NCBI GenBank assembly: GCA_030710605.1
Contig: CP092879.1
Span: 41,349,008 to 41,413,007 of the forward strand
DNA from: Cordylochernes scorpioides
Lineage: Eukaryota > Arthropoda > Arachnida > Pseudoscorpiones > Chernetidae
Length of the DNA: 64,000 nucleotides
Direction: 5' to 3'
Part shown: positions 1-64,000 of the stretch, piece by piece
Layout of the letters: every line of letters begins with the position of its first letter
Position numbering within the stretch: the stretch's first letter is position 1
The notes under the pieces: model-generated
Databases searched by the model: none
What the model was told of the DNA's origin: nothing
The model's input: the letters and a program-made list of their open reading frames with translations, nothing else
Made by a program: the position numbers and the translations under genes

Positions 1-3000
1 CAATGACAAGGTAGCTTTACAAGGAACTGTACTAAATATAGATAGTAATGCTGTATAATTCAGTCCGTTTGAAACAATGGACAAAGCGGTCTTGTGCTGC
101 GCTAACAATAATGAGGATTCCACACATGTAATTGTACTAAATATAGTTAGTTGTGAAGTATAGTTCAGTCTGTTTGTAAAACAAAGGACAAGGCGAACGT
201 GTAAGGCGCTGATAATAACCAAGGTGCCACACAAGGAATTGTACTAAATATAGTTAGTAGTGAAGTATAGTTCAGTCTATTTGAAATCAAGGCCAAAGTG
301 GCTATGTACTACGCTAACAAGAACCAGGGGTTCCTACAATATATTAAACTGCGTATATTTAGTAGTGGGGTATAGTTCAGTCTGTTTGAAGCACCAAAGA
401 CAAGGCGGCCTTCTGTGTCCCGCTAACTATAGAACGAGAGTGCCACACAAGGAATTGTACTAAATGTAGTTAGTATTGTAGTATAGTTTAGTTCGTTTGA
501 AACCAAGGACAAGGCGGCCTTGTGTACTGCGCTAACAAGAACGAAGATTCCACTTAAGTAAGTGTACTATAAATATAATGAGTATTGTAGTATAGTTCAG
601 GGAGTTTGAAACCAAGGACAAGGCGGCCTTGTGTACTGCGCTAACAAGAACGAAGACTCCACATATGTAAGTGTACTATAAATATAATGAGTATTGTAGT
701 ATAGTTCAGGGAGTTTGAAACCAAGGACAAGGCGGCCTTGTGTCCTGCGCTAACAAGAACGAATATTCCACATAAGTAAGTGTACTATAAATATAATGAG
801 TATTGTAGTATAGTTTAGTCCGTTTGAAACCAAGGACAAGGCGGCTTTGTGTACTGCGCTAACAAGAACGAAGATTCCACATAGGTAAGTGTACTATAAA
901 TATAATGAGTATTGTAGTATAGTTCAGGGAGTTTGAAACCAAGGACAAGGCGGCCTTTTGTACTGCGCTAACAAGAACGAAGATTCCATATAAGTAAGTG
1001 TACTATAAATATAATGAGTATTGTAGTATAGTTTAGTCCGTTTGAAACCAAGGACAAGGCGGCCTTGTGTACTGCGCTAACAAGAACGAAGATTCCACAT
1101 AGGTAAGTGTACTATAAATATAATGAGTATTGTAGTATAGTTTAGTCCGTTTGAAACCAAGGACAAGGCGGCCTTGTGTATTGCGCTAACAAGAACGAAG
1201 CTTCCACATAAGTAAGTGTACTATAAATATAATGAGAATTGTAGTATAGTTTAGTCCGTTTGAAACCAAGGACAAGGCGGCCTTGTGTACTGCGCTAACA
1301 AGAACGAAGATTCCACATAGGTAAGTGTACTATAAATATAATGAGTATTGTAGTATAGTTTAGTCCGTTTGAAACCAAGGACAAGGCGGCCTTGTGTATT
1401 GCGCTAACAAGAACGAAGATTCCATATAAGTAAGTGTACTATAAATATAATGAGGATTGTAGTATAGTTTAGTCCGTTTGAAACCAAGGACAAGGCGGCC
1501 TTGTGTACTGCGCTAACAAAAACGAAGATTCCACATAAGTAAGTGTACTATAAATATAATGAGTATTGTAGTATAGTTTAGTCCGTTTGAAACCAAGGAC
1601 AAGGCGGCTTTGTGTACTGCGCTAACAAGAACGAAGATTCCACATAGGTAAGTGTACTATAAATATAATGAGTATTGTAGTATAGTTCAGGGAGTTTGAA
1701 ACCAAGGACAAGGCGGCCTTGTGTACTGCGCTAACAAGAACGAAGACTCCACATATGTAAGTGTACTATAAATATAATGAGTATTGTAGTATAGTTCAGG
1801 GAGTTTGAAACCAAGGACAAGGCGGCCTTGTGTCCTGCGCTAACAAGAACGAATATTCCACATAAGTAAGTGTACTATAAATATAATGAGTATTGTAGTA
1901 TAGTTTAGTCCGTTTGAAACCAAGGACAAGGCGGCCTTGTGTACTGCGCTAACAAGAACGAAGATTCCACATAGGTAAGTGTACTATAAATATAATGAGT
2001 ATTGTAGTATAGTTTAGTCCGTTTGAAACCAAGGACAAGGCGGCCTTGTGTATTGCGCTAACAAGAACGAAGCTTCCACATAAGTAAGTGTACTATAAAT
2101 ATAATGAGGATTGTAGTATAGTTTAGTCCGTTTGAAACCAAGGACAAGGCGGCCTTGTGTACTGCGCTAACAAAAACGAAGATTCCACATAAGTAAGTGT
2201 ACTATAAATATAATGAGTATTGTAGTATAGTTTAGTCCGTTTGAAACCAAGGACAAGGCGGCCTTGTGTACTGCGCTAACAAGAACGAAGATTCCACTTA
2301 AGTAAGTGTACTATAAATATAATGAGTATTGTAGTATAGTTCAGGGAGTTTGAAACCAAGGACAAGGCGGCCTTGTGTACTGCGCTAACAAGAACGAAGA
2401 CTCCACATATGTAAGTGTACTATAAATATAATGAGTATTGTAGTATAGTTCAGGGAGTTTGAAACCAAGGACAAGGCGGCCTTGTGTCCTGCGCTAACAA
2501 GAACGAATATTCCACATAAGTAAGTGTACTATAAATATAATGAGTATTGTAGTATAGTTTAGTCCGTTTGAAACCAAGGACAAGGCGGCTTTGTGTACTG
2601 CGCTAACAAGAACGAAGATTCCACATAGGTAAGTGTACTATAAATATAATGAGTATTGTAGTATAGTTCAGGGAGTTTGAAACCAAGGACAAGGCGGCCT
2701 TTTGTACTGCGCTAACAAGAACGAAGATTCCATATAAGTAAGTGTACTATAAATATAATGAGTATTGTAGTATAGTTTAGTCCGTTTGAAACCAAGGACA
2801 AGGCGGCCTTGTGTACTGCGCTAACAAGAACGAAGATTCCACATAGGTAAGTGTACTATAAATATAATGAGTATTGTAGTATAGTTTAGTCCGTTTGAAA
2901 CCAAGGACAAGGCGGCCTTGTGTATTGCGCTAACAAGAACGAAGCTTCCACATAAGTAAGTGTACTATAAATATAATGAGAATTGTAGTATAGTTTAGTC

Positions 3001-5223
3001 CGTTTGAAACCAAGGACAAGGCGGCCTTGTGTACTGCGCTAACAAGAACGAAGATTCCACATAGGTAAGTGTACTATAAATATAATGAGTATTGTAGTAT
3101 AGTTTAGTCCGTTTGAAACCAAGGACAAGGCGGCTTTGTGTACTGCGCTAACAAGAACGAAGATTCCACATAGGTAAGTGTACTATAAATATAATGAGTA
3201 TTGTAGTATAGTTCAGGGAGTTTGAAACCAAGGACAAGGCGGCCTTTTGTACTGCGCTAACAAGAACGAAGATTCCATATAAGTAAGTGTACTATAAATA
3301 TAATGAGTATTGTAGTATAGTTTAGTCCGTTTGAAACCAAGGACAAGGCGGCCTTGTGTACTGCGCTAACAAGAACGAAGATTCCACATAGGTAAGTGTA
3401 CTATAAATATAATGAGTATTGTAGTATAGTTTAGTCCGTTTGAAACCAAGGACAAGGCGGCCTTGTGTATTGCGCTAACAAGAACGAAGCTTCCACATAA
3501 GTAAGTGTACTATAAATATAATGAGAATTGTAGTATAGTTTAGTCCGTTTGAAACCAAGGACAAGGCGGCCTTGTGTACTGCGCTAACAAGAACGAAGAA
3601 TCCACATAGGTAAGTGTACTATAAATATAATGAGTATTGTAGTATAGTTTAGTCCGTTTGAAACCAAGGACAAGGCGGCCTTGTGTACTGCGCTAACAAG
3701 AACGAAGATTCCACATAGGTAAGTGTACTATAAATATAATGAGTATTGTAGTATAGTTTAGTCCGTTTGAAACCAAGGACAAGGCGGCCTTGTGTATTGC
3801 GCTAACAAGAACGAAGATTCCATATAAGTAAGTGTACTATAAATATAATGAGGATTGTAGTATAGTTTAGTCCGTTTGAAACCAAGGACAAGGCGGCCTT
3901 GTGTACTGCGCTAACAAAAACGAAGATTCCACATATGTAAGTGTACTATAAATATAATGAGTATTGTAGTATAGTTCAAGGAGTTTGAAGCCAAAGACAA
4001 GGCGGCCTTGTGTACTGCGCTAACAAGAACGAAGATTCCACATAAGTAAGTGTACTATAAATATAATGAGGATTGTAGTATAGTTCAAGGAGTTTGAAAC
4101 CAAGGACAATCTAAACGTGTGCCCAGCTAACAAGAACGAGGATGCCAAATAAGGAATTGTACTAAAAATATTGTTCAGTGAGTTTGAAGCACCAAGGACA
4201 AGGCAGCCGTGTGTGCCCCGCTAACAAGAACCGGAAGAGCACACAAGAAATTGTACTAAATGTAGTTAGTATTGTAGTATAGTTCATTAGGTTTGAAGCA
4301 CCAAGGACAAGGCAGCCGTGTGTGCCCCGCTAACAAGAACCAGAAGAGCACACAAGAAATTGTACTAAATGTAGTTAGTATTGTAGTATAGTTCAGTGAG
4401 TTTGAAGCACCAAGGACAAGGCAGCCGTGTGTGCCCCGCTAACAAGAACCAGAAGAGCACACAAGAAATTGTACTAAATATAGTTAGTATTGTAGTATAG
4501 TTCAGTGAGTTTGAAGCACCAAGGACAAGGCAGCCGTGTGTGCCCCGCTAACAAAAACCAGAAGAGCACACAAGAAATTGTACTAAATGTAGTTAGTATT
4601 GTAGTATAGTTCATTATGTTTGAAGCACCAAGGACAAGGCAGCCGTGTGTGCCCCGCTAACAAGAACCGGAAGAGCACACAAGAAATTGTACTAAATGTA
4701 GTTAGTATTGTAGTATAGTTCATTAGGTTTGAAGCACCAAGGACAAGGCAGCCGTGTGTGCCCCGCTAACAAGAACCAGAAGAGCACACAAGAAATTGTA
4801 CTAAATGTAGTTAGTATTGTAGTATAGTTCATTAGGTTTGAAGCACCAAGGACAAGGCAGCCGTGTGTGCCCCGCTAACAAGAACCAGAAGAGCACACAA
4901 GAAATTGTACTAAATGTAGTTAGTATTGTAGTATAGTTCAGTGAGTTTGAAGCACCAAGGGCAAGGCAGCCGTGTGTGCCCCGCTAACAAGAACCAGAAG
5001 AGCACACAAGAAATTGTACTAAATGTAGTTAGTATTGTAGTATAGTTCAGTGAGTTCGAAGCACCAAGGACAAGGCAGCCGTGTGTGACCCGCTAACAAG
5101 AACCAGAAGAGCACACAAGAAATTGTTCTAAATGTAGTTAATATTGTAGTATAGTTCAGTACGTTTGAAACACCAAGGACAAGGCGGCCGTGTGTGCCCC
5201 GCTAACAAGATGCCACACGCGGA
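1..5223. repeat. 109-bp satellite array (about 48 monomers)
   Basis: The motif TGTACTA recurs every 109 bases (for example 563, 672, 781, 890, 999; later 4252, 4361, 4470). Three zones can be seen: a diverged left flank (1-560, spacing 105-109), a homogeneous core (563-4090) and a right subfamily (about 4100-5220) with TGTACTAAATGTAG and GAAGCACCAAGG. Monomers differ at diagnostic positions: CAGGGAG versus TAGTCCG, GTGTACTG/GTGTATTG/GTGTCCTG, and ATTCC/CTTCC/ACTCC. The array is cut by the window edge. It encodes nothing credible; the short open frame at 260-463 is by chance. Confidence 0.97.
563..4090. repeat. Higher-order core of the 109-bp satellite
   Basis: Labelling monomers by variant sites gives a run of seven types starting at 563 that recurs in the same order at 2307 (16 monomers later); a five-type part of it recurs again at 3070. 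This is higher-order repeat organisation, produced by duplication of multi-monomer blocks. Confidence 0.8.
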
Positions 5224-5395
5224 ATGCTAATGGCTCACGCCACAAAGGGCGGTGGTAGCCAACTCCATATGATCCATCTCGCCTCATTATCTAATTATTT
5301 GTTGAGACGGCGTCACGTGCATCTATAGAAGCTAATTATCCTACTGACCCTAGAGATCCTGGTCCTTGTTTACATTTCTCTTTTACACATTCTTT

Positions 5396-5520
5396 ATCGT
5401 AAAGATAGAGGCTGCCTGGCCGGCATTCATAGTTCTTAAAATTAAATATACCTCGGCCAGTAAATCTTTTTATAAAAATCTTTACTGGCCGAAGTATTTA
5501 TAATTTAAAGATCTACACAT
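5396..5520. repeat. K-family repeat with short palindrome
   Basis: Begins with AAGATAGAGGCTGCCTGG, a head also found near 7980, 45735, 54165 and 55940. It is followed by an inverted repeat (arms about 5435-5470 and 5473-5508) centred on TTTTTATAAAAA, with CGGCCAGTAAA in one arm and TTTACTGGCCG in the other. Confidence 0.75.
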
Positions 5521-5667
5521 TCTTTGGTTTCATTGTGTGTTCTAACTATTGTTCCTATATTTGTGAGACCATTATGGAATTATTTATATAGGTGAAATAA
5601 CCTATCAGCGCCGAAAATAGATAAACATATATATTCTTTGAAAATAGAGCAATCAATAAATAAATCT

Positions 5668-5860
5668 TCAAAAAAAAAGGCATATATTGGAACAAAATAT
5701 CATTTATTCTACCAATATTTCAGTTGGCTGAACGCCAACCTTTATAAAGTTATTAAAACATTTTAAAGTGTGTCATCAACAAACTCAGCGCAACATAACG
5801 TCAATAGAATTAAGTTTAAAAAAAAAATTTTACTTATATTCAATGGGGAGAAAAAAAAAA
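5668..5860. repeat. J-family repeat copy (PLE-associated, hammerhead-like fold)
   Basis: Contains GGCATATATTGG, AATATTTCAGTTGGCTGAAC and CAACCTTTATAAAG, shared with 10925-11170, 25665-25730 and 54430-54535. The minus strand reads a GTTGGC/GCCAAC stem followed by GAAATATT, laid out like a decayed hammerhead core. The tail (AGCGCAACATAACGTCA) is also shared with 26180-26280. Confidence 0.6.
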
Positions 5861-7020
5861 AGATATATAAATTTATATTATGGACAAAATAAATTTTGTA
5901 AAATGAGGGTGTGAATATTTTGAATATTAACAATAACGCCTATTTTATATTTACAATTATTTGTACTATGTTTAAAAAAATTATATATAAAAATAAAATA
6001 ACAAATTATATATAAAAGATATAACATTTTCGTAACATTCAATGAAAGTGTAGAATTTGTGGAACATCAAAATATTTATAAAATGGATTATCAGTCTAAT
6101 CCATATAGATATTAAAGATGATTACGAGATAATCTGTAATTTAATCAATACAAATATTATCTAATCCTATATGTAAATATGTAAAAAAATTATCAGAGAG
6201 CAGAAGATAATTTCACACCCTCTAAATGATCGTTTGACTAATTGTTTCTTCCATTTCGACATGGCAAGATTCTGATCCAGACAATTAGTTCCACATTTAT
6301 TGAATATTTCAAATGTTTCACCTGTCTAATTAATTACCAGAATTGGTTGGAAGTTTTTTTCTTCCCTTTCTAGCAATCATTAACTTCTTCTTTTTACTCT
6401 ACGGCAAACTATTGGATACAGAATTCTATCCCTTTCACGGTATTCGTTAATGCTATTATCCAATTAATGGTATTTTATCTTGTTAAACTTCCATTTAGAA
6501 TCTATTTAGGTTGATGATGGTATTTTACTAATGGCTTGACTCTCTAAGGATTCCAAACTGAACACAAAATGATAAAACAAAAATTCCATTAAATATTATT
6601 GCAATTATTCATTTTACTCTATTTATATATTGTCTCGACAAATATTTGATATTAAAACTTATTTATTTGAAATTATGTATGCATCACAGAAAGCACATTT
6701 TATATATTAATTATTAATAAAACCTTTATGAATATGCATATATGTAAGATGTATGTTAATATGATTGTTGTTGTAAAAGAAAGGTAGTTTAATGATGTTT
6801 TCTTATTTTGGCTGAAATAAAAGTATCCATTGTGATAAATTAAGCTTAAAACCCAACTTCAACTACTTAAAGTTCTACTAGAGTTTTAATATATTCTTAA
6901 ACAAATATATTTATTGAAAAATACACCTTCGAGATATCATATATCATAAAATAAATTTTATTCATGTGTATAGTTTATTCATATGTAAAATCAGTGTATT
7001 ATATATGAGCAGAATGATCC
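5861..7020. other. AT-rich sequence, nothing identified
   Basis: Very AT-rich, with no long open frame, recognisable element or tandem structure seen on either strand. Confidence 0.6.
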
Positions 7021-7027
7021 AATACAG

Positions 7028-7125
7028 TATTAGAGCTTTAAATAAAACCGCTAGGAGGGTTCACCACTGATGAACCAAGCCCTCCCAATATTATTTCATT
7101 GTAGTATGGACAGTAGAAGTTTGAT
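7028..7125. mobile_element. FB-A foldback, right half only
   Basis: Contains ACCGCTAGGAGGGTTCACC and CCAAGCCCTCCCAATATT followed by GGACAGTAGAAGTTTG, one arm of the FB-A family (best copy 29068-29462). Confidence 0.7.
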
Positions 7126-7419
7126 ATATGTGTAAAATAAACATTCGCGTCTAGATGTTTTCATTTGCTAGTTTCTATATTTTTATAATTACAACAAGTA
7201 TGAAAATGATATTTTTGTTTATTAGAGAATCATAGGCCTTACTATCATTTTGAAATTTCCGGTTTTGATAGTCGCAGGTAAAATGCCTATTAAAGTATTT
7301 GCATATAGGTATAACATTTTGTATCTTATACTTCTATTTCCAATACTTTTCAAAAATACTTTCTAGAAATTTGTTATAGGTTATGATATATATCTAAACT
7401 TATTGGGAAACTATTTACC

Positions 7420-7690
7420 TATGCTTTTACTGTCCTTGCTGCGATGAATAATATTGGAAGGGCTTGACTCATCTGATGTCCAAAACCTTATGTACATAGT
7501 TGGCTTGAAAACCATTTCTAAGATCCACCCTCTTTCGCAGCATATATAAGTAGAATCATCCAATACAGTATTAGAGCTCTAAGAAGTGGTCTGGTAGATT
7601 AGATTGGCGAAACCGCTGGGAGGGTTCACCACTTATGAGCTACACCTTCCCAATATTTTTCTTCGAAGCAAGGACAGTAAAAGTTTGTTT
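7420..7690. mobile_element. FB-A foldback copy
   Basis: Left arm TTTACTGTCCTTGCTGCG...GGAAGGGCTTGACTCAT; right arm GGCGAAACCGCTGGGAGGG...CCCAATATTTTTCTTCG...GGACAGTAAAAG. The centre holds about 90 bases not shared with the arms. Confidence 0.75.
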
Positions 7691-7744
7691 TTATATAAAA
7701 AGAAGCAATATTGATTTATTGCTTTCATTTCGTTTATAGATGAC

Positions 7745-8090
7745 ATTTTATCGCCTCATAATTAAAATTAGTAAATTCGAAACTATTATAGACGCGTATG
7801 TTTCTTTCAAAAATTAAACAATTTCTACTGCCCTTAATGCAATGGAAAAATTAATGGGAGGGCCTGGCTCATTATTGGTCACCACTGATGAGCCAGGCCC
7901 TCCCATTAATTTTTCCATTGCAGTAATGACAGTAGAAATTGTTTAAAAGAATCATACGCTTCGTAGAGGCTGTAATATCATCGTAAAGATAGAGGCTGCC
8001 TGGGTGGCATTCATATTTTTATATCTTTAATTTGAAGAGCGTCTATAATAGTTTCGAATTTTAATATCAGATGGCGCGCTAATGCATCAG
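7745..8090. mobile_element. FB-A foldback interrupted by a K-family insertion
   Basis: Near-perfect hairpin over 7830-7945 (TTTCTACTGCCC/GGGAGGGCCTGGCTCAT and complements). Outer arms TCGAAACTATTATAGACGCG (left) and CGTCTATAATAGTTTCGAA (right) should be equidistant from the centre, but the right one is displaced by about 80 bases of K-family sequence (about 7958-8040). Confidence 0.8.
7958..8040 (+). repeat. K-family insertion nested in FB-A
   Basis: Holds AAGATAGAGGCTGCCTGG and GGCATTCATATTT. It splits the right terminal arm of the surrounding FB-A element, so it arrived later. Confidence 0.65.
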
Positions 8091-8944
8091 AATATAGAAG
8101 CAGTAAATATTGAATTATTGTAGAACGATGTTTTACAAGGCAATTAAGTAAAAATCTATGACCTTGTGTCGGAATGACTCCTGTCATTTCTCACGTCCCA
8201 CCACCACGCCTGGACAAGAGCTACGGAGCTCTAGCACGCAAGTGCTTGCCCTCGTTCATAGAAACTTGAGTTATTTATGTTCTTCTTACCACGACACTCT
8301 CGACCATTCCTGGCGTGTTGGGACATCAAGTTCGTTGCCTGGAGCTGAATAGAGGGCGACATAGCTATCTTCTTGTTAGTAATGATTTATAGGCATCATA
8401 GATACGATTTTTACATTATAATTCGTTGATATTACATGGATATAACACATTTTATATTTATATGTTCTCTATTTTAATATAAAACGATAGAAAAGACTTC
8501 AATTATATTGATTATAATCGAGAAAGAAAATACGAATTAACAGAAAACTGAATCAAAGAACATGACAACACCATTTATTATTGTAGCATAATATTTATTA
8601 TTTTTTAAGAAAAAATTATCAATATTTAAATATAATATTTGTTACTTTCTAAACCTCTCTCATTTCCTATCCGATATTTTATATATGTTGATTTGTACTT
8701 GCCTCATAAATTTCTGTGTCATTAAGTTTGTCTTTCCTAATTTTTCACGTAACAATATTATTTAAGTCGGAATATTAAATATACTGAGTATGACTTAACT
8801 GGCTCCAAATTTTATGATAATAAGCTCTATTTATTTCTCTAGAAGAAAAAATATAAAACTCTCAAATTCTATCAATTTTAAAGTAAGATGAGAAAATTCT
8901 CTAGTGAACAACTAATAATGATTGATAATAAGTATATAATTGAT
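8091..8944. other. Unassigned; GC-richer patch then AT-rich DNA
   Basis: 8158-8352 is clearly less AT-rich than its surroundings and has a 64-codon open frame on the plus strand with no recognisable motif. The rest is AT-rich without visible features. Confidence 0.4.
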
Positions 8945-8954
8945 TAATAAGTAT

Positions 8955-9375
8955 ATATATATGTTATATAAAATGATATTTAATTTTAAAATTATAATTC
9001 CTAGATCAAATTACTCTGTAAGTTCGACCGCCAGAGGTCGCAGTTTTCCCTATATAAATCTATTGTTGTTGTTTCCTGTTGGCCGGCTCAGCTCAAATCT
9101 TTCTTTACCTATGTAAATAAGTCTTTTGTTTTCTTTATTCTACTCGCCTTAAGTCAGGCAATACTTTTCTAAATTTATGTTTTAAATGTTTAATAAGCTG
9201 AATTAAAGTAATATTGAAACAAAATATTTTATTGTATTTTCTAAGATGTCCACGACTGAAATAACATGAAATGCTCTTATATCAAAATAATATCGAAACA
9301 ATAGCATAATACTAATGTACAACCTTATCTCAAATATTCAAAAATCAGTAGAAAATATTTTTCGTAATATACATT
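8955..9375 (+). repeat. PR promoter-bearing repeat, left arm of inverted pair
   Basis: Family hallmarks in order: TATATATGTTATATAAA, CGACCGCCAGAGGTC, a TATA-box-like CCCTATATAAATC, GTTGTTGTTTCC, GGCCGGCTCA, CTTTTGTTTTCTTTATTC, CTCGCCTTAAGTCAGGCA, then a polyadenylation-like AATTAAAG. Layout is LTR-like, but no coding interior or primer site is seen. Seven other copies lie in this window, in both orientations. Confidence 0.7.
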
Positions 9376-9800
9376 ATATATAAAAAATATTTTCTGCTGT
9401 TTTTTGAATATTATTGTGATAGGATTTTATTTGCTTGTAGAGGAATTATTGGTCATTTGATTGATCTTGGAATCCATGAGCATGTGGTATTGCAGTCGTG
9501 GCAATAATAATAAAAATAGTTTAGATCAGAATTATCTTTAATTGAGCTTAAGGAATACATAAAAAAACAGAATTTTATAAAGTACTGCCTGACTTAAGGC
9601 GAGTAGAATAAGTAAAACAAAAGACTTATTTACATAATTACAAAAGGTTTGAGCCGACCAAGGAAAACAACAACAACAACAACAGAATTTATAGAGTGAA
9701 AACCGCGACATCTGGCTGTCGAATTTATAGAATAGTTTATTCTATGAAATATAATTCGAAAAAAAATACATTTTTTATATAACATATATATATATATATA
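9376..9800 (-). repeat. PR promoter-bearing repeat, right arm of inverted pair
   Basis: Reverse-oriented copy: GCAGTCGTGGCA, CTGCCTGACTTAAGGCGAG, TTTGAGCCGACC, ATAGAGTGAAAACCGCGACA, ending in a (TA)n tract. With the left arm it forms an ~850-bp foldback. Arms are diverged (for example CGACAGCC against CGACCGCC), so the pair is not recent. Confidence 0.7.
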
Positions 9801-10212
9801 TGATATTTTTTGTCAGAGAGATACCATAAGGCTTTCGTTCTCTGAGACTTAGAATATTATGTATCTAATATTCTACTCTACAATATAATTAAGAAAAATA
9901 TTTGAAGTCCTAAAACTTACTGTCGTTATATATTCCTTTTGTTAAACGAGAATTCACAACTTGTAATTTAGTATTACTTAATCCTGATTATGAATTATCT
10001 ATCTTGTCACTCAACCGGCTTCTAAAGGGTAGAGTTACAAATGAGATTAGTGGAACATATTTGAATATCTCCCATAACTACCCATTTTTGAATTAGAGAA
10101 ATCATATCTGTAGGTATAATTATACACACTATATCCTTCTAGCTCCAGATCAGATATTTGGCACAATTGGAGTCTTGCCATAGTTATTAACGTTATTATG
10201 GATGCCAGTACT

Positions 10213-10370
10213 TCCGCATATATATACCCCATAATTTATATTACACTAGTACCTATGTACCTGGCTTTGGGCGGATTTGACCCTATTCATGTCAACCTAA
10301 ATTTATGTCACTTTTCTCCACTAAAATTACTGAATAAAACATTAGAAAAATCTTCGTGTTGGTGGCTGTA
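10213..10370 (+). repeat. Direct repeat, left copy
   Basis: From ATATATATACCCCATAATTT to GTGTTGGTGGCTGTATATAT; repeated at 10743-10908 with about 90% identity. The two copies flank the PR element at 10371-10745. Confidence 0.8.
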
Positions 10371-10745
10371 TATATATGTTATATTAATATTATTTTATTA
10401 AAAAAAAATTGTATTTCATAGATTCAAATACTCTGTTAAATCGACCGCCAGAGGTCATACTTCCCCTATAAAAACTCGTTGTTTTATCCCGATGGCCGGC
10501 TCAAAACTTTTGTAAATTATGTAAATGATCTTTTGTTTCCTTATTCTACTCGCCTTAAGACAGGCAGTGCTTTAACCAAATTATGTTTTTTTATAATATA
10601 TTCCATGGGTTCAATTAAAGCAATATCTGATCAAAACCATATTTATTATTATTATTTCAAGAATTTTAACCATGACTGCATTACCATAGCATAATTCTCA
10701 AGATGATCAAAAATACAACAGAAAATCTCTAATATTTTCATAAAA
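10371..10745 (+). repeat. PR promoter-bearing repeat between direct repeats
   Basis: TGTTATATTAATATTATTTT start, CGACCGCCAGAGGTC, CCCTATAAAAACTC, GATGGCCGGCTCAAAAC, ACTCGCCTTAAGACAGGCAG, AATTAAAGCAA, AACCATGACTGCATTACCAT. Same order as the 8955 copy. The open frame at 10479-10694 inside it is not considered coding. Confidence 0.7.
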
Positions 10746-10908
10746 TATATATACCCCATAATTTATATTACACTAGTACATATGTACCTGGCTTTGGGCG
10801 GATTTGACCCTATTCATTTTAACCTAAATTTATGTCTGTTATCTTTCTCCAATAAAACAACTGAATAAACCATTAGAAAAATCTGCGTGTTGGTGGCTGT
10901 ATATATAG
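10743..10908 (+). repeat. Direct repeat, right copy
   Basis: Second copy of the 10213-10370 sequence, ending GTGTTGGTGGCTGTATATAT. TRIM-like LTRs or a tandem duplication split by insertion of the PR element would both explain it. Confidence 0.75.
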
Positions 10909-10924
10909 ATAAACTGAAAATAGA

Positions 10925-11170
10925 GCAATTCATACTTAAATCATTAGATAATAAAAAAGGCATATATTGAATTAAATAAAAAAATTATTTGCCAATATTT
11001 TAGTTGGCTGAACGCCAACCTTTATCGAGGCATTACATTTTTGTATACACAACATACACAGCGTATACAAAAATGTAATGCCTCGTTAAAGGTTGGTGTT
11101 CAGCCATCCGAAATATTGGCAAATAAATATTTTATTCAATCCAATATATGCCTTTTTATTATCTAATATA
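10925..11170. mobile_element. J-family foldback element (two opposed copies)
   Basis: Long inverted repeat centred near 11045. Left arm GGCATATATTGAATTAAAT ... AGTTGGCTGAACGCCAACC ... GCATTACATTTTTGTATAC; right arm is its reverse complement, with a few changes such as TTCAGCCATCCG. Each arm carries one hammerhead-like unit (GTTGGC/GCCAAC stem plus GAAATATT). Confidence 0.85.
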
Positions 11171-11404
11171 GATTAACATATAAAGAATTCGTAGAGAAAA
11201 TTAGACAATAAATAAATCATATTTCTCTTATATTCCGCAGTTATAAAATTATAACAATTATATTATATACTGATTCTATATGACCCAACTTCGTTCTAAG
11301 GAAAGTTTTCCAGGCGGAATTTGATTTAATAAATTACTGTCATTATCATTTTGTGCTTCATTTTCATAATAAAATATAATAATAAATAATATTTATTATA
11401 GGAT
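11171..11404. other. AT-rich spacer, nothing identified
   Basis: Interval between the J foldback and the minisatellite, without recognisable sequence. Confidence 0.5.
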
Positions 11405-12760
11405 TTTCATTGGTCAAGCATTCACTGTCATCCATTGTTGCTGTTTTCCTTCGATTCCATTTTTGCCATCCTATTTTGATTCCCTTTTGGTCACATTGTT
11501 GCCGCTCAGCCTTAATTTCATTGTTACCTTTCTCATTCGGTTTAATTTATGCCGTCTTCCTTCTGTTAAATTGTTACCAATATTTTTCGGAATCATTGTT
11601 GCAGTTTTCATTTGATTCCAATGTTGCCTTCTTTTTCGGTTCCTTTTTTGAGATTTTCCTTCGATTCCAGTTTTGCTATCTTATTCTGATTACATAATTG
11701 TCTTTTTCTTCTGGTTCTATTGTTGCCTTTTCCTTCTGATTATTGTTGCCGTCCACCTTTGTCTCCATTTTTGGCCCCCACCCTCGGTACCATTGTTGTC
11801 GCCAACCTTCAGTTCCAATTTTTTTCCTTTTTCCTTCGTTTCTATTGTTACATTTTCCCATCTGTTTCATTCTTGAGTTCTGACTTAGATTCCAATGTTG
11901 TTGACTTCCGTCAGTTCCATTGTTGATGCATTCCTTTGGTTCTTTTGTTACCGTTCTCCTTCGGTTCCATTGTTGATTAATTCCTTCGGTTCCATTGTTA
12001 CCGTTCTCTTTCGGTTCCATGTTGCCTTTTGCCTTCGGTTGTTGTCAATCTACTGTTCCGTTTTCTTTTTATTTCATTTTTGCCATCCTTCTTCAGTTTC
12101 AATGGTGCCAGCAACTTTCGGTTCCATTGTTGTTATCCTCCTTCTGTTCCGTTGTTGCCGTTTTCTTTTACTTGCATTGTTGCCTTCTACCTTCAGTTGC
12201 ATTTTTCTGTCTTTCTTTGGTATCATTGTTGCCATTTCTATTCGTTTCAATTGTTGATATCCTCATTCGGCATCATGGTTGCAGTCTTCATTCGGCCTCA
12301 TTGTTGCAGTCTTCCTTCAGTTCCATTGTTGCCGTCCTCCATTTCTATTGTTACAATAATATTTTGCTCCCATTGTATTCTCCCGCTTTAAGTTCTATTG
12401 TTGCCGTTCTCCTCAAGTCTGTTGTTGCTGTACTCCTTCAGTTCAATTGTTGCCTTTTTCCTTCGCGCTTATTGTTTCTGTCTGTCTTAGGTTCCACTGT
12501 TGTCGACATCTGTTGGTTCAATTGTTTCCGCATTCATTCGATTTCATTGTTGCCATCCTCCCTCAGATCCATTATTGCCATTATATTTTATTCCATTGTT
12601 GCCCTTTCCCATTCGATTTAATTGTTGCATCCTTCCTTTGATACCATTGTTGACCCTTTTTTTCGATTTTATTATTGCCTTTTTCCCATCGGTTCTATTG
12701 TTTCTGTCCACTTTTGGATTTATTTTGCCCTTTCCCTTCATTTTATTGTTACCGTCCTCC
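11405..12760. repeat. Degenerate pyrimidine-rich minisatellite
   Basis: Built of short imperfect units of the type TTCGGTTCCATTGTTGCCGT (about 20-30 bases, variable). The plus strand is C/T-rich. The repeat has few stops in several frames, so long low-complexity open frames appear on both strands (for example 11995-12621 plus, 11676-12020 minus); these are by-products, not genes. Confidence 0.9.
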
Positions 12761-13475
12761 TTTGGTTTGATTGTTGCCTTCAGTGTGTATATGAACCATT
12801 GTTGATGTTTTTCTTCTCTTTCATTGTTCCCGTTCCCTTTGGTTTGATTGTTGCCTTCAGTGTGTATATGAACCATTGTTGATGTATTTCTTCTCTTCCA
12901 TTGTTCCCGTTCCCTTTGGTTTGATTGTTGCCTTCAGTGTGTATATGAACCATTGTTGATGTATTTCTTCTCTTCCATTGTTCCCGTTCCCTTTGGTTTG
13001 ATTGTTGCCTTCAGTGTGTATATGAACCATTGTTGATGTATTTCTTCTCTTCCATTGTTCCCGTTCCCTTTGGTTTGATTGTTGCACTCAGTGTGTATAT
13101 GAACCATTGTTGATGTATTTCATCTCTTCCATTGTTCCCGTTCCCTTTGGTTTGATTGTTGCCTTCAGTGTGCATATGAACCATTGTTGATGTATTTCTT
13201 CTCTTCCATTGTTCTCGTTCCCTTTGGTTTGATTGTTGTCTTCAGTGTGCATATGAACCATTGTTGATGTATTTATTCTCTTCCATTGTTCCCGTTTCCT
13301 TTGGTTTGATTGTTGCCTTCAGTGTGTATATGAACCATTGTTGATGTATGTATTCTCTTCCATTGTTCCCGTTCCCTTTGGTTTGATTGTTGACTTCAGT
13401 GTGCATATGAACCATTGTTGATGTATTTCTTCTCTTCCATTGTTCCCGTTTCCTTTGGTTTCATTGATGCCGTTT
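12761..13475. repeat. 77-bp minisatellite
   Basis: The string TTTGGTTTGATTGTTG recurs at 12838, 12915, 12992 and 13069 (77-base period), about nine copies in all, each with GTGTATATGAACCATTGTTG and TTCTCTTCCATTGTTCCCG. Units are very alike, so homogenisation is recent. It grew out of the same TTCCATTGTTGCC motif as the array to its left. Confidence 0.92.
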
Positions 13476-13640
13476 ATTTTCTTCTTTACGCCTCAAATCA
13501 GGTATTTCTTCATAAATTGTTTCATTAGTACAAATAAAGAAAATTGGGATTCAAAGTTGATTTTATTACATTTTTACCACGACTGCAATACCATTAAATA
13601 CTCATGTATCATTGAATAACCTGAGAAAATCCTTTTTGTA
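13476..13640 (+). repeat. PR repeat, 3' part abutting the minisatellite
   Basis: CGCCTCAAATCAGGTATTTC, then TTTTACCACGACTGCAATAC, matches the 3' half of the PR family (as at 14815-14930). The 5' half with CGACCGCC and the TATA box is missing; minisatellite lies in its place. Confidence 0.6.
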
Positions 13641-13818
13641 AAAATAATCAACAGGATGCCGTTCTCCTTCGATTCCTTTGTTGAAAATTTCCTTCAAGTT
13701 TTAATAAACATCAATTATATTTTTATTTTGATGGTAAAGAAAGAAAATATAAGAAAACGTATAAATTCAAACTACTTTTTCTGTTCATGCAAATGCTAGT
13801 TCCGCATCTAATCCTTTA

Positions 13819-14037
13819 TTTCTAAGGCAGAAATGATAAAGCACAATTTGGATTATAGATTATAGATACAAGAAAATAAGACCTAATCCAAATAATTTAA
13901 TAGTGTGTGACGTTTCGGTAACACCATTGTTACCATCATCCGACAAAAGAAAAATCATTTTTCAATGATGTTGCCGAAACGTCACACCATATTAAATTAT
14001 TTGGATTAGGTCTTATTTTCTTGTTTCTAAGGCGGAA
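13819..14037. mobile_element. Hammerhead-bearing foldback retroposon, copy 1, with 14-bp TSD
   Basis: A 191-bp element (13833-14023) lies between near-identical 14-bp direct repeats, TTTCTAAGGCAGAA (13819-13832) and TTTCTAAGGCGGAA (14024-14037). It is an inverted repeat whose arms carry TAATCCAAATAATTTAAT and its complement, and it shares both ends (ATGATAAAGCACAATTTGG / AAGAAAATAAGACC) with copy 2 at 63381-63560 in the opposite orientation. A target duplication of this length suggests retroposition rather than cut-and-paste transposition. Confidence 0.8.
13903..13948 (-). ncRNA. Hammerhead ribozyme-like motif (mutated core)
   Basis: Minus strand reads TTTTGT, CGGATGA, a 7-bp stem (GGTAACA...TGTTACC), then GAAACGTC and ACACAC. 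This is the hammerhead order: stem I, CUGANGA, stem II, GAAA, stem III, cleavage-site C, stem I. Core position U4 is G here, so this copy is probably inactive. Stem III would be only the self-complementary ACGT, which can pair between two molecules. A partial opposed copy (GAAACGTCACAC, plus strand) is at 13975-13987. Confidence 0.7.
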
Positions 14038-14429
14038 GTTGATATTATAGATAAAAGACTTCCAAACGAGCATTCTGCGGAGAAAGATCAAGGCAGACGG
14101 CCTAATGAGTGGACACACACCACTAAAAAGAGAACCAACTAATCCGGGATTAACCCAATTATTGGAGAAGAGAGAGCAGCGGACTTCCAATTAATTAATT
14201 ACCTGGTAGGTACTGTACCAATTACTTGACTTCCTTCCTTCCAACTGATCTTTGCTCAAGTGTGGAATGAAATCTTATACTTCCCCAATACACCGTTACT
14301 TCCGCTACAAAACATTTGTTGTGATCCCTTCAACTCTCTGAAAATCAAATTATTCTTCTTATTTTACTTTTTAAAATATTGATATTTTTCTGGAAGAGTT
14401 TTATTTTATATAACATATATATATTATGA
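14038..14429. other. Unassigned
   Basis: 14040-14200 is less AT-rich and includes an 84-codon minus-strand open frame (13936-14190) that overlaps the hammerhead element; no motif is recognisable and it is not accepted as a gene. Confidence 0.4.
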
Positions 14430-14650
14430 TGCATTAGCGCTATCTGTTATGAAAATTCAAAACTAATAGAGACGTGTATGCATTTTTTTTTAAATAAACA
14501 ATTTATACTGCCTTTATTGCAATGGAAAATTTAATGGGAGGGCCTGGCTGATAAAATTTTCCATTGCAGTAATGGCAGTAGAAATTGTTTATTTTTTGAA
14601 AAAGAATTATACGCGCCTATAATAGTTTCGAATTTTCATAACATATATAT
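14430..14650. mobile_element. FB-A foldback, short-loop copy
   Basis: Outer arms GATGCATTAGCGCTATCTG and TATAATAGTTTCGAATTTTC; inner arms TATACTGCCTTTATTGCAA and GCAGTAATGGCAGTAGAAA around AATGGGAGGGCCTGGCTGAT. The right half of the central GGGAGGGCC hairpin is lost. Confidence 0.8.
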
Positions 14651-14965
14651 GCTATATAAAAATGTATTTTAATATTAAATTATATATCCTAGATCACAAA
14701 CTACTTTGCAAGGACGATCGCCAGAGATGTTGCGGCTTCAGACTATATAAATTCATTGATGTTATTTCTCTTCGGTCGGCTCAAATCTTTTGTGAATAAG
14801 TATTTTGTTTTCTTTATTATACTTGCCTTAAATCAGGTATTTATTCTTTATTTTATCAGTACAATTAAAGCGAATTGTGATTAAATCTGTTTTTATTATA
14901 TTTACCACGACTGCAAACCATTGGCATATTCTTCTTGTCCCGAATTCCAGCAAATACTTATTTTT
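14645..14965 (+). repeat. PR promoter-bearing repeat copy
   Basis: CGATCGCCAGAGATG, GACTATATAAATTC (TATA-like), GGTCGGCTCAAATC, ACTTGCCTTAAATCAGG, AATTAAAGCGAA, TTACCACGACTGCAAACCA. More diverged than the copy at 25783. Confidence 0.65.
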
Positions 14966-15108
14966 TCTCAAAATATTTAATATAACAGTGAGCCGACAAA
15001 ATTCAATACAATAAATATATATATTGAATATAAGCTTGATATAAGAATGATCAGAGAACCTGATAGAACTATTTTTTATATGGAGGTATCAGTAAATAGG
15101 TAAACTAC

Positions 15109-15616
15109 TGTTGCGGCTTGACCCTCCGCGGTTCTTCGCGACGACGCCGCTTCTTCCGCCGTGGATCACCTACCCGAGCTCCCGTTGCTCTCCCTCTGCA
15201 GCCCTACCCTGCAGAGCACCCAAAGACGTCCGAGAACCACCGCTTAAGTGGGACTCTCTTACTCTGGCAGTATCTCTCGGCCTTACCACTGGTGAGGGGA
15301 CACGAGAGACTTACCAGAAGAGTAGCAGCAGCAATGTGGCGATGGCGAGAGGAACAACAGCAGGCTGCACGGAGACTTCAAACGCTACCCTTTATTGTCA
15401 TTTACTACTAAACATTACATATAAGTGGAATAGTAATCAACGGGTATTTACATTGTGTTACCTCCCAGGGCCAATATAAAAGTGTATTTACAAACATTTT
15501 CCCCAGTAAGCAGGATCACAGCAGTCGGCGATTCCCACACCAGTTTCAGACGGAAACAGACGAAAGCGCCATTTATTGGCGGAGGTTTTAGGCATTTTCA
15601 GGCCTTATACGCGACA
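15109..15616. repeat. GC-rich unit, possible solo LTR
   Basis: A ~500-bp block, far richer in G+C than its flanks, starts TGTTGCGGC and ends ATACGCGACA, imperfect inverted termini of the TG...CA kind. It holds a TATA-like CCAATATAAAAGTG near 15470. No convincing target duplication was seen (CTAC against ATAC). Overlapping open frames at 15111-15479 have no recognisable domain. A host UTR or CpG-island fragment is the alternative. Confidence 0.35.
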
Positions 15617-16200
15617 ATACCATCATAGCCTTAAAATATTCATCACATTTATCCACATCTTTTTTTTAGAATTCAATGTGTTACCATAGACATCTGAAAC
15701 CAATATGTATACCACTTACTATAAATACACACATAAAACTTTTATTAAGACACCAGTCTTATACAGATTCTCCTCTTGCATTACCGGCTTGCAACAATAT
15801 CCTCACGATGATCAATTACCATCATACAGTGAAGAGGAGAGCAAATATTCCATGTTATTTTCACTACTTATTGCTTTGTAAAAGTTATATAGGGACAGAG
15901 AAACAATTAACTCGATATGGCGCTGGTTAAAATACTTTGTACTGAAAAAATTACTATAAATACACACTAATATTGATAATCTACACACATAGAGAGATAA
16001 AAATTCTAAAATAATTGAATTTCAAAAGGAAATAAGCACTTAGAATCAATCGTTAAATATTTGGGATCTTTTTCGTTATATAGATGGTTTGTTTTCCTCC
16101 TTGTCTCAAGAGTTTGAACTAATTTCCCAACAATTGAGTTAGGAGAGTCGATACAAACGCCATCAAATCAACAAATAAAACATCTCCCAATAATTCTTTT
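15617..16200. other. Unassigned AT-rich stretch
   Basis: Includes an 84-codon plus-strand open frame (15676-15930) without recognisable features. Confidence 0.4.
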
Positions 16201-16202
16201 TA

Positions 16203-16571
16203 TTAGAACTTGCGAGATTTCAGGGAAGCGAATCCCTTCTTCAGACCAAAAAATAAACACAATCTAAAATAAATAAAATTTAGAATCAAGTAGGTGGTAG
16301 TTGTACATGTGCTTGTTCTAGTTTTCACACCTATATTTTGGAAATTGTACTCATCTAGCTTTCGCAAGACCTCTTTAGGGTTTAGGAAGAGTTCCTTTTC
16401 ATTAGATTCGATGCCTCCTAGAATTTGCTGTGATAAGAAGGCTGGGTTTGTGAGGCATTTGATGCCGAGTGGTAAGGTTTTCTCAAATTTCAACGGTTTC
16501 AAGTAGTTTATACTTATACGTATAAACTTTGTTATTCTCTTGTGATCATTGCATGAGAGATTAAAGCTCAA
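16203..16571 (-). pseudogene. Unidentified open frame ending in a hammerhead-like sequence
   Basis: A 122-codon minus-strand frame. I do not recognise the protein: it has KTLPLGIKCLTNPAF near residues 31-45 and a basic tail. Its last codons coincide with CTGAAGA, a GGGA/TCCC hairpin and GAAATCTC (minus strand of 16205-16240), an order that mimics a hammerhead ribozyme. Association of such a motif with an open frame suggests the edge of a decayed Penelope-like element, but this is inference only; a chance frame is quite possible. Confidence 0.3.
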
Positions 16572-16811
16572 AAGTTCTGATTTTATTTCTGTTGTACCAA
16601 TGGAGTCATTTTACTTTAGTTTTAATATTTATTGTAGGTTTTATTATTTATTGGAACTATATAGTAAAGCATTTTAAATAGTAATTGTGAAACAATCACG
16701 TATATTTACTACGAGCACAATTCTTAAGCTCAAAACACAATAAGAAAACAAACAAGGAACTATGAAAAAAATAGAACAAATGTGAAATTGTACTGGGATA
16801 AGGTAAATAAA

Positions 16812-17050
16812 TTAATAAAAAGGAATCTCCTTATCTTGTAACTTAAAGTTTCTGATGATTTGCACCATCTATCGGAATAAATATCAATTATTCGTTGATT
16901 TTTAATTATTTCAGAATTGGCCAAATATCCTTTCTTGATTAATCAAGATTTGGCCAATTCTGAAATAATTAAAAATCAACGAATAGTTGATATTTATTCC
17001 GATAGATGGCCTAAACCATCAATAACTTTCAGTTCCACGATAAGGAGATG
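16812..17050. mobile_element. FB-C foldback element (full)
   Basis: Near-perfect inverted repeat centred near 16947. Left arm ATCTATCGGAATAAATATCA ... ATTTCAGAATTGGCCAAAT, loop CTTGATTAATCAAG, right arm complementary. The outermost arms are AAGGAATCTCCTTATC and GATAAGGAGATG. Partial relatives lie near 19690, 24965, 32345, 40545, 41628, 42960 and 54665. Confidence 0.85.
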
Positions 17051-17449
17051 TCTTTATATTAAACAAAGAACTGTTTAAGCAACCCATTTAAAGAAAACAT
17101 GGAGGAATGAAGAGTTGACTCATCCGTGATGAATCCTCTTTGCAGTTTCGCCTATCTAATAATCTAGGCGTTGCTGGGTTACTCAAAATTCACGGCTTTA
17201 TTCCATGCTTGAAGTTCCTCACCATTGTTGTTGATGAAATGGTATTTCTTATAAATTAAACATAAAGCGAAGAAGCGTTCCAGCTATAACTATCTCTATA
17301 TAAAAGTAAACTATTTAACTTTTTACAAATGAAACCACTTTCTACTATTCTTATTTCTCATCTATGATGAATCTTTACCATAAATATGGCCAGTTTAATC
17401 GACCATAATATTGCATTGGGTTATATTTTCTGCTTATATATTCCGTATT
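17051..17449. other. No feature identified
   Basis: AT-rich, no open frame or repeat match noticed. Confidence 0.4.
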
Positions 17450-17825
17450 TATAACTCCGCCTTTGCCGGTCCCAAATCCGGATGAAAAAGGGGGAGCAGT
17501 AACAAGCTCACTAAAAATCTGGACTCAGCTGGCCCGGCTGATAGTACCCTGTAAGGGCTCCTGATCCAGGGATACAGGATGAGCAGCGTTTGTACTCCAT
17601 ATTAGGAGCTGCTGCACATGGCGTCTGTTCCTCATGTCAGAGGCGGCCATTTCTTTTGGAGATAAGTCGGCCTGCCACTGAGTAGTGATCCCAGTCTTAA
17701 TGGCAAAGGCAGATGCATTCTACTTCACCCAATCATAATGGTTGTCAAATCTCTTTTTCAAAAGTGTAAAACTTTACAAGCTTGACACCCTAATATGATT
17801 GAGTGGAGATAAGAAAGAAGAAGGT
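17450..17825 (-). repeat. Dispersed ~300-bp repeat, copy 1
   Basis: CTCCGCCTTTGCCGGTC ... GGCCCGGCTGATAGTACCC ... GAGATAAGAAAGAAGAAG, also at 56735-57045 (roughly 85% alike). It is GC-richer than its surroundings. On the minus strand a short frame starting ATGGCCGCCTCTGACATG is open for about 45 codons in this copy but disrupted in the other. It may be the 5' end of a non-LTR element; no domain is visible. Confidence 0.6.
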
Positions 17826-18479
17826 ACCGTATTTGAGATATATTCTTGGATATGGCCTTTTAAGGTACTGTGCTTAAGCTTTATAGCCTGTCAAAATATT
17901 TTTTAATATTTACATCGAGCAATTCTCTTCCTAAAAGAATCTAATCCTATAAATCGGCTTTTACACGTCATATGCTTGTCCAAAAAAAAACATAAAAACA
18001 ACTGGGGTAACGAACCTTATATTACTCAATCAAAAATAATAATATAAAAGAGATATCTGAGAAGTAAACCTTTTAAATATTTTAAATAATAAATATATTT
18101 TTTTCAGATGATGTTTTATAAATTTCATCATTTTTTGGTAGTCTTCCTATTTTTATATATTGTTTGTTTGATAAATATATAAATATACTACTTTAAAATT
18201 GAAGTGAACCGTAAAAAATATAACCAAAAATATAGAGATATAAAAGTATATTTTAATAAGAAGAGGAATGATAAGAAGGAAATTGAGTCCGCGAAATTTT
18301 GTCATCACTTTGTTAGCAGTCATAATGTCATAATTGCATGGTCTTCGAGAATAGAATGTTAATTCTAGATATATATTATTAAAGGACTATATAAATGAAA
18401 AATCTTACTTTCTAGTGATAAGAAGTATAGAGCCTGGTGTGAAAATTATTGAATTGATTAAAAAGAGAAATTTATAATT

Positions 18480-19495
18480 TATTAGACGAATACCGGCTAC
18501 CGAATAACCGGCTTCGCCCGAGAATTTCCCCGAGTGAAATTTCCTTCATCCTGAAAGTACATCAATAATAAATAGTAGAAGTACCATAGAATAGCAATAC
18601 AGAAGTAACACATAAACCACAGGCAAAAAGTGTGTGTGATGGCAAAAATTGTATTATATTAGTGTTTAGGTATTTGATTCAATTATTTTTTAAAATCCAT
18701 TTAATTGTTTCAAAATCAATATAGTTTAAATATATGGCAGCTTTCCCACCCAACCCCCGAGGTACCCGCCCCAGCGCATTAACCCTTGAAATTGCCTGAT
18801 ATGAGTGAGTTACTGCGATGGATCTTGACTGCGATGCCCATCTTCTCAGTAAGAATAGGAAAAAATAGGTTTATAAAAAAATTTATCCAAAATACTGGCG
18901 TGTAAATATTTTTCTGTAAAAAATAAAAGAGCACATGGAAATTAGGCAAACATATGTGTTTGCCAATGACTGCGACTGAATTTTTAAACGATTTTTGAAA
19001 AAATTATATATATAAAAAATAAAGGCCAGAACAAAAATTAATAAAAAATACGAAAGCTATTATTTACATACATTAAGGCTAATTTTGTAACGTTTTTTAA
19101 AATTGCATTGTGTGCACTTACCGTAATATCTTACCTAATCCACACACACTTACCGTAACTCAATATCAATACTTTTGTAAAAAAAAAGTAACACTCGTAT
19201 AAAAAGATATTTCAAAAAAGGTACTAAAGCAACTTGAAAAAAAAATGCAGAAAGCTCATTGGTCGCTTAATTGGCCTGGTGTTGTTACTTCGCCTCGTAT
19301 TTTCTCCGCGTAAAAAAAAGTTCTTCAAATGAAAAAATAAATAAATAGCCAAAAATACTAATCAAAATGTAGCCAAAAATATTCCTTAGGTTTATAAAAA
19401 GCCACATGCAAAATTTGGTACAATTAGTTCAGTGGTTTTTGAGTTTATCGCGAAACAGACAACAGACATTGACTTTTATATATAAGTAGATTTAT
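18480..19495 (+). mobile_element. RTE-type non-autonomous element, diverged
   Basis: Starts ATTAGACGAATACCGGC ... GGCTTCGCCCGAG and ends with AATTTGGTACAATTAGTTC AGTGG, a poly-purine CAGACAACAGACA and TTATATATAAGTAGAT. This start and tail match those at 36488-37193 and 37870-38475. RTE-clade retroelements and their SINEs typically end in such a tail. No reverse transcriptase coding is visible inside; most of the interior is AT-rich. Confidence 0.5.
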
Positions 19496-19689
19496 ATCGA
19501 GATAACTCGATAAATAAAAAGTATTCAGAACAATATTTAAATTATATGTTTTTAATTTTTCATAAATATATATAGAATATATATATATATAGGTTGTTAA
19601 ATAATAAATTAGAACACAAGCGAATAAAACACAGAGTATATATATTTACATATATTACAAAACACACACACAAATTTAGCATTTCTTGA

Positions 19690-19765
19690 CCGCTAATATG
19701 AATATTTTAGATGACAGAGCGCCATCAATTGGAACAAAAATAAACTAAAACTTCATGTGAGCGGT
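19690..19765 (+). repeat. FB-C-related fragment
   Basis: TTTTAGATGACAGAGCGCCA and TGGAACAAAAATAAACTAAA resemble the arm seen at 32345 and 49660. Confidence 0.45.
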
Positions 19766-19844
19766 CAGGAATTGACAATTTTGTTTTTTTTTATATCAAA
19801 ACTTGACTATTTCATTTTGTTTATTACATACACATATGTATATA

Positions 19845-20160
19845 ATACAGTATAATGCGGCTTATGATTGTAAAACTACGTTGACAAGTTTTACCGCAAA
19901 TGCTTCTTTTGAACGAAAAATCGTAATTTATTTTAAGGAGAAATAACGACTATTTCTATCCTTAGGGATGAAGTATGAAAGGATGAATTGTGAAGAGTAA
20001 TGATGAACGAAAAAATAAATAAATCATTATTCTTCACAATTCATCCTTTCATATTTTATCCCTAAGGATAGAAATAATCGTTATTTCTCCTTAAAATATA
20101 TTACGATTTTTCGTTCAAAAGAAAAATTTGCGGTAAAATTTGTCTAACGTCGTTTTATAA
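19845..20160. mobile_element. Pal-T foldback without tRNA-like module
   Basis: Starts ATAATGCGGCTTATGATTG. Left arm TACCGCAAATGCTTCTTTTG ... AGGAGAAATAACGACTATTT ... GAATTGTGAAGAGTAATGAT; the right arm is its reverse complement, ending CGTTTTATAA. The two arms meet at a short AT-rich loop near 20025, exactly where the related element at 50288-50725 carries tRNA-like sequence. Confidence 0.88.
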
Positions 20161-20194
20161 ATGAATATATATATATATTATATAAAAAAGAATG

Positions 20195-20537
20195 AGATTT
20201 ATGTTGATTTTTGATTATTTTGAGGATTATGCTATGGTAATGCAGTCGTGGCAAACATCTTTAAAGTATAATAATAAAAATGGTTTTGATCAGAGATTGC
20301 TTTAATTGAACTAAAATAATTTATAAAAAACATAATTTGATGAAGGTAATGCCTGGCTTTATGCGTAAGAATAAAAAAAAAATGAAAAACTTATTTACAT
20401 AATGTACAAAAGGTTTGAGCCGGCCACACAACAATGAGTTTTTATAGGGGAAGCGTGACCTCTGGCGGTCGATTTAGCAGAGTATTTGAATCTATGAAAT
20501 ATAATTTTTTTTAAATAAAATAATATTTTAATACAAC

Positions 20538-20540
<3 letters not shown>
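20195..20540 (-). repeat. PR promoter-bearing repeat, reverse copy
   Basis: GCTATGGTAATGCAGTCGTG, TTTAATTGAACT, AAGGTAATGCCTGGCTTTA, AGGTTTGAGCCGGCC, TTTTTATAGGGGAAGCG, GACCTCTGGCGGTCG, then TATGAAATATAA. Close to the 10371 copy. Confidence 0.7.

Positions 20541-20598
<58 letters not shown>
20537..20598. repeat. (TA)n(GA)n microsatellite
   Basis: A run of TA dinucleotides passes directly into about 18 GA dinucleotides. Confidence 0.98.
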
Positions 20599-20599
<1 letters not shown>

Positions 20600-21285
20600 T
20601 TTCATTTGCTTGCTTGCTTTTTTACTTTAACGAAAAATAATGTTCAGTTTTTTATGTTTGTATACTTAATCAGAATTACCTATTTCGTATGTGAGACGGA
20701 CTGATGTTCTAATTTTGAAAACAATAAAGAAAATAATTACTAGCTCTCTTCAATACATCTAATAGACACATTTCGTAATTGAATGAGGAATCAAGAAGAT
20801 CAAAAAACTTGACGTCCAGATAAAAAAAGGCGGTCAATAAATATTTCCTAGCGAGGAAATGTGGACGAAGCAAAAGTTGAAATGGCGCTGAGTCCACCAA
20901 TTTAGCTGATCACTTCCTGGAAAAAATCGTAAAATCCAATCGTTGAGAAATTTAATAGTAGCGAGATTGTAGTTTAAATTTACGAGAATTTTTCTGTGGA
21001 GAATTCTTTAATTTCATTATTAGCCGTATATATATATATATAACTAGATAAACCTCTTTAATCATCTTGTTATACAGAGTGGAAGAATTAACGTGGTGTG
21101 TGAATAGTGAATAGTTAATCTATAATTGTTAATACTGTTTTATAGAACGTTTATGATATCATCTAATAAATGGATAATGGTTCTGGTCTCTCATCGAGGT
21201 AGTCTCTTATTGGAGGTTGTTCTGCATGAAGTCGCTCTTTGATATATCAGATATGGTCGCTCACAAAGATAGTCGCACATAAATA
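20600..21285. other. No feature identified
   Basis: Only a 63-codon minus-strand open frame (20709-20900) without recognisable motif. Confidence 0.4.
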
Positions 21286-21289
21286 AGTA

Positions 21290-21610
21290 TTACTGTAAAA
21301 TATAAGATATTTGAACTATTTTTGACGCGTATGACTCTTTTTTTTAATATATCAAGTTTCTACTGCCCTTACTGAAAGGATAAAATAATGGGAGGGCCTG
21401 GCTCATCAGTGGTGAACTCTCCCAGCGGTTTCGCCATACCGCTGTAGTATTGTATTTTTCGGTTTTAATGAGCCATGCCCTCCCAATATATTATCAATGC
21501 AGTAAGGGCAGTATAAAATTTATTTATTTTTAAAAGAATCATACGGGTGAAAAATATTTCAATTTTTTTTTTTTATAACAGATGGCGGGCCAATGCATCG
21601 AATTAATACT
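21290..21610. mobile_element. FB-A foldback copy
   Basis: GACGCGTATGACTC, TTTCTACTGCCCTTACTG, AATGGGAGGGCCTGGCTCAT, GTGGTGAACTCTCCCAGCGG on the left; CCATGCCCTCCCAATATAT, GCAGTAAGGGCAGTA and AACAGATGGCGGGCCAATGC on the right. The left half of the apex, with GCGGTTTCGCC, is kept. Confidence 0.8.
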
Positions 21611-21660
21611 GTAAAATGTATATGTGGAAATAAGTGAAAGATGCAAGTCTAGAAGTATTG

Positions 21661-21915
21661 AAATACACTTATGGACAAAACTTAAGGGATTGTGCCTTTC
21701 AGCATTTATATCAGGATTCAGACAATAACTATTAAAGATATTTGATACTCAGTCTTCTATTGAAGACATACGAGATAACCAAGTGTGACCAAAATTTCTT
21801 GTCTCTTTTGTTTTGTTTCTTAGAAAAAACGCCTAGTGTGCGAATCGAACCCGGGTCGAGGCTACCAAAATTCGACATTTGGAGTTGCGTGATTCCTCCA
21901 CCTGCTCCCTAATAT
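21661..21915 (-). mobile_element. SINE-B, complete copy with tRNA-like head
   Basis: Read on the minus strand: a tRNA-like head (about 21838-21912) with B box GGGTTCGATTC, a body with GGTTATCTCGTATGTCTTC, AGTTATTGTCTGAATCC and a tail CTTAAGTTTTGTCCATAAG. Body and tail recur at 44836-45000, 52065-52207 and 60505-60665, but only this copy has the complete head in this window. A Pol III promoter is expected in the head. Confidence 0.7.
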
Positions 21916-22535
21916 AGACTTGATAAGGTCTAAGCCAAACCTAAATGTGACCTTAACACCAGTAAAAATAGGGATAAGCGTTGTCTTCCAGCTGACTTCA
22001 ACATTGGGTATTCTTTTGCAGTCTTTTTAAACGGATAGATCGTCATAAAAATTGCGTTCTAATAATTTAAGAGAGAGCCTTTTAAAATTCAATCCTAAAA
22101 TATACAGCATGTTCTTAGATAAAAATAGATCTAGGACACATAAATTATACCTGTCAAACACAAGAATCAAAGCTGTTATTACACCACATCATCTTATAAA
22201 TCATCGATTTTTACGATTTTACAAATTTAGTCTCAAGTTTTTACGAGAGTAAAGTTTCCCCATCAATGGCTTCTGGGTGAATGGAAGCTACCGGTTTACA
22301 AATATTTTATGACAATGAGGCAACCTTAGACGTCATCGTCTCCAAGGTAAACCTTTGTCGGGCGTTGTCATAAATGGCAATGTGCATAAACCTTGTTCTC
22401 ATGTCATTTTTATTGATTTAGGCGGCAGTGTCGCAACAGCTGGAAGATTGATGTTTAGTGTCAATTAATTAGTTGATCGTGCTGTGTTGGCTAACTAAGG
22501 CGTGGATGGTCGAGGCGAAACAACCAGTCATCTAT
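21916..22535. other. No feature identified
   Basis: Includes a 66-codon open frame (22052-22252) with no recognised motif. Confidence 0.4.
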
Positions 22536-22539
22536 ATCT

Positions 22540-22930
22540 TGTATTTTGTGTGTGTGTGTGTGTGTGTGCGTGTAAAAGTGTTTGTGTGTATATGTGCCCG
22601 CGTGTGTGTTTCTAGGTGTGCGTGCGTTTATGTAGGCATTTGAGTGCGTGTATGCGTAACTATGTGTGTATGTGTTTGCGTGTGTTCGTGCGTTGATGTG
22701 TATGTGTACGTGCGTGTATGCGTTTGTGTGTATATGTGCATGTGTGTATTGTGTATGGGATTGTATGTTTTGTGTATATGTGCATGTGTGTGCTTGTATT
22801 TATGTTCTGTATGTGTTTGTGTGCATGCGTGCGTGTGTATGTATGTGAGCGTGTATGTATGTGAGCGCGTGTGTGTGTTTGTGTGCATGTGCATACTGCG
22901 TGTGTTCATATGGAACGCTTCCCGATTTTG
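22540..22930. repeat. TG/GTGTAT-rich low-complexity tract
   Basis: Pure (TG)n at 22545-22568 followed by about 360 bases of GTGTGTATGTG-like sequence. Overlapping 60-99-codon frames on both strands are repeat artefacts (alternating Val/Cys or Thr/His). Confidence 0.95.
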
Positions 22931-23640
22931 CGTGTGTTCATAGAGAGGGTATAGAATAAAACCCCCTCTCCGGGTCAGTTAAACACAGAGATACTTTTGA
23001 AATTTCATGGAGATGGCCTCTGGATCAAAATCAGATTTTTTATTAAAATCTGTAAATATTTCGACGAAGCTGGTCGTCCGTTTTCTTCCAGGAGAATATC
23101 GCTTGGAACACCCCTATTTACTGGATACCCATGCATATCACAAACAAACATAACCTATTATATCACACTCATCTATATATATATACACAATATATTGATA
23201 TGTATCATAATTTAAAAAGTGTAACAGCCCAAAATGTAGATAGAATTCAACACTCCAGTTTAGCCATCATGTAATCACAAGCCAGATAATAATGTATTAT
23301 TGAAAGAGTCGCACTCACACAAGGCAGGGCTAGATCCAATATCGTCAAAATTACCTTATTTCCTCGAAGGGAACTTTCATAAGACGTTAGTGAGTTTGAC
23401 GACCGCCGCCGGACGCCGACAAACAGACCGGAAAACAACAGATCTTTCCCACTCATTTCGTGCAGATACCCTCCTGGACCTTTCGGCGTATTCAGCCTCT
23501 GGCTTCTATTATGTGCCATCCAACCCGCTTCGTCTTTTGTGTTACCATAGACGCCTGAATCCATTTGGCCTCATGACTGATAGTACTTGGGGTACGACAT
23601 ATATACATATATAATGTTGTATATAATGGATATTATTATG
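22931..23640. other. GC-richer unit of unknown nature
   Basis: 23290-23600 is conspicuously less AT-rich (GACGACCGCCGCCGGACGCC) with open frames on both strands (23300-23614 plus, 23247-23564 minus). No domain is recognisable; a retroelement fragment is likely but not shown. Confidence 0.4.
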
Positions 23641-23870
23641 TATTAACACGTCATCTGTTATCAAAATACGAAAACTATTATAGACGCGTATGATTCTTTT
23701 TAAATATAAACAAATATTACTGCCTTTACTGCAATGGAAAAATTAATGATGAGTCAGGCCCTCCCATTAATTTTCCATTTCAGTAAGGGCAGTAGAAATT
23801 GTTTTATTTTTAAAAATAATTATACGCGTCTATAATAGTTTCGTATTTTGATATAATGGACAAGGCTAAT
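23640..23870. mobile_element. FB-A foldback, minimal hairpin copy
   Basis: Arms ATCAAAATACGAAAACTATT/AGACGCGTATGATTC and complements (CGCGTCTATAATAGTTTCG), with TTACTGCCTTTACTGCAATG and TCAGTAAGGGCAGTAGAAAT. Apex shortened to ATGATGAGTCAGGCCCTCCC. Confidence 0.82.
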
Positions 23871-24960
23871 TCGATGTTTGTTATTCTCCCCTCCGTAATA
23901 GTTACTGATCATCATTAAGGATTTTCTTATGAAGGTATAGATTATGGTATAGTTTAATATCTAGGCTTTTCAAAACCTTTTTTTAGTCAAATATCTAAAT
24001 TTAATTTAAATATTTTCAATTTATAAACAGATTACATGATATTATATATTTTTATTGATTTCAAATAACACTTTTGCTACTATGACTAATATTATTATAT
24101 CAATTAACGTTTTTGATAAATTAATCTTAGTTGGTCAAATATTCCCTTGAGAAGAATTCAGGAAAAGCCCCGGGTTATATACTGGTCAAGTATCGATATA
24201 TAAATAAAATGCTAAAAGGATGTTTATCACTTTACCATGAAAACTGATTTCCACTAATAGATAGCTGTAGACAATTGGCAATTCAAGCAATTAGATTGAT
24301 TCTTCTGATCAATTGTTACAGAAAGAAAAAAATAAAGGAGTAAATAGACGTTAGGTAAATGGTAGGGAAATATATAGAGTTGTATATGTGCAAATTTCTT
24401 CAGCAAGGAGGCTTCCCTACCTTGAGAAAGTTCTCCTCCAGGAAAGGTATTTTTGAACACTCCTCAGTTCCATGCCGAGGAAGTACTTATAGATAGCTGT
24501 AAATATAATGTGTAACATAAAGAACATAAATATAATATCATTTTATTTGCAATCGAACGTTGTAGCCCACTGTACATATTACATCCCAAACACGATGCGA
24601 CGCCAGCCATCTCTGTCTTGAGCTCGATGTACCATCTCGGCGACCGTTAAGCCGGTGAGTTTCTTTATAGAACATATAGGCTAATTAAAACCAATACGGA
24701 TCATCTAAACGGACAATTTTGCATATTTTCGAGTCGGTATATGATAAAGAAAAAGGAATATTGATGATTACTTTAATAATTAATAGAATTACTACTAATA
24801 AACCTGATAAATACTCATGCTTAAACAATATCGCTACATACTACATCACTCGTAGCATTGTTCGGTCGAAGCTAGGCTGTTCGTTTAGGAAGTTTATATT
24901 ATTTTAATAGAGATAGAGTACATTTATTCTCAATGTAAACCTTTTCATTTAGGAAGAAAA
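23871..24960. other. No feature identified
   Basis: AT-rich. Short open frames (24254-24460 minus, 24719-24907 plus) carry no recognisable motif. Confidence 0.4.
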
Positions 24961-24964
24961 ATAC

Positions 24965-25150
24965 CTCTACTTATCGTGCAACTGAAATTTGCTGATGGCT
25001 TGCGCCATCAATCGGAATATATATCAACTATTTGTTGATTTTAAATTATTTCAGAATTGGCTGTATACCCATTCTTGGTTAATCAAAAAAGATAAGGAGA
25101 TTCCTTTTTTCTAAATATAGGTACCTTATCTCAGTACAATATCACATCGC
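24965..25150. repeat. FB-C partial copy
   Basis: GATGGCTTGCGCCATCAATC, GGAATATATATCAACTATTT and TTTCAGAATTGGCTGTATAC; a rearranged right side reads AAAAAGATAAGGAGATTCC. Confidence 0.65.
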
Positions 25151-25660
25151 TACTATTTTTCACTTTTATTTGAGGCTTTATTATACTAGTTGTTAAGGAG
25201 TTTATAAAATATTTTGAAGCTCTCTCCCAAATTCCAAGCGTTAACTATATCAAGCTAGATAAAACGAACTCCCCAACATAAATATTTAGTGCGGCAATTA
25301 TTGAAAGGAAGTTGGGGCCAGTTGGAAAACCAATGATAAAACTTTATTTGGTTAACTTCTCCCAAATAATTTAGAAGTCAGCTGGAGACTCGTAAAGTTT
25401 ACGGCGTTTTAAACTTCGTCGGGATAAGTCCTTTTGAGTGCCCGGAGCTCTTGGTCGCCTCACTGAATAGTCGAACAGAGAGGGAATCGATGTTTCAACC
25501 TTCAACATTGGAAATGTTCGACATAGTTAGGAAACAACATAACTGGGGGAAAATCTTTAAAAACATCCATTTCTCTCTCTCTTTATATATATTTAATAAT
25601 TTTATAATATATTTATAGTTAAAGGCATATTATTACCCAAATATAAAGGCATATATTGGA
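25151..25660. other. No feature identified
   Basis: Unremarkable; no element matched. Confidence 0.4.
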
Positions 25661-25664
25661 TAAA

Positions 25665-25740
25665 CACAATAATATATTCGTTAATATTCTATTTGACTGA
25701 AAGCCAATCTTTTTTAATTACATATTTATTCACGTAGTTT
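25665..25740. repeat. J-family fragment
   Basis: AAAGGCATATATTGGATAAA and TTGACTGAAAGCCAATC are a decayed J unit. Confidence 0.5.
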
Positions 25741-25782
25741 ATAAATTTTTACGTAAAATTATTGTAAATAAATATGTATGTT

Positions 25783-26135
25783 ATATTAAAATATTATTCT
25801 ATTTAAAATTATATTTCATAGATCTAAATACTCTGTTAAATCGACCGCCAGAGGTCACGCTTACCCTATAAAAACTCGTTGTTGTTCTTTCCCGATGGCC
25901 GGCTCAAAACTTTTGTACATTATGTAAATAATATTTTGTTTTTCTTGTTCTACTCGCCTTTAGCCAGGCAGCACTTTTTATCAAATTATGTTTATATATT
26001 TTTTAATCAACTAAATTAAAGCAATTACTGATCGAGACCATTTTTAATCATACTTTCAGGATTTTAACCACGACTGCATTACCATACCATAATTCTCAAG
26101 ATGAATCAAAATCAATCAGAATTCAATCAGAATAA
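25783..26135 (+). repeat. PR promoter-bearing repeat copy
   Basis: TATGTTATATTAAAATATTA, TCGACCGCCAGAGGTCACGC, CCCTATAAAAACTCGTTG, GATGGCCGGCTCAAAAC, CTCGCCTTTAGCCAGGCAGC, AATTAAAGCAATT, AACCACGACTGCATTACCAT. Probably the least degraded copy here, with the reverse copy at 26600 about 470 bases downstream. Confidence 0.75.
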
Positions 26136-26179
26136 AATATAAAGGTATACCTGTACGAGTATGGCAGCGCAAGTGTCTC

Positions 26180-26280
26180 TTTATGCAAGCAAGCTCAGCA
26201 CCACATAACGTCATTAGGTTACAGTTTTTTGAAATTATTTTCGCTTAAATTCAATAGGAAAGAATATATTGTGTATGAAA
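26180..26280. repeat. J-family tail fragment
   Basis: AGCACCACATAACGTCATTA and TTCGCTTAAATTCAATAGG align with 5790-5860. Confidence 0.5.
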
Positions 26281-26599
26281 AAAAGTAATATTATTATATA
26301 TTTTTGTCTTTATACAAATAGGTTTTACATATATAGCAAAACATGAAACATTTTTTATTATTTTATATTTGAAAATCATCATTTAGTTGCCTAGCCTGCT
26401 TGTTCGATATTCCCTAGCTGTAGATAGTTTGGTTGGATTGTTGAAAATTGTCGACTAGTCGTGCTGACGTCATCAATAAATACGCTTACATATTAAGATA
26501 TACAAAGACCTGATTTCTACGCTACAATATTATAATAATAAATATTGAGATGAAAGAGAAATTATTAATTGATGCTTATTGTTTGAAGATATATGAATA

Positions 26600-26970
26600 T
26601 TTGATGGTATTGGGGTATGCAATATATGAGTATATTATGATATTGGTATGCAGTCGTGGAATTCTATTTAAAATATACTAAAAAAACGTTGAATAGCAAT
26701 TTTCTTTGATTGTAATGATCGACATAATTAAGAGAAAGAAATATAAAAGCCATAATTTGATAAAATACCACCTGAATTAAGGCGAATAGAATAAAGAAAA
26801 CAAAAGACGTATTTGCATATCTACAGAAAGATTTGAGCCGGCCAACGGGAAACAACAACAATAGGTTTATATAGGGAAAGCCGTGACACCTAGCGGTCAA
26901 CTTTACAGAGTAGTGTTTGTTCTAAAAGGTATAATTTTAAAATAAAATAATGCTTATATAACATATATAT
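26600..26970 (-). repeat. PR promoter-bearing repeat, reverse copy
   Basis: GGTATGCAGTCGTGG, ACCTGAATTAAGGCGAATAG, TTTGAGCCGGCCAACGG, TTTATATAGGGAAAGC, GACACCTAGCGGTC. The open frame at 26664-26900 inside it is not a gene. Confidence 0.7.
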
Positions 26971-27855
26971 GTCATAATTTATAAACATTATCTTAGGTAT
27001 CACTTAGCCCTAACTTGAAAAACATCCCATCTCAATCACTTTTTCTATTTGTAAATAATTTAAATGTTTATCATCCTTATAAAACCCTTTCCCTACCTCC
27101 AATGTATATAAATCATCTAACCCTTTCAATCTGTAACAAATGAATATAAAAAATAATAAAATAATATTATGCGTTTCGACAAAGACTGGAAATAAGTCAG
27201 TTAAATAAACAGGGAGATAAAAAACAAAGTGCACGGCTAAAATTGAATGTTTTTCATTTGGTTCTCCAAATCAGGTGACCCTCAAGTCCAGGCCAGATGT
27301 TACAGGGGCAGCTCGGTCAGCAGTCAGGTTTTGACAGCAAACAGGGACAGTTGGAGTTTGACAGCAGCGTTTTCACGGTCAGCAGACAATTAACAGATAA
27401 GCCTTGGACATGAGCAGGATCCACAGTCCAGTCCCGACTTCACGCTGGTGAATCCCCCATCAATTCAAGACTTTTCACCAACTTCCCGCCAAGCCTTGTT
27501 CATACCTCAAATCACCGATGGTTTAACAACCAACTTATTTTCATCCTTTTTGTTTGGAAGCTTCTTGTTTCCGAAATCCATCGTGTGTTCGTGTCTTCTT
27601 TAACAAAGGAGAATCCGCTTGGTCATCGACTACAAAAACCGAGTGGTATGTCCCGATTGACTGTCTAGCTGGGAGTCGAGATCACAACAGCTTGCGTTAT
27701 ATATATCACATGATATTCATATACCAAAAGCGACCCTCTCACTTGCATGAGGGGTACCATCTTTGGTATATATATATATATATATATATAAAAATCTTAT
27801 ATTTTATAAAATAATATTTAAAAAGTCTCAATGTAAATCATCAGATGTCCCCTAT
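26971..27855. other. Unassigned; partly GC-richer
   Basis: 27270-27710 is less AT-rich, with repeated short motifs such as GGTCAGCAG and TTTGACAGCA. Two open frames (27010-27234 minus, 27554-27814 plus) have no recognisable domains. A (TA)n tract lies at 27766-27790. Confidence 0.4.
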
Positions 27856-27859
27856 GTGT

Positions 27860-28290
27860 TGTGTATGAATGTCAGTCCCGACTTGATAGGTCACTAATGT
27901 CTAGACAAGATCAGAATGTCAGTCCCGACGTTAAAGATCACCAATGTCCAGGCAATATCAGAATGTCGGTCCCAACCTGTTGAGTCGCAAAGGTCTAGAC
28001 AAGACCAGAATGTCAGTCCTGACATGTTAGATCTCAAAGGTCTAAACAAGACCAGAATATCAGTCCATACTTGTTAGATCTCAAAGGTCTAGACAATACC
28101 AGAATATCAGTCCATACTTGTTAGATTTCAAAGGTCTAGACAATACCAGAATATCAGTCCATACTTGTTAGATTTCAAAGGTCTAGACAATACCAGAATA
28201 TCAATCCCTACTTGTTAGATCTCAAAGGTCTAGACAAGAGCAGTCAAGGTCTAGAACGTCTAGACCAGTCCAGACGTGATAGGTCACCAG
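27860..28290. repeat. 47-bp minisatellite
   Basis: AATGTCAGTCCCGACTTG-type starts occur at 27867, 27915, 27962, 28009 and 28056 and continue with about 47-base spacing, each unit also holding AGGTCTAGACAAGACCAGA. Roughly nine copies. Confidence 0.92.
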
Positions 28291-28695
28291 AGCTCCAGTA
28301 ATTAGACGTAAGAAAGCAGCGGCACGTCTGCTAATCACTTGGTATTTGCACGAGCTCGGACGCCACCAACCATCAATTTTATTTTTTATTTATTTTGGAA
28401 GATGATTTTTGGAAGATTGGTTCATGGTGTTTAAATGATGATTATGAAGTGCCTCCAACAATCAAGTTCGTAATAAATATTGCTTCATAAAATCCTATTC
28501 CCAAAGTTAATGACCGCTCCTTAGAGTCCTTTTTATTTCCAAGTAGCTATGTTTTATCCTAATGAGAAGGAATGGATTGAAATATCCTATACGATAGCGG
28601 TAGTCGTTAGTGATTTTTGCACGTCATTCCTGTAGGCTTGCTCATAACAAACTAAATTTTGTTCACGTAATTCAAAATTTCTATACTTAATACCG
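28291..28695. other. No feature identified
   Basis: Single-copy-looking AT-rich DNA. Confidence 0.4.
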
Positions 28696-28930
28696 AATAT
28701 TAGTAAATTAAATTTAATTGCCATTATCGTTAAAATTTTACACAAATAAATTTACTGGCAATGCGTTTCTTTTAAATATCATCAAATATTATCTCTACAG
28801 TCCTTACTGCAATGATGTGAGTTATTGAATGAGAGGGCTTGGCTCATCAGTAGTGAAACCTCTCAGCGGTTTCGCCGAATTAATCTCTAGACCGCTCTAC
28901 TATTGTATTGGATTGGTTTTGTTATATACC
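28696..28930. mobile_element. FB-A foldback, left-half duplicate
   Basis: Repeats the left half of the adjacent element at 29068: TTAATTGCCATTATCGTT, ACTGGCAATGCGTTTC, ATCTCTACAG, GAGAGGGCTTGGCTCAT, CAGCGGTTTCGCCGAATTAA, ending at TTGTATTGGATTGG, which lies near the apex of the complete copy. Confidence 0.8.
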
Positions 28931-29067
28931 CTGCATTTCTATGGAAGACAGCTTAGGGGTGTTTAGTGAACTATTGACATAAGCTTATAGGTCTGTAGAG
29001 GTACATACATATGATTTCAAGGTATTGCATCGAGCAAAGCTCTTCCGCAAAAGATGTTTTCATAATC

Positions 29068-29462
29068 AATATATATTAGTAAATTAAATTTAATTGCCAT
29101 CGATCGTTAAAACTTTACACAAATAAATTTACTGGCAATGCGTTTCTTTTAAATATCATCAAATATTATCTCTACAGACCTTACTGCAATGATATGAGTT
29201 ATTGAATGAGAGGGCTTGGCTCATCAGTAGTGAACCCTCTCGGCGGTTTTGCCAAATATATCTCTAGACTGCTCTAGACCAATCCAATACAATAGTAGAG
29301 CGGTCTAGATATTAATTTGGCGAAACCGCTGAGAGGGTTCACTACTGATGAGCCAAGCCCTCTCATTCAATAACTCATGTCATTGCAGTAAGGTCTGTAG
29401 AGATAATATTTGATGATAATTAAAAGAAACGCATTGCCAGTAAATTTATTTATGTAAAATAC
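29068..29462. mobile_element. FB-A foldback, most complete copy
   Basis: A ~390-bp hairpin. Left arm ACACAAATAAATTTACTGGC, GCGTTTCTTTTAAATATCAT, GAGAGGGCTTGGCTCATCAG, CTCTCGGCGGTTTTGCC; apex near 29280 (CTAGACCAATCCAATACAAT); right arm complementary, ending GCATTGCCAGTAAATTTATT. No coding capacity. FB-A copies in this window share the GGGAGGGCCTGGCTCAT / GCGGTTTCGCC block, the best conserved part of the family. Confidence 0.88.
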
Positions 29463-29492
29463 CGAATATGTTTATTGAATTCAACTCAATTA

Positions 29493-31008
29493 TACACTGG
29501 TCCGCAAAATTAAAGGAACAACACATGTTTAAGAAAAAGAAAAGTTATATTAAGGGATATATATCAAGTTTTGGTATATTCAGAAGCTTCCATGAATTAA
29601 GAGAGTATGTAAAACAGAAAAACAAACAAAGTTGTTCCCAATATGCAAAATACCACCGTCTACGTTGACTCCGCCTCCAGCACGTGCCTGAGTCTTTCTC
29701 AAAGCGTCCTAATTTTACGCTCCACTAGATTCTTATTGAACCTTTTTGTTTTTTAAATTTTTCATGGCTTATAGGCAACATTTATCACAAGAAAAAAATG
29801 GCAAGCTATTGGAAGGATGGAAGCAGGCCAATCAGAGGCAGAAGTAGCAAGATGGCTTGGAGTGACAAGAAACGTTGTCTCAAGGCTTTGGAAAAATTTT
29901 CAAACGACAGCTAATGTTGCCAGAACACCCGGACAAGGACGGCCAGGGGTCACAACGTTAAATCAAGACCGTTATTTGAGTCTCCTTGTGCGTCGCAATA
30001 GAAGAATGACCGCATCGCAACTACGAAGTGACCTCAATGCAGCTACAGGAGTCTTAGTATCAACTGATACAATACGCAGAAGGCTTCACAAGAAGGGTAT
30101 CTATGCTCGACGACCCATAATTTGTGTGCCATTGACACCACCTCAAAAGAGAGCGAGGAAACTTTGGTGCAGACAACATGTCGCCTGGAATCCAGATGAA
30201 TAGAGGCGTGTAATGTTCACTTATGAGTCCAGATTCTCTCTAAACAGCGATTCTCGTTGTGTCTTTGTCTGGAGAGAGGTAGGAACCAGAAATAATCCCC
30301 AGAATATGGTTGAAAGGGATCCCTACAGAAGCCAAGGTTTTATGGTCTGGGCTGGAATCTTCTTGGGCGGTCGCACAGCACTCCATATTTTTCGGCAAGG
30401 AACCCTGACTGGACAGAGGTATCGGGACGAGATCTTGGCAGCATATGTGATGCCTCAAGCATTGGAAATGGGAGAAAACTTTCTTCTAATGGATGATAAT
30501 ACCCGTCCACATAGGGCTGGTGTGGTCGACACTTTTCTCCATAACCATGCAATTGCTCGGATGAATTGGCCAGCTCGATCCCCAGACCTAAATCCCATTG
30601 AGCATGTATGGGACAACCTAGGACGGCGTACTCATCCCTCCAACCCCCTCCTAGAAACACTCATGAGCTAGAAACAGCCTTAACACAATAGTGGGCGTTG
30701 ATTCCACAGGAGCTGATAAACTCCCTAATTCTTAGTATGGGTCACCGATGTAGAGCCTGTCTATCAGTTAAAGGCGATCACACCCCATATTAACAACAAT
30801 ATCCAAGATATTTATGCATTGACTGCAAGAAGATCATTGCTTGACCGGCTAATTTGCATAAAATACGTGTTAGAATTCTTTGATTTCGGGTATTCTAATC
30901 AATAATGGAATAATAAATTTGGGTATAAAATTTCATTGATAAATGTTCAATAAAATTTGAGATAAATGAAAAAAATATGTTGTTCCTTTAATTTTGCGGA
31001 CAAGTGTA
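29493..31008 (+). mobile_element. Tc1-like DNA transposon (1516 bp, inactive)
   Basis: Terminal inverted repeats of about 30 bp with one mismatch near the end: TACACTGGTCCGCAAAATTA at the left, and the reverse complement of TACACTTGTCCGCAAAATTA at the right. The element is flanked by TA duplications (29491-29492, 31009-31010), the Tc1/mariner signature. The interior holds a disabled transposase in the plus orientation. Near-identical ends suggest moderate age despite the broken gene. Confidence 0.95.
29764..30793 (+). pseudogene. Tc1-family transposase pseudogene
   Basis: Would bind the terminal repeats and cut and paste the element. The probable original start is ATG 29764 (MAYRQHLSQ); a frame shift in an A-run near 29792-29799 moves the reading to the frame open from 29817. 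There follow a first helix-turn-helix (SEAEVARWLGVTRNVVSRLW), a GRPG linker and a second one (ASQLRSDLNAATG). An in-frame TAG stops it at 30201-30203; the frame resumes and gives MDDNTRPH and SPDLNPIEHVWD, the second and third catalytic acidic residues. The first catalytic Asp is Tyr here (FTYESRF instead of the usual DESRF). Another frame change near 30660 and a TAG at 30689-30691 precede a recognisable C-terminus (MGHRCRACLSVKGDHTPY, stop 30791). At least four defects and a lost catalytic residue mean this copy makes no active enzyme. Confidence 0.93.
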
Positions 31009-31039
31009 TATGTTACTTTCACTTATCCCTAGTACATTT

Positions 31040-31325
31040 GTAATAAGCCATGTTAATCATGGTAGGTATTTAAAGGCTGCCTTTTCCTGTAAATGCACTA
31101 TAAGCCTTCAAATATAGAAAATGGTTCGAATTTTACACTAACAAATGTACTAAAACCTGTTTGATTACTTGTACTTACTGATAGGATTGGACCTTTGAAA
31201 TGAAATTGGGAACCATTGAAGCATTTATTTTTTAGAAAAAAAAGTATTCAAGGCAGGATTCGATCCATGATCGTGGCAGTTGAAATTCGACGGTGTTTAT
31301 ACCATTCCACAACCAACTCCTATTT
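31040..31325 (-). mobile_element. SINE-A, reverse, diverged full-length copy
   Basis: Minus strand: tRNA-like head with ATCATGGATCGAATCCTGCC (B-box region, about 31250-31320), then the SINE-A body (TTGCAC... equivalents, AGTACAAGTAATCAAACAGG) and the end CTAGGGATAAG at 31022-31033. More mutated than the copies at 38998 and 54760. Confidence 0.65.
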
Positions 31326-32340
31326 ATAAGATGTTGTTCAGAAACTATAACACCAATAACTTTCATGTAATGTGTCAACTCGTAAGATGGAGAGGACGTA
31401 TTTTGGAGGCCTTGACCTGTTTTACGCAAGAAAGGAATGGGTAAATGAATCAATTAATTAATTAAGAGAAAGAAAATAATCGTACGTCTTCCAATAAATA
31501 GACACCAATTAATGTGTCTTTCGACCATAAAAGAAAGGAAACTGATTCATACCTTGTTGTATTACGACAACTTTAATATATTAAGTAATATCAGACCTCT
31601 GTAAAACATTCTTTAAACTTCCCTCAAATGTATGCAATTACTTAGAGAATTAAACCAATGGGACTTAAGGAAATTCGATTAATAGGTAATTTCGGCTACT
31701 CTTGATTTATTTCTGTTTAATTATCAGAGTTAAAAAGCGCATTTTAGGTAATATATGTTGTAATAGATCTGGTTTAAAAGGTTTCTTACCTTATTTGAAT
31801 CGTTATAGAAAGAGTTTTAAAAATTTAATTGACTATTTCTCTATAAGAAAAAAAAGATATTTAAATAACGAATATTTCTTTTTTTTATATAAAAATCAAA
31901 CTTCTAGTCATTACAGCGATGAAAAGATATATTAGGAGGGCTTTGTTCATCAGTGGTGAGCCCTCATGACCTCAAATTAAGAATAAATCTAAACATTCAG
32001 GCTCCTATAGTTGAAAAAATGATATTTATATAACGAAATATCGTTTCGCGATGTGCTTCACTTTAACCAAGAACCAACTCTTGAGCAAGTATCTTTTATT
32101 GCTAAGATAAATTACAATAGAAAACATGGCGTCTAAGATAACAAGACTACTTACCTTCTAACTCTGGACTGGTCTACTCAATTTAATCCATATGTCCATT
32201 TATAGCACCAATAAGTTCAATTAAAACTATGCAAATGGCTACAACTAAGAACAAATATGCAAATACACAACAGATTCAATGATTAATTCATTTATGTATG
32301 GCAATATTAAAAATAAAGAAGGTTTATTCTGACCAGGAGC
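31326..32340. other. Mostly unassigned; FB-A scrap at 31910-31965
   Basis: AT-rich. The scrap reads AGGAGGGCTTTGTTCATCAG then TGGTGAGCCCTC. A 77-codon open frame at 31702-31935 is not recognisable. Confidence 0.4.
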
Positions 32341-32344
32341 ACAT

Positions 32345-32480
32345 GTGCTTTTTAGATGGCAAAGCGCCATCTAGTGGAACAGAAATCAACTAATCATTGA
32401 TTTAACCTATTCCCTGATATTTGGCTAACCATATTTCTTGATCAATCAAGAAAAGCCAAGTATGTCTATATATATTGTTA
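32345..32480. repeat. FB-C-related fragment
   Basis: TTTAGATGGCAAAGCGCCAT, GGAACAGAAATCAACTAATC and TTCTTGATCAATCAAGAAAA (an inverted apex like that of the 16812 element). Confidence 0.55.
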
Positions 32481-32491
32481 GTCAATATATA

Positions 32492-32707
32492 TGTTGTGAT
32501 ATGTAAATAACCTTTGTTAAGTGTTATAATTGTTACCTATTGTTGGCTATGCAAAATTATTCCATTTGTCAATTGTTTTAAACTTATGTAAATTATTTCC
32601 TTTTTATCTCTATCTTGTATATAAGAAGATGGCTAGATTGAATAAACATTCAGTTCAGCTTGTAAGTCGTAGCGAGTTTGTTCAGACAACTCTTATACAT
32701 TACAACA
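32492..32707 (+). repeat. 5' LTR of the gypsy element
   Basis: Begins TGTTGTGATATG and ends TTACAACA (short inverted TGTTGT/ACAACA termini). A TATA-like TTGTATATAAGAAG and an AATAAA signal (in TTGAATAAACATTC) lie in the second half. A short frame shared with the 3' LTR (from 32530 and 36302) is not coding. Confidence 0.95.
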
Positions 32708-32720
32708 TGGCGCAGCCGAC
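32708..32720 (+). promoter_or_regulatory. Primer-binding site, probably tRNA-Ser
   Basis: TGGCGCAGCCGAC directly follows the 5' LTR. It would pair with a tRNA 3' end of the form ...GGCTGCGCCA; animal tRNA-Ser ends similarly. The identity of the primer is inferred. Confidence 0.75.
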
Positions 32721-32761
32721 AAAAGTATCGAATTAAAACAGATTAATTCAACATTGAGTAG

Positions 32762-35700
32762 AATGGAAGGAATCAAGCCGCCGGCGGAATTTGTCCCGTA
32801 CAGCAACGAGAAAAAATAATAGAACCATGTAAGTGGTGTGGACAACGACACAAGTATGGAAAGTGTCCAGCATATGGGAAGAAATGTAATTCATGCGGAA
32901 AAACCAATCATTTCTCAGTAGTTTGCCGAACAAAACGTATAAGAAATCTCTTAGCGGAAAGTGAAGCTGAAGAATCCTGTGACCAGATAAATCTAAATGA
33001 AGTTGCTGTAAAGACTGTTCGGTCGGACAAGTGGTCCGCGATAATAATAATTAATGGCAAGAAGACTACGGTACATTTGGACACTGGCGCACAGATAAAT
33101 GTGCTTCCTCATAAAGTAATAAACCAATGGCCATCAAGACCAGAAATTAGACCCACGTCATTAAAGGCGTTCGCATATGGAAATACAGAATTGCCTATCG
33201 TCGGCAAATGCAATGTGCTATGCCAATATGGTGAAAAGAAAGGAATGTTTGAATTTATCGTAGCCGATGTAGAAGCGCAGACACTTATCACGGGCGATAC
33301 TTGCGAGAAGCTTGAAATCTTGAGGCGAATCAATCATATAAACACGGATGAAATGAAATTGTGTTCTGAAACTCAAAAAATCCTCGAACAATACCACGAA
33401 GTATTTCAAGGAGTAGGATTAATCAACTCGGAATGTAAGATTTACACAAAGCCTGAATATTCTCCTGTGCAAGTCCCTCCCAGGCGCATCCCAACAAGCC
33501 TCGGAGCCGAAGTTCAGTCTGAATTGGAAAAGATGGTGAAGCAAGGAATCGTAACAAAAATATATCATGAAACAGAGCGGTCTCATCCTATGGTCGTTGT
33601 AAAAAAAAAATCTGGTCAAATCAGAATATGCCTGGATCCTCGGAAATTAAATGAGGCTCTTGTGGGAAGACATTTCCAGACTCCGGCTCCAGCTGAACTA
33701 TTGCACGAGATACCCAAAGCTAAGTATTATACCGTGTTAGACGGGAAATCAGCCTATTGGCATATTCCGGTTGCAAAGGAGTGCAGAGATCTGTTGGTGA
33801 TGACCACGCCATTTGGCAAATTCAGATATAACCGATTGCCATTTGGTTTGAAAATATCGTCACAAATTTTTGTTGAGAAAATGACGAATATATTTAGGGA
33901 TAGCTTTCAAAATATTAAATATGTAGACGATTTGCTGATATATGCGGATACCATTCAAGAGCACAATAAAAAATTGAAGGGAATTCTAGAAAAAGCAAAA
34001 GAAAAAAATATCAAATTTGATTTAACAAAGGCTCAAATATGTCTAACGAAGGTTCGTTTCTTGGGCCATTTGATATCACAAAATGGAATTGATCCAGAGC
34101 CAAATAAGATTGATAAATTAATTACCTTTAAAAGGCCAGAGGATAAAAAGTCGCTGCAAAGAATCATGGGTCTTTATAATTACTTGGGAAAATTCATTCC
34201 AAATTTGGCTGCGTCCACATCCAATATAAGAGGAATATTAAGAAAGAATGTTGTCTGGTATTGGGGGCCTAAACAGGATGGGGAATTCGATCATATTAAG
34301 GAATGCGTGAGGAATGCTCCTTCGTTGGCACATTTTGACAAAAGCAAGATGCTGATTTTGCAGTGTGATGCCAGCAAAGATGCAATGGGAGCTGCTCTGC
34401 TACAGGAAGATCGACCTCTAGCATTCGCATCCGCGTCATTTAGCGACTCGCAGAAACAGTACTCTCAGATTGAGAAGGAGTTACTGAGTGTTTATTATGG
34501 ATGCAAAAAGTTCGAATATCTATTGTCAGGACACACTTTCGTTGTCCAGACGGATCACCAGCCTTTGTTGCCTCTAGTCAAAAAACCGCTGAGTGATATA
34601 TCACCGCGTCTACAAAGATTAGTAATGAAGCTTATAGCATTTGACTTCAAATTGCAGTACAAACCAGGAAAATACTTGATTGTGGCTGATACCCTATCCA
34701 GGGATACTCACCCCATGGACGAACTACCAACGCCTTTTCTTGAAGACAAAAGAATGGTCAAGATGGTACGTGTTAATATCTCGGACGAAAAACTGGTAGC
34801 GATGCAGAAAGATACCCGAGAGGATCCTGCTTTGGTTAAAGTAATCGATTATGTGATTGAGGGATGGCCTATATGCAAAAAAGACGTCGATGAAGATGCC
34901 AAAGTATTTTTCGATTTCAGACACCGTTTGTACTTATGGAATGATCTATTATGTATAGGATCGGCCATAGTGATTCCGAAGACACAAAGGAATGCTATGC
35001 TTAATTTGTTGCACCAATCGCACCAAGGGATATCTGCAATTCAGGGTTTGGCGCGAGAATCTTTATTTTGGCCGAGAATGTCCATCGACATTGCTGAAAA
35101 AGTAAAAAATTGTGAAATTTGTCAAAAACATCAGAAATCAAAAATACGGCAGCCGTTAAAACCTTTCCCAGTTCCAGATTATCTATGGCAGACAGTATCA
35201 TTGGACATATTTTATATTCAGAAAAAGCCCCATTTGTTAGTGGTCGACAGATATAGTGGCTACCCGGAGGTATTTACATTGGACCCACCTACGGCGATTA
35301 ATGTAAAAAATAAATTGAGAGAAACATTTGCACGATTCGGGATTCCGGAAACCATGATGTCCGACAATGGACCACGGTTTCGCTCAGAGATTATGACTGA
35401 CTTCTGTATAAGATGGGGTATAAAACAGCTATTTTCAAGTCCACACCTTCATAGATCTAATGGTCAGGCCGAGAGAAACATTCAAACAATAAAAAATCAA
35501 CTAATCAAATGTAGAGATGAAGGGTCCGACCCATATCTGGCTATTCTGGCATATAGAAATACACCAAAAAATGACCTACCGTCACCCGCACAGTTATGTT
35601 TATCGAGGAGCCTTCGATGTCAGATCCCCAGAATTACACCGCTATATAGACCCTATCAAACTAATTGGAGAAGTATAGAGAATGCCAAAAGAAAAAGACA

Positions 35701-36160
35701 GAGCTCAATGAAAGAGCAGTATGACAGAAATAGTAAAAGCTATCCCAAGGTCAATGAAGGAGAGGATGCATGGTGTCAAATACATCCAAGGGAGACATGG
35801 ACACCGGTGAAGATTTCAGCGCAGGCTGATTCTCCTCAGAGCTTTGAAGTTGTGACACCATCGGGAAATAGGTTGATAAGAAATCAACAATTTATTAGGC
35901 CAAGGGATGGAGGCTACGAGAAAAGCCAGTTGTCTTCAGAACCAATTACCGCCTCCCCAGAAGCTCAACATCCGCAGTGCTACAGTCCAACGATGGGCGA
36001 GTCATCCACAGCCCCGATACAGCGGTCAAGTGAAGAGACCAATATGGACCAGAGGGAAGGCGCGACTACATCCGCTGGGATTGCACCAGAACCATCCGGA
36101 AGGCCCCGGTTTTCAAGGTTTGGAAGAGAGTTAAGAAAACCACAAAGATTTGGTTTTTAA
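32762..36160 (+). CDS. Gypsy Gag(zinc knuckle)-Pol polyprotein
   Basis: Frame is open from the stop at 32759-32761 to the stop at 36158-36160 but contains no ATG before the protease. Upstream part: two zinc knuckles (CKWCGQRHKYGKC, then CNSCGKTNHFSVVC) at 32828-32930. Counting from 33077: protease motif DTGAQ at residues 2-6; reverse transcriptase about 130-340 with first Asp at 222 and YVDD at 282-285; RNase H about 425-545 (D431, E466, D493, D538); integrase zinc finger H646, H649, C679, C682; integrase core D710, D763, E799 (DD35E spacing); basic C-terminus. All catalytic residues are present with no internal stop. An ATG at 32763 in another frame starts MEGIKPPAEFVPYSNEKK then stops, probably the true gag start truncated at the deletion junction. 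Domain order and the knuckle/C-terminal style fit the Mag lineage. Translation here would need a frame change or a non-AUG start. Confidence 0.95.
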   Translation, partial: NGRNQAAGGICPVQQREKIIEPCKWCGQRHKYGKCPAYGKKCNSCGKTNHFSVVCRTKRIRNLLAESEAEESCDQINLNEVAVKTVRSDKWSAIIIINGKKTTVHLDTGAQINVLPHKVINQWPSRPEIRPTSLKAFAYGNTELPIVGKCNVLCQYGEKKGMFEFIVADVEAQTLITGDTCEKLEILRRINHINTDEMKLCSETQKILEQYHEVFQGVGLINSECKIYTKPEYSPVQVPPRRIPTSLGAEVQSELEKMVKQGIVTKIYHETERSHPMVVVKKKSGQIRICLDPRKLNEALVGRHFQTPAPAELLHEIPKAKYYTVLDGKSAYWHIPVAKECRDLLVMTTPFGKFRYNRLPFGLKISSQIFVEKMTNIFRDSFQNIKYVDDLLIYADTIQEHNKKLKGILEKAKEKNIKFDLTKAQICLTKVRFLGHLISQNGIDPEPNKIDKLITFKRPEDKKSLQRIMGLYNYLGKFIPNLAASTSNIRGILRKNVVWYWGPKQDGEFDHIKECVRNAPSLAHFDKSKMLILQCDASKDAMGAALLQEDRPLAFASASFSDSQKQYSQIEKELLSVYYGCKKFEYLLSGHTFVVQTDHQPLLPLVKKPLSDISPRLQRLVMKLIAFDFKLQYKPGKYLIVADTLSRDTHPMDELPTPFLEDKRMVKMVRVNISDEKLVAMQKDTREDPALVKVIDYVIEGWPICKKDVDEDAKVFFDFRHRLYLWNDLLCIGSAIVIPKTQRNAMLNLLHQSHQGISAIQGLARESLFWPRMSIDIAEKVKNCEICQKHQKSKIRQPLKPFPVPDYLWQTVSLDIFYIQKKPHLLVVDRYSGYPEVFTLDPPTAINVKNKLRETFARFGIPETMMSDNGPRFRSEIMTDFCIRWGIKQLFSSPHLHRSNGQAERNIQTIKNQLIKCRDEGSDPYLAILAYRNTPKNDLPSPAQLCLSRSLRCQIPRITPLYRPYQTNWRSIENAKRKRQSSMKEQYDRNSKSYPKVNEGEDAWCQIHPRETWTPVKISAQADSPQSFEVVTPSGNRLIRNQQFIRPRDGGYEKSQLSSEPITASPEAQHPQCYSPTMGESSTAPIQRSSEETNMDQREGATTSAGIAPEPSGRPRFSRFGRELRKPQRFGF

Positions 36161-36250
36161 ACAGAGGGGAGGCATGTCAACCGCCTTTTGATTTGCCTGA
36201 TCTGATTGTCGATGGTTGTCTAGATTCGTGACATTCTTTGATTGTTGTAG

Positions 36251-36263
36251 CAGAGGGGAAACA
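36251..36263 (+). promoter_or_regulatory. Polypurine tract of the gypsy element
   Basis: CAGAGGGGAAACA lies immediately before the 3' LTR, where plus-strand DNA synthesis is primed. A near copy (CAGAGGGGAGGCA) sits just after the pol stop codon at about 36162-36175. Confidence 0.8.
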
Positions 36264-36479
36264 TGTTGTGATATGTAAATAACCTTTGTTAAGTGTTATA
36301 ATTGTTACCTATTGTTGGCTATGCAAAATTATTCCATTTGTCAATTGTTTTAAACTTATGTAAATTATTTCCTTTTTATCTCTATCTTGTATATAAGAAG
36401 ATGGCTAGATTGAATAAACATTCAGTTCAGCTTGTAAGTCGTAGCGAGTTTGTTCAGACAACTCTTATACATTACAACA
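36264..36479 (+). repeat. 3' LTR of the gypsy element
   Basis: Reads identical to the 5' LTR over its 216 bases. Followed by the second ATATA target copy. Confidence 0.95.
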
Positions 36480-36487
36480 ATATATTG

Positions 36488-37193
36488 ACTAGACGAATGG
36501 CTCGGGCAACGCCCGGGTTTTACCCGAGTGCGAATATATTTTAAAAACGTTGTCTTGGGTGGTCGCTATAGACAGGGTGGTCTGTATAGACAGGTGTATG
36601 TATCACACAGCCGATAACAGGGTTGTCTAGAGTGGCCGCTATATCCAGGGTGGTCTGTATAGACAGGTGTATGTATCACACTGCTGATAACAGGGTTGCC
36701 TAAAGTGACCGCTATAGACAGGGTGGTCTGTATAGACAGGTGAATGTAACACACTGATGATAACAGGGTTGCCTAACCACTATAGACAGGGTGGTCTGTA
36801 TAGACAGGTGGATGTATCACACAGCTGATAACAGGGTTGTCTAGAGTGGCCGCTATAGACAGGTGTATGTATCACACAGCTGATAACAGGGTTATCTAGA
36901 ATGGCCGCTATATACAGGGTGGTCTGTATAGACAGGTGGATGTATCACACAGCTGATAACAGGGTTGTCTAGAGTGGTCGCTATAGACAGGGTGGTCTGT
37001 ATAGACAGGTGGATGTAACACACTGCTGATAACAGGGTTGTCTAGAATGGCCGCTATAGACAGGTGTATGTATCACACAGCTGATAACAGGGTTGTCTAG
37101 AGGGGGGCAGGGAGGACACGTGTTCGCAGGCAGCCGATGGGCGCGCTTTCTATCCGTGAGCTTCAGACAGAATAAGGCAATTATATATATAGA
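36488..37193 (+). mobile_element. RTE-type non-autonomous element with internal minisatellite
   Basis: Starts ACTAGACGAATGGCTCGGGC / AACGCCCGGG / TTTTACCCGAGTGCG; middle is a 73-bp tandem repeat; then GGGGGGCAGGGAGGACACGT / GTTCGCAGGCAGCCGATGGG / CGCGC; ends TCCGTGAGCTTCAGACAG, AATAAGGC, TTATATATATAGAC. Same start, modules and tail as 37870-38475. The start palindrome CCCGGGCAACGCCCGGG and ATATAGA-type tail are typical of RTE-mobilised elements in invertebrates (family knowledge). No coding. Confidence 0.7.
36555..37100. repeat. 73-bp minisatellite inside the RTE-type element
   Basis: GGTGTATGTATCACACAGC recurs at about 36594, 36667, 36740 and 36809, then to 37100; about seven or eight units of GTGGTCTGTATAGACAGGTG plus AACAGGGTTGTCTAGAGTGG. 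Some units have lost a segment. Confidence 0.9.
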
Positions 37194-37700
37194 CTAGCGG
37201 ACCCGGCCACGCCTTGCTGTGGCTAAATTGTAATATGTTAAATTAACATTATACTAAACTATTCAGTACAGTAAAGTCAATATTCACTTATAAAGATAAA
37301 ATGTATATGTATTGTATATTGTATATGTTATTATATGTATTGTTTTTTGTTTTCGAGATATTCTAATAGAACGTTCTCACATTTTCTGTAAAATATTTAT
37401 ATATGCACAAACACAGAATATAATCACTACGTCTTAATTTCGCTATATTTATTGCTATAAATATTATTCTAAAATAATTCGCCAGAAATCGTCCTGATAG
37501 TATACTACACAGCGAACCCGGCCACGCGTTGCAGTGGCTAAATTGTAATATGTTGAATTAACATTATACTAAACTATTCAGTACAGTAAAGTTAATATTC
37601 ACTAATAAAGATAAAAATGTTTTAGCCGATCTAAAGCCCAACGGGATTGAGAATGGAACGTTACGTTAATATTTGAAAGTGATTTTTATATATATAGACA
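37193..37700 (+). mobile_element. Two tandem partial RTE-type SINE-like copies
   Basis: AGACTAGCGGACCCGGCCAC at 37190 and AGCGAACCCGGCCACGCG at 37509 start two copies that share GTGGCTAAATTGTAATATGT and TTCAGTACAGTAAAGT. The first ends near 37505 (CGCCAGAAATCGTCCTGATA) without a proper tail, the second near 37695 (TATATATATAGACA). Confidence 0.65.
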
Positions 37701-37869
37701 ATATAGCCCTTCATTGTAATCATTGATTATAATCACTGCATTAATAAATGTCAGTCTTCCCAGTATTCTTTTACCTATGTATGGATATTTTGGTTTGAAT
37801 TAGTGAACTACTGCGAATTTGTAGACGAATGACCCGGGCAACGCCCGGGTTTACACGATTAAATGTATA
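37701..37869. other. Spacer with an isolated RTE-type start
   Basis: At about 37823 GACGAATGACCCGGGCAACG starts another copy that breaks off after about 45 bases, just before the copy at 37870. Confidence 0.5.
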
Positions 37870-38475
37870 TTACATACTAGACGAATGGCCCGGGCAACGC
37901 CCGGGGTTTACCCGAGTGCGAATATATTCTAAAAACGTTGACTTGGGTGGTCGCTATTAACAGGGTGGTCTGTATAGACAGGTGGATGTATCACACAGCT
38001 GATAACAGGGTTGTCTAGAGTGGTCGCTATTGACAGGGTGGTCTGTATAGACAGGTTTATGAGAGAGGCACAAACTTACAGGTTGTTGACGCCGCAATCC
38101 CCAGAGAGAGTGTTTTTGTTGCATCATGCTGTGACTCACACGACGACCCAAGGTCAACAGGGGTGGAGCAGCAAGCTTAAGCCTATCACCGTCTGGCGGC
38201 GCTGCTTGCGAGTTATATCTACAATTCTGCAAATAACTCTAAGGATATTCAAGATATTCAAGAAATTATTTTTCGAAAACCTTTCCGGGGATATACCTAA
38301 TAATATCCCAGAATTTCATGGCGATTGGATGTATGGTTTTTGAATAACAGGGTTGTCTAGAGGGGGGCAGGGAGGACACGTGTTCCCTTGCAGCCAATGA
38401 GCGCGCATTCTATCCGTGAGCTTCAGACAAACAGACAAACAAACAGACAGAATAAGGCAAATATATAAGTAGATG
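37870..38475 (+). mobile_element. RTE-type non-autonomous element, short-array copy
   Basis: ACTAGACGAATGGCCCGGGC start, two 73-bp units, an unrelated insert of about 290 bases (about 38057-38345, GAGAGGCACAAACTTACAGG onward), then GGGTTGTCTAGAGGGGGGCA, GACACGTGTTCCCTTGCAGC, CAGACAAACAGACAAACAAA and the tail ATATATAAGTAGAT. Differs from 36488-37193 mainly in array length and the insert. Confidence 0.7.
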
Positions 38476-38910
38476 GAAGATGGACGTAGTTCCCGGAGGG
38501 CACCCGCGAGGTCACTCTGCCCCCGCGCAACTGTCCAACCGGGAGCGCCCCGCGCCGTCAAAATCGTAACGCGTTCTAGAGGGCGCTGCTCGGCCGTCAG
38601 CCGGGAGATCTCATTTACTCGGCGGGGGGAGGCAGGGAGGTCACGTGCTGCGCCGGCAGCCAATCGTCGCGCGCCGCCATCCCCCGTCTGCCGCGAGAGG
38701 GGCGCAGATTGCGAGTGAATTTACGTTTTATTGTAAATAAAAATGCAACGAAAGGTTATTTCTAAAGAGTAATTAGCCAGAAACCATCCCGGTAGTATAC
38801 TAAACATCTTCCCAAAGTTTCATCACGATTGGTTGAGCGATGTAGAAGATTATCACTGACAAACGGACGGACGGACGGACCAACAAACATCCATTTTTAT
38901 ATATATAGAT
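38476..38910 (+). mobile_element. RTE-type element with GC-rich 5' module
   Basis: 38476-38715 is strongly GC/CpG-rich and includes GGGAGGCAGGGAGGTCACGT / GCTGCGCCGGCAGCCAATCG, the same module as at 37100-37140 and 38360-38400. The 3' part (AAGTTTCATCACGATTGGTT, GACGGACGGACGGAC, TTATATATATAGAT) is a classic RTE-SINE tail. The overlapping open frames in the GC-rich part are not recognisable proteins. Confidence 0.65.
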
Positions 38911-38997
38911 AATAGGTAAAATATTCTATGAAATTGATAATAACTTGACGATCAGTTTATGCCTGTGATTAGTTATATAAATTAGATCTAAAATAAT

Positions 38998-39313
38998 GGG
39001 GGTTGGTGGAAGGATGGTCTAAACCGTTGGTTTTTGACCGCTACGACCCGGGTTCGAGTCCCGCTTTGGGCACTTTTTTCTGATTAAAAAAAATGGTCCA
39101 ATGGCCCCCGATTCTTGCAAAAGTCCATCCCCACCAGCGAGTGCAAGTAACCAAACGGGGCTCTGGCATATTTTTAAGTGCAAAGTCGAACTGCTTTTCA
39201 CATGTGTAGACAAGTGGTGCACTTACAGTAAAAAAAACTCGCCAACTTCTACCCACTATGATTATCATGGCTTGTACCACGTGTACTAGGGATAAGCAAA
39301 AAAAAAAAAAAAG
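38998..39313 (+). mobile_element. SINE-A, full-length copy
   Basis: tRNA-like head (38998-39070) with B box GGGTTCGAGTCCC; body TTCTTGCAAAAGTCCATCCC, GGCATATTTTTAAGTGCAAA, GTGGTGCACTTACAGTAAA; 3' end CCACGTGTACTAGGGATAAG followed by a 13-A tail. Transcription would be by Pol III from the A and B boxes. Best copy in the window. Confidence 0.88.
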
Positions 39314-39474
39314 ATCTCAAATTATGAGAGGCCCATTATTTTTACATTACTTTAAAATTTAGCTTTGGGCTGACTGTAGGTTTAGATCTATTTATTAAAT
39401 TTCCTTTAATCATCTTTGTCAATATGACATTTTTGTTCCTTTTTATTTTTGGATTATTTAGAAGTATTTTTTAA

Positions 39475-39548
39475 AAGAGTCGGTGGACGAGTGGGTAACA
39501 CCCTCGATTCCCGACAGTCAAGAACCTGGATTGAATCCCGCGCAACAT
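39475..39548 (+). repeat. tRNA-like SINE head, separate family
   Basis: GTCGGTGGACGAGTGGGTAA resembles an A box and GGATTGAATCCCGCG a B box, about 60 bases apart. The 3' acceptor side does not pair, so it is a tRNA-derived repeat rather than a tRNA gene. Confidence 0.5.
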
Positions 39549-40395
39549 TTTGTTTAATATGTGAATGACCTTCACATATTATTCATTGTTGCAATTATCA
39601 TAAACTAGGTTTCTCTTTTTGAGCGGTACCTAATAAAGTGATTTTTGAACAAGAATTATTTTAAATAAAGAAAAGGAAATGACAAAAAAGAATTAACAAT
39701 TTCTCTGAAAAAATGTAATTTTCATGTTATTAAAATCCATAAAAGGTGACCGTATTTCTTTTAAATATAGGTTATTGTTTATTTCCATAGTTGTAATTGT
39801 TTGTTAGTGATGCATGAATTCTAACTCGAATCCAATTGGGATGATTGTTTAAAGGAATTCAAAGTTTTCAATTCTAAAAATATTTTTGATTTCATCCATT
39901 TATTTGAATTGGGAAAAAATAATAGAGATATCACATCTCTTCTTTATTACAAATAAAAATAATCGAATGATATTTGTAAGAAAATATTAAGACACAGTCA
40001 TTCAAACAAACGTATGTTTTGAACATTTCCACAGAAAGAAATAGGTTTCTAATAATAGGAAATTCAAGTTCCATTTAATAGCTGTAGTAATTTTACGGAT
40101 CAAAGCATTTAAAAGTTGCACGGTTGATGAAACGTATTTTTTAAGAAATAATATATCTCATGATATTCAATCGCTCTAGTTAATAATAATTTGTTTATAA
40201 AATATCTAGAATATTATTCATATTTTATTCAAATACAGTATAATATTTTTCTAAGGAGTTCCTAATTCCTTAAAAATTGATATTTTTGATTTTTCCTGGA
40301 GGTGTGGAAGTTCATTAGAGGTTGGATTAGACCAGTTCATAGAAATGCTCAAAGAGGTTTACTGTATAACCATCGTTAAAAATCCAATAAACAGT
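39549..40395. other. No feature identified
   Basis: AT-rich, no open frames of note. Confidence 0.45.
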
Positions 40396-40412
40396 TATAT
40401 AAATCCATATTT

Positions 40413-40460
40413 CCTTCCCAACGTTTCAGTAACTCTCTATCACTATGCTCAGGGAAGTGG
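40413..40460 (-). ncRNA. Hammerhead-like motif, degraded
   Basis: Minus strand: CCACTTCC, CTGAGCA (for CUGANGA), AGTGA...TTACT stem, GAAACGTT, GGGAAGG. Flanks pair (CTTCC with GGAAG) as stem I. Core position G8 is C, so activity is doubtful. Confidence 0.5.
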
Positions 40461-40544
40461 TTATTTTCTCTATTATTTCTCTGGTCTATTCTCTACTCAT
40501 ATATGTGAAATAATAGCATAAAAGAATGGAATTGTAATGGAATC

Positions 40545-40760
40545 AGGTGGATAAATTAAGAGAAGAGAATCTCCTGATTGTGAAACTTAAAAGTTTCTGA
40601 TGGCTTGCGCCATCTGTAGGAATAAATATCAACTAATCGTCGATTTTTCAAATTATTACAGAAATTTTCCTAATACCCTTTCTTGATTAATATAGATTAA
40701 CAGATGTCGATGGCCACATCAACTTCTAGTTGCACGATCAGAGAGGACATGCCTTTCTCT
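40545..40760. repeat. FB-C partial copy
   Basis: AGGTGGATAAATTAAGAG, GATGGCTTGCGCCATCTG, AATAAATATCAACTAATCG, TTCTTGATTAATATAG and ACGATCAGAGAGGACATGCC. Confidence 0.65.
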
Positions 40761-40984
40761 ACTTATATAGGTATACGATTCTCTAAAATGCATGTAAAGT
40801 GTGTATATGGGTAGAAGATAGAATTCAGAAATAATTATTCCTCCGAGGAGAGTGTCAGAGTCATTGAAACTTCTGAAAGAAAATAAAGATAGTTTGGTTC
40901 ATCTAGCTGTATATTTTTTCAAACTTCTAATCAGTAAATGTTGTAGAAAAAATTCGAATATATTTATATATGTTGAACGGCATT

Positions 40985-41235
40985 TGAAAATTATCCCGCA
41001 TGTATTACTTTTGAACGAAAAATCGAAATTTATTTTAAGGAGAAAAAACGATTATTTCTAACCTTAGGGATGAAGAATGAAAAGATAAATTGTGAAGAGT
41101 AAAGATAAACGGAAAAATGAAATGTCCAGGGATGGGAAACGAACCCACAGTATTCCGCTTACCGGGCAGATGCCATGTCCATAGGCTACCCAAAGGCGGG
41201 ATAATTTACAAATGTCGTTATACAATAAAAAGACG
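40985..41235 (-). mobile_element. Pal-T element with one tRNA-Thr-like module
   Basis: Long arm at 40985-41115 (TTGAAAATTATCCCGCATG ... GGAGAAAAAACGATTATTTC ... TGTGAAGAGTAAAG), the module on the minus strand at 41123-41191, then a short terminal repeat GCGGGATAATTTACAAATGT. So long arm, module and short arm are asymmetric, unlike the palindromic copy at 50288. Confidence 0.82.
41123..41191 (-). ncRNA. tRNA-Thr-like module (pseudo)
   Basis: Minus strand: GGGTAGCCTATGGACATGGC, a TCTGC/GCGGA anticodon stem with loop CCGGTAA, GTGGGTTCGTTTCCCAT T-arm and CCTGGACA. The presumed 5' acceptor strand is damaged and position 33 is C, so it is not a functional tRNA gene. Confidence 0.6.
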
Positions 41236-41620
41236 CATTGTATTGTGTTATAAATTAGTTTATATTTATATTCGCTAGTGTGATCTATTTAGAAAGTAAC
41301 ATCATACGTTTAGAAAGAATCTTGCTAGAAGACAGTGTCTGCGGGACGTGACAGTTCGGTATGTGACAAGTGAAAGAAAGGCTGACATCCAGGTCGAGGT
41401 GTCATCTACTACAATGACACAGCACTTCCCATTGATCTACCTCTCTCCATTCTCCAGATCAACCGAACTTCAGAACAATCCGTCAATTTACAAAATATGG
41501 GGAAGGATCTCAATGTGCTACATCGCTTCTAGATACCGCATTTTCTCACTCTTTCTCATAAAGATAGAAGAATTCATAGAGATATAATTGAATACAATAC
41601 ATTTTATTTACAATTTCTTT
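41236..41620. other. No feature identified
   Basis: Includes a 79-codon open frame (41348-41587) without recognisable motif. Confidence 0.4.
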
Positions 41621-41627
41621 AAAGGTG

Positions 41628-41720
41628 GATAAATTAAGAGAAAGGCATCTGCTGATTGTGAAGCGCCATCTATAGGAATAAATATCAACTAATAATTAAT
41701 TTTTAATTATTCCAGAATTT
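41628..41720. repeat. FB-C fragment
   Basis: GTGGATAAATTAAGAGAAAG, GCGCCATCTATAGGAATAAA and AATTATTCCAGAATTTGC. Confidence 0.6.
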
Positions 41721-42555
41721 GCTTATTACAAGTTATAAAACATTAATATGGCAGTTAAATTGCTAAAGGTTTATAAAAACGTTTTAAAAAAGATTTAACA
41801 ATGATTTTTTTCTGTTATTTTTCAATAAGAAAAAAGTTATTGGTATTTTATTTATTGTAGGTTTCACATATTATATCATTAATGATGTCACGATATTTGC
41901 ATATTGTATGTTTTTATATAGAAAATTAATTAAAAACAATTGTTCAAGCGGTATGCAAAGTAGGGAGAGACTTTTTTTGTTTTTAAGGTTGTTGAATAGA
42001 ATATATATCTCTCTTTCTCTCTCGATCTTTCTTTCAATTTTAGAACTTTAACTATAAAATCCCGGTACAGTTTCACTTTGCGGCTCTTATATTTAATTGC
42101 GACAATATTGAGTATTGAGGTTGTCATTAAACCTGTTTTACTGAACACAGTCATGTCCAGATCTTATACCTTGACAACCTGATGCGGTTCAACCTCGATT
42201 TCAAAGTTTGTAAGAACTCAGGGGCAGTATATTACCTCCTATCCATCCGTTTAGCATTTCTAAGGCACAGAATACATATGACATTTCTGCATGGACAGGT
42301 GTAGCTCTAGATGGCATCTATGATTATCCTCCCAGTCTTGCTGACAGCTTGGAACTTCTTGGTCAACCGATTTATCTCTATGAAAAAGTATACACAATTG
42401 AAATTGCACTGGAATCAGATTAATAAATTAAACATTTATTGGCAAAATTAGTGAAAAGCGGACCAATACATTGACTTTTCACAAATTCTGGAGAACAGAA
42501 CAGTCAAAAGGCGTAACATAGAAGAGCGACCCAACTTGAGGAAGGATGGTGTTAT
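41721..42555. other. No feature identified
   Basis: AT-rich; short open frame at 41930-42154 (minus) is not recognised. Confidence 0.4.
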
Positions 42556-42559
42556 TCTC

Positions 42560-42660
42560 CACTTTCTATAGATACATATTATGTTTACTTCTGTTTACCC
42601 AACTAGGAGAATCCTGTATGAGACGAGTGTCCCTAATAAAGGCGTTGTTGTTGTTCTAAT
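42560..42660 (+). mobile_element. Non-LTR retrotransposon 3' end with (GTT)n tail
   Basis: TAGGAGAATCCTGTATGAGA then CGAGTGTCCCTAATAAAGGC and GTTGTTGTTGTT. The same terminus is at 44145-44200 on the other strand, where it is linked to coding sequence. Confidence 0.65.
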
Positions 42661-42959
42661 AATTTTAAAAAAGACATCTCAGAATCGTAAACTAAAGATT
42701 GTTGATGGCTTTCGATTTCTATCGAAATATATATCAACGAATTTTTAATATTTTCGTTGATTATTTCTTTTTCGAATAATCAATAAAATCTAACCACGTA
42801 CTCGCTTCAATCTGTTGGCTCCCATCAGTGTGGTGATAGCTGTAACTCAACGAACAAACAAGCTGGTCTTTGACACTTCCTGAAAAAACCAAGAGATTGG
42901 GTATTTAAGTCAGTAAGGGCGCAATAACGCCAAACTACAGTATATTGAAAAATAATACA

Positions 42960-43115
42960 AAAGTGAAATTGTACTGGGATCAGGTTGATAAACTAAGAGA
43001 AATGCTAAAGGTTGCTGATGGCCTATGCCATCTGTCGAAATAAATATCAAATGATCGTTGATATTATTTTTAATTATTCAAAAATTGGTTTAATACCTTT
43101 TGGTGGTTAGCTTCT
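42960..43115. repeat. FB-C partial copy
   Basis: AAGGTTGCTGATGGCCTATG, CCATCTGTCGAAATAAATAT and TTTTAATTATTCAAAAATTG. Confidence 0.6.
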
Positions 43116-43194
43116 CTTATAAATATTGATTCCGTCAGATCTTGAAAACCATCAACAACATCCTTAATTCCCTTTCGTCTCAATAAAGAAATTA

Positions 43195-43410
43195 ATACAA
43201 AGCACTAACGCGCCATCTATATATAACGAACGAATACATTAAAAGACGCAAATGTTTTTTTTTCCACAAATAATTCAAACTTCTACCGTCCTTACTGCGA
43301 TGAAAAAATATTGGGAGGGCCTGGCTCATCAGTGGTGAACCCTCTCAGCGGTTTCGCCAATTTAATCTACCAGACCGCCTCTTTAGAGCTCTAATACTGT
43401 ATTGGATCAT
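43195..43410. mobile_element. FB-A foldback, left half
   Basis: ACTAACGCGCCATCTATATA, TTCTACCGTCCTTACTGCGA, TGGGAGGGCCTGGCTCATCA, CTCAGCGGTTTCGCCAATTT, ATCTACCAGACCGCCTCTTT, up to the apex TAATACTGTATTGGATCATT. Confidence 0.75.
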
Positions 43411-44130
43411 TCTGCGTTTATATGCTAAACTGAAGGGTGGAATCTTAATACCCATTAATAACCAAAAGATACTCATCAAATATCTCTAATGAGAGGTGTA
43501 GTCATTACTCAGATATGGTCTTTACTGGGATGTAGTCTCCATTGAGACGTGGTCTTCAATATGGCGCAGTCTTTAATGATGTGTGGTCTTTAATGAAGCT
43601 TTATGTAAGCTGTAAACTAAATGAGGCAATAAATAATAATGTAATTTCATCATAGAAAATATAAATTTCATTCAAAAATCAAATCGGTCCTTATTAATGT
43701 TAGGAAAAATAAACCAAAGGTTTTTATAAAAAAAAACAGCTTACCTTGATCTGTAAAAGAAATAATACATTGTTTTTCTTTCACAGATCCAGGTAAGCTC
43801 CTTTTTTCTATAATTATATTCAATTGATCACTTTTAACTCCAAAGTTTTTTGAAATTGATACATTTTTTAACACGGAAAATATTCTGTTACAATAATGTA
43901 TGAAATTTTGTAATTTTTCTTTAAATATTATTTTAAATTTTCTCGCGAGAGGGTATTTACTTTGCTTAAAAATAGAAACATTGATTTAATGTTTGAACTT
44001 TGGTTTTTATTTAGTTTTCTCAATATCTTAATGATCCATAAAGGATATGACAATGTGGGTTGTAGTGTATGATATTGTGATGGCTGTGTAATCCGAAAGA
44101 ATATCAATTTTCCTTCAATTTAAACTTCTA
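43411..44130. other. Mostly unassigned; small hairpin at 43735-43805
   Basis: AGCTTACCTTGATCTGTAAA and TTTCACAGATCCAGGTAAGC form an imperfect inverted repeat. A minus-strand open frame over it (43668-43874) is not accepted. Confidence 0.4.
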
Positions 44131-44134
44131 GTAT

Positions 44135-44625
44135 AAGTAACCAACAACAACAACAAAAGCCTTTATTGGGCACACGTGCCATACAGGATTCTCCCGGTAG
44201 GACAAAATAAATAAATAACAAATTAGTATCATAGTTATATACAAATATTGGGTATTGACCTCGACCAATTATCGAGTTGGATCCGGTGTCTGTGCTAAAT
44301 ATTTTGATTGAACTGATTTCCAGTATTTATAAAAAGCGAATGCAAAGGGTCTGGATTTTACGACTTTTGCCATTGAAACATAAGGCGAATTGCTATTATA
44401 GCCGGTCTCTTGACGAATAATTTCTCTCTCTTCTTCCATTGCCGTACAGTAGAACATGTAGTGTGGAAAATCGAGACTAAATTCACCGTTGCATAAGGTG
44501 CATTTTATGGTCTTAGTTTTCAAAAGTGAAACATGATTAATTGTATGTACTGCAAAAAGGCTTCTTACTTGTGCAATGATTCTCTTTAAGGTTAGGGGGA
44601 TATTGTCATTCAGATAGCATTCCAT
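44135..44625 (-). mobile_element. Non-LTR retrotransposon 3' fragment
   Basis: Minus strand: a 118-codon coding remnant (44625-44269), an AT-rich 3' UTR, CGGGAGAATCCTGTATGGCA, AATAAAGGC and a (GTT)n tail near 44145. Confidence 0.75.
44269..44625 (-). pseudogene. C-terminal remnant of a LINE reverse-transcriptase protein
   Basis: The 118 residues include CTLCNGEFSLDFPHYMFYC (residues 42-60), a C-x2-C...H-x4-C zinc-finger pattern found after the reverse transcriptase domain in several non-LTR retrotransposon clades, followed by an acidic helix EEEREIIRQ and a C-terminal Lys/Tyr-rich stretch. The polymerase itself is absent, as expected for a 5'-truncated insertion. The adjacent 3' UTR and (GTT)n tail support this reading. 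Clade not determined. Confidence 0.65.
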
Positions 44626-44835
44626 TGTAGGTGATGAATGAAAGTATTTATAGTGAGAGTAGAGTATTGATTAAGTAACCAAAAACACACACACATCTAA
44701 ATAAAAATAAGTACAAATCGCTATTTAAAAAAAAACGAGAAATAAACTTGTAACGTTTCATTCCTTTATTTCGATTAAAAAAAACTTTCAAACCAAAGGT
44801 TTCTTCAAAATCCTTATAAGATTATATTACAATCA

Positions 44836-45000
44836 TGGACAAAACTAATTTTGTAGATGACAGAGGCAAATCTTTTCACAATTGGTTATCAGGTGTGTCT
44901 TTAATAAAGGTCGCTATGTATCAAATATCTTTCAGAGTTATTATCTGAATCCTGAAATACATGCTAAAAGGTATAACTTCCTTAAGTCTTGTTCATTAAT
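44836..45000 (+). repeat. SINE-B body, headless copy
   Basis: TTGGTTATCAGGTGTGTCTT, AATATCTTTCAGAGTTATTA, TCTGAATCCTGAAATACATG, CTAAAAGGTATAACTTCCTT. Confidence 0.65.
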
Positions 45001-45260
45001 GTATGTCGATCTCAACTTGGCCTCTATTATACTTATCATTACAGGTTTAGATAGAGGACATTGCGACTGCTGTGATAGAAATGCACGAGAAAATCTGAGG
45101 TTCTTCATTAGACACGACAAAAACAACATTACAGGTTTTATGTGATTATTGCCATTATGATTAGAGTCATAACCTGAAGGTACCTAGTCTTATCTGTGAT
45201 ATGAAGAAATTTCCCGAATATTATTCTCAATTTTTAACAGGTTGATAATTCACAACACTA
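45001..45260. other. No feature identified
   Basis: Part of an 87-codon plus-strand open frame (44882-45145) overlapping the SINE-B body; contains CDCCDRN but no domain I recognise. Confidence 0.35.
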
Positions 45261-45264
45261 AGCT

Positions 45265-45505
45265 CTCGCTGTTGGGGTAGGACTTTTTCAAGAGGCGTTC
45301 TCCGGCAGAATAAAGAAAGTATTCGAACGGCGTAATGAGATATGATATTCGAGAGACAGACTTTGGTAAAAAGAAAGGATTCGAGAGATGGATTTCAACC
45401 GTAGAAAGAAGGATCTCGAAAGAGGCTGTCTCTACCTAGAGAAGAAGAAATCGGACTTGAGCGATAACAATTCAGCATTCACAAAATAAATAGATTCAAT
45501 ACAAA
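45265..45505. repeat. Duplicated unit with a SINE-A scrap, copy 1
   Basis: Begins with AAGCTCTCGCTGTTGGGGTA (SINE-A body, antisense) joined to GTTCTCCGGCAGAATAAAGA and about 210 bases found again at 47455-47670. Confidence 0.8.
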
Positions 45506-45725
45506 TCTTTGTATCAATATTATAGTTTCCTTTTATTATTTTCAATTCAAATCTCTAGCTTTCGGACATGTAAGCCGCTCAACAGGAGAAAATGCGATAC
45601 AATTTATCCCTAGAATTCTGTTTTTTTTTTTCATCTTAATATCAACAATTTAATTATAAAAACAATAAAAAATTCGATTTATTTTATTGGATCAACAACA
45701 AACTTTAAAACAACCTTGAAATGAT
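45506..45725. other. No feature identified
   Basis: AT-rich interval. Confidence 0.4.
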
Positions 45726-45890
45726 ATCTTGAAGATAGAGGTTGCCTGGCCGGCATTCATAGTTTTGTAAAAAACAGACACTTCAGCAAGTTAAAGTTTT
45801 ATTTCTCAACGTTTCAACAAAAATATTTTGTCTTCGTCAGGACAAATAAATAAAATGAGCATTTGGCAAGGCGTTAAAAATTGTTCTGGG
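45725..45890. mobile_element. K-family repeat carrying a hammerhead, copy A
   Basis: AAGATAGAGGTTGCCTGGCC head, GACACTTCAGCAAGTTAAAG, hammerhead segment, then GCATTTGGCAAGGCGTTAAA. Alignable end to end with 54160-54330, including AAAAATTGTTCT after the hammerhead. Confidence 0.75.
45799..45850 (-). ncRNA. Hammerhead ribozyme motif
   Basis: Minus strand: stem I strand TTTATTTGTC, core CTGACGA (fits CUGANGA), stem II (ACAAAA...TTTTTGT), GAAACGTT, second stem I strand GAGAAATAAA. The stem I strands pair at nine of ten positions, and every core position checked fits (GUU cleavage triplet). Stem III is again only ACGT, so a dimeric fold would be needed. Best-supported hammerhead by stem I. Confidence 0.7.
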
Positions 45891-46920
45891 GTTGCAAGGG
45901 CGTTCTCACGTGATTTTTCGAATTTAATACAACATTTAAAGCACGATTCTAAAACAAATATTAAACTCGTCAAAGACTATGATCTTGGAAATAAATATAT
46001 AATAATAAAATGATAATGAAAAATTGAAATAATAATTTCACATCATCCTAATAAAGTTTTTTTCATATTTCACTCCATGCGTAATTCCAAAAAAAAAAAA
46101 AGAGTAATGATCAAGTTGAATTAGATGACACTTAGCAAATTTACTCTGTTGCAAGACAAACCACATATGGATATATTCCATTAACTAAAGTGACAAGGAG
46201 GGACGTGAATATTGAGGAGAGAAGAAAAAATATAAAAGATATCAAAATGTAACACATGTCACAACATTAATCACATGAGCACAGTGACAACATCCAACTT
46301 GATCGATGCTAAGAATATTGCATATGACAACAAGATCATTAATATTCCTTCGTGTTTAAGATATAAAAATTGCCCACGCTCTGCCTTCAAATTTGAATTT
46401 ACCCCCAAAAAAAGCTTTTAAAAATCCCGAAGTAGTTGGTTATCCTGTTATTTATTAAGAAAGCTTTAAATTTTTTATCCTTATAACTAAAACACTAGCT
46501 AATTTGATGAATTAATTGTTCCAAAAATAATTAAGTAGGAAAAGAAAATTTCGCTAGGGATTACCTCTTTTTGTTAACAATTAATTTTAAACAAAGCTTA
46601 CAATAGTTTAGCAAGATTTAGTTTATTCCCTATTGGCTGAATGAAAATTTTGAAGAAAAAAATAGAACTCAATTTAAATCTTTGTAAATGCCTACTTTGC
46701 CTTCTTAAGTTATTTCTTTTATAAAAAATAATCAATAAATAATAAGTTTAGATTTTTTAACAATAATTTACTTTTTCATTTGAAATGTAAGTTTTCAAGA
46801 GAAAATAGCTTTCTACAAAAAGATACTCTATGAAAATTTATTTTATCTTTTTAATACCTTTACCATTATTTTAATATTTTTATTTCTAGTAAACTTGGTA
46901 CAGATTATGATATTCATTTT
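45891..46920. other. No feature identified
   Basis: AT-rich, no meaningful open frame. Confidence 0.45.
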
Positions 46921-46925
46921 TATGC

Positions 46926-47125
46926 TTATACCTAGTACACGTGGTATAGGCAATGGTGATTATGGTGGTTAGAAGTAGGCGACTGGTTTTACTGTGTAAG
47001 TACACCACATGTCTATACATGAGAAAAGCAGTTTGATTTTGCACTTACAAATGTGCCAGAGTCATGTTTGATTACTTGCACTCACTGGTGGGATTGGAAT
47101 TTTGCAAGAATCGGGGGCCATTGAA
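46926..47125 (-). mobile_element. SINE-A, headless reverse copy
   Basis: CTAGTACACGTGGTATAGGC, CACCACATGTCTATACATG, TTGCACTTACAAATGTGCCA, GGAATTTTGCAAGAATCGGG. Confidence 0.8.
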
Positions 47126-47134
47126 GAAAAATGG

Positions 47135-47435
47135 ATGGATATGGATGATAATCATGGTGGGTAGAAGTTGGAGACTGCCTTTACGGTAGGAGCACCACAT
47201 GTTAACAAATGTGAGAAGCAGTCTGACTTTTGCACTTATAAGTGTGCCAGTTACCGAGCTCTCGCTGGTGGGGTAGGACCTTTTCAAGTGACGGGACTCT
47301 GGCACATTTGTAAGTGCAAGGTCGAACTACTTTTCACATATGTAGACATGTGGTGCACTTACAGTAAAAGCAGTTGCCTACTTCTACCCACCATGACACC
47401 ATGGCCTGTACCACGTGTACTAGGGATAATAAAAA
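47135..47435. mobile_element. Two SINE-A bodies in inverted arrangement
   Basis: 47135-47295 is antisense (CATGGTGGGTAGAAGTTGG ... GCTGGTGGGGTAGGACCTTT); 47296-47435 is sense (GGCACATTTGTAAGTGCAAG ... CCACGTGTACTAGGGATAAT). They meet without spacer, forming an imperfect hairpin. Confidence 0.8.
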
Positions 47436-47454
47436 AAATGAATATCATAGTCTG

Positions 47455-47675
47455 TTCCAATTCTCCGGCAGAATAAAGAAAGATATTCGAACGGCGTAAT
47501 GAGATATGATATTCGAGAGACAGACTTCGGTAAAAAAGAAAGGATTCGAGAGATGGATTTCAACCGAAGAAAATAGGATCTCGAAAGGCTGTCTCTACCT
47601 AGAGAAGAAGAAATCGGACTTAAGCGATAACAATTCAGCATTCACAAAATAAATAGATTCAAAACAAATCTAAAG
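47455..47675. repeat. Duplicated unit, copy 2
   Basis: TTCTCCGGCAGAATAAAGAA to TTCACAAAATAAATAGATTC; about 95% like 45310-45505. The open frame within it (47420-47641 minus) is not recognisable. Confidence 0.85.
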
Positions 47676-48285
47676 TCTCTTATGTAGCTTGTCTTCAAAT
47701 ATTTGCCAAGTGAGCCAAATGGCCTACATGGAATCGAAGAGCTACAATTTCTTTTCATTTTCGAATTATACTATTTTTGTTTTTATATATATTAGTGCTG
47801 GGTAGAATGTAATCATTATTACATTTTATATCATTGTAATCACAAGTAATTAATATGAACAATTTGAACACAAATTGTGAATTAGAAACACGATGTAATA
47901 AAATCAATTCCGAATTAATAAATAATGTTCATAATAATATTTTTATTATTGTATATTGTCTCTTTTTACTTTGTGTTTTTATAATCTCATATTAATTTTA
48001 CCTTATGAATTACTTATAATTGTAATTATAGCAAATAGGTAAAAAAAAATATTTTTGTGATTGTAATTATAGAAATTGTAATCATGTTTACATTTTTCCA
48101 AACACTAATCCGAATATATACAACATAAAGTTGAGGGATGATGATAATTATGTACCAAAGGTAGGCATCTCGACCTTTAATTATGTCTCAAAACAATGCA
48201 CTGTTCATCACCATTGTTAAACACTTTATTAATGATAATATAAAATGATCCCCATCACCAGTTTTGCCAAATTAAGGAAAAAATC
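47676..48285. other. No feature identified
   Basis: AT-rich, with repeated ATTGTAATTATAG strings near 48010-48085. Confidence 0.4.
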
Positions 48286-48296
48286 CAACTTGTATA

Positions 48297-48326
48297 ACAA
48301 TGTTTTCGGGCTCTAGTCCTTATCAG
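48297..48326 (-). ncRNA. Hammerhead-like motif, degraded
   Basis: Minus strand CTGATAA, a GG.CT/AG.CC stem, GAAAACATTG. Order is right but core G8 is A and stem II has mismatches. Confidence 0.4.
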
Positions 48327-48349
48327 TATATGGGCGGCTTCGATTTGAT

Positions 48350-49260
48350 AAAATCCTACGAGAGTAGCTGTGAAATGGGTTCAATTTACCAAATAATTGA
48401 TTGGAGAGGTATTTTATAACATACGCTACGAACTAGGCATTTTTATGAACGCGTCTAGAATGTGACAGCATTTCTAAACCTTATTAAAATAATCCTCAAT
48501 CTAAATAATATAGAACATTAACCCCTCACAAATACAATGTAAATTTCAAAGAACAAAACACCTAATATCTTTCAATATAATCAATCCGAGCCCTCCATAC
48601 AGAGCTAAATTATTTCATGACAGAATAAAACGATAAACCGTTAAATCCATTTTGTCATAAAAAAATATCGGGATAATTAATTTTTAAATTAAAATGATTT
48701 TTATATGCTCATAATATATATTTAGTATTATAAGTTTTGGTCAATCGCCTGAAGCATTAAATTATTAAAAGAATACAGAATCAATATTCAATATTCATTT
48801 TACAGAAAATCCTCGAAATGTTAAAAAAAAAAGGTTTTATGATAACGAGATACTATAATATAGATTCTTTTCTAGAATATTCTGGTTACCAGCCAAAGTA
48901 TAATACTCACAACAAAAATATAGTTCTCTATTATGTTCTTTTTTATCTAGCAGGACAGAATGGGTGATATTTGGCACCCCACACCATATCCTTTTTAAGC
49001 CAAATTGAATGCTTGAAATGATCATCATCAAGCGAGGTCATTTCTTGGCTTCACTCCTTCACTCTCCAAGTTAATATCATATAAACCTTTGACAAATTTT
49101 ACTGGAGTATTTTCATGCAGTAAGACGTTCTAATTAAGATGGTCAATGAGAACATATATTGTATTTATCAAGACAATGAATAATATATAATAATATTATC
49201 ATAATTCAAAACTCCCTTCATCGTTTGACAATTTTATAAACAAATTCAACAATATAGTTT
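48350..49260. other. No feature identified
   Basis: AT-rich; a 64-codon minus-strand frame (48837-49031) shows no motif. Confidence 0.4.
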
Positions 49261-49269
49261 TCAATAGTA

Positions 49270-49545
49270 AAGTTTTCAGTAATCTTCCTTGTTTTAAAAT
49301 TACAAAATATTTTCTCACAATTAGTTTCTTTTTATTACAAAACGCTATCTTTCAAGCGATAATCGCTCTTCAACGGGCTTAATAAAACATCGACTATTTC
49401 CTACAAGATTTTTTTTGTAAATATTTCTTGTAGGATATAATCGATATTTTATTAAGCCCGTTGAAGAGTGATTATCACTTGAAAGCTAGCGTTTTGTAAT
49501 AAAAAGAAACTCATTGTGAGAAAATATTTTGTAATTTTAAAACTT
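49270..49545. mobile_element. Large palindromic foldback element
   Basis: Left arm TTTTAAAATTACAAAATATT, TTCTTTTTATTACAAAACGC, TCTTCAACGGGCTTAATAAA; right arm is its reverse complement (AAGCCCGTTGAAGAGTGATT, TTTTGTAATAAAAAGAAACT). Arms of about 125 bases differ at only a few sites. Apex near 49410 (TTTTTTTTGTAAATATTTC). No other copy was noticed here. Confidence 0.88.
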
Positions 49546-49654
49546 TTTTCACAATTTTATCATGAATAGAATCTTCCTTGTGGATACTAAACAATGTGGT
49601 GAAAAATTAAAAATAAAATATATAATAATATATAATATAATATCAAGGAAAAGG

Positions 49655-49770
49655 GTAAATCAACGTTTAGTTGATTTCTGTTCCATTATATGGCGCTCTA
49701 CCATCTAAAAGCTCATGTTCTCGTGGTCTGAATATGCCTTTTTTAATACTAATCAATACATAGTGATCTA
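49655..49770. repeat. FB-C-related fragment, reverse
   Basis: CAACGTTTAGTTGATTTCTG, TTCCATTATATGGCGCTCTA and CATCTAAAAGCTCATG are the complement of the 32345 fragment. Confidence 0.5.
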
Positions 49771-50280
49771 AATACAAATAGGTCTTTCTCTAATGTATAA
49801 ACGAACATTATTGTTTTTTATCTAAATTAAATACTCGTTCGTATAAATATATTTATTTAGCCTAAAAATATATTTTAATTCGAAAAATGACCATTTAAAC
49901 TAACTCTATTAAAAATAAATCATAAGATCAGTCGCATACAATAATCCATAATTTTGATCAATCATTTATTGTTTTTTTTTTCGACATATCATCAATATCA
50001 AAATTATCAAATACTTTATTACTAACGATTTATATTATATTTGGATATTTATATATGTTATTGATATAACTTCATCTCAAAAATAAATTTATACACAGGG
50101 TGTATAATGTATACACAGTCCGTAAGTCCTGATACCATTTTAAAAAAGGTTTAACTTACATTTATAATATTTGTCTAATTAACATATATTTGTGTTCAGG
50201 TTCCATCCAAGTTTAATTTAGAAAATGTTTTCCCTTGATATTAAAAAAGAATTGAAATTATCAAACTGTATTATCCTTTT
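49771..50280. other. No feature identified
   Basis: AT-rich spacer. Confidence 0.4.
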
Positions 50281-50287
50281 TATAATA

Positions 50288-50725
50288 CAATATAATGCGG
50301 CTTATGATTGTAAAAAGACATTTTAAAATTATCCCGCATGTGTTTCTCTTAAACGAAAAATCGAAATTTACTTTCAAGGAGAAATAACGATTATTTCTAA
50401 CCTTATGGATGAGGTATGAAAGGATGAATTGTGAAGAGTAATGATAAACGGGAAAATAAAAGTGTTCAGGGATGTGAAGCGAACCCACAGTGTTCCGCTT
50501 ACCTAGTGGACATGGCATCTGCCCGGTAAGCGGAACACTGTGGGTTCGATTCCCATGCCTGGACACTTTTATTTTACCGTTTATCATTACTCTTCACAAT
50601 TCATCCTTTCATACGTCATCCCTAAGGTTAGAAATAATCGTTATTTCTCCTTAAAAAATAAATATCAATTTTTCGTTTGAAAGAAACACATGCGGGATAA
50701 TTTTCAAATGTCGTTTTACAATCTA
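50288..50725. mobile_element. Pal-T palindrome with two opposed tRNA-Thr-like modules
   Basis: Arms about 160 bases each: ATTGTAAAAAGACATTTTAA/ATTATCCCGCATGTGTTTC at the left and GAAACACATGCGGGATAAT/GTCGTTTTACAAT at the right, then ATAACGATTATTTCTAACC and GAATTGTGAAGAGTAATGAT with complements. A central part holds an antisense module (about 50463-50500) and a sense module (about 50502-50565). The apex lies inside the tRNA-like sequence. Arms are about 92% complementary. Confidence 0.88.
50502..50565 (+). ncRNA. tRNA-Thr-like module (pseudo), sense half of palindrome
   Basis: CTAGTGGACATGGCATCTGC, anticodon stem TCTGC/GCGGA with loop CCGGTAA, T-arm GTGGGTTCGATTCCCAT, 3' acceptor CCTGGACA. The 5' acceptor and D-arm start are replaced by the opposed module. 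Confidence 0.65.
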
Positions 50726-51390
50726 TTATCCTTTATTTGCATTTTAATTTTTAATAATAAAAAAAAGGGTTTGCGACCTATGAACTACCCTGTATATTTA
50801 GTAATTTTATATGTGTATATACTTATACTACAGATAACCTAGGCTTCTGAAGCGTATCCATAGATCTCCATATACCTAGGGAAGGAATATACTTTCTCTA
50901 TAATACTTCAAACTTTGCAAAATTCAGTGAATAAAACTATAGAATTTCAGAAAATTTGAAACATAGCAAGTTATAACGAATTGAAAATTTGAAAGTAGAG
51001 AGAAATAAGTCGAGGGAAAAATAAAAACATTATTTAAAAAGTTATTTTAAAGTTAAAAGCCACATTCATGTACTCCAATTTAATTTCAAAGTTCTTTTGT
51101 AGTTTAATTAAACCTTTTCTTCAAATCTTCTGATTTCTTTTACTTTGTTGTTGGCATTTCTCCGTTAGTAATGTTTTGATGTTTACTAGTTTGGTAATGA
51201 ATGTTTTTTTGAAAAGATATAAAAACCTTTATTTTTTATTGTAAAATAGAGTTTATCGGAATTCTTCAATGCATCCTAAGGATATTGAAACAGTTATTTA
51301 CGGTAAAGATTTGTGAATATTGAAAAATTGGAGAGAATCAATTCACACATGATTCCCATTCGAATTTTTATTGTTATTTAAAGATATGAA
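50726..51390. other. No feature identified
   Basis: AT-rich, no open frame or repeat match. Confidence 0.4.
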
Positions 51391-51392
51391 TA

Positions 51393-51665
51393 ATACAATA
51401 TAATTCGGCTTATGATTGTGAAATACGTTTGACAATTTTTACCGCAAATGTTTCTTTTGCACGAAAAATTTTTACAAACGGAAAATATGTCCAGGGTAGC
51501 CTAGTGGACATAGCATCTGCTTTGTAAGCGGAACACTGTGAGTTCGATTCCAATTCCTGGACACTTTTATTTTTTCGTTCATCATTACTCTTCACAATTC
51601 ATCCTTTCATACTTCATCCCTAAGGATAGAAATAGTCATTATTTCTTCTCAAAAGTAAAACGTCG
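51393..51665 (+). mobile_element. Pal-T element with one tRNA-Thr-like module
   Basis: Short left arm (ATATAATTCGGCTTATGATT ... TTTTACCGCAAATGTTTC), the module at 51488-51563, then the long arm CATCATTACTCTTCACAATT, CATCCCTAAGGATAGAAATA, TTATTTCTTCTCAAAAG. Mirror image of the copy at 40985-41235. Confidence 0.83.
51488..51563 (+). ncRNA. tRNA-Thr-like module, complete cloverleaf candidate
   Basis: Acceptor strands GTCCAGG/CCTGGAC pair fully; A-box-like TAGCCTAGTGG; anticodon stem TCTGC/GCGGA with loop TTTGTAA, anticodon TGT (Thr); B-box-like AGTTCGATTCC. The D stem is weak and the T stem (GTGAG/CCAAT) is mispaired, so it is probably a decayed, tRNA-derived module rather than a working gene. 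Confidence 0.6.
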
Positions 51666-52060
51666 TTTAAAAAGAGATGAATACTAAAAAATAGTTTTAA
51701 GAGTGTGTGTTTCAAAACTGATTTTATTTATTCCTTAAAAACACAAAGGATGTTTGATTATAATTAGAATATGATTTCCTCACACAGCATGTATTTAACT
51801 ATAGTCTGCGAGTTTTTTGTCCAGAAAACTGATAATATTTATCATGGCGACTTCTCTCTCTGTCAAATATTATCAAATATCTCATAAATATATTTCATCC
51901 ACCTTATGAGAAATGAAATAAGGTAAAATTTACAACACCTATAGAGTTTATATAAATAAAATTTATTATAAGAGAGCTTAAAATTAATGAATAGGGTTGT
52001 AAAATTAATCAATCCAATTATACAAATGAAATAAATATTTGACGTCGCCGGTAATTGTGT
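51666..52060. other. No feature identified
   Basis: AT-rich interval. Confidence 0.4.
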
Positions 52061-52064
52061 TTTT

Positions 52065-52207
52065 TTTTAAGGACACAGAGGCAATTTTGTTCTAACTTGG
52101 TTATCTCGTGTGTCTTCAATAAAGGTCACTGTAATATACTTCATAGTTTTTATTTAAATCCCGATATATGTGCTAAAAGGTACAACTTCTTTAAGTTTTG
52201 TTCATAA
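52065..52207 (+). repeat. SINE-B body, headless copy
   Basis: CTTGGTTATCTCGTGTGTCT, TCAATAAAGGTCACTGTAAT, AATCCCGATATATGTGCTAA, TTAAGTTTTGTTCATAAGTG. Confidence 0.7.
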
Positions 52208-52304
52208 GTGTATATAGATATTCTACTATTATCCGAATATACTCTAGTCTTAAATCACTCGATTTATTTGAGTTTAGCTGGTTTAGGTGGCATAATCTAT
52301 GTAC

Positions 52305-52385
52305 TCAAACGCACATGTACATACAACATTCGCACGTACACTTATACGCACAACACACGCACGTACACTCATACACATACCTTTA
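52305..52385. repeat. CGCACGTACACTYATAC short tandem repeat
   Basis: CGCACGTACACTTATACGCA and CGCACGTACACTCATACACA follow one another. The two ~100-codon frames over it are chance. Confidence 0.75.
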
Positions 52386-53515
52386 TTATAAGCTACCTAT
52401 CAGTACCTACTTCATTCACTTTACCGCCCAATTTTCATTCTCCTAATCCTTGTTCAGTTCTTAAATCCTATATAGTTTCTTCAATTCCCCAATTCTCCTT
52501 CCCATATATTGCGCCATGACCTCAAAATGTGTATAGCCAAGTAGATCATGTAAATACGAAATTTATAAATATATAAAATTAGCTGTTTTCAGAGAAGAGG
52601 TTTTTATTCTTATTATTTTCTCACTTCGTGGCTTACAATCTCAAATGTTCCTCATTCCAAACACGGTCACTCAACTATGGTTCATCAGTGAGATTATCAT
52701 GTTATGGCCAGGAACGTCTTTGTCTGGTTATGGATCTTAATACGAACTTTTATATGAAATACCAGCTAATTATGATCAAGAGTTTATTATAATGGCTATC
52801 TACTTGGTAGATAGCATTGAGTATAAAGAAACTTGGCAGATATTTTCAGGTAGTTCTCATATCCAGTACCTCGTACAACCATCACTCATTACTTCCTATT
52901 TCGTGTTATTCGATCGTTTATAAATAGGTAATAACGATAAAGCTTGGTTAAACGAATTTGCAATTATGTATGATGGTTCTAGACAATGTCTATTATCTCC
53001 ATTCTGAGAAATTCGTAGAGAATATGATTCAGATAGTGTTTCCAGATAATTCTGCATGGCAAATGGGAAAGAATCATTGTAATAGTGTCATTACGGCTAT
53101 AGACCACAGAACAATACTTACTTTCAAAATACGTCCAAAAATGCAAATATCTATTTAATTCTCAGAGTATCATTACTTGTTTCAGTCATTTCCAAAAGTC
53201 GCCGAAAGAAGATATATTAAGAAAAAATAGTAAAGTAGAGCATTTTTTCAAATTTCATTTTTTTTATTTTAGAGAAACTTCTCGTGTCTTTTCGTACTTT
53301 TTTCTAATATTACTTGATTTATATAAAGGATCGCAAAATACTTCAATCTGTAAAGTTGTAAAGGGGGGTCTTTGCTGAAGAGATTTGTACACATATTCGG
53401 CTGTATATATTTTCCTCATTTTATCTATACGTTATTTATTATTTTATTATACATTATCCTTTATTTGATCTTGCTATTTTTCTCTGTACCAATTGATTAG
53501 AAGAATCAATATAAT
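52386..53515. other. No feature identified
   Basis: Ordinary AT-rich DNA; a 66-codon frame at 52958-53158 shows no motif. Confidence 0.4.
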
Positions 53516-53519
53516 TGTT

Positions 53520-53820
53520 TAAATTGTAAATTATAAGTGAATAGAAATTCTTCTAACAATAAAACGTTGATTTCCATCCTTAAGCAAAGAAAAAACTTGA
53601 GGAGGGCCTGTTTCATCGGTTAAGAACCCTTCTAGCGTGTATAATATAATTTTTCGAATTGTAAATTATAAGTGAATAGAAATTCTTCTAACAATAAAAC
53701 GTTGATTTCTATCCTTAAGCAAAGAAAAAACTTGGGGAGGGCCTGTTTCATCGGTTAAGAACCCTTCTAGCGTGTATAATATAATTGTTTAAATTGTAAA
53801 TTATAAGTGAATAGAACTGT
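53520..53820. repeat. Tandem duplication of an FB-A fragment (135-bp unit)
   Basis: AATTGTAAATTATAAGTGAA occurs at about 53522, 53657 and 53792. Each full unit contains GGAGGGCCTGTTTCATCGGT and AACCCTTCTAGCG, the FB-A core. The two full units differ at very few sites, so the duplication is recent. Confidence 0.88.
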
Positions 53821-54159
53821 AATTTTGTGAGAATAAGGAAGGAAAGCCAATATTGACTAAATTCCATTTTAAAATGTCGCAGAAGGTGATGAAATTTTGG
53901 TCAAATATTTCGAAAAAATCGATAGAGTCAGGGATTATCGGAAGATTGGAAATTATTTATAGAAAGGTGGAATGGTATTTCAGGCAGAGGCCTTCCTAAG
54001 CTGAAAGAAATATTTTCCATGTTAGAGATTCGAATGAATAAATCGGTGAGAAAAATTTCACTTTATGATGAAAATATTTATACGCTAAAAAATGAATTTC
54101 TATAATCGTTGTTCCTAAGACGAAAAATGTATAAAAATATTTAATTCTATCTTCTATAT
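53821..54159. other. No feature identified
   Basis: AT-rich interval. Confidence 0.4.
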
Positions 54160-54330
54160 TGTAAAGATAGAGGTTGCCAAACCGGATTTCATATATATAT
54201 TTAAATAAACACTTCGGCCAGTTAAAGTTTTATTTTATCAATCTTTCAGCAAAATTCTTTTGTCTTCGTCGGGTGATATAAATAAAAATAAAGCATTTAG
54301 CATAAGGCGTTAAAAATTGTTCTATATCTT
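54160..54330. mobile_element. K-family repeat carrying a decayed hammerhead, copy B
   Basis: AAGATAGAGGTTGCCAAACC, ACACTTCGGCCAGTTAAAGT, TTTTATTTTATCAATCTTTC, TTTTGTCTTCGTCGGG, GCATAAGGCGTTAAAAATTG. Minus-strand core reads CCGACGA ... GAAAGATT: two core changes relative to copy A. Confidence 0.72.
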
Positions 54331-54429
54331 CTTTATACTTATATTTGTACACGATTTTATAAAGTACATGTAAAGCGTCACATATTTGCATATCATTTTG
54401 AAACACACATTTTGAGATACACATTAATA

Positions 54430-54535
54430 TGCTATAATACCTTGATAAAGGTTAGCGTTCAGCTGACTGAAATATTGGTAAAATAAATAATATTTTGATC
54501 CAATATATACCTCTTTAATTCAATATTCGTATATA
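54430..54535 (+). repeat. J-family unit, hammerhead-like fold
   Basis: TACCTTGATAAAGGTTAGCG, TTCAGCTGACTGAAATATTG, GTAAAATAAATAATATTTTG, ATCCAATATATACC. TACC before and GGTA after could pair as stem I; TTGATAA stands where CUGANGA would be. Confidence 0.6.
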
Positions 54536-54664
54536 TATCGAAATATAATTGAAGATTAGGATAAAAATTGAAGAACAAATCACCATGAGAATGCTGAAAC
54601 AAATCTCTAAAGGAAAAGAGATAAAATAAGAAGTTTAAACATCAGAAATAAGCGAAAATACATA

Positions 54665-54735
54665 AATTTACCACTCAAATAAGTATTTTTAGGTGGAAAA
54701 GCTCCATCTATTGGAATAAATATTAGCTAAAAGTT
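54665..54735. repeat. FB-C-related fragment
   Basis: TTTTTAGGTGGAAAAGCTCC and ATCTATTGGAATAAATATTA. Confidence 0.45.
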
Positions 54736-54759
54736 TACTTCGGTTTACTTTAGATTATA

Positions 54760-55022
54760 GGGGGTTGGTGAGAGGATGTTCTAAACCGTTGGTTTTCTAC
54801 CGCTACAACCCGTATTCGAATCCCGCATTGGACACTTTTTTTCTAATAAAAAAAATGCTTCAATGGCCCCTCAATTCTTGCAAAAGTCCAACTCCACCAG
54901 CGAGTGCAATTAATCAAAAGGAGCTCTGGCATATTTGTAAGTGCAAAGTCAAACTGCTTTTCACATATGTAGACATGTGGTACACTTACAGTAAACGCAG
55001 TTGTTATAACTATGGTATCGAG
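54760..55022 (+). mobile_element. SINE-A with tRNA-like head, interrupted
   Basis: Head GGGGTTGGTGAGAGGATG ... ATTCGAATCCCGCATTGG; body to CACTTACAGTAAACGCAGTT. The end motif CCACCATGATTATCAGGGC ... GTGTACTAGGGATAATAATA lies at 55245-55300, about 220 bases further on, so the SINE seems split by an insertion or deletion-plus-fusion. Confidence 0.82.
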
Positions 55023-55930
55023 CAGCTTCATTGTTGATTGAAAATAATTTAATTTGGATTTCATAAGAATCTCCCATACGCGCTTATGACTGCTATGGCC
55101 TTACCTTTAAAATGAAGAGCTGTTTGGGTAAATGAAATTGATGGGGTTAGCGGATATCCCAGGTATAAATATTTCTGTGTAGAGGTTATATTTGTTGGCC
55201 CCAGTACCATTTTTCAGATCGTGCTGGTTTATCGCCGTTTCGAAAACCCACCATGATTATCAGGGCCTATAGCATGTGTACTAGGGATAATAATAAAAAG
55301 GTTTAGAATATTGGAAGGCTTTTAATGATACTGTTCTGAAGAAAGACCGCTGGCTGTGGAAGGAAATACACATTGCAGCAATAAGAGGCAGATGGCACAG
55401 CCTAGATGGTCCGGAAATGGCGTGATCATTAAAAGAACATCCGGATTTTCCAGTACCATACTGTAACCAACTTGTTCTTACAATATCTACATAACTTTTA
55501 ATATGAGCAAAACGTTCTATTCAATATACTGTGTTGTACAAATTAAAGTACCGAATACAAATTGTGCAATTGGAAAATATATTTCTTTTAAAAATAGACA
55601 CTTCGACCAGTTAAAGTTTTATTTTCTCTATATACTCTCTTCAAGAGTTTTCCATGTAATTTCCATCTAATATTTCTGAAATAGCACTTCGCTGACTCAC
55701 TAAATATTGCTTCTGTATATCTACCATTCTGTGAGATTCTTGGATGCATGCCTTGATTTACTGAAGACTTGCTCTTCTAGAAATCTGTCTTCCAAAGGAA
55801 GTTCGAACCAGCGCTTTTACATTCAAGGCTCGGGGGAATGATATTGAGATCTTTGATACGATGGTTAAAATATAAAGAATTTTTAGTCCTTGCACACATG
55901 ATCATAGTCTTCACGACTAAAATTGGTCTT
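55023..55930. other. Mostly unassigned, with SINE-A end and K scrap
   Basis: 55245-55300 is the SINE-A 3' end; 55590-55635 (AGACACTTCGACCAGTTAAA) is a K-family piece. Otherwise nothing recognised. Confidence 0.4.
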
Positions 55931-55934
55931 GATT

Positions 55935-56020
55935 ATCTTGAAGATAAAGGCTGCCTGGCCGGCATTCATATTTCTTTTTAAAAAAACACTTCAACCAGTT
56001 AAAGGTTTATTTAAATATAG
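55935..56020. repeat. K-family repeat, short copy
   Basis: AAGATAAAGGCTGCCTGGCC, GGCATTCATATTTC, ACACTTCAACCAGTTAAAGG; no hammerhead follows. Confidence 0.6.
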
Positions 56021-56730
56021 TTTAAAGAGAACAAAATATAACCAGAATCGTTAAATTAGTATAATAAACTATCTTGTTCTCATTGTGCTGAAATTACCTA
56101 CGAAAATTGGTTGGGATATTCTTGATTACAGTTTGTAGGCATATTTAGAGAAGAAGGTGTGCTATAAAAGATATCATAATTTGGATCAATTGAAATCAGC
56201 ATTGGTGAGAGCAATGAAAGAAATACCCTTATAAAAGGTGCGTGCCGCCATAGATCAGTGACCCGAACGTTTGAGATCCTGTGTCAAAAATAAGGGAGGA
56301 CATTTTGAATGATTGTATATATTTAAAATATATGTCCTATTGGCTAATAAAATATGTATTTATATTCCATTAGTTTTTGTTCTTAATCATTTAATTTATA
56401 AAATTATTTGTAACATAATTCGTGGCTAGACTATGTATATTGCCGATATTAGAATAAGACGGTGAAATTATTTTTTTAAACCATCGTTTCTGATTAGAAA
56501 GATAAAAATTATAACGCAAATTGGTCCTAAAATACATTTCTCTAATTTATTTATTAAAAACCCTTTTTAATCATCCATAGTACTATACCAAATATTATAC
56601 TAAAATTTTCAATATTCTACAGATTTTTCAAGATTCTGTAGATATTTTCTTATTAACTTCTCTTTAATTATTATTATTTAATTTTGATCTTTCGAATTTG
56701 TATCTTCTAATTAATTTATTTACAAAGCTA
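56021..56730. other. No feature identified
   Basis: AT-rich interval. Confidence 0.4.
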
Positions 56731-56734
56731 ACTA

Positions 56735-57045
56735 ACTCCGCCTTTGCCGGTCACAAGCCCGGATGAAAAAGGAGGAGGGGGAGCAGTAACAAGCTTGCTA
56801 AAAAACCTGGGCTCAGCTGGCCCGGCTGATAGTACCCTGTAAGGGCTCCTAATCCAGGGATACAGGATGAGCAGTGTTTGTACTTCGTGTTAGGAGCGGT
56901 TGCACATGGCGTCTGTTCCTTATGACAGAGGTGGCCATTTCTTTTTGAGCTGAGTCGGCCTGCCACTGAGTAGTGCTCCCAATCTTAATGACAAAGGCAG
57001 AAGCTTTCTACTTCACTCAGTGTGGAGATAAGAAAGAAGAAGACA
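56735..57045 (-). repeat. Dispersed ~300-bp repeat, copy 2
   Basis: CTCCGCCTTTGCCGGTCACA ... CTGATAGTACCCTGTAAGGG ... GGAGATAAGAAAGAAGAAG; homologous to 17450-17825. A 71-codon minus-strand frame (56751-56966) is in a different register from the frame open in copy 1, so neither is convincing as coding. Confidence 0.65.
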
Positions 57046-57179
57046 AAGCTAACTGGATATTTAGTTGTTTCAATTCTTCTCCAATTTCCTTTATTTAATT
57101 TTTATTAATATCTTGGTCTGTACACACCTCTTTAGCTATGTGTACAAGAGATTTCATCACCTGTCTATAGTGTATTATA

Positions 57180-57445
57180 GGAATGTTAGAATTAAAATTT
57201 AGATATAGATATATCCTACAGTCTGTTGGTTTTCTGAAAACGCTGCTTATAATTGATGTATCTACTTACCGGGTTAGTTTTACATCGAAGAATGGTATAA
57301 ATCCATATTTTTCTATCTCAATAGTGGATTCTATTCTTTCTTTTAGGTTATTTAATTTTATTATAACTTTGTTCAGGTTTTCTTTGTTAATCACCGCAAA
57401 AACATCATTTATATACTGGCCTTCAAATTTTGTCGAAACGTCGAG
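57180..57445 (-). pseudogene. Penelope-like reverse transcriptase fragment
   Basis: Minus-strand translation from about 57445 gives FEGQYINDVFAVINKEN, then IEIEKYGFIPFFDVKLTR, then after a stop VFRKPTDCRIYLYLNFNSN. These match, in order, the catalytic Y-x-D-D motif, the (E-x-x-G-x-I/L-P-F-x-D-V) motif and the (V-Y-R-K-P-T...Y..Y-N-S-N-H-P) motif of PLE reverse transcriptases. The first catalytic Asp is Asn (YIND) and there is at least one in-frame stop. It belongs to a different PLE lineage from the element at 61146-62875. Upstream (plus 57440-57480) the homology stops at TCGACGTTTCGAC, suggesting a chimeric join. Confidence 0.75.
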
Positions 57446-58490
57446 TATTTATAGGTTTTTTGGTCAAATTTGTGTGTTTTGTGTTTGTGTTGTGAGTGTT
57501 GTGTGTGTTGGGTGTTTCTTGTGTTGTCGTTTATATCAAGAACTACAAATGCCGGGCAGGTAACCTGTTGTGAGCTAAAACCTTCCTATTCTAACATCGA
57601 GCAGAGTAATCATCAACACTTTGAAGAAATTAATACTTTTAATTTACTTTCATAACTAACTAATATACATCATTTTAAAAACCAAATATATACATGCAAA
57701 GTAACCCGATTATCTGGTCAAAATTACAAATATATTAGTATATGAAAAACAACTTATAAAAAAGCTAGCATAACCTCTATCTACAATTTAGAAGTAATAA
57801 AACTAAATTTCTTTAAAATACATTTCATTTGATGAGCAAAAAAAATTCTAATATTAAAATATAAAACATGTCAAAATTAAAAGTATTTATTAAATTGTAA
57901 GTTTTTTATTACTTATTTCTTTGAGATAGAGATTGTTTTCACTAAGTTATTAAATTTTTAGATGGACTTTGTAGATGATGTTGAATATATAGCTTAACCT
58001 TGCTTTGCATTAGAGGATTGTGGGAACTGAAAAGTTTTCTAAGAATTTAAGAAACTTGGCAAGAGTTCCCAGTAAAAAGGCAGCAGCCAACTGCACCAGA
58101 TGGCGGCTAAATACGGAGCCATTGAGTTAGGCTCGAAACCTCTCACTTCTGAGTTTGCTGTAAACTACACCATACACAACTATACCTCCCGTAAGGGACT
58201 CATCTCTTTCTTGACATAACCCGGATTCCTGGAGCCTACTAACTAACTCATTTGATAAGCAACACCATCCATTTGTAAAATTAAAATTGAATTTTCTTGA
58301 TTTAATATAGCCTCCAATGAACGACCACTTCCAGAAGAAGCCAGGAATATCTATTTATATGGGTGGTCTCGTGTGAAAGATTACTTACTGTAATACTGTA
58401 GATACTGTAAACATATGGCAATAGCGCGTCACTTATATTCAAGAAATTGTGAAATATAGCACTATTTTCCCTTTCTTCTACCAATAATTC
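57446..58490. other. Unassigned, one GC-richer patch
   Basis: 57465-57530 is GTGT-rich. 58010-58255 is less AT-rich (GCACCAGATGGCGGCTAAAT) and may be a repeat fragment; no match recognised. A minus-strand frame (58302-58484) has no motif. Confidence 0.35.
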
Positions 58491-58494
58491 CTTC

Positions 58495-58600
58495 TATCCT
58501 TGCAGCAATAGAAAAATATTGGGAGGGCCTCTCTCTCTCCCTGGCTCATTAGTGGCGAACCCTTCTAGCGGTTTCACCAGTTTAATCAAGCAAGAAGTTC
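58495..58600. mobile_element. FB-A foldback, left part
   Basis: CCTTGCAGCAATAGAAAAAT, TGGGAGGGCCTC, CTGGCTCATTAGTGGCGAAC and CTAGCGGTTTCACCAGTTTA. The GGCC block has an extra CTCTCTCTC. Confidence 0.75.
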
Positions 58601-59200
58601 TGCACACTATATTGTATATTGAAGGAATAAAATTAACTCGAAAAAGTGAAGTTGTTCCAAACCTTCGTTCGAAATGGTATTTGAGAAAGTTTTCTAAATT
58701 CTCTTATATTCTTGTAGGTTTCGATTCAAGGGATAGTTAATTTTTTTCACGAAGATGCTGGCTGTGGTATAACTGGCCACAAGTAGATGAGTTGGTGGAT
58801 GGAAGACCTTTTAGATACCAGAGAGGAACGGAAAATGTCGAACCTCGATTTCTCTATGCGTAGATATCTACAAGGTCACAAAGTTTGAAAATGAAATTGT
58901 ATATAGAAGCCTTTAAACTACCAATATAAGTCCGAAATTGCTGTAAATTGGCTGATATCTCTGACAGCTTATGTTCAATATAGCCATAGTATTTTGCCTT
59001 TGAACACGATGTTATAGTTTTCAGACGATTCTAAGCAATATTTTTTAAAACCCGTGTCACAATGGCAAATCACAGCAATCTACTAGATACAGTAAAAGAT
59101 GAGGTTATATACTAAATAGGTCCTGTATAATAATGTATAGTCCAAAAATTTCAACAAGGAAGAGTCCGCGCCTCCACTTTCTAAAAAAAAAACTAACTTG
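58601..59200. other. No feature identified
   Basis: Ordinary AT-rich DNA. Confidence 0.4.
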
Positions 59201-59204
59201 CTGG

Positions 59205-59275
59205 GATCGAACCCATGTCGCCCATGTGGTAAGCAGGAATACAAAACATCACGCCATGGAGGACGCTATAATATG
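59205..59275 (-). repeat. tRNA-like repeat head
   Basis: Minus strand ends in CATGGGTTCGATCCCAGC (B box plus T-stem GGG/CCC) with an A-box-like TCCATGGCGTGATG about 40 bases before. Acceptor ends do not pair, so it is a tRNA-derived repeat. Confidence 0.5.
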
Positions 59276-60035
59276 AGAAACTTTAATCCGAGTATTCACA
59301 TATTTTAATTTTGTTTTAGCCTGTAATGTTTGATGTTTCAATTTTATTAGGAATGGCTAATATATGAGTAGTTATTTATTTATTTTTATATTTTATTCGG
59401 GGGAAGAGTTTCCACACCTCACCAGAGGTATTGCCTTGGTGCGCTACACTTTGTTTATAGTGGCGGTTCGACTCGTAAGGAGCTTTCCCACCCTAGGACC
59501 TTTACGGACTTCTATTCCACTCCTCTGACAGAACAAAGGCTCGGGTTGTTCGTACAAACCATCGACCCCAGTCTTAGACTAACCCGGCCGTGTACGGAGC
59601 TTTTACCCCGGCCATGGCCCTACCTACTGTCTCAAATTTGTATGCGATGGTTTTGAAATAAGAGATTGATCTATGAATTCCCGATATTTTTAGAGATCCG
59701 ACTTATATATAGTAATTCGACGCTATTCATGGATGAGATAACATACAAGGATGCTCATGGAACATTACAAAGGGAACAAGATCGAGTACACAAGAGTTCC
59801 GTGTTGAGAATTGAATTTTCAATAGAATCGTTTAAAATACCAATATATGTCAAAAACAAATGTGAATAATAAACATATCTGACGAACTTAGCAGCTGGAG
59901 TTTCAAAATAGCCATTTTTGGTTCCTCAATGTCGAAGATAATCTATATGGATCTATCTATCGAGTAGTTGTTTATTTATTGCGGCTTTTCCCGCGATTTT
60001 TCTCTTGAAAATGGCGTATTTTAAATTAATGTCTT
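59276..60035. other. Unassigned, one GC-richer unit
   Basis: 59395-59640 is much less AT-rich (TTCCACACCTCACCAGAGG ... CCCCGGCCATGGCCCTACC), abruptly bounded, and looks like an inserted repeat of unknown type. A 67-codon frame at 59666-59869 shows no motif. Confidence 0.35.
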
Positions 60036-60053
60036 TCTTTATTTTCAGAGATA

Positions 60054-60375
60054 ATGAAAACACCTACTAAATTGCATATCGATATTTGCCATATAATGTT
60101 CGAACACTTCGAGAAAAGTTGGAATGCAGCCAAGTCATGTCGCGATCACTATGAAAATTTTGATGAAAGTAGAATCGGCAGTAGCAAAGTTTACACTAGA
60201 TGGTACAAACCTCGCAGATTTATAAGATAGAGGTCGACCATCAAATTTCGACGACGAGAAGCTTTTAGCAGATCTCGAAGAGGATGGAAGCTTGATATCT
60301 AAAATGTTGGAAGAAAACTTCAATGTGGACGATTCAACCGCAGTTGGGTGTCTCAAAAACCTCAGAAGTAATTGA
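60054..60375 (+). pseudogene. Mariner-like transposase, N-terminal fragment
   Basis: Starts ATG 60054 (MKTPTKLHIDICHIMFEHF...). The first frame gives a paired-type helix-turn-helix with NAAKSCRDHYENF and SSKVYTRWY; then the frame changes near 60215-60230 and continues with DRGRPSNFDDEKLLADLEED and FNVDDSTAVGCLKNL, the GRPS linker and second helix-turn-helix of mariner transposases. It stops at TGA 60373-60375; the catalytic D,D34D domain is absent. So this is a 5' remnant of a mariner, frame-shifted and truncated. TTTATTTTCAGAG immediately before the ATG looks like a splice acceptor, probably by chance. Confidence 0.75.
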
Positions 60376-60500
60376 AGATGATGGTAAATATGCTCCGTAA
60401 TAATACTTCTAAGTTATTTTGTTTGAAAATTATAAATTATTACGTTACTACCCAATATATATATGTATAGTAAGGTACGATGTGCGGCATCCGTGCTTAA
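60376..60500. other. AT-rich spacer
   Basis: Nothing recognised between the mariner remnant and SINE-B. Confidence 0.4.
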
Positions 60501-60504
60501 TTCC

Positions 60505-60680
60505 TGCAAATACACCCATGGACATAACTTAAGGAAGTTGTACCTTCTAGTATATTTATCGGTATTCAGACAATAACTCTGAAAGATATTACAGTGACCT
60601 TTATTGAAGACACGAGATACCCAAATGTGAATAAAACTGCTTCTGCCTTCTTCAAAAAAAAAATAATAATAATAATAATC
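60505..60680 (-). repeat. SINE-B body, reverse, with (ATT)n
   Basis: CATGGACATAACTTAAGGAA, GTTGTACCTTCTAGTATATT, AGACAATAACTCTGAAAGAT, GACACGAGATACCCAAATG; then an AAT repeat at 60662-60680. Confidence 0.7.
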
Positions 60681-60969
60681 GACCGGTGATATCAAAATAT
60701 GAAACTTCATTAAGTTTTAGACGAAAAACATGGTGAAGGAAGACGAGTTTCTTTTATTGATGAATAGGTGCAAGCTTACGGGTAAAAACCCTTCAACAGG
60801 CGAGCTCGACTTATAAGAACTATGGTACAAATGGTAGGAAGGAATATATATATACAAAAAGGAAAGTTTTTAAACTATTTATATATGTTGATCTCTCTTA
60901 ATTAAATATGTTAAATTTATATTTATATAAACTATTTATATATGTTAATCTAAATTAAATATATTAATA

Positions 60970-61140
60970 CATTATAAAGGACTGCGGCGTATGATTATAA
61001 AGCAATACTTAAAGTTTCACCGCATAAGTTTCTCTTTTTTTTTGTGAAAAATCAATATTTATAAATATTGATTTTTCACAAAAAAAAAAAAAGAAACTTA
61101 TGCGGTGAAACTTTAAGTATTGCTTTATAAATATATTAAT
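60970..61140. mobile_element. Pal-T-related perfect hairpin
   Basis: CTGCGGCGTATGATTATAAA then a hairpin: AAAGCAATACTTAAAGTTTC / ACCGCATAAGTTTCTC and an almost perfect reverse complement on the other side of AATATTTATAAATATT. Only the 13- versus 9-base T/A runs differ. The GCGGC(T/G)TATGATT start and ACCGCA..GTTTCT part ally it with the Pal-T family. Very young by arm identity. Confidence 0.88.
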
Positions 61141-61145
61141 CTTAA

Positions 61146-62875
61146 TTAAATGAAGGACAGAAGAGGATGATAAGCTTCTGGAAGCTCTATTTTTCTATTG
61201 ATGCTGTTCAGTTTGTGGGATACTATGGATTCAAAGATAAGTCTTTGGTGTAAGATATGTATGTGCCTGTAATGTATGGTAGGGAATTTGATGTTGAAAG
61301 TGTGGCCTGTGCTCTGCATATGTTGAAAAATGAGGGATTTGGTGTCTTGCCTGGAAATATTACGGTAATGTTCAGTCATCCTGATGGCCACAGATCTACC
61401 CGTCTCATCAACGTAAGTGGCAGAACACTGTCCACATGAGACGGAGTAGACTGCGCCCACAGAACGAAGGGGGTCAGGAGGAGCTGAGGACTTAGTATGA
61501 GGATGACGGAGGGATGAAAGAAGATTGGGGGAATTTTTATATATGGTACGGATGCCATAAGATCTAAGTTTTCTGGCTATATCTACTGAGGAGGGGGAGT
61601 AAGGGAGATAGCACAATGATCTGTAAGTCATGGAAGGATTGGAAGTTGTAGGTGTATAAGTGTATTTATTAATGAACGAGAGCGGAAAAGAAGCTGCGGA
61701 GAGCTGGGTTATGATACGATTTATTTCTGTTATTTTAAAGATGTCTATGGAACAATGGGTGTATATTCTTTTTGTAAGGGTTCTGACAATATTGATTTTA
61801 TGGGAGATAGGACAGTGAGAATTGTAGTGAGTGTAGCAGGGGAGGTATTGTTTTTTATGATAAACTGTAGTGTGAAAAGAGAATGTGGTGCGAATAATTA
61901 AAATATCACGGAATGGGATATAACAAGGTTAGTTTCTGTTTCTAGAGTAAAGGAAATATCCTGATTGTAATTATTAAGGGTTAGTAGTATGAAGCTCTTT
62001 TGACCTTTTTTTGCATATACAGAAGATATCATCTATGTATCTGCGCCAGAATTGAATTTCTGTAGAGAGGGTATGGGTGATCCAATCATCTATTCTAGTC
62101 ATGACTATTTCAGCAATAATGGTATATAGAGGGCTGCCCATTGGGGAGCCCCTGAACTGTCTATAATGGTGATGTAGGAATGTGAATGTGTTCATGCTTA
62201 AGCATATTTTGGTGAGTTGGACTATGATTGTAGAAGTGTGGGTATCGACATTTTGTGATTGAAGGAAATGATTCAAGCTATCTGTGATCAGTTCATGGGG
62301 AAGGCAGAGGTAGAGGGAGGTGACGTCGAAGGAACACATAGTGAAGGAAGGATCAGGTTTAAGAGCTGTTAATCCATTAATAAAGTGAGGGGTGCTGTTA
62401 ATTGAAAGGGTATTATTGTAATTGGTTAATAAAGGGGAGAGGAAGCTGGAAAGATATTTAGCTAGAGGATAAGCGGGCGATAAGTGATAGGCTATGATGG
62501 GACGGATAGGTACTTCTGGTTTATGTACCTTAGGGAGGCCGTATATATAGGCTGAACTATGGAGGTTAGAGGTAAATGAGATATAATCTTCAGGTGATAG
62601 TTTTTAAATTTTTTGAGTCGGAGAAGTGAGGTTTTGAATTGCTTGACAACAGAGAGGCTGATTTGGTCTGTGATGGGTGAGAAAGTGGTGTCATCGCTAA
62701 GTAAATTATGCATTTTTGAAATATAACTATCCTGATTCAAGATAACCGTATTAGCACCCTTGTCTAACTTAGTGATAACTATTGATTTAAGAAGTTTGAG
62801 TTTTTTGAGTGTGATGGTGTTTTTAAGATGGTTAGAGAGAGGTAGAAAGGGCTTAGATAGATTCTTAGCTACCAT
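61146..62875 (-). pseudogene. PLE polyprotein (reverse transcriptase + GIY-YIG), frame-shifted
   Basis: 62875-62492 encodes the N-terminal region with KLDKGANTVILNQDSYISKM, typical of PLEs. A frame change near 62500-62540 leads to YGLPKVHKPEVPIRPI. 62339-61974 holds RT motif A (FDVTSLY), RGSPMGSPL and the catalytic YIDD. A frame change near 61900-61975 restores RDILIIRTTFSFHTTVYHKK and HYNSHCPISHKINIVRTLTK (thumb). 61631-61146 gives the endonuclease: GAVYSVSCGQC, YVDETGR, RMTEH. The normally conserved Gly of the Y-[IV]-G motif is Asp here. Two or more frame shifts and the altered endonuclease motif mark it as inactive. PLEs prime on nicked DNA and copy their RNA there; the endonuclease sets target choice. 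Confidence 0.9.
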
Positions 62876-62880
62876 TCTTA
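61146..62880 (-). mobile_element. Penelope-like retroelement, broken
   Basis: Encodes, in minus orientation, an N-terminal domain, reverse transcriptase and GIY-YIG endonuclease in the canonical PLE order. Its upstream side (62880-62915) abuts the right half of an FB-A element; its downstream side meets the Pal-T hairpin at 61140. No terminal repeats were recognised, so both ends are probably truncated. Confidence 0.9.
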
Positions 62881-62914
62881 CCTATTCTTCCTCCCTCCCT
62901 TATTTTTCCTTTGC

Positions 62915-63005
62915 AGTAAGGGCAGTAGAAATTGTTCAATTTGAAAAAGAATCTTACGCGTCTAAAATAGTTTCGAATTTTCATAACAGATGGCGCGCTA
63001 ATGCA
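62915..63005. mobile_element. FB-A foldback, right half adjoining the PLE
   Basis: GCAGTAAGGGCAGTAGAAAT, TCTTACGCGTCTAAAATAG, TTTCGAATTTTCATAACAGA, TGGCGCGCTAATGCATAATA. The left half is missing: the PLE begins where it should be. Confidence 0.8.
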
Positions 63006-63366
63006 TAATAATATAATTGTTTAATTTATATGTACTGCAGAGAAATTTACTTTTCTTAATATTAGTAATGACTAGGCGATGTTCTTTTCTTCATTTAGGA
63101 ATGTTCCTATCTTCATTACGAAGCAACACCAAATCAATCCCGTAAATAAATCGATAAAAAGTTGACCCATGTTAAAAACAAATTACATTCACGGACAACA
63201 CGTCGGACTCGTAAATAAAAGTCCGATGGAAGGAGATAAATCCCGGAAACATGAGGACCACCCGAGACGGACAAGTTTATTGGATCGGATTTGTGACTTC
63301 CTGCATCAAGAGAAGACATCTCGTGACAACGTCGCTAATGTAATTGAGAGATTTTCTTCTATACAA
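63006..63366. other. Unassigned, with a 74-codon frame
   Basis: The plus-strand frame 63169-63393 (HGQHVGLVNKSPMEGDKSRK, SLLDRICDFLHQEKTSRDN) is hydrophilic and less AT-rich than its surroundings. I do not recognise it. It is interrupted by the insertion at 63381. Confidence 0.35.
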
Positions 63367-63574
63367 AGCTCTCATATAGACACAAGAAAATAAGACCTAA
63401 TAATTTAATAGTGTGTGACGTTTCGGGAAAAGCATTGTCACCCTCATCAGACAAAAGAATAATGGTTAACTAAACTATTATTAACTAAACTATTAAATTA
63501 TTTGGATTAGTTCTTATTTTCTTGTGTCTGTAATCTATAATCCAAATTGTGCTTTATCATAGCTCTCATATAGA
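63367..63574. mobile_element. Hammerhead-bearing foldback retroposon, copy 2, with 14-bp TSD
   Basis: The 180-bp element (63381-63560) is bracketed by perfect 14-bp repeats AGCTCTCATATAGA (63367-63380, 63561-63574). It begins CACAAGAAAATAAGACC and ends CAAATTGTGCTTTATCAT, with arms TAATAATTTAATAG/CTATTAAATTATT and AAGAAAATAAG/CTTATTTTCTTG. An AACTAAACTATTATTAACT direct repeat lies in the middle. Copy 1 (13833-14023) has the same ends, size class and TSD length. Confidence 0.87.
63411..63456 (-). ncRNA. Hammerhead ribozyme motif, intact core
   Basis: Minus strand: TTTTGT, CTGATGA, stem II region GGGTGACAATGCTTTTCCC (weakly paired: GGG/CCC plus mismatches), GAAACGTC, ACACAC. All conserved core bases (CUGAUGA, GAA, A15.1-U16.1, C17) are present. 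Stem I pairs TGT/ACA next to the core. Stem III is ACGT, self-complementary. Poor stem II makes monomer activity doubtful. Confidence 0.68.
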
Positions 63575-63727
63575 TTTCCTTTATAGACATTATTAAAGGG
63601 ATTTGGTATTGGGCCATTCAGTTTCATTCACGAATCTTCTCATTTCCTTATTATAATTCTGGTTCTTCAAACTGATTGGCAGAGCTTGGTCTATATATAT
63701 ATGATGTTGATGATATTTAACTTATCT

Positions 63728-64000
63728 CATGATAATCGTGGTGGGTAGTAAGCAACTGCTTTTACTGTATTGTACACCACATGTCAACATATGTAGAAAT
63801 CAGTTCGACATTTGCACTTACACTTTTGCCGAAGCTACATTAAGTTATTCGCCCTCACTGGGTAGGTTGGACGTTTTCAAGAATGAAGAGCCATCGAGGC
63901 TATATTTTATTTTCCAGAAGAAAGTGCCCAATGCGGGATTTGATCCCAGGTCGTTGCTGTTGAAAATCGACGGTTTGTACCAGTCCTTCACCGATCTCTC
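63728..64000 (-). mobile_element. SINE-A with tRNA-like head, reverse, cut by window end
   Basis: GATAATCGTGGTGGGTAGTA, ACACCACATGTCAACATATG, ACATTTGCACTTACACTTTT, TGGACGTTTTCAAGAATGAA, then the head AGTGCCCAATGCGGGATTTG / ATCCCAGGTCGTTGCTG up to 64000. The 5' end of the head lies at or beyond the window edge. Confidence 0.85.

Follow-up and report, generated by a model that had tools for sequence, protein, structure and literature searches.

A foldback insert flanked by direct repeats

The window, which is the whole 64,000-nt stretch of Cordylochernes scorpioides DNA analysed here, contains at 63381-63560 a 180-bp foldback insert bounded on both sides by perfect 14-bp direct repeats, and the minus strand of this insert carries CUGAUGA...GAAACGUC. 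These features, together with the near-palindromic arms, had been described in a first-pass annotation and were all confirmed on the sequence. Read along the minus strand, the insert consists of the reverse complement of a tail, an antisense arm that ends before the hammerhead, a centre, and a sense arm in which the lead TTATTCTTTTGT is followed by CTGATGAGGGTGACAATGCTTTTCCCGAAACGTC (63450-63417) and then by a spacer ending in CTTGTG (Table 1). From the hammerhead rule, the cut is predicted to fall between 63417 and 63416. The arm sequence beyond it (63381-63416) has a 6-nt deletion relative to most of 40 aligned copies, and the subfamily-A arms seen share the lead as their 5' limit.

Table 1. 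Features of the two family members found in the window
Feature	Position	Strand	Basis
Second family member in the window	13834-14028		copy search, alignment, arm profile
Left target-site duplication AGCTCTCATATAGA	63367-63380		same letters as 63561-63574
Tail-less arm, 3' of the predicted cut (ACACAC...CTTGTG), ending at putative reverse transcription (RT) start site 1	63381-63416	-	letters; 40-copy alignment
Hammerhead core of the Penelope-like element (PLE) type (stem-III-less), CUGAUGA...GAAACGUC	63417-63450	-	motif search, letters
5' lead TTATTCTTTTGT (stem I 5' strand)	63451-63462	-	copy alignment, letters
Centre joint of the two arms, varying from copy to copy	63463-63486		copy alignment, letters
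Second arm, same module reversed, truncated before the hammerhead	63487-63529	+	profile positions 40-109, with tail
31-nt tail GTAATCTATAATCCAAATTGTGCTTTATCAT, between putative RT start sites 1 and 2	63530-63560	+	alignment, arm profile, letters
Right target-site duplication AGCTCTCATATAGA	63561-63574		same letters as 63367-63380

A single exact match to CTGATGA-N4..30-GAAAC is present in the window, against a mean of 0.29 in shuffled windows (at least one match in 27 of 100), and this match is by itself not beyond chance. The element is judged real because of its family, with 79-100% identity, common termini and target repeats. Folded as a whole, the 180-nt strand forms a long hairpin (z -3.7), as expected of an inverted repeat. 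The insert has a 95% identical duplicate locus on C17, in which the same insert is present, and the joined flanks match only these two loci, both filled.

The second family member (13834-14028) has a damaged core, CGGATGA, and its tail-bearing arm is the complete one. The earlier annotation mentioned a 'copy 1' without giving its place, and this insert is the other member in the window. The same insert with the same flanks is found at L049:9006-9197, ~140 kb apart on C17, which points to a segmental duplication of the region.

Other repeats were noted in the window. Type-P1 twister-like motifs are located at 56729-56783 (+) and 17448-17502 (+), and also in L025 and L032, with 35-47 bits, below the Rfam gathering score. 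A twister regular expression matched 10 places in the loci examined and four in a 264-kb sample (the window, the adjoining 100 kb, 50 kb of C5 and 50 kb of C9), with none in the reversed control. The sequence after each of these matches is nearly the same, GGAGCAGTAACA..., which suggests that an abundant repeat carries a twister at its 5' end. Long near-perfect palindromes at 61002-61123, 16874-17000 and 19958-20068 scored below the gathering score of miRNA models and are perhaps MITE-type foldback repeats; the Rfam miRNA matches, being palindromes, were set aside by eye as foldback artefacts.

Copies, subfamilies and target sites

A search of the genome (2.62 Gb in 24 contigs) seeded with the window copy gave 40 scored places with 79-100% identity, out of 2630 first-look candidates. 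Five of these are duplication partners and were left out of the counts, leaving 35 copies; all 35 copies used for target repeats and most of the arm pairs analysed below stem from this seeded search. The 40 aligned copies have common termini, TGATAAAGCACAATTTGGATTATAGATTATA at one end and, in most, CTTGTAT at the opposite one. Two subfamilies can be recognized: A, mostly with CTGATGA and AAGAAAATAAG, and B, mostly with CTGAAGA, ACAAGGTAATAAG and a longer lead. The core letter that differs between them is position 7 in the hammerhead numbering, the free one. Subfamily-B arms extend further upstream in some copies (L053, L066 and L068). A DNA query taken from L053 matched mostly another inserted repeat. 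At L053:4680-5055 lies a repeat flanked by a 15-bp target duplication, TGTTTTAAATAGTTA; 33 more places match the start of this repeat with 88-100% identity.

Abundance was assessed with an arm profile of 110 positions, built from 96 arm fragments, which gave 26 arm matches in the 264-kb sample and none in reversed sequence. The matches were read as 15 inserts, or 14 after dropping the duplicate of the window's copy 1. Their spread is very uneven, with 10 inserts in the C5 stretch and none in the C9 stretch, and the naive extrapolation of ~1.4e5 copies genome-wide is an order of magnitude only.

Exact target repeats of at least 10 bases flank 17 of the 35 loci, compared with none of 1190 mismatched flank pairs, and range from 10 to 17 bp where detected. 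They support the proposal of the first-pass annotation that the inserts arose by retroposition and duplicated long target stretches. When the comparison was repeated for 52 pairs from all loci examined and the ends were called more crudely, repeats of 10 or more bases were present in 17 of 52 pairs and in 10 of 2652 mismatched pairs, the latter perhaps arising from nested and neighbouring windows. The AT content of the duplications is 73%, against a background of 66%. Four inserts are nested within the lead of subfamily-B copies, which is split at TGCTGTGGTA in L064 and L031 and at ATCTGCTAT in L026 and L068; since the uninterrupted targets of all four are present in other copies, these serve as empty sites and support target repeats 11-14 bp long, the 14-bp one in L031 with one mismatch. 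The earlier claim that the insert interrupts a continuous sequence concerns the window locus, for which the search with the joined flanks gave filled sites only; uninterrupted targets come from the nested inserts.

Head-to-head arms and the tail

Each insert consists of two head-to-head copies of one 90-122-nt module, comprising a short lead, a stem-III-less hammerhead, a spacer and an optional 31-nt tail. After six duplicate or overlapping loci were left out, 123 arms could be sorted into 53 antisense-then-sense pairs, 17 unpaired arms, seven sense-then-antisense neighbours and four same-strand neighbours within 150 bp. Among the 53 head-to-head pairs, 45 had one arm with a tail and one without, two had two tails, none had no tail at all and six were unclassified. 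With the duplicate L049 dropped, one tail per pair was found in 44 of 46 classifiable pairs (six unclassified), which under independent 50:50 choice, a crude null, has P = 1.5e-11. The same arrangement was seen in all seven classifiable pairs out of nine in the 264-kb sample, again without the duplicate, and in five of six classifiable pairs in L063-L068, L065 being the one with two tails. The truncated arm can be either of the two, and the arms are separately truncated at the centre.

This asymmetry is a signature described for PLEs, whose reverse transcription begins at a pair of neighbouring sites on the template. In the Anolis PLE, reverse transcription is reported to start at two adjacent internal template sites bounding a 'tail', and both target strands are cut and extended (PMC11167929). 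Penelope elements of Adineta are described with pseudo-LTRs in inverted orientation, with 8-10 bp target repeats in the examples given and with a 31-bp tail that one of the inverted ends may carry (PMC3846280). The foldback form with a hammerhead in the arm had been called unusual; it is less so than assumed, as inverted pseudo-LTRs, one of them bearing a 31-bp tail, had already been described for PLEs (PMC3846280).

Two other origins for the inverted arms were weighed against the same pairs. A foldback or MITE-type DNA transposon carrying the motif by chance would account for inverted repeats, small size and high copy number; yet the target repeats vary between 10 and 17 bp and are not fixed as for a DNA transposon, the ends are asymmetric in that only one bears the 31-nt tail, and each arm is truncated on its own at the centre, so that we consider this origin scarcely credible. 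Self-priming, in which one cDNA folds back and copies itself into an inverted arm, has been proposed for Penelope palindromes (PMC3846280), and arms from the same insert resemble each other somewhat more than they do other arms, with a median divergence of 10.4% within inserts against 15.0% between them and with the own partner arm among the closest tenth in 16 of 49 cases. Because arms of the same insert are only moderately closer, one shared template for both is not proven. Self-priming predicts outer ends set by the first arm, whereas in 44 of 46 pairs the second arm ends 31 nt earlier, at another fixed site, and the longer arm can be either one; this origin appears improbable.

The first-pass annotation had also called the element retrozyme-like, which implies a circular-RNA cycle where hammerheads would cut tandem transcripts into units that close into circles and give rise to new copies. 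Animal retrozymes, as reported (PMC7229834), likewise have type I hammerheads, long target repeats and high copy number and are non-coding, and low GC fits them too; furthermore, the subfamily-B locus L063 (C6:23.64 Mb) has head-to-tail units of 143-145 bp with hammerheads, in tandems of 2 and 2.5 units. However, the retrozymes described there are head-to-tail tandems with mostly canonical hammerheads, while the inserts studied here are head-to-head with a minimal hammerhead. The tail-to-lead joint of subfamily B was found at only 21 places in 2.62 Gb (at most one mismatch; none in a backwards control), at least two of which (L031 and L064) are nested insertions, and three pairs of which lie one unit apart; a looser pattern gave none in the 264-kb sample. 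Set beside the 53 head-to-head pairs and the four same-strand neighbours within 150 bp, the subfamily-B tandem joint appears too infrequent to account for most of the spread. With head-to-tail joints rare in subfamily B and the hammerhead of the stem-III-less kind, the retrozyme-like label is not supported, and a circular-RNA cycle is in our judgement slightly less probable even than self-priming.

The hammerhead motif

CUGANGA, GAAAC and GUC are all kept in 20 of the 35 non-duplicate copies, and the same core letters are intact in 23 of 59 arms that reach the lead, one of the 59 giving no match. An additional U separates the core from stem II in most copies; the window copy and L030 have G at this place. 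The length of stem II is 3 bp in the window copy and 7 bp in L006. The description of an intact hammerhead core stands for the letters. By the refuting test that the first-pass annotation had set, covariance-model searches, the hammerhead is a candidate only: Rfam hammerhead models gave no match at E<=10 to the window or to any of 16 family loci, out of 40, that had been selected because their core letters are intact. These models expect stem III, which according to a review PLE hammerheads are without; the review covers dimer hammerheads as well as helix-III-less PLE hammerheads (PMC6155905). The hammerhead was not the minimum-energy fold in any of the four RNAs folded. No two-sided change was seen at the nine pairs in either 41 or 46 sequences, and pairing was kept in 94.9% of cells over the 46 sequences (94.6% over the 41), with shuffles giving equal values. 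As GAAACGUC leaves stem III without a loop, cutting would be expected only in a dimer, through the self-complementary ACGU, or in a protein-held fold. The core is conserved in its letters, and the ribozyme activity is putative.

Coding PLE copies in the genome

A PLE coding remnant in three frames occupies 61146-62881 (-) of the window and is about 89% identical to many mutually similar copies, which form head-to-head pairs and 2.8-kb tandems. Its GIY-YIG part gave 147 scored matches among 54,248 candidates; 69 of these, picked by eye, have a near neighbour (<=7 kb), with 26 minus-then-plus, no plus-then-minus and 12 same-strand arrangements. In L061, the two arms share 1447 bp at 99.9% identity and join near 2216/2217, one arm being ~370 bp longer, and in L062 a 2.8-kb tandem is joined head to head with another arm. 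The end of L062 lies 31 nt beyond the left end of L061, and the right end of L061 stops 9-13 nt into this stretch (both by eye), so PLE start points are not only two.

The layout of these coding copies is similar to that of the miniature inserts. The 3' end of the PLE in L061 and L062 has a hammerhead-like but degenerate motif and a tail different from that of the miniature inserts, and the arm profile gave no match to the window-type PLE. In the one PLE family examined, the window type, no coding PLE sharing the miniature tail or hammerhead was found, and no open reading frame with reverse transcriptase and GIY-YIG was found in the miniature element, the examined PLE family having other ends. 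The window PLE was set aside as the helper, since it has neither tail nor motif in common with the miniature inserts; judged by its sequence, it appears to integrate in the same style, and for the helper role it is a candidate only. A comparison of the PLE protein with phage records gave no match.

Whether the inserts form a lineage of their own can be judged against these copies. If they were short copies that an ordinary autonomous PLE had left behind after 5' truncation, and not a miniature lineage apart, longer parents should exist or have existed, and the subfamily-B arms of L053, L066 and L068 that reach further upstream imply just this; in subfamily B, too, the frame from the ATG in the hammerhead is open to the tail (by eye). 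Against this, the subfamily-A arms seen, which come mostly from a biased sample, end at the same lead, the subfamily-A spacer frame has an in-frame TAG (by eye), and the 264-kb sample contains 14 miniature inserts to one recognisable coding copy of the window PLE type, the only type counted. This origin is unlikely, though it carries appreciable weight.

Discussion

The inserts are probably miniature, non-autonomous PLE derivatives made by double-ended target-primed reverse transcription. Tail asymmetry, target repeats and head-to-head layout support the link to PLEs that the first-pass annotation had proposed; its view of a non-coding, miniature element holds as well, and 'works like a PLE' stands better than strict PLE membership. 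The template RNA would be the short 3' module of a PLE pseudo-LTR, made up of the lead, stem-III-less hammerhead, spacer, site 1, 31-nt tail and site 2. A PLE reverse transcriptase/GIY-YIG endonuclease acting in trans would cut both target strands ~10-17 bp apart, and both free 3' ends would prime cDNA synthesis on the module, which would begin at site 2 for one of them, so that the tail is included, and at site 1 for the other, so that it is left out. Head-to-head joining of the two cDNAs, each 5'-truncated at its own point, would then create a foldback whose hammerhead lies close to the centre. We infer the helper in trans, the RNA template, the order of the steps and the ribozyme activity, which, if any, would be that of a dimer or protein-helped.

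This arrangement has clear counterparts among Penelope/Poseidon-clade PLEs, in which two RT start sites, inverted pseudo-LTRs, target repeats and AT-rich targets match the miniature inserts, according to accounts of Anolis Poseidon (PMC11167929) and Adineta vaga Pen (PMC3846280) and a general note (PMC8969392). The 31-nt tail has the length reported for one Adineta Penelope (PMC3846280), while the target repeats of 10-17 bp, where detected, are longer than the 8-10 bp of the Adineta cases given there. In the Anolis PLE, the hammerhead overlaps the ORF start and is reported to cleave only with the protein present (PMC11167929). In most miniature copies the hammerhead likewise adjoins an ATG, with 28 nt from its A to the cut (by eye). 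Unlike these PLEs, the miniature inserts are without an ORF and are built solely from the 3' module, present twice in inverted orientation. Penelope elements of heliconiine butterflies are likewise short, non-autonomous and abundant, the accessible text giving neither anatomy nor a ribozyme (PMC6685494). Judged by title and opening abstract lines, none of the papers listed in searches of the open literature describes a hammerhead-bearing miniature foldback PLE. Overall, the element seems to be a known type of mobile element in miniature, not a novel class of ribozyme element.

A stronger reading, which we advance tentatively and hold a little short of even confidence, is that PLE integration is obligately two-ended: one RNP would prime both strands, and its two RT subunits would start 31 nt apart, giving a head-to-head pair with one tail. 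A module of ~120 nt, with a hammerhead and the start sites, would have exploited this to reach perhaps 1e4-1e5 copies and would represent a minimal natural substrate of the PLE enzyme.

PLE transposition is poorly understood, and many short, complete inserts with readable ends constitute a natural record of both priming events. They suggest a rule in which one end has the tail and the other does not, and the small module may be all the RNA that the PLE enzyme needs. They also show that an element can be abundant, seldom form tandem copies and still keep the letters of a hammerhead core.
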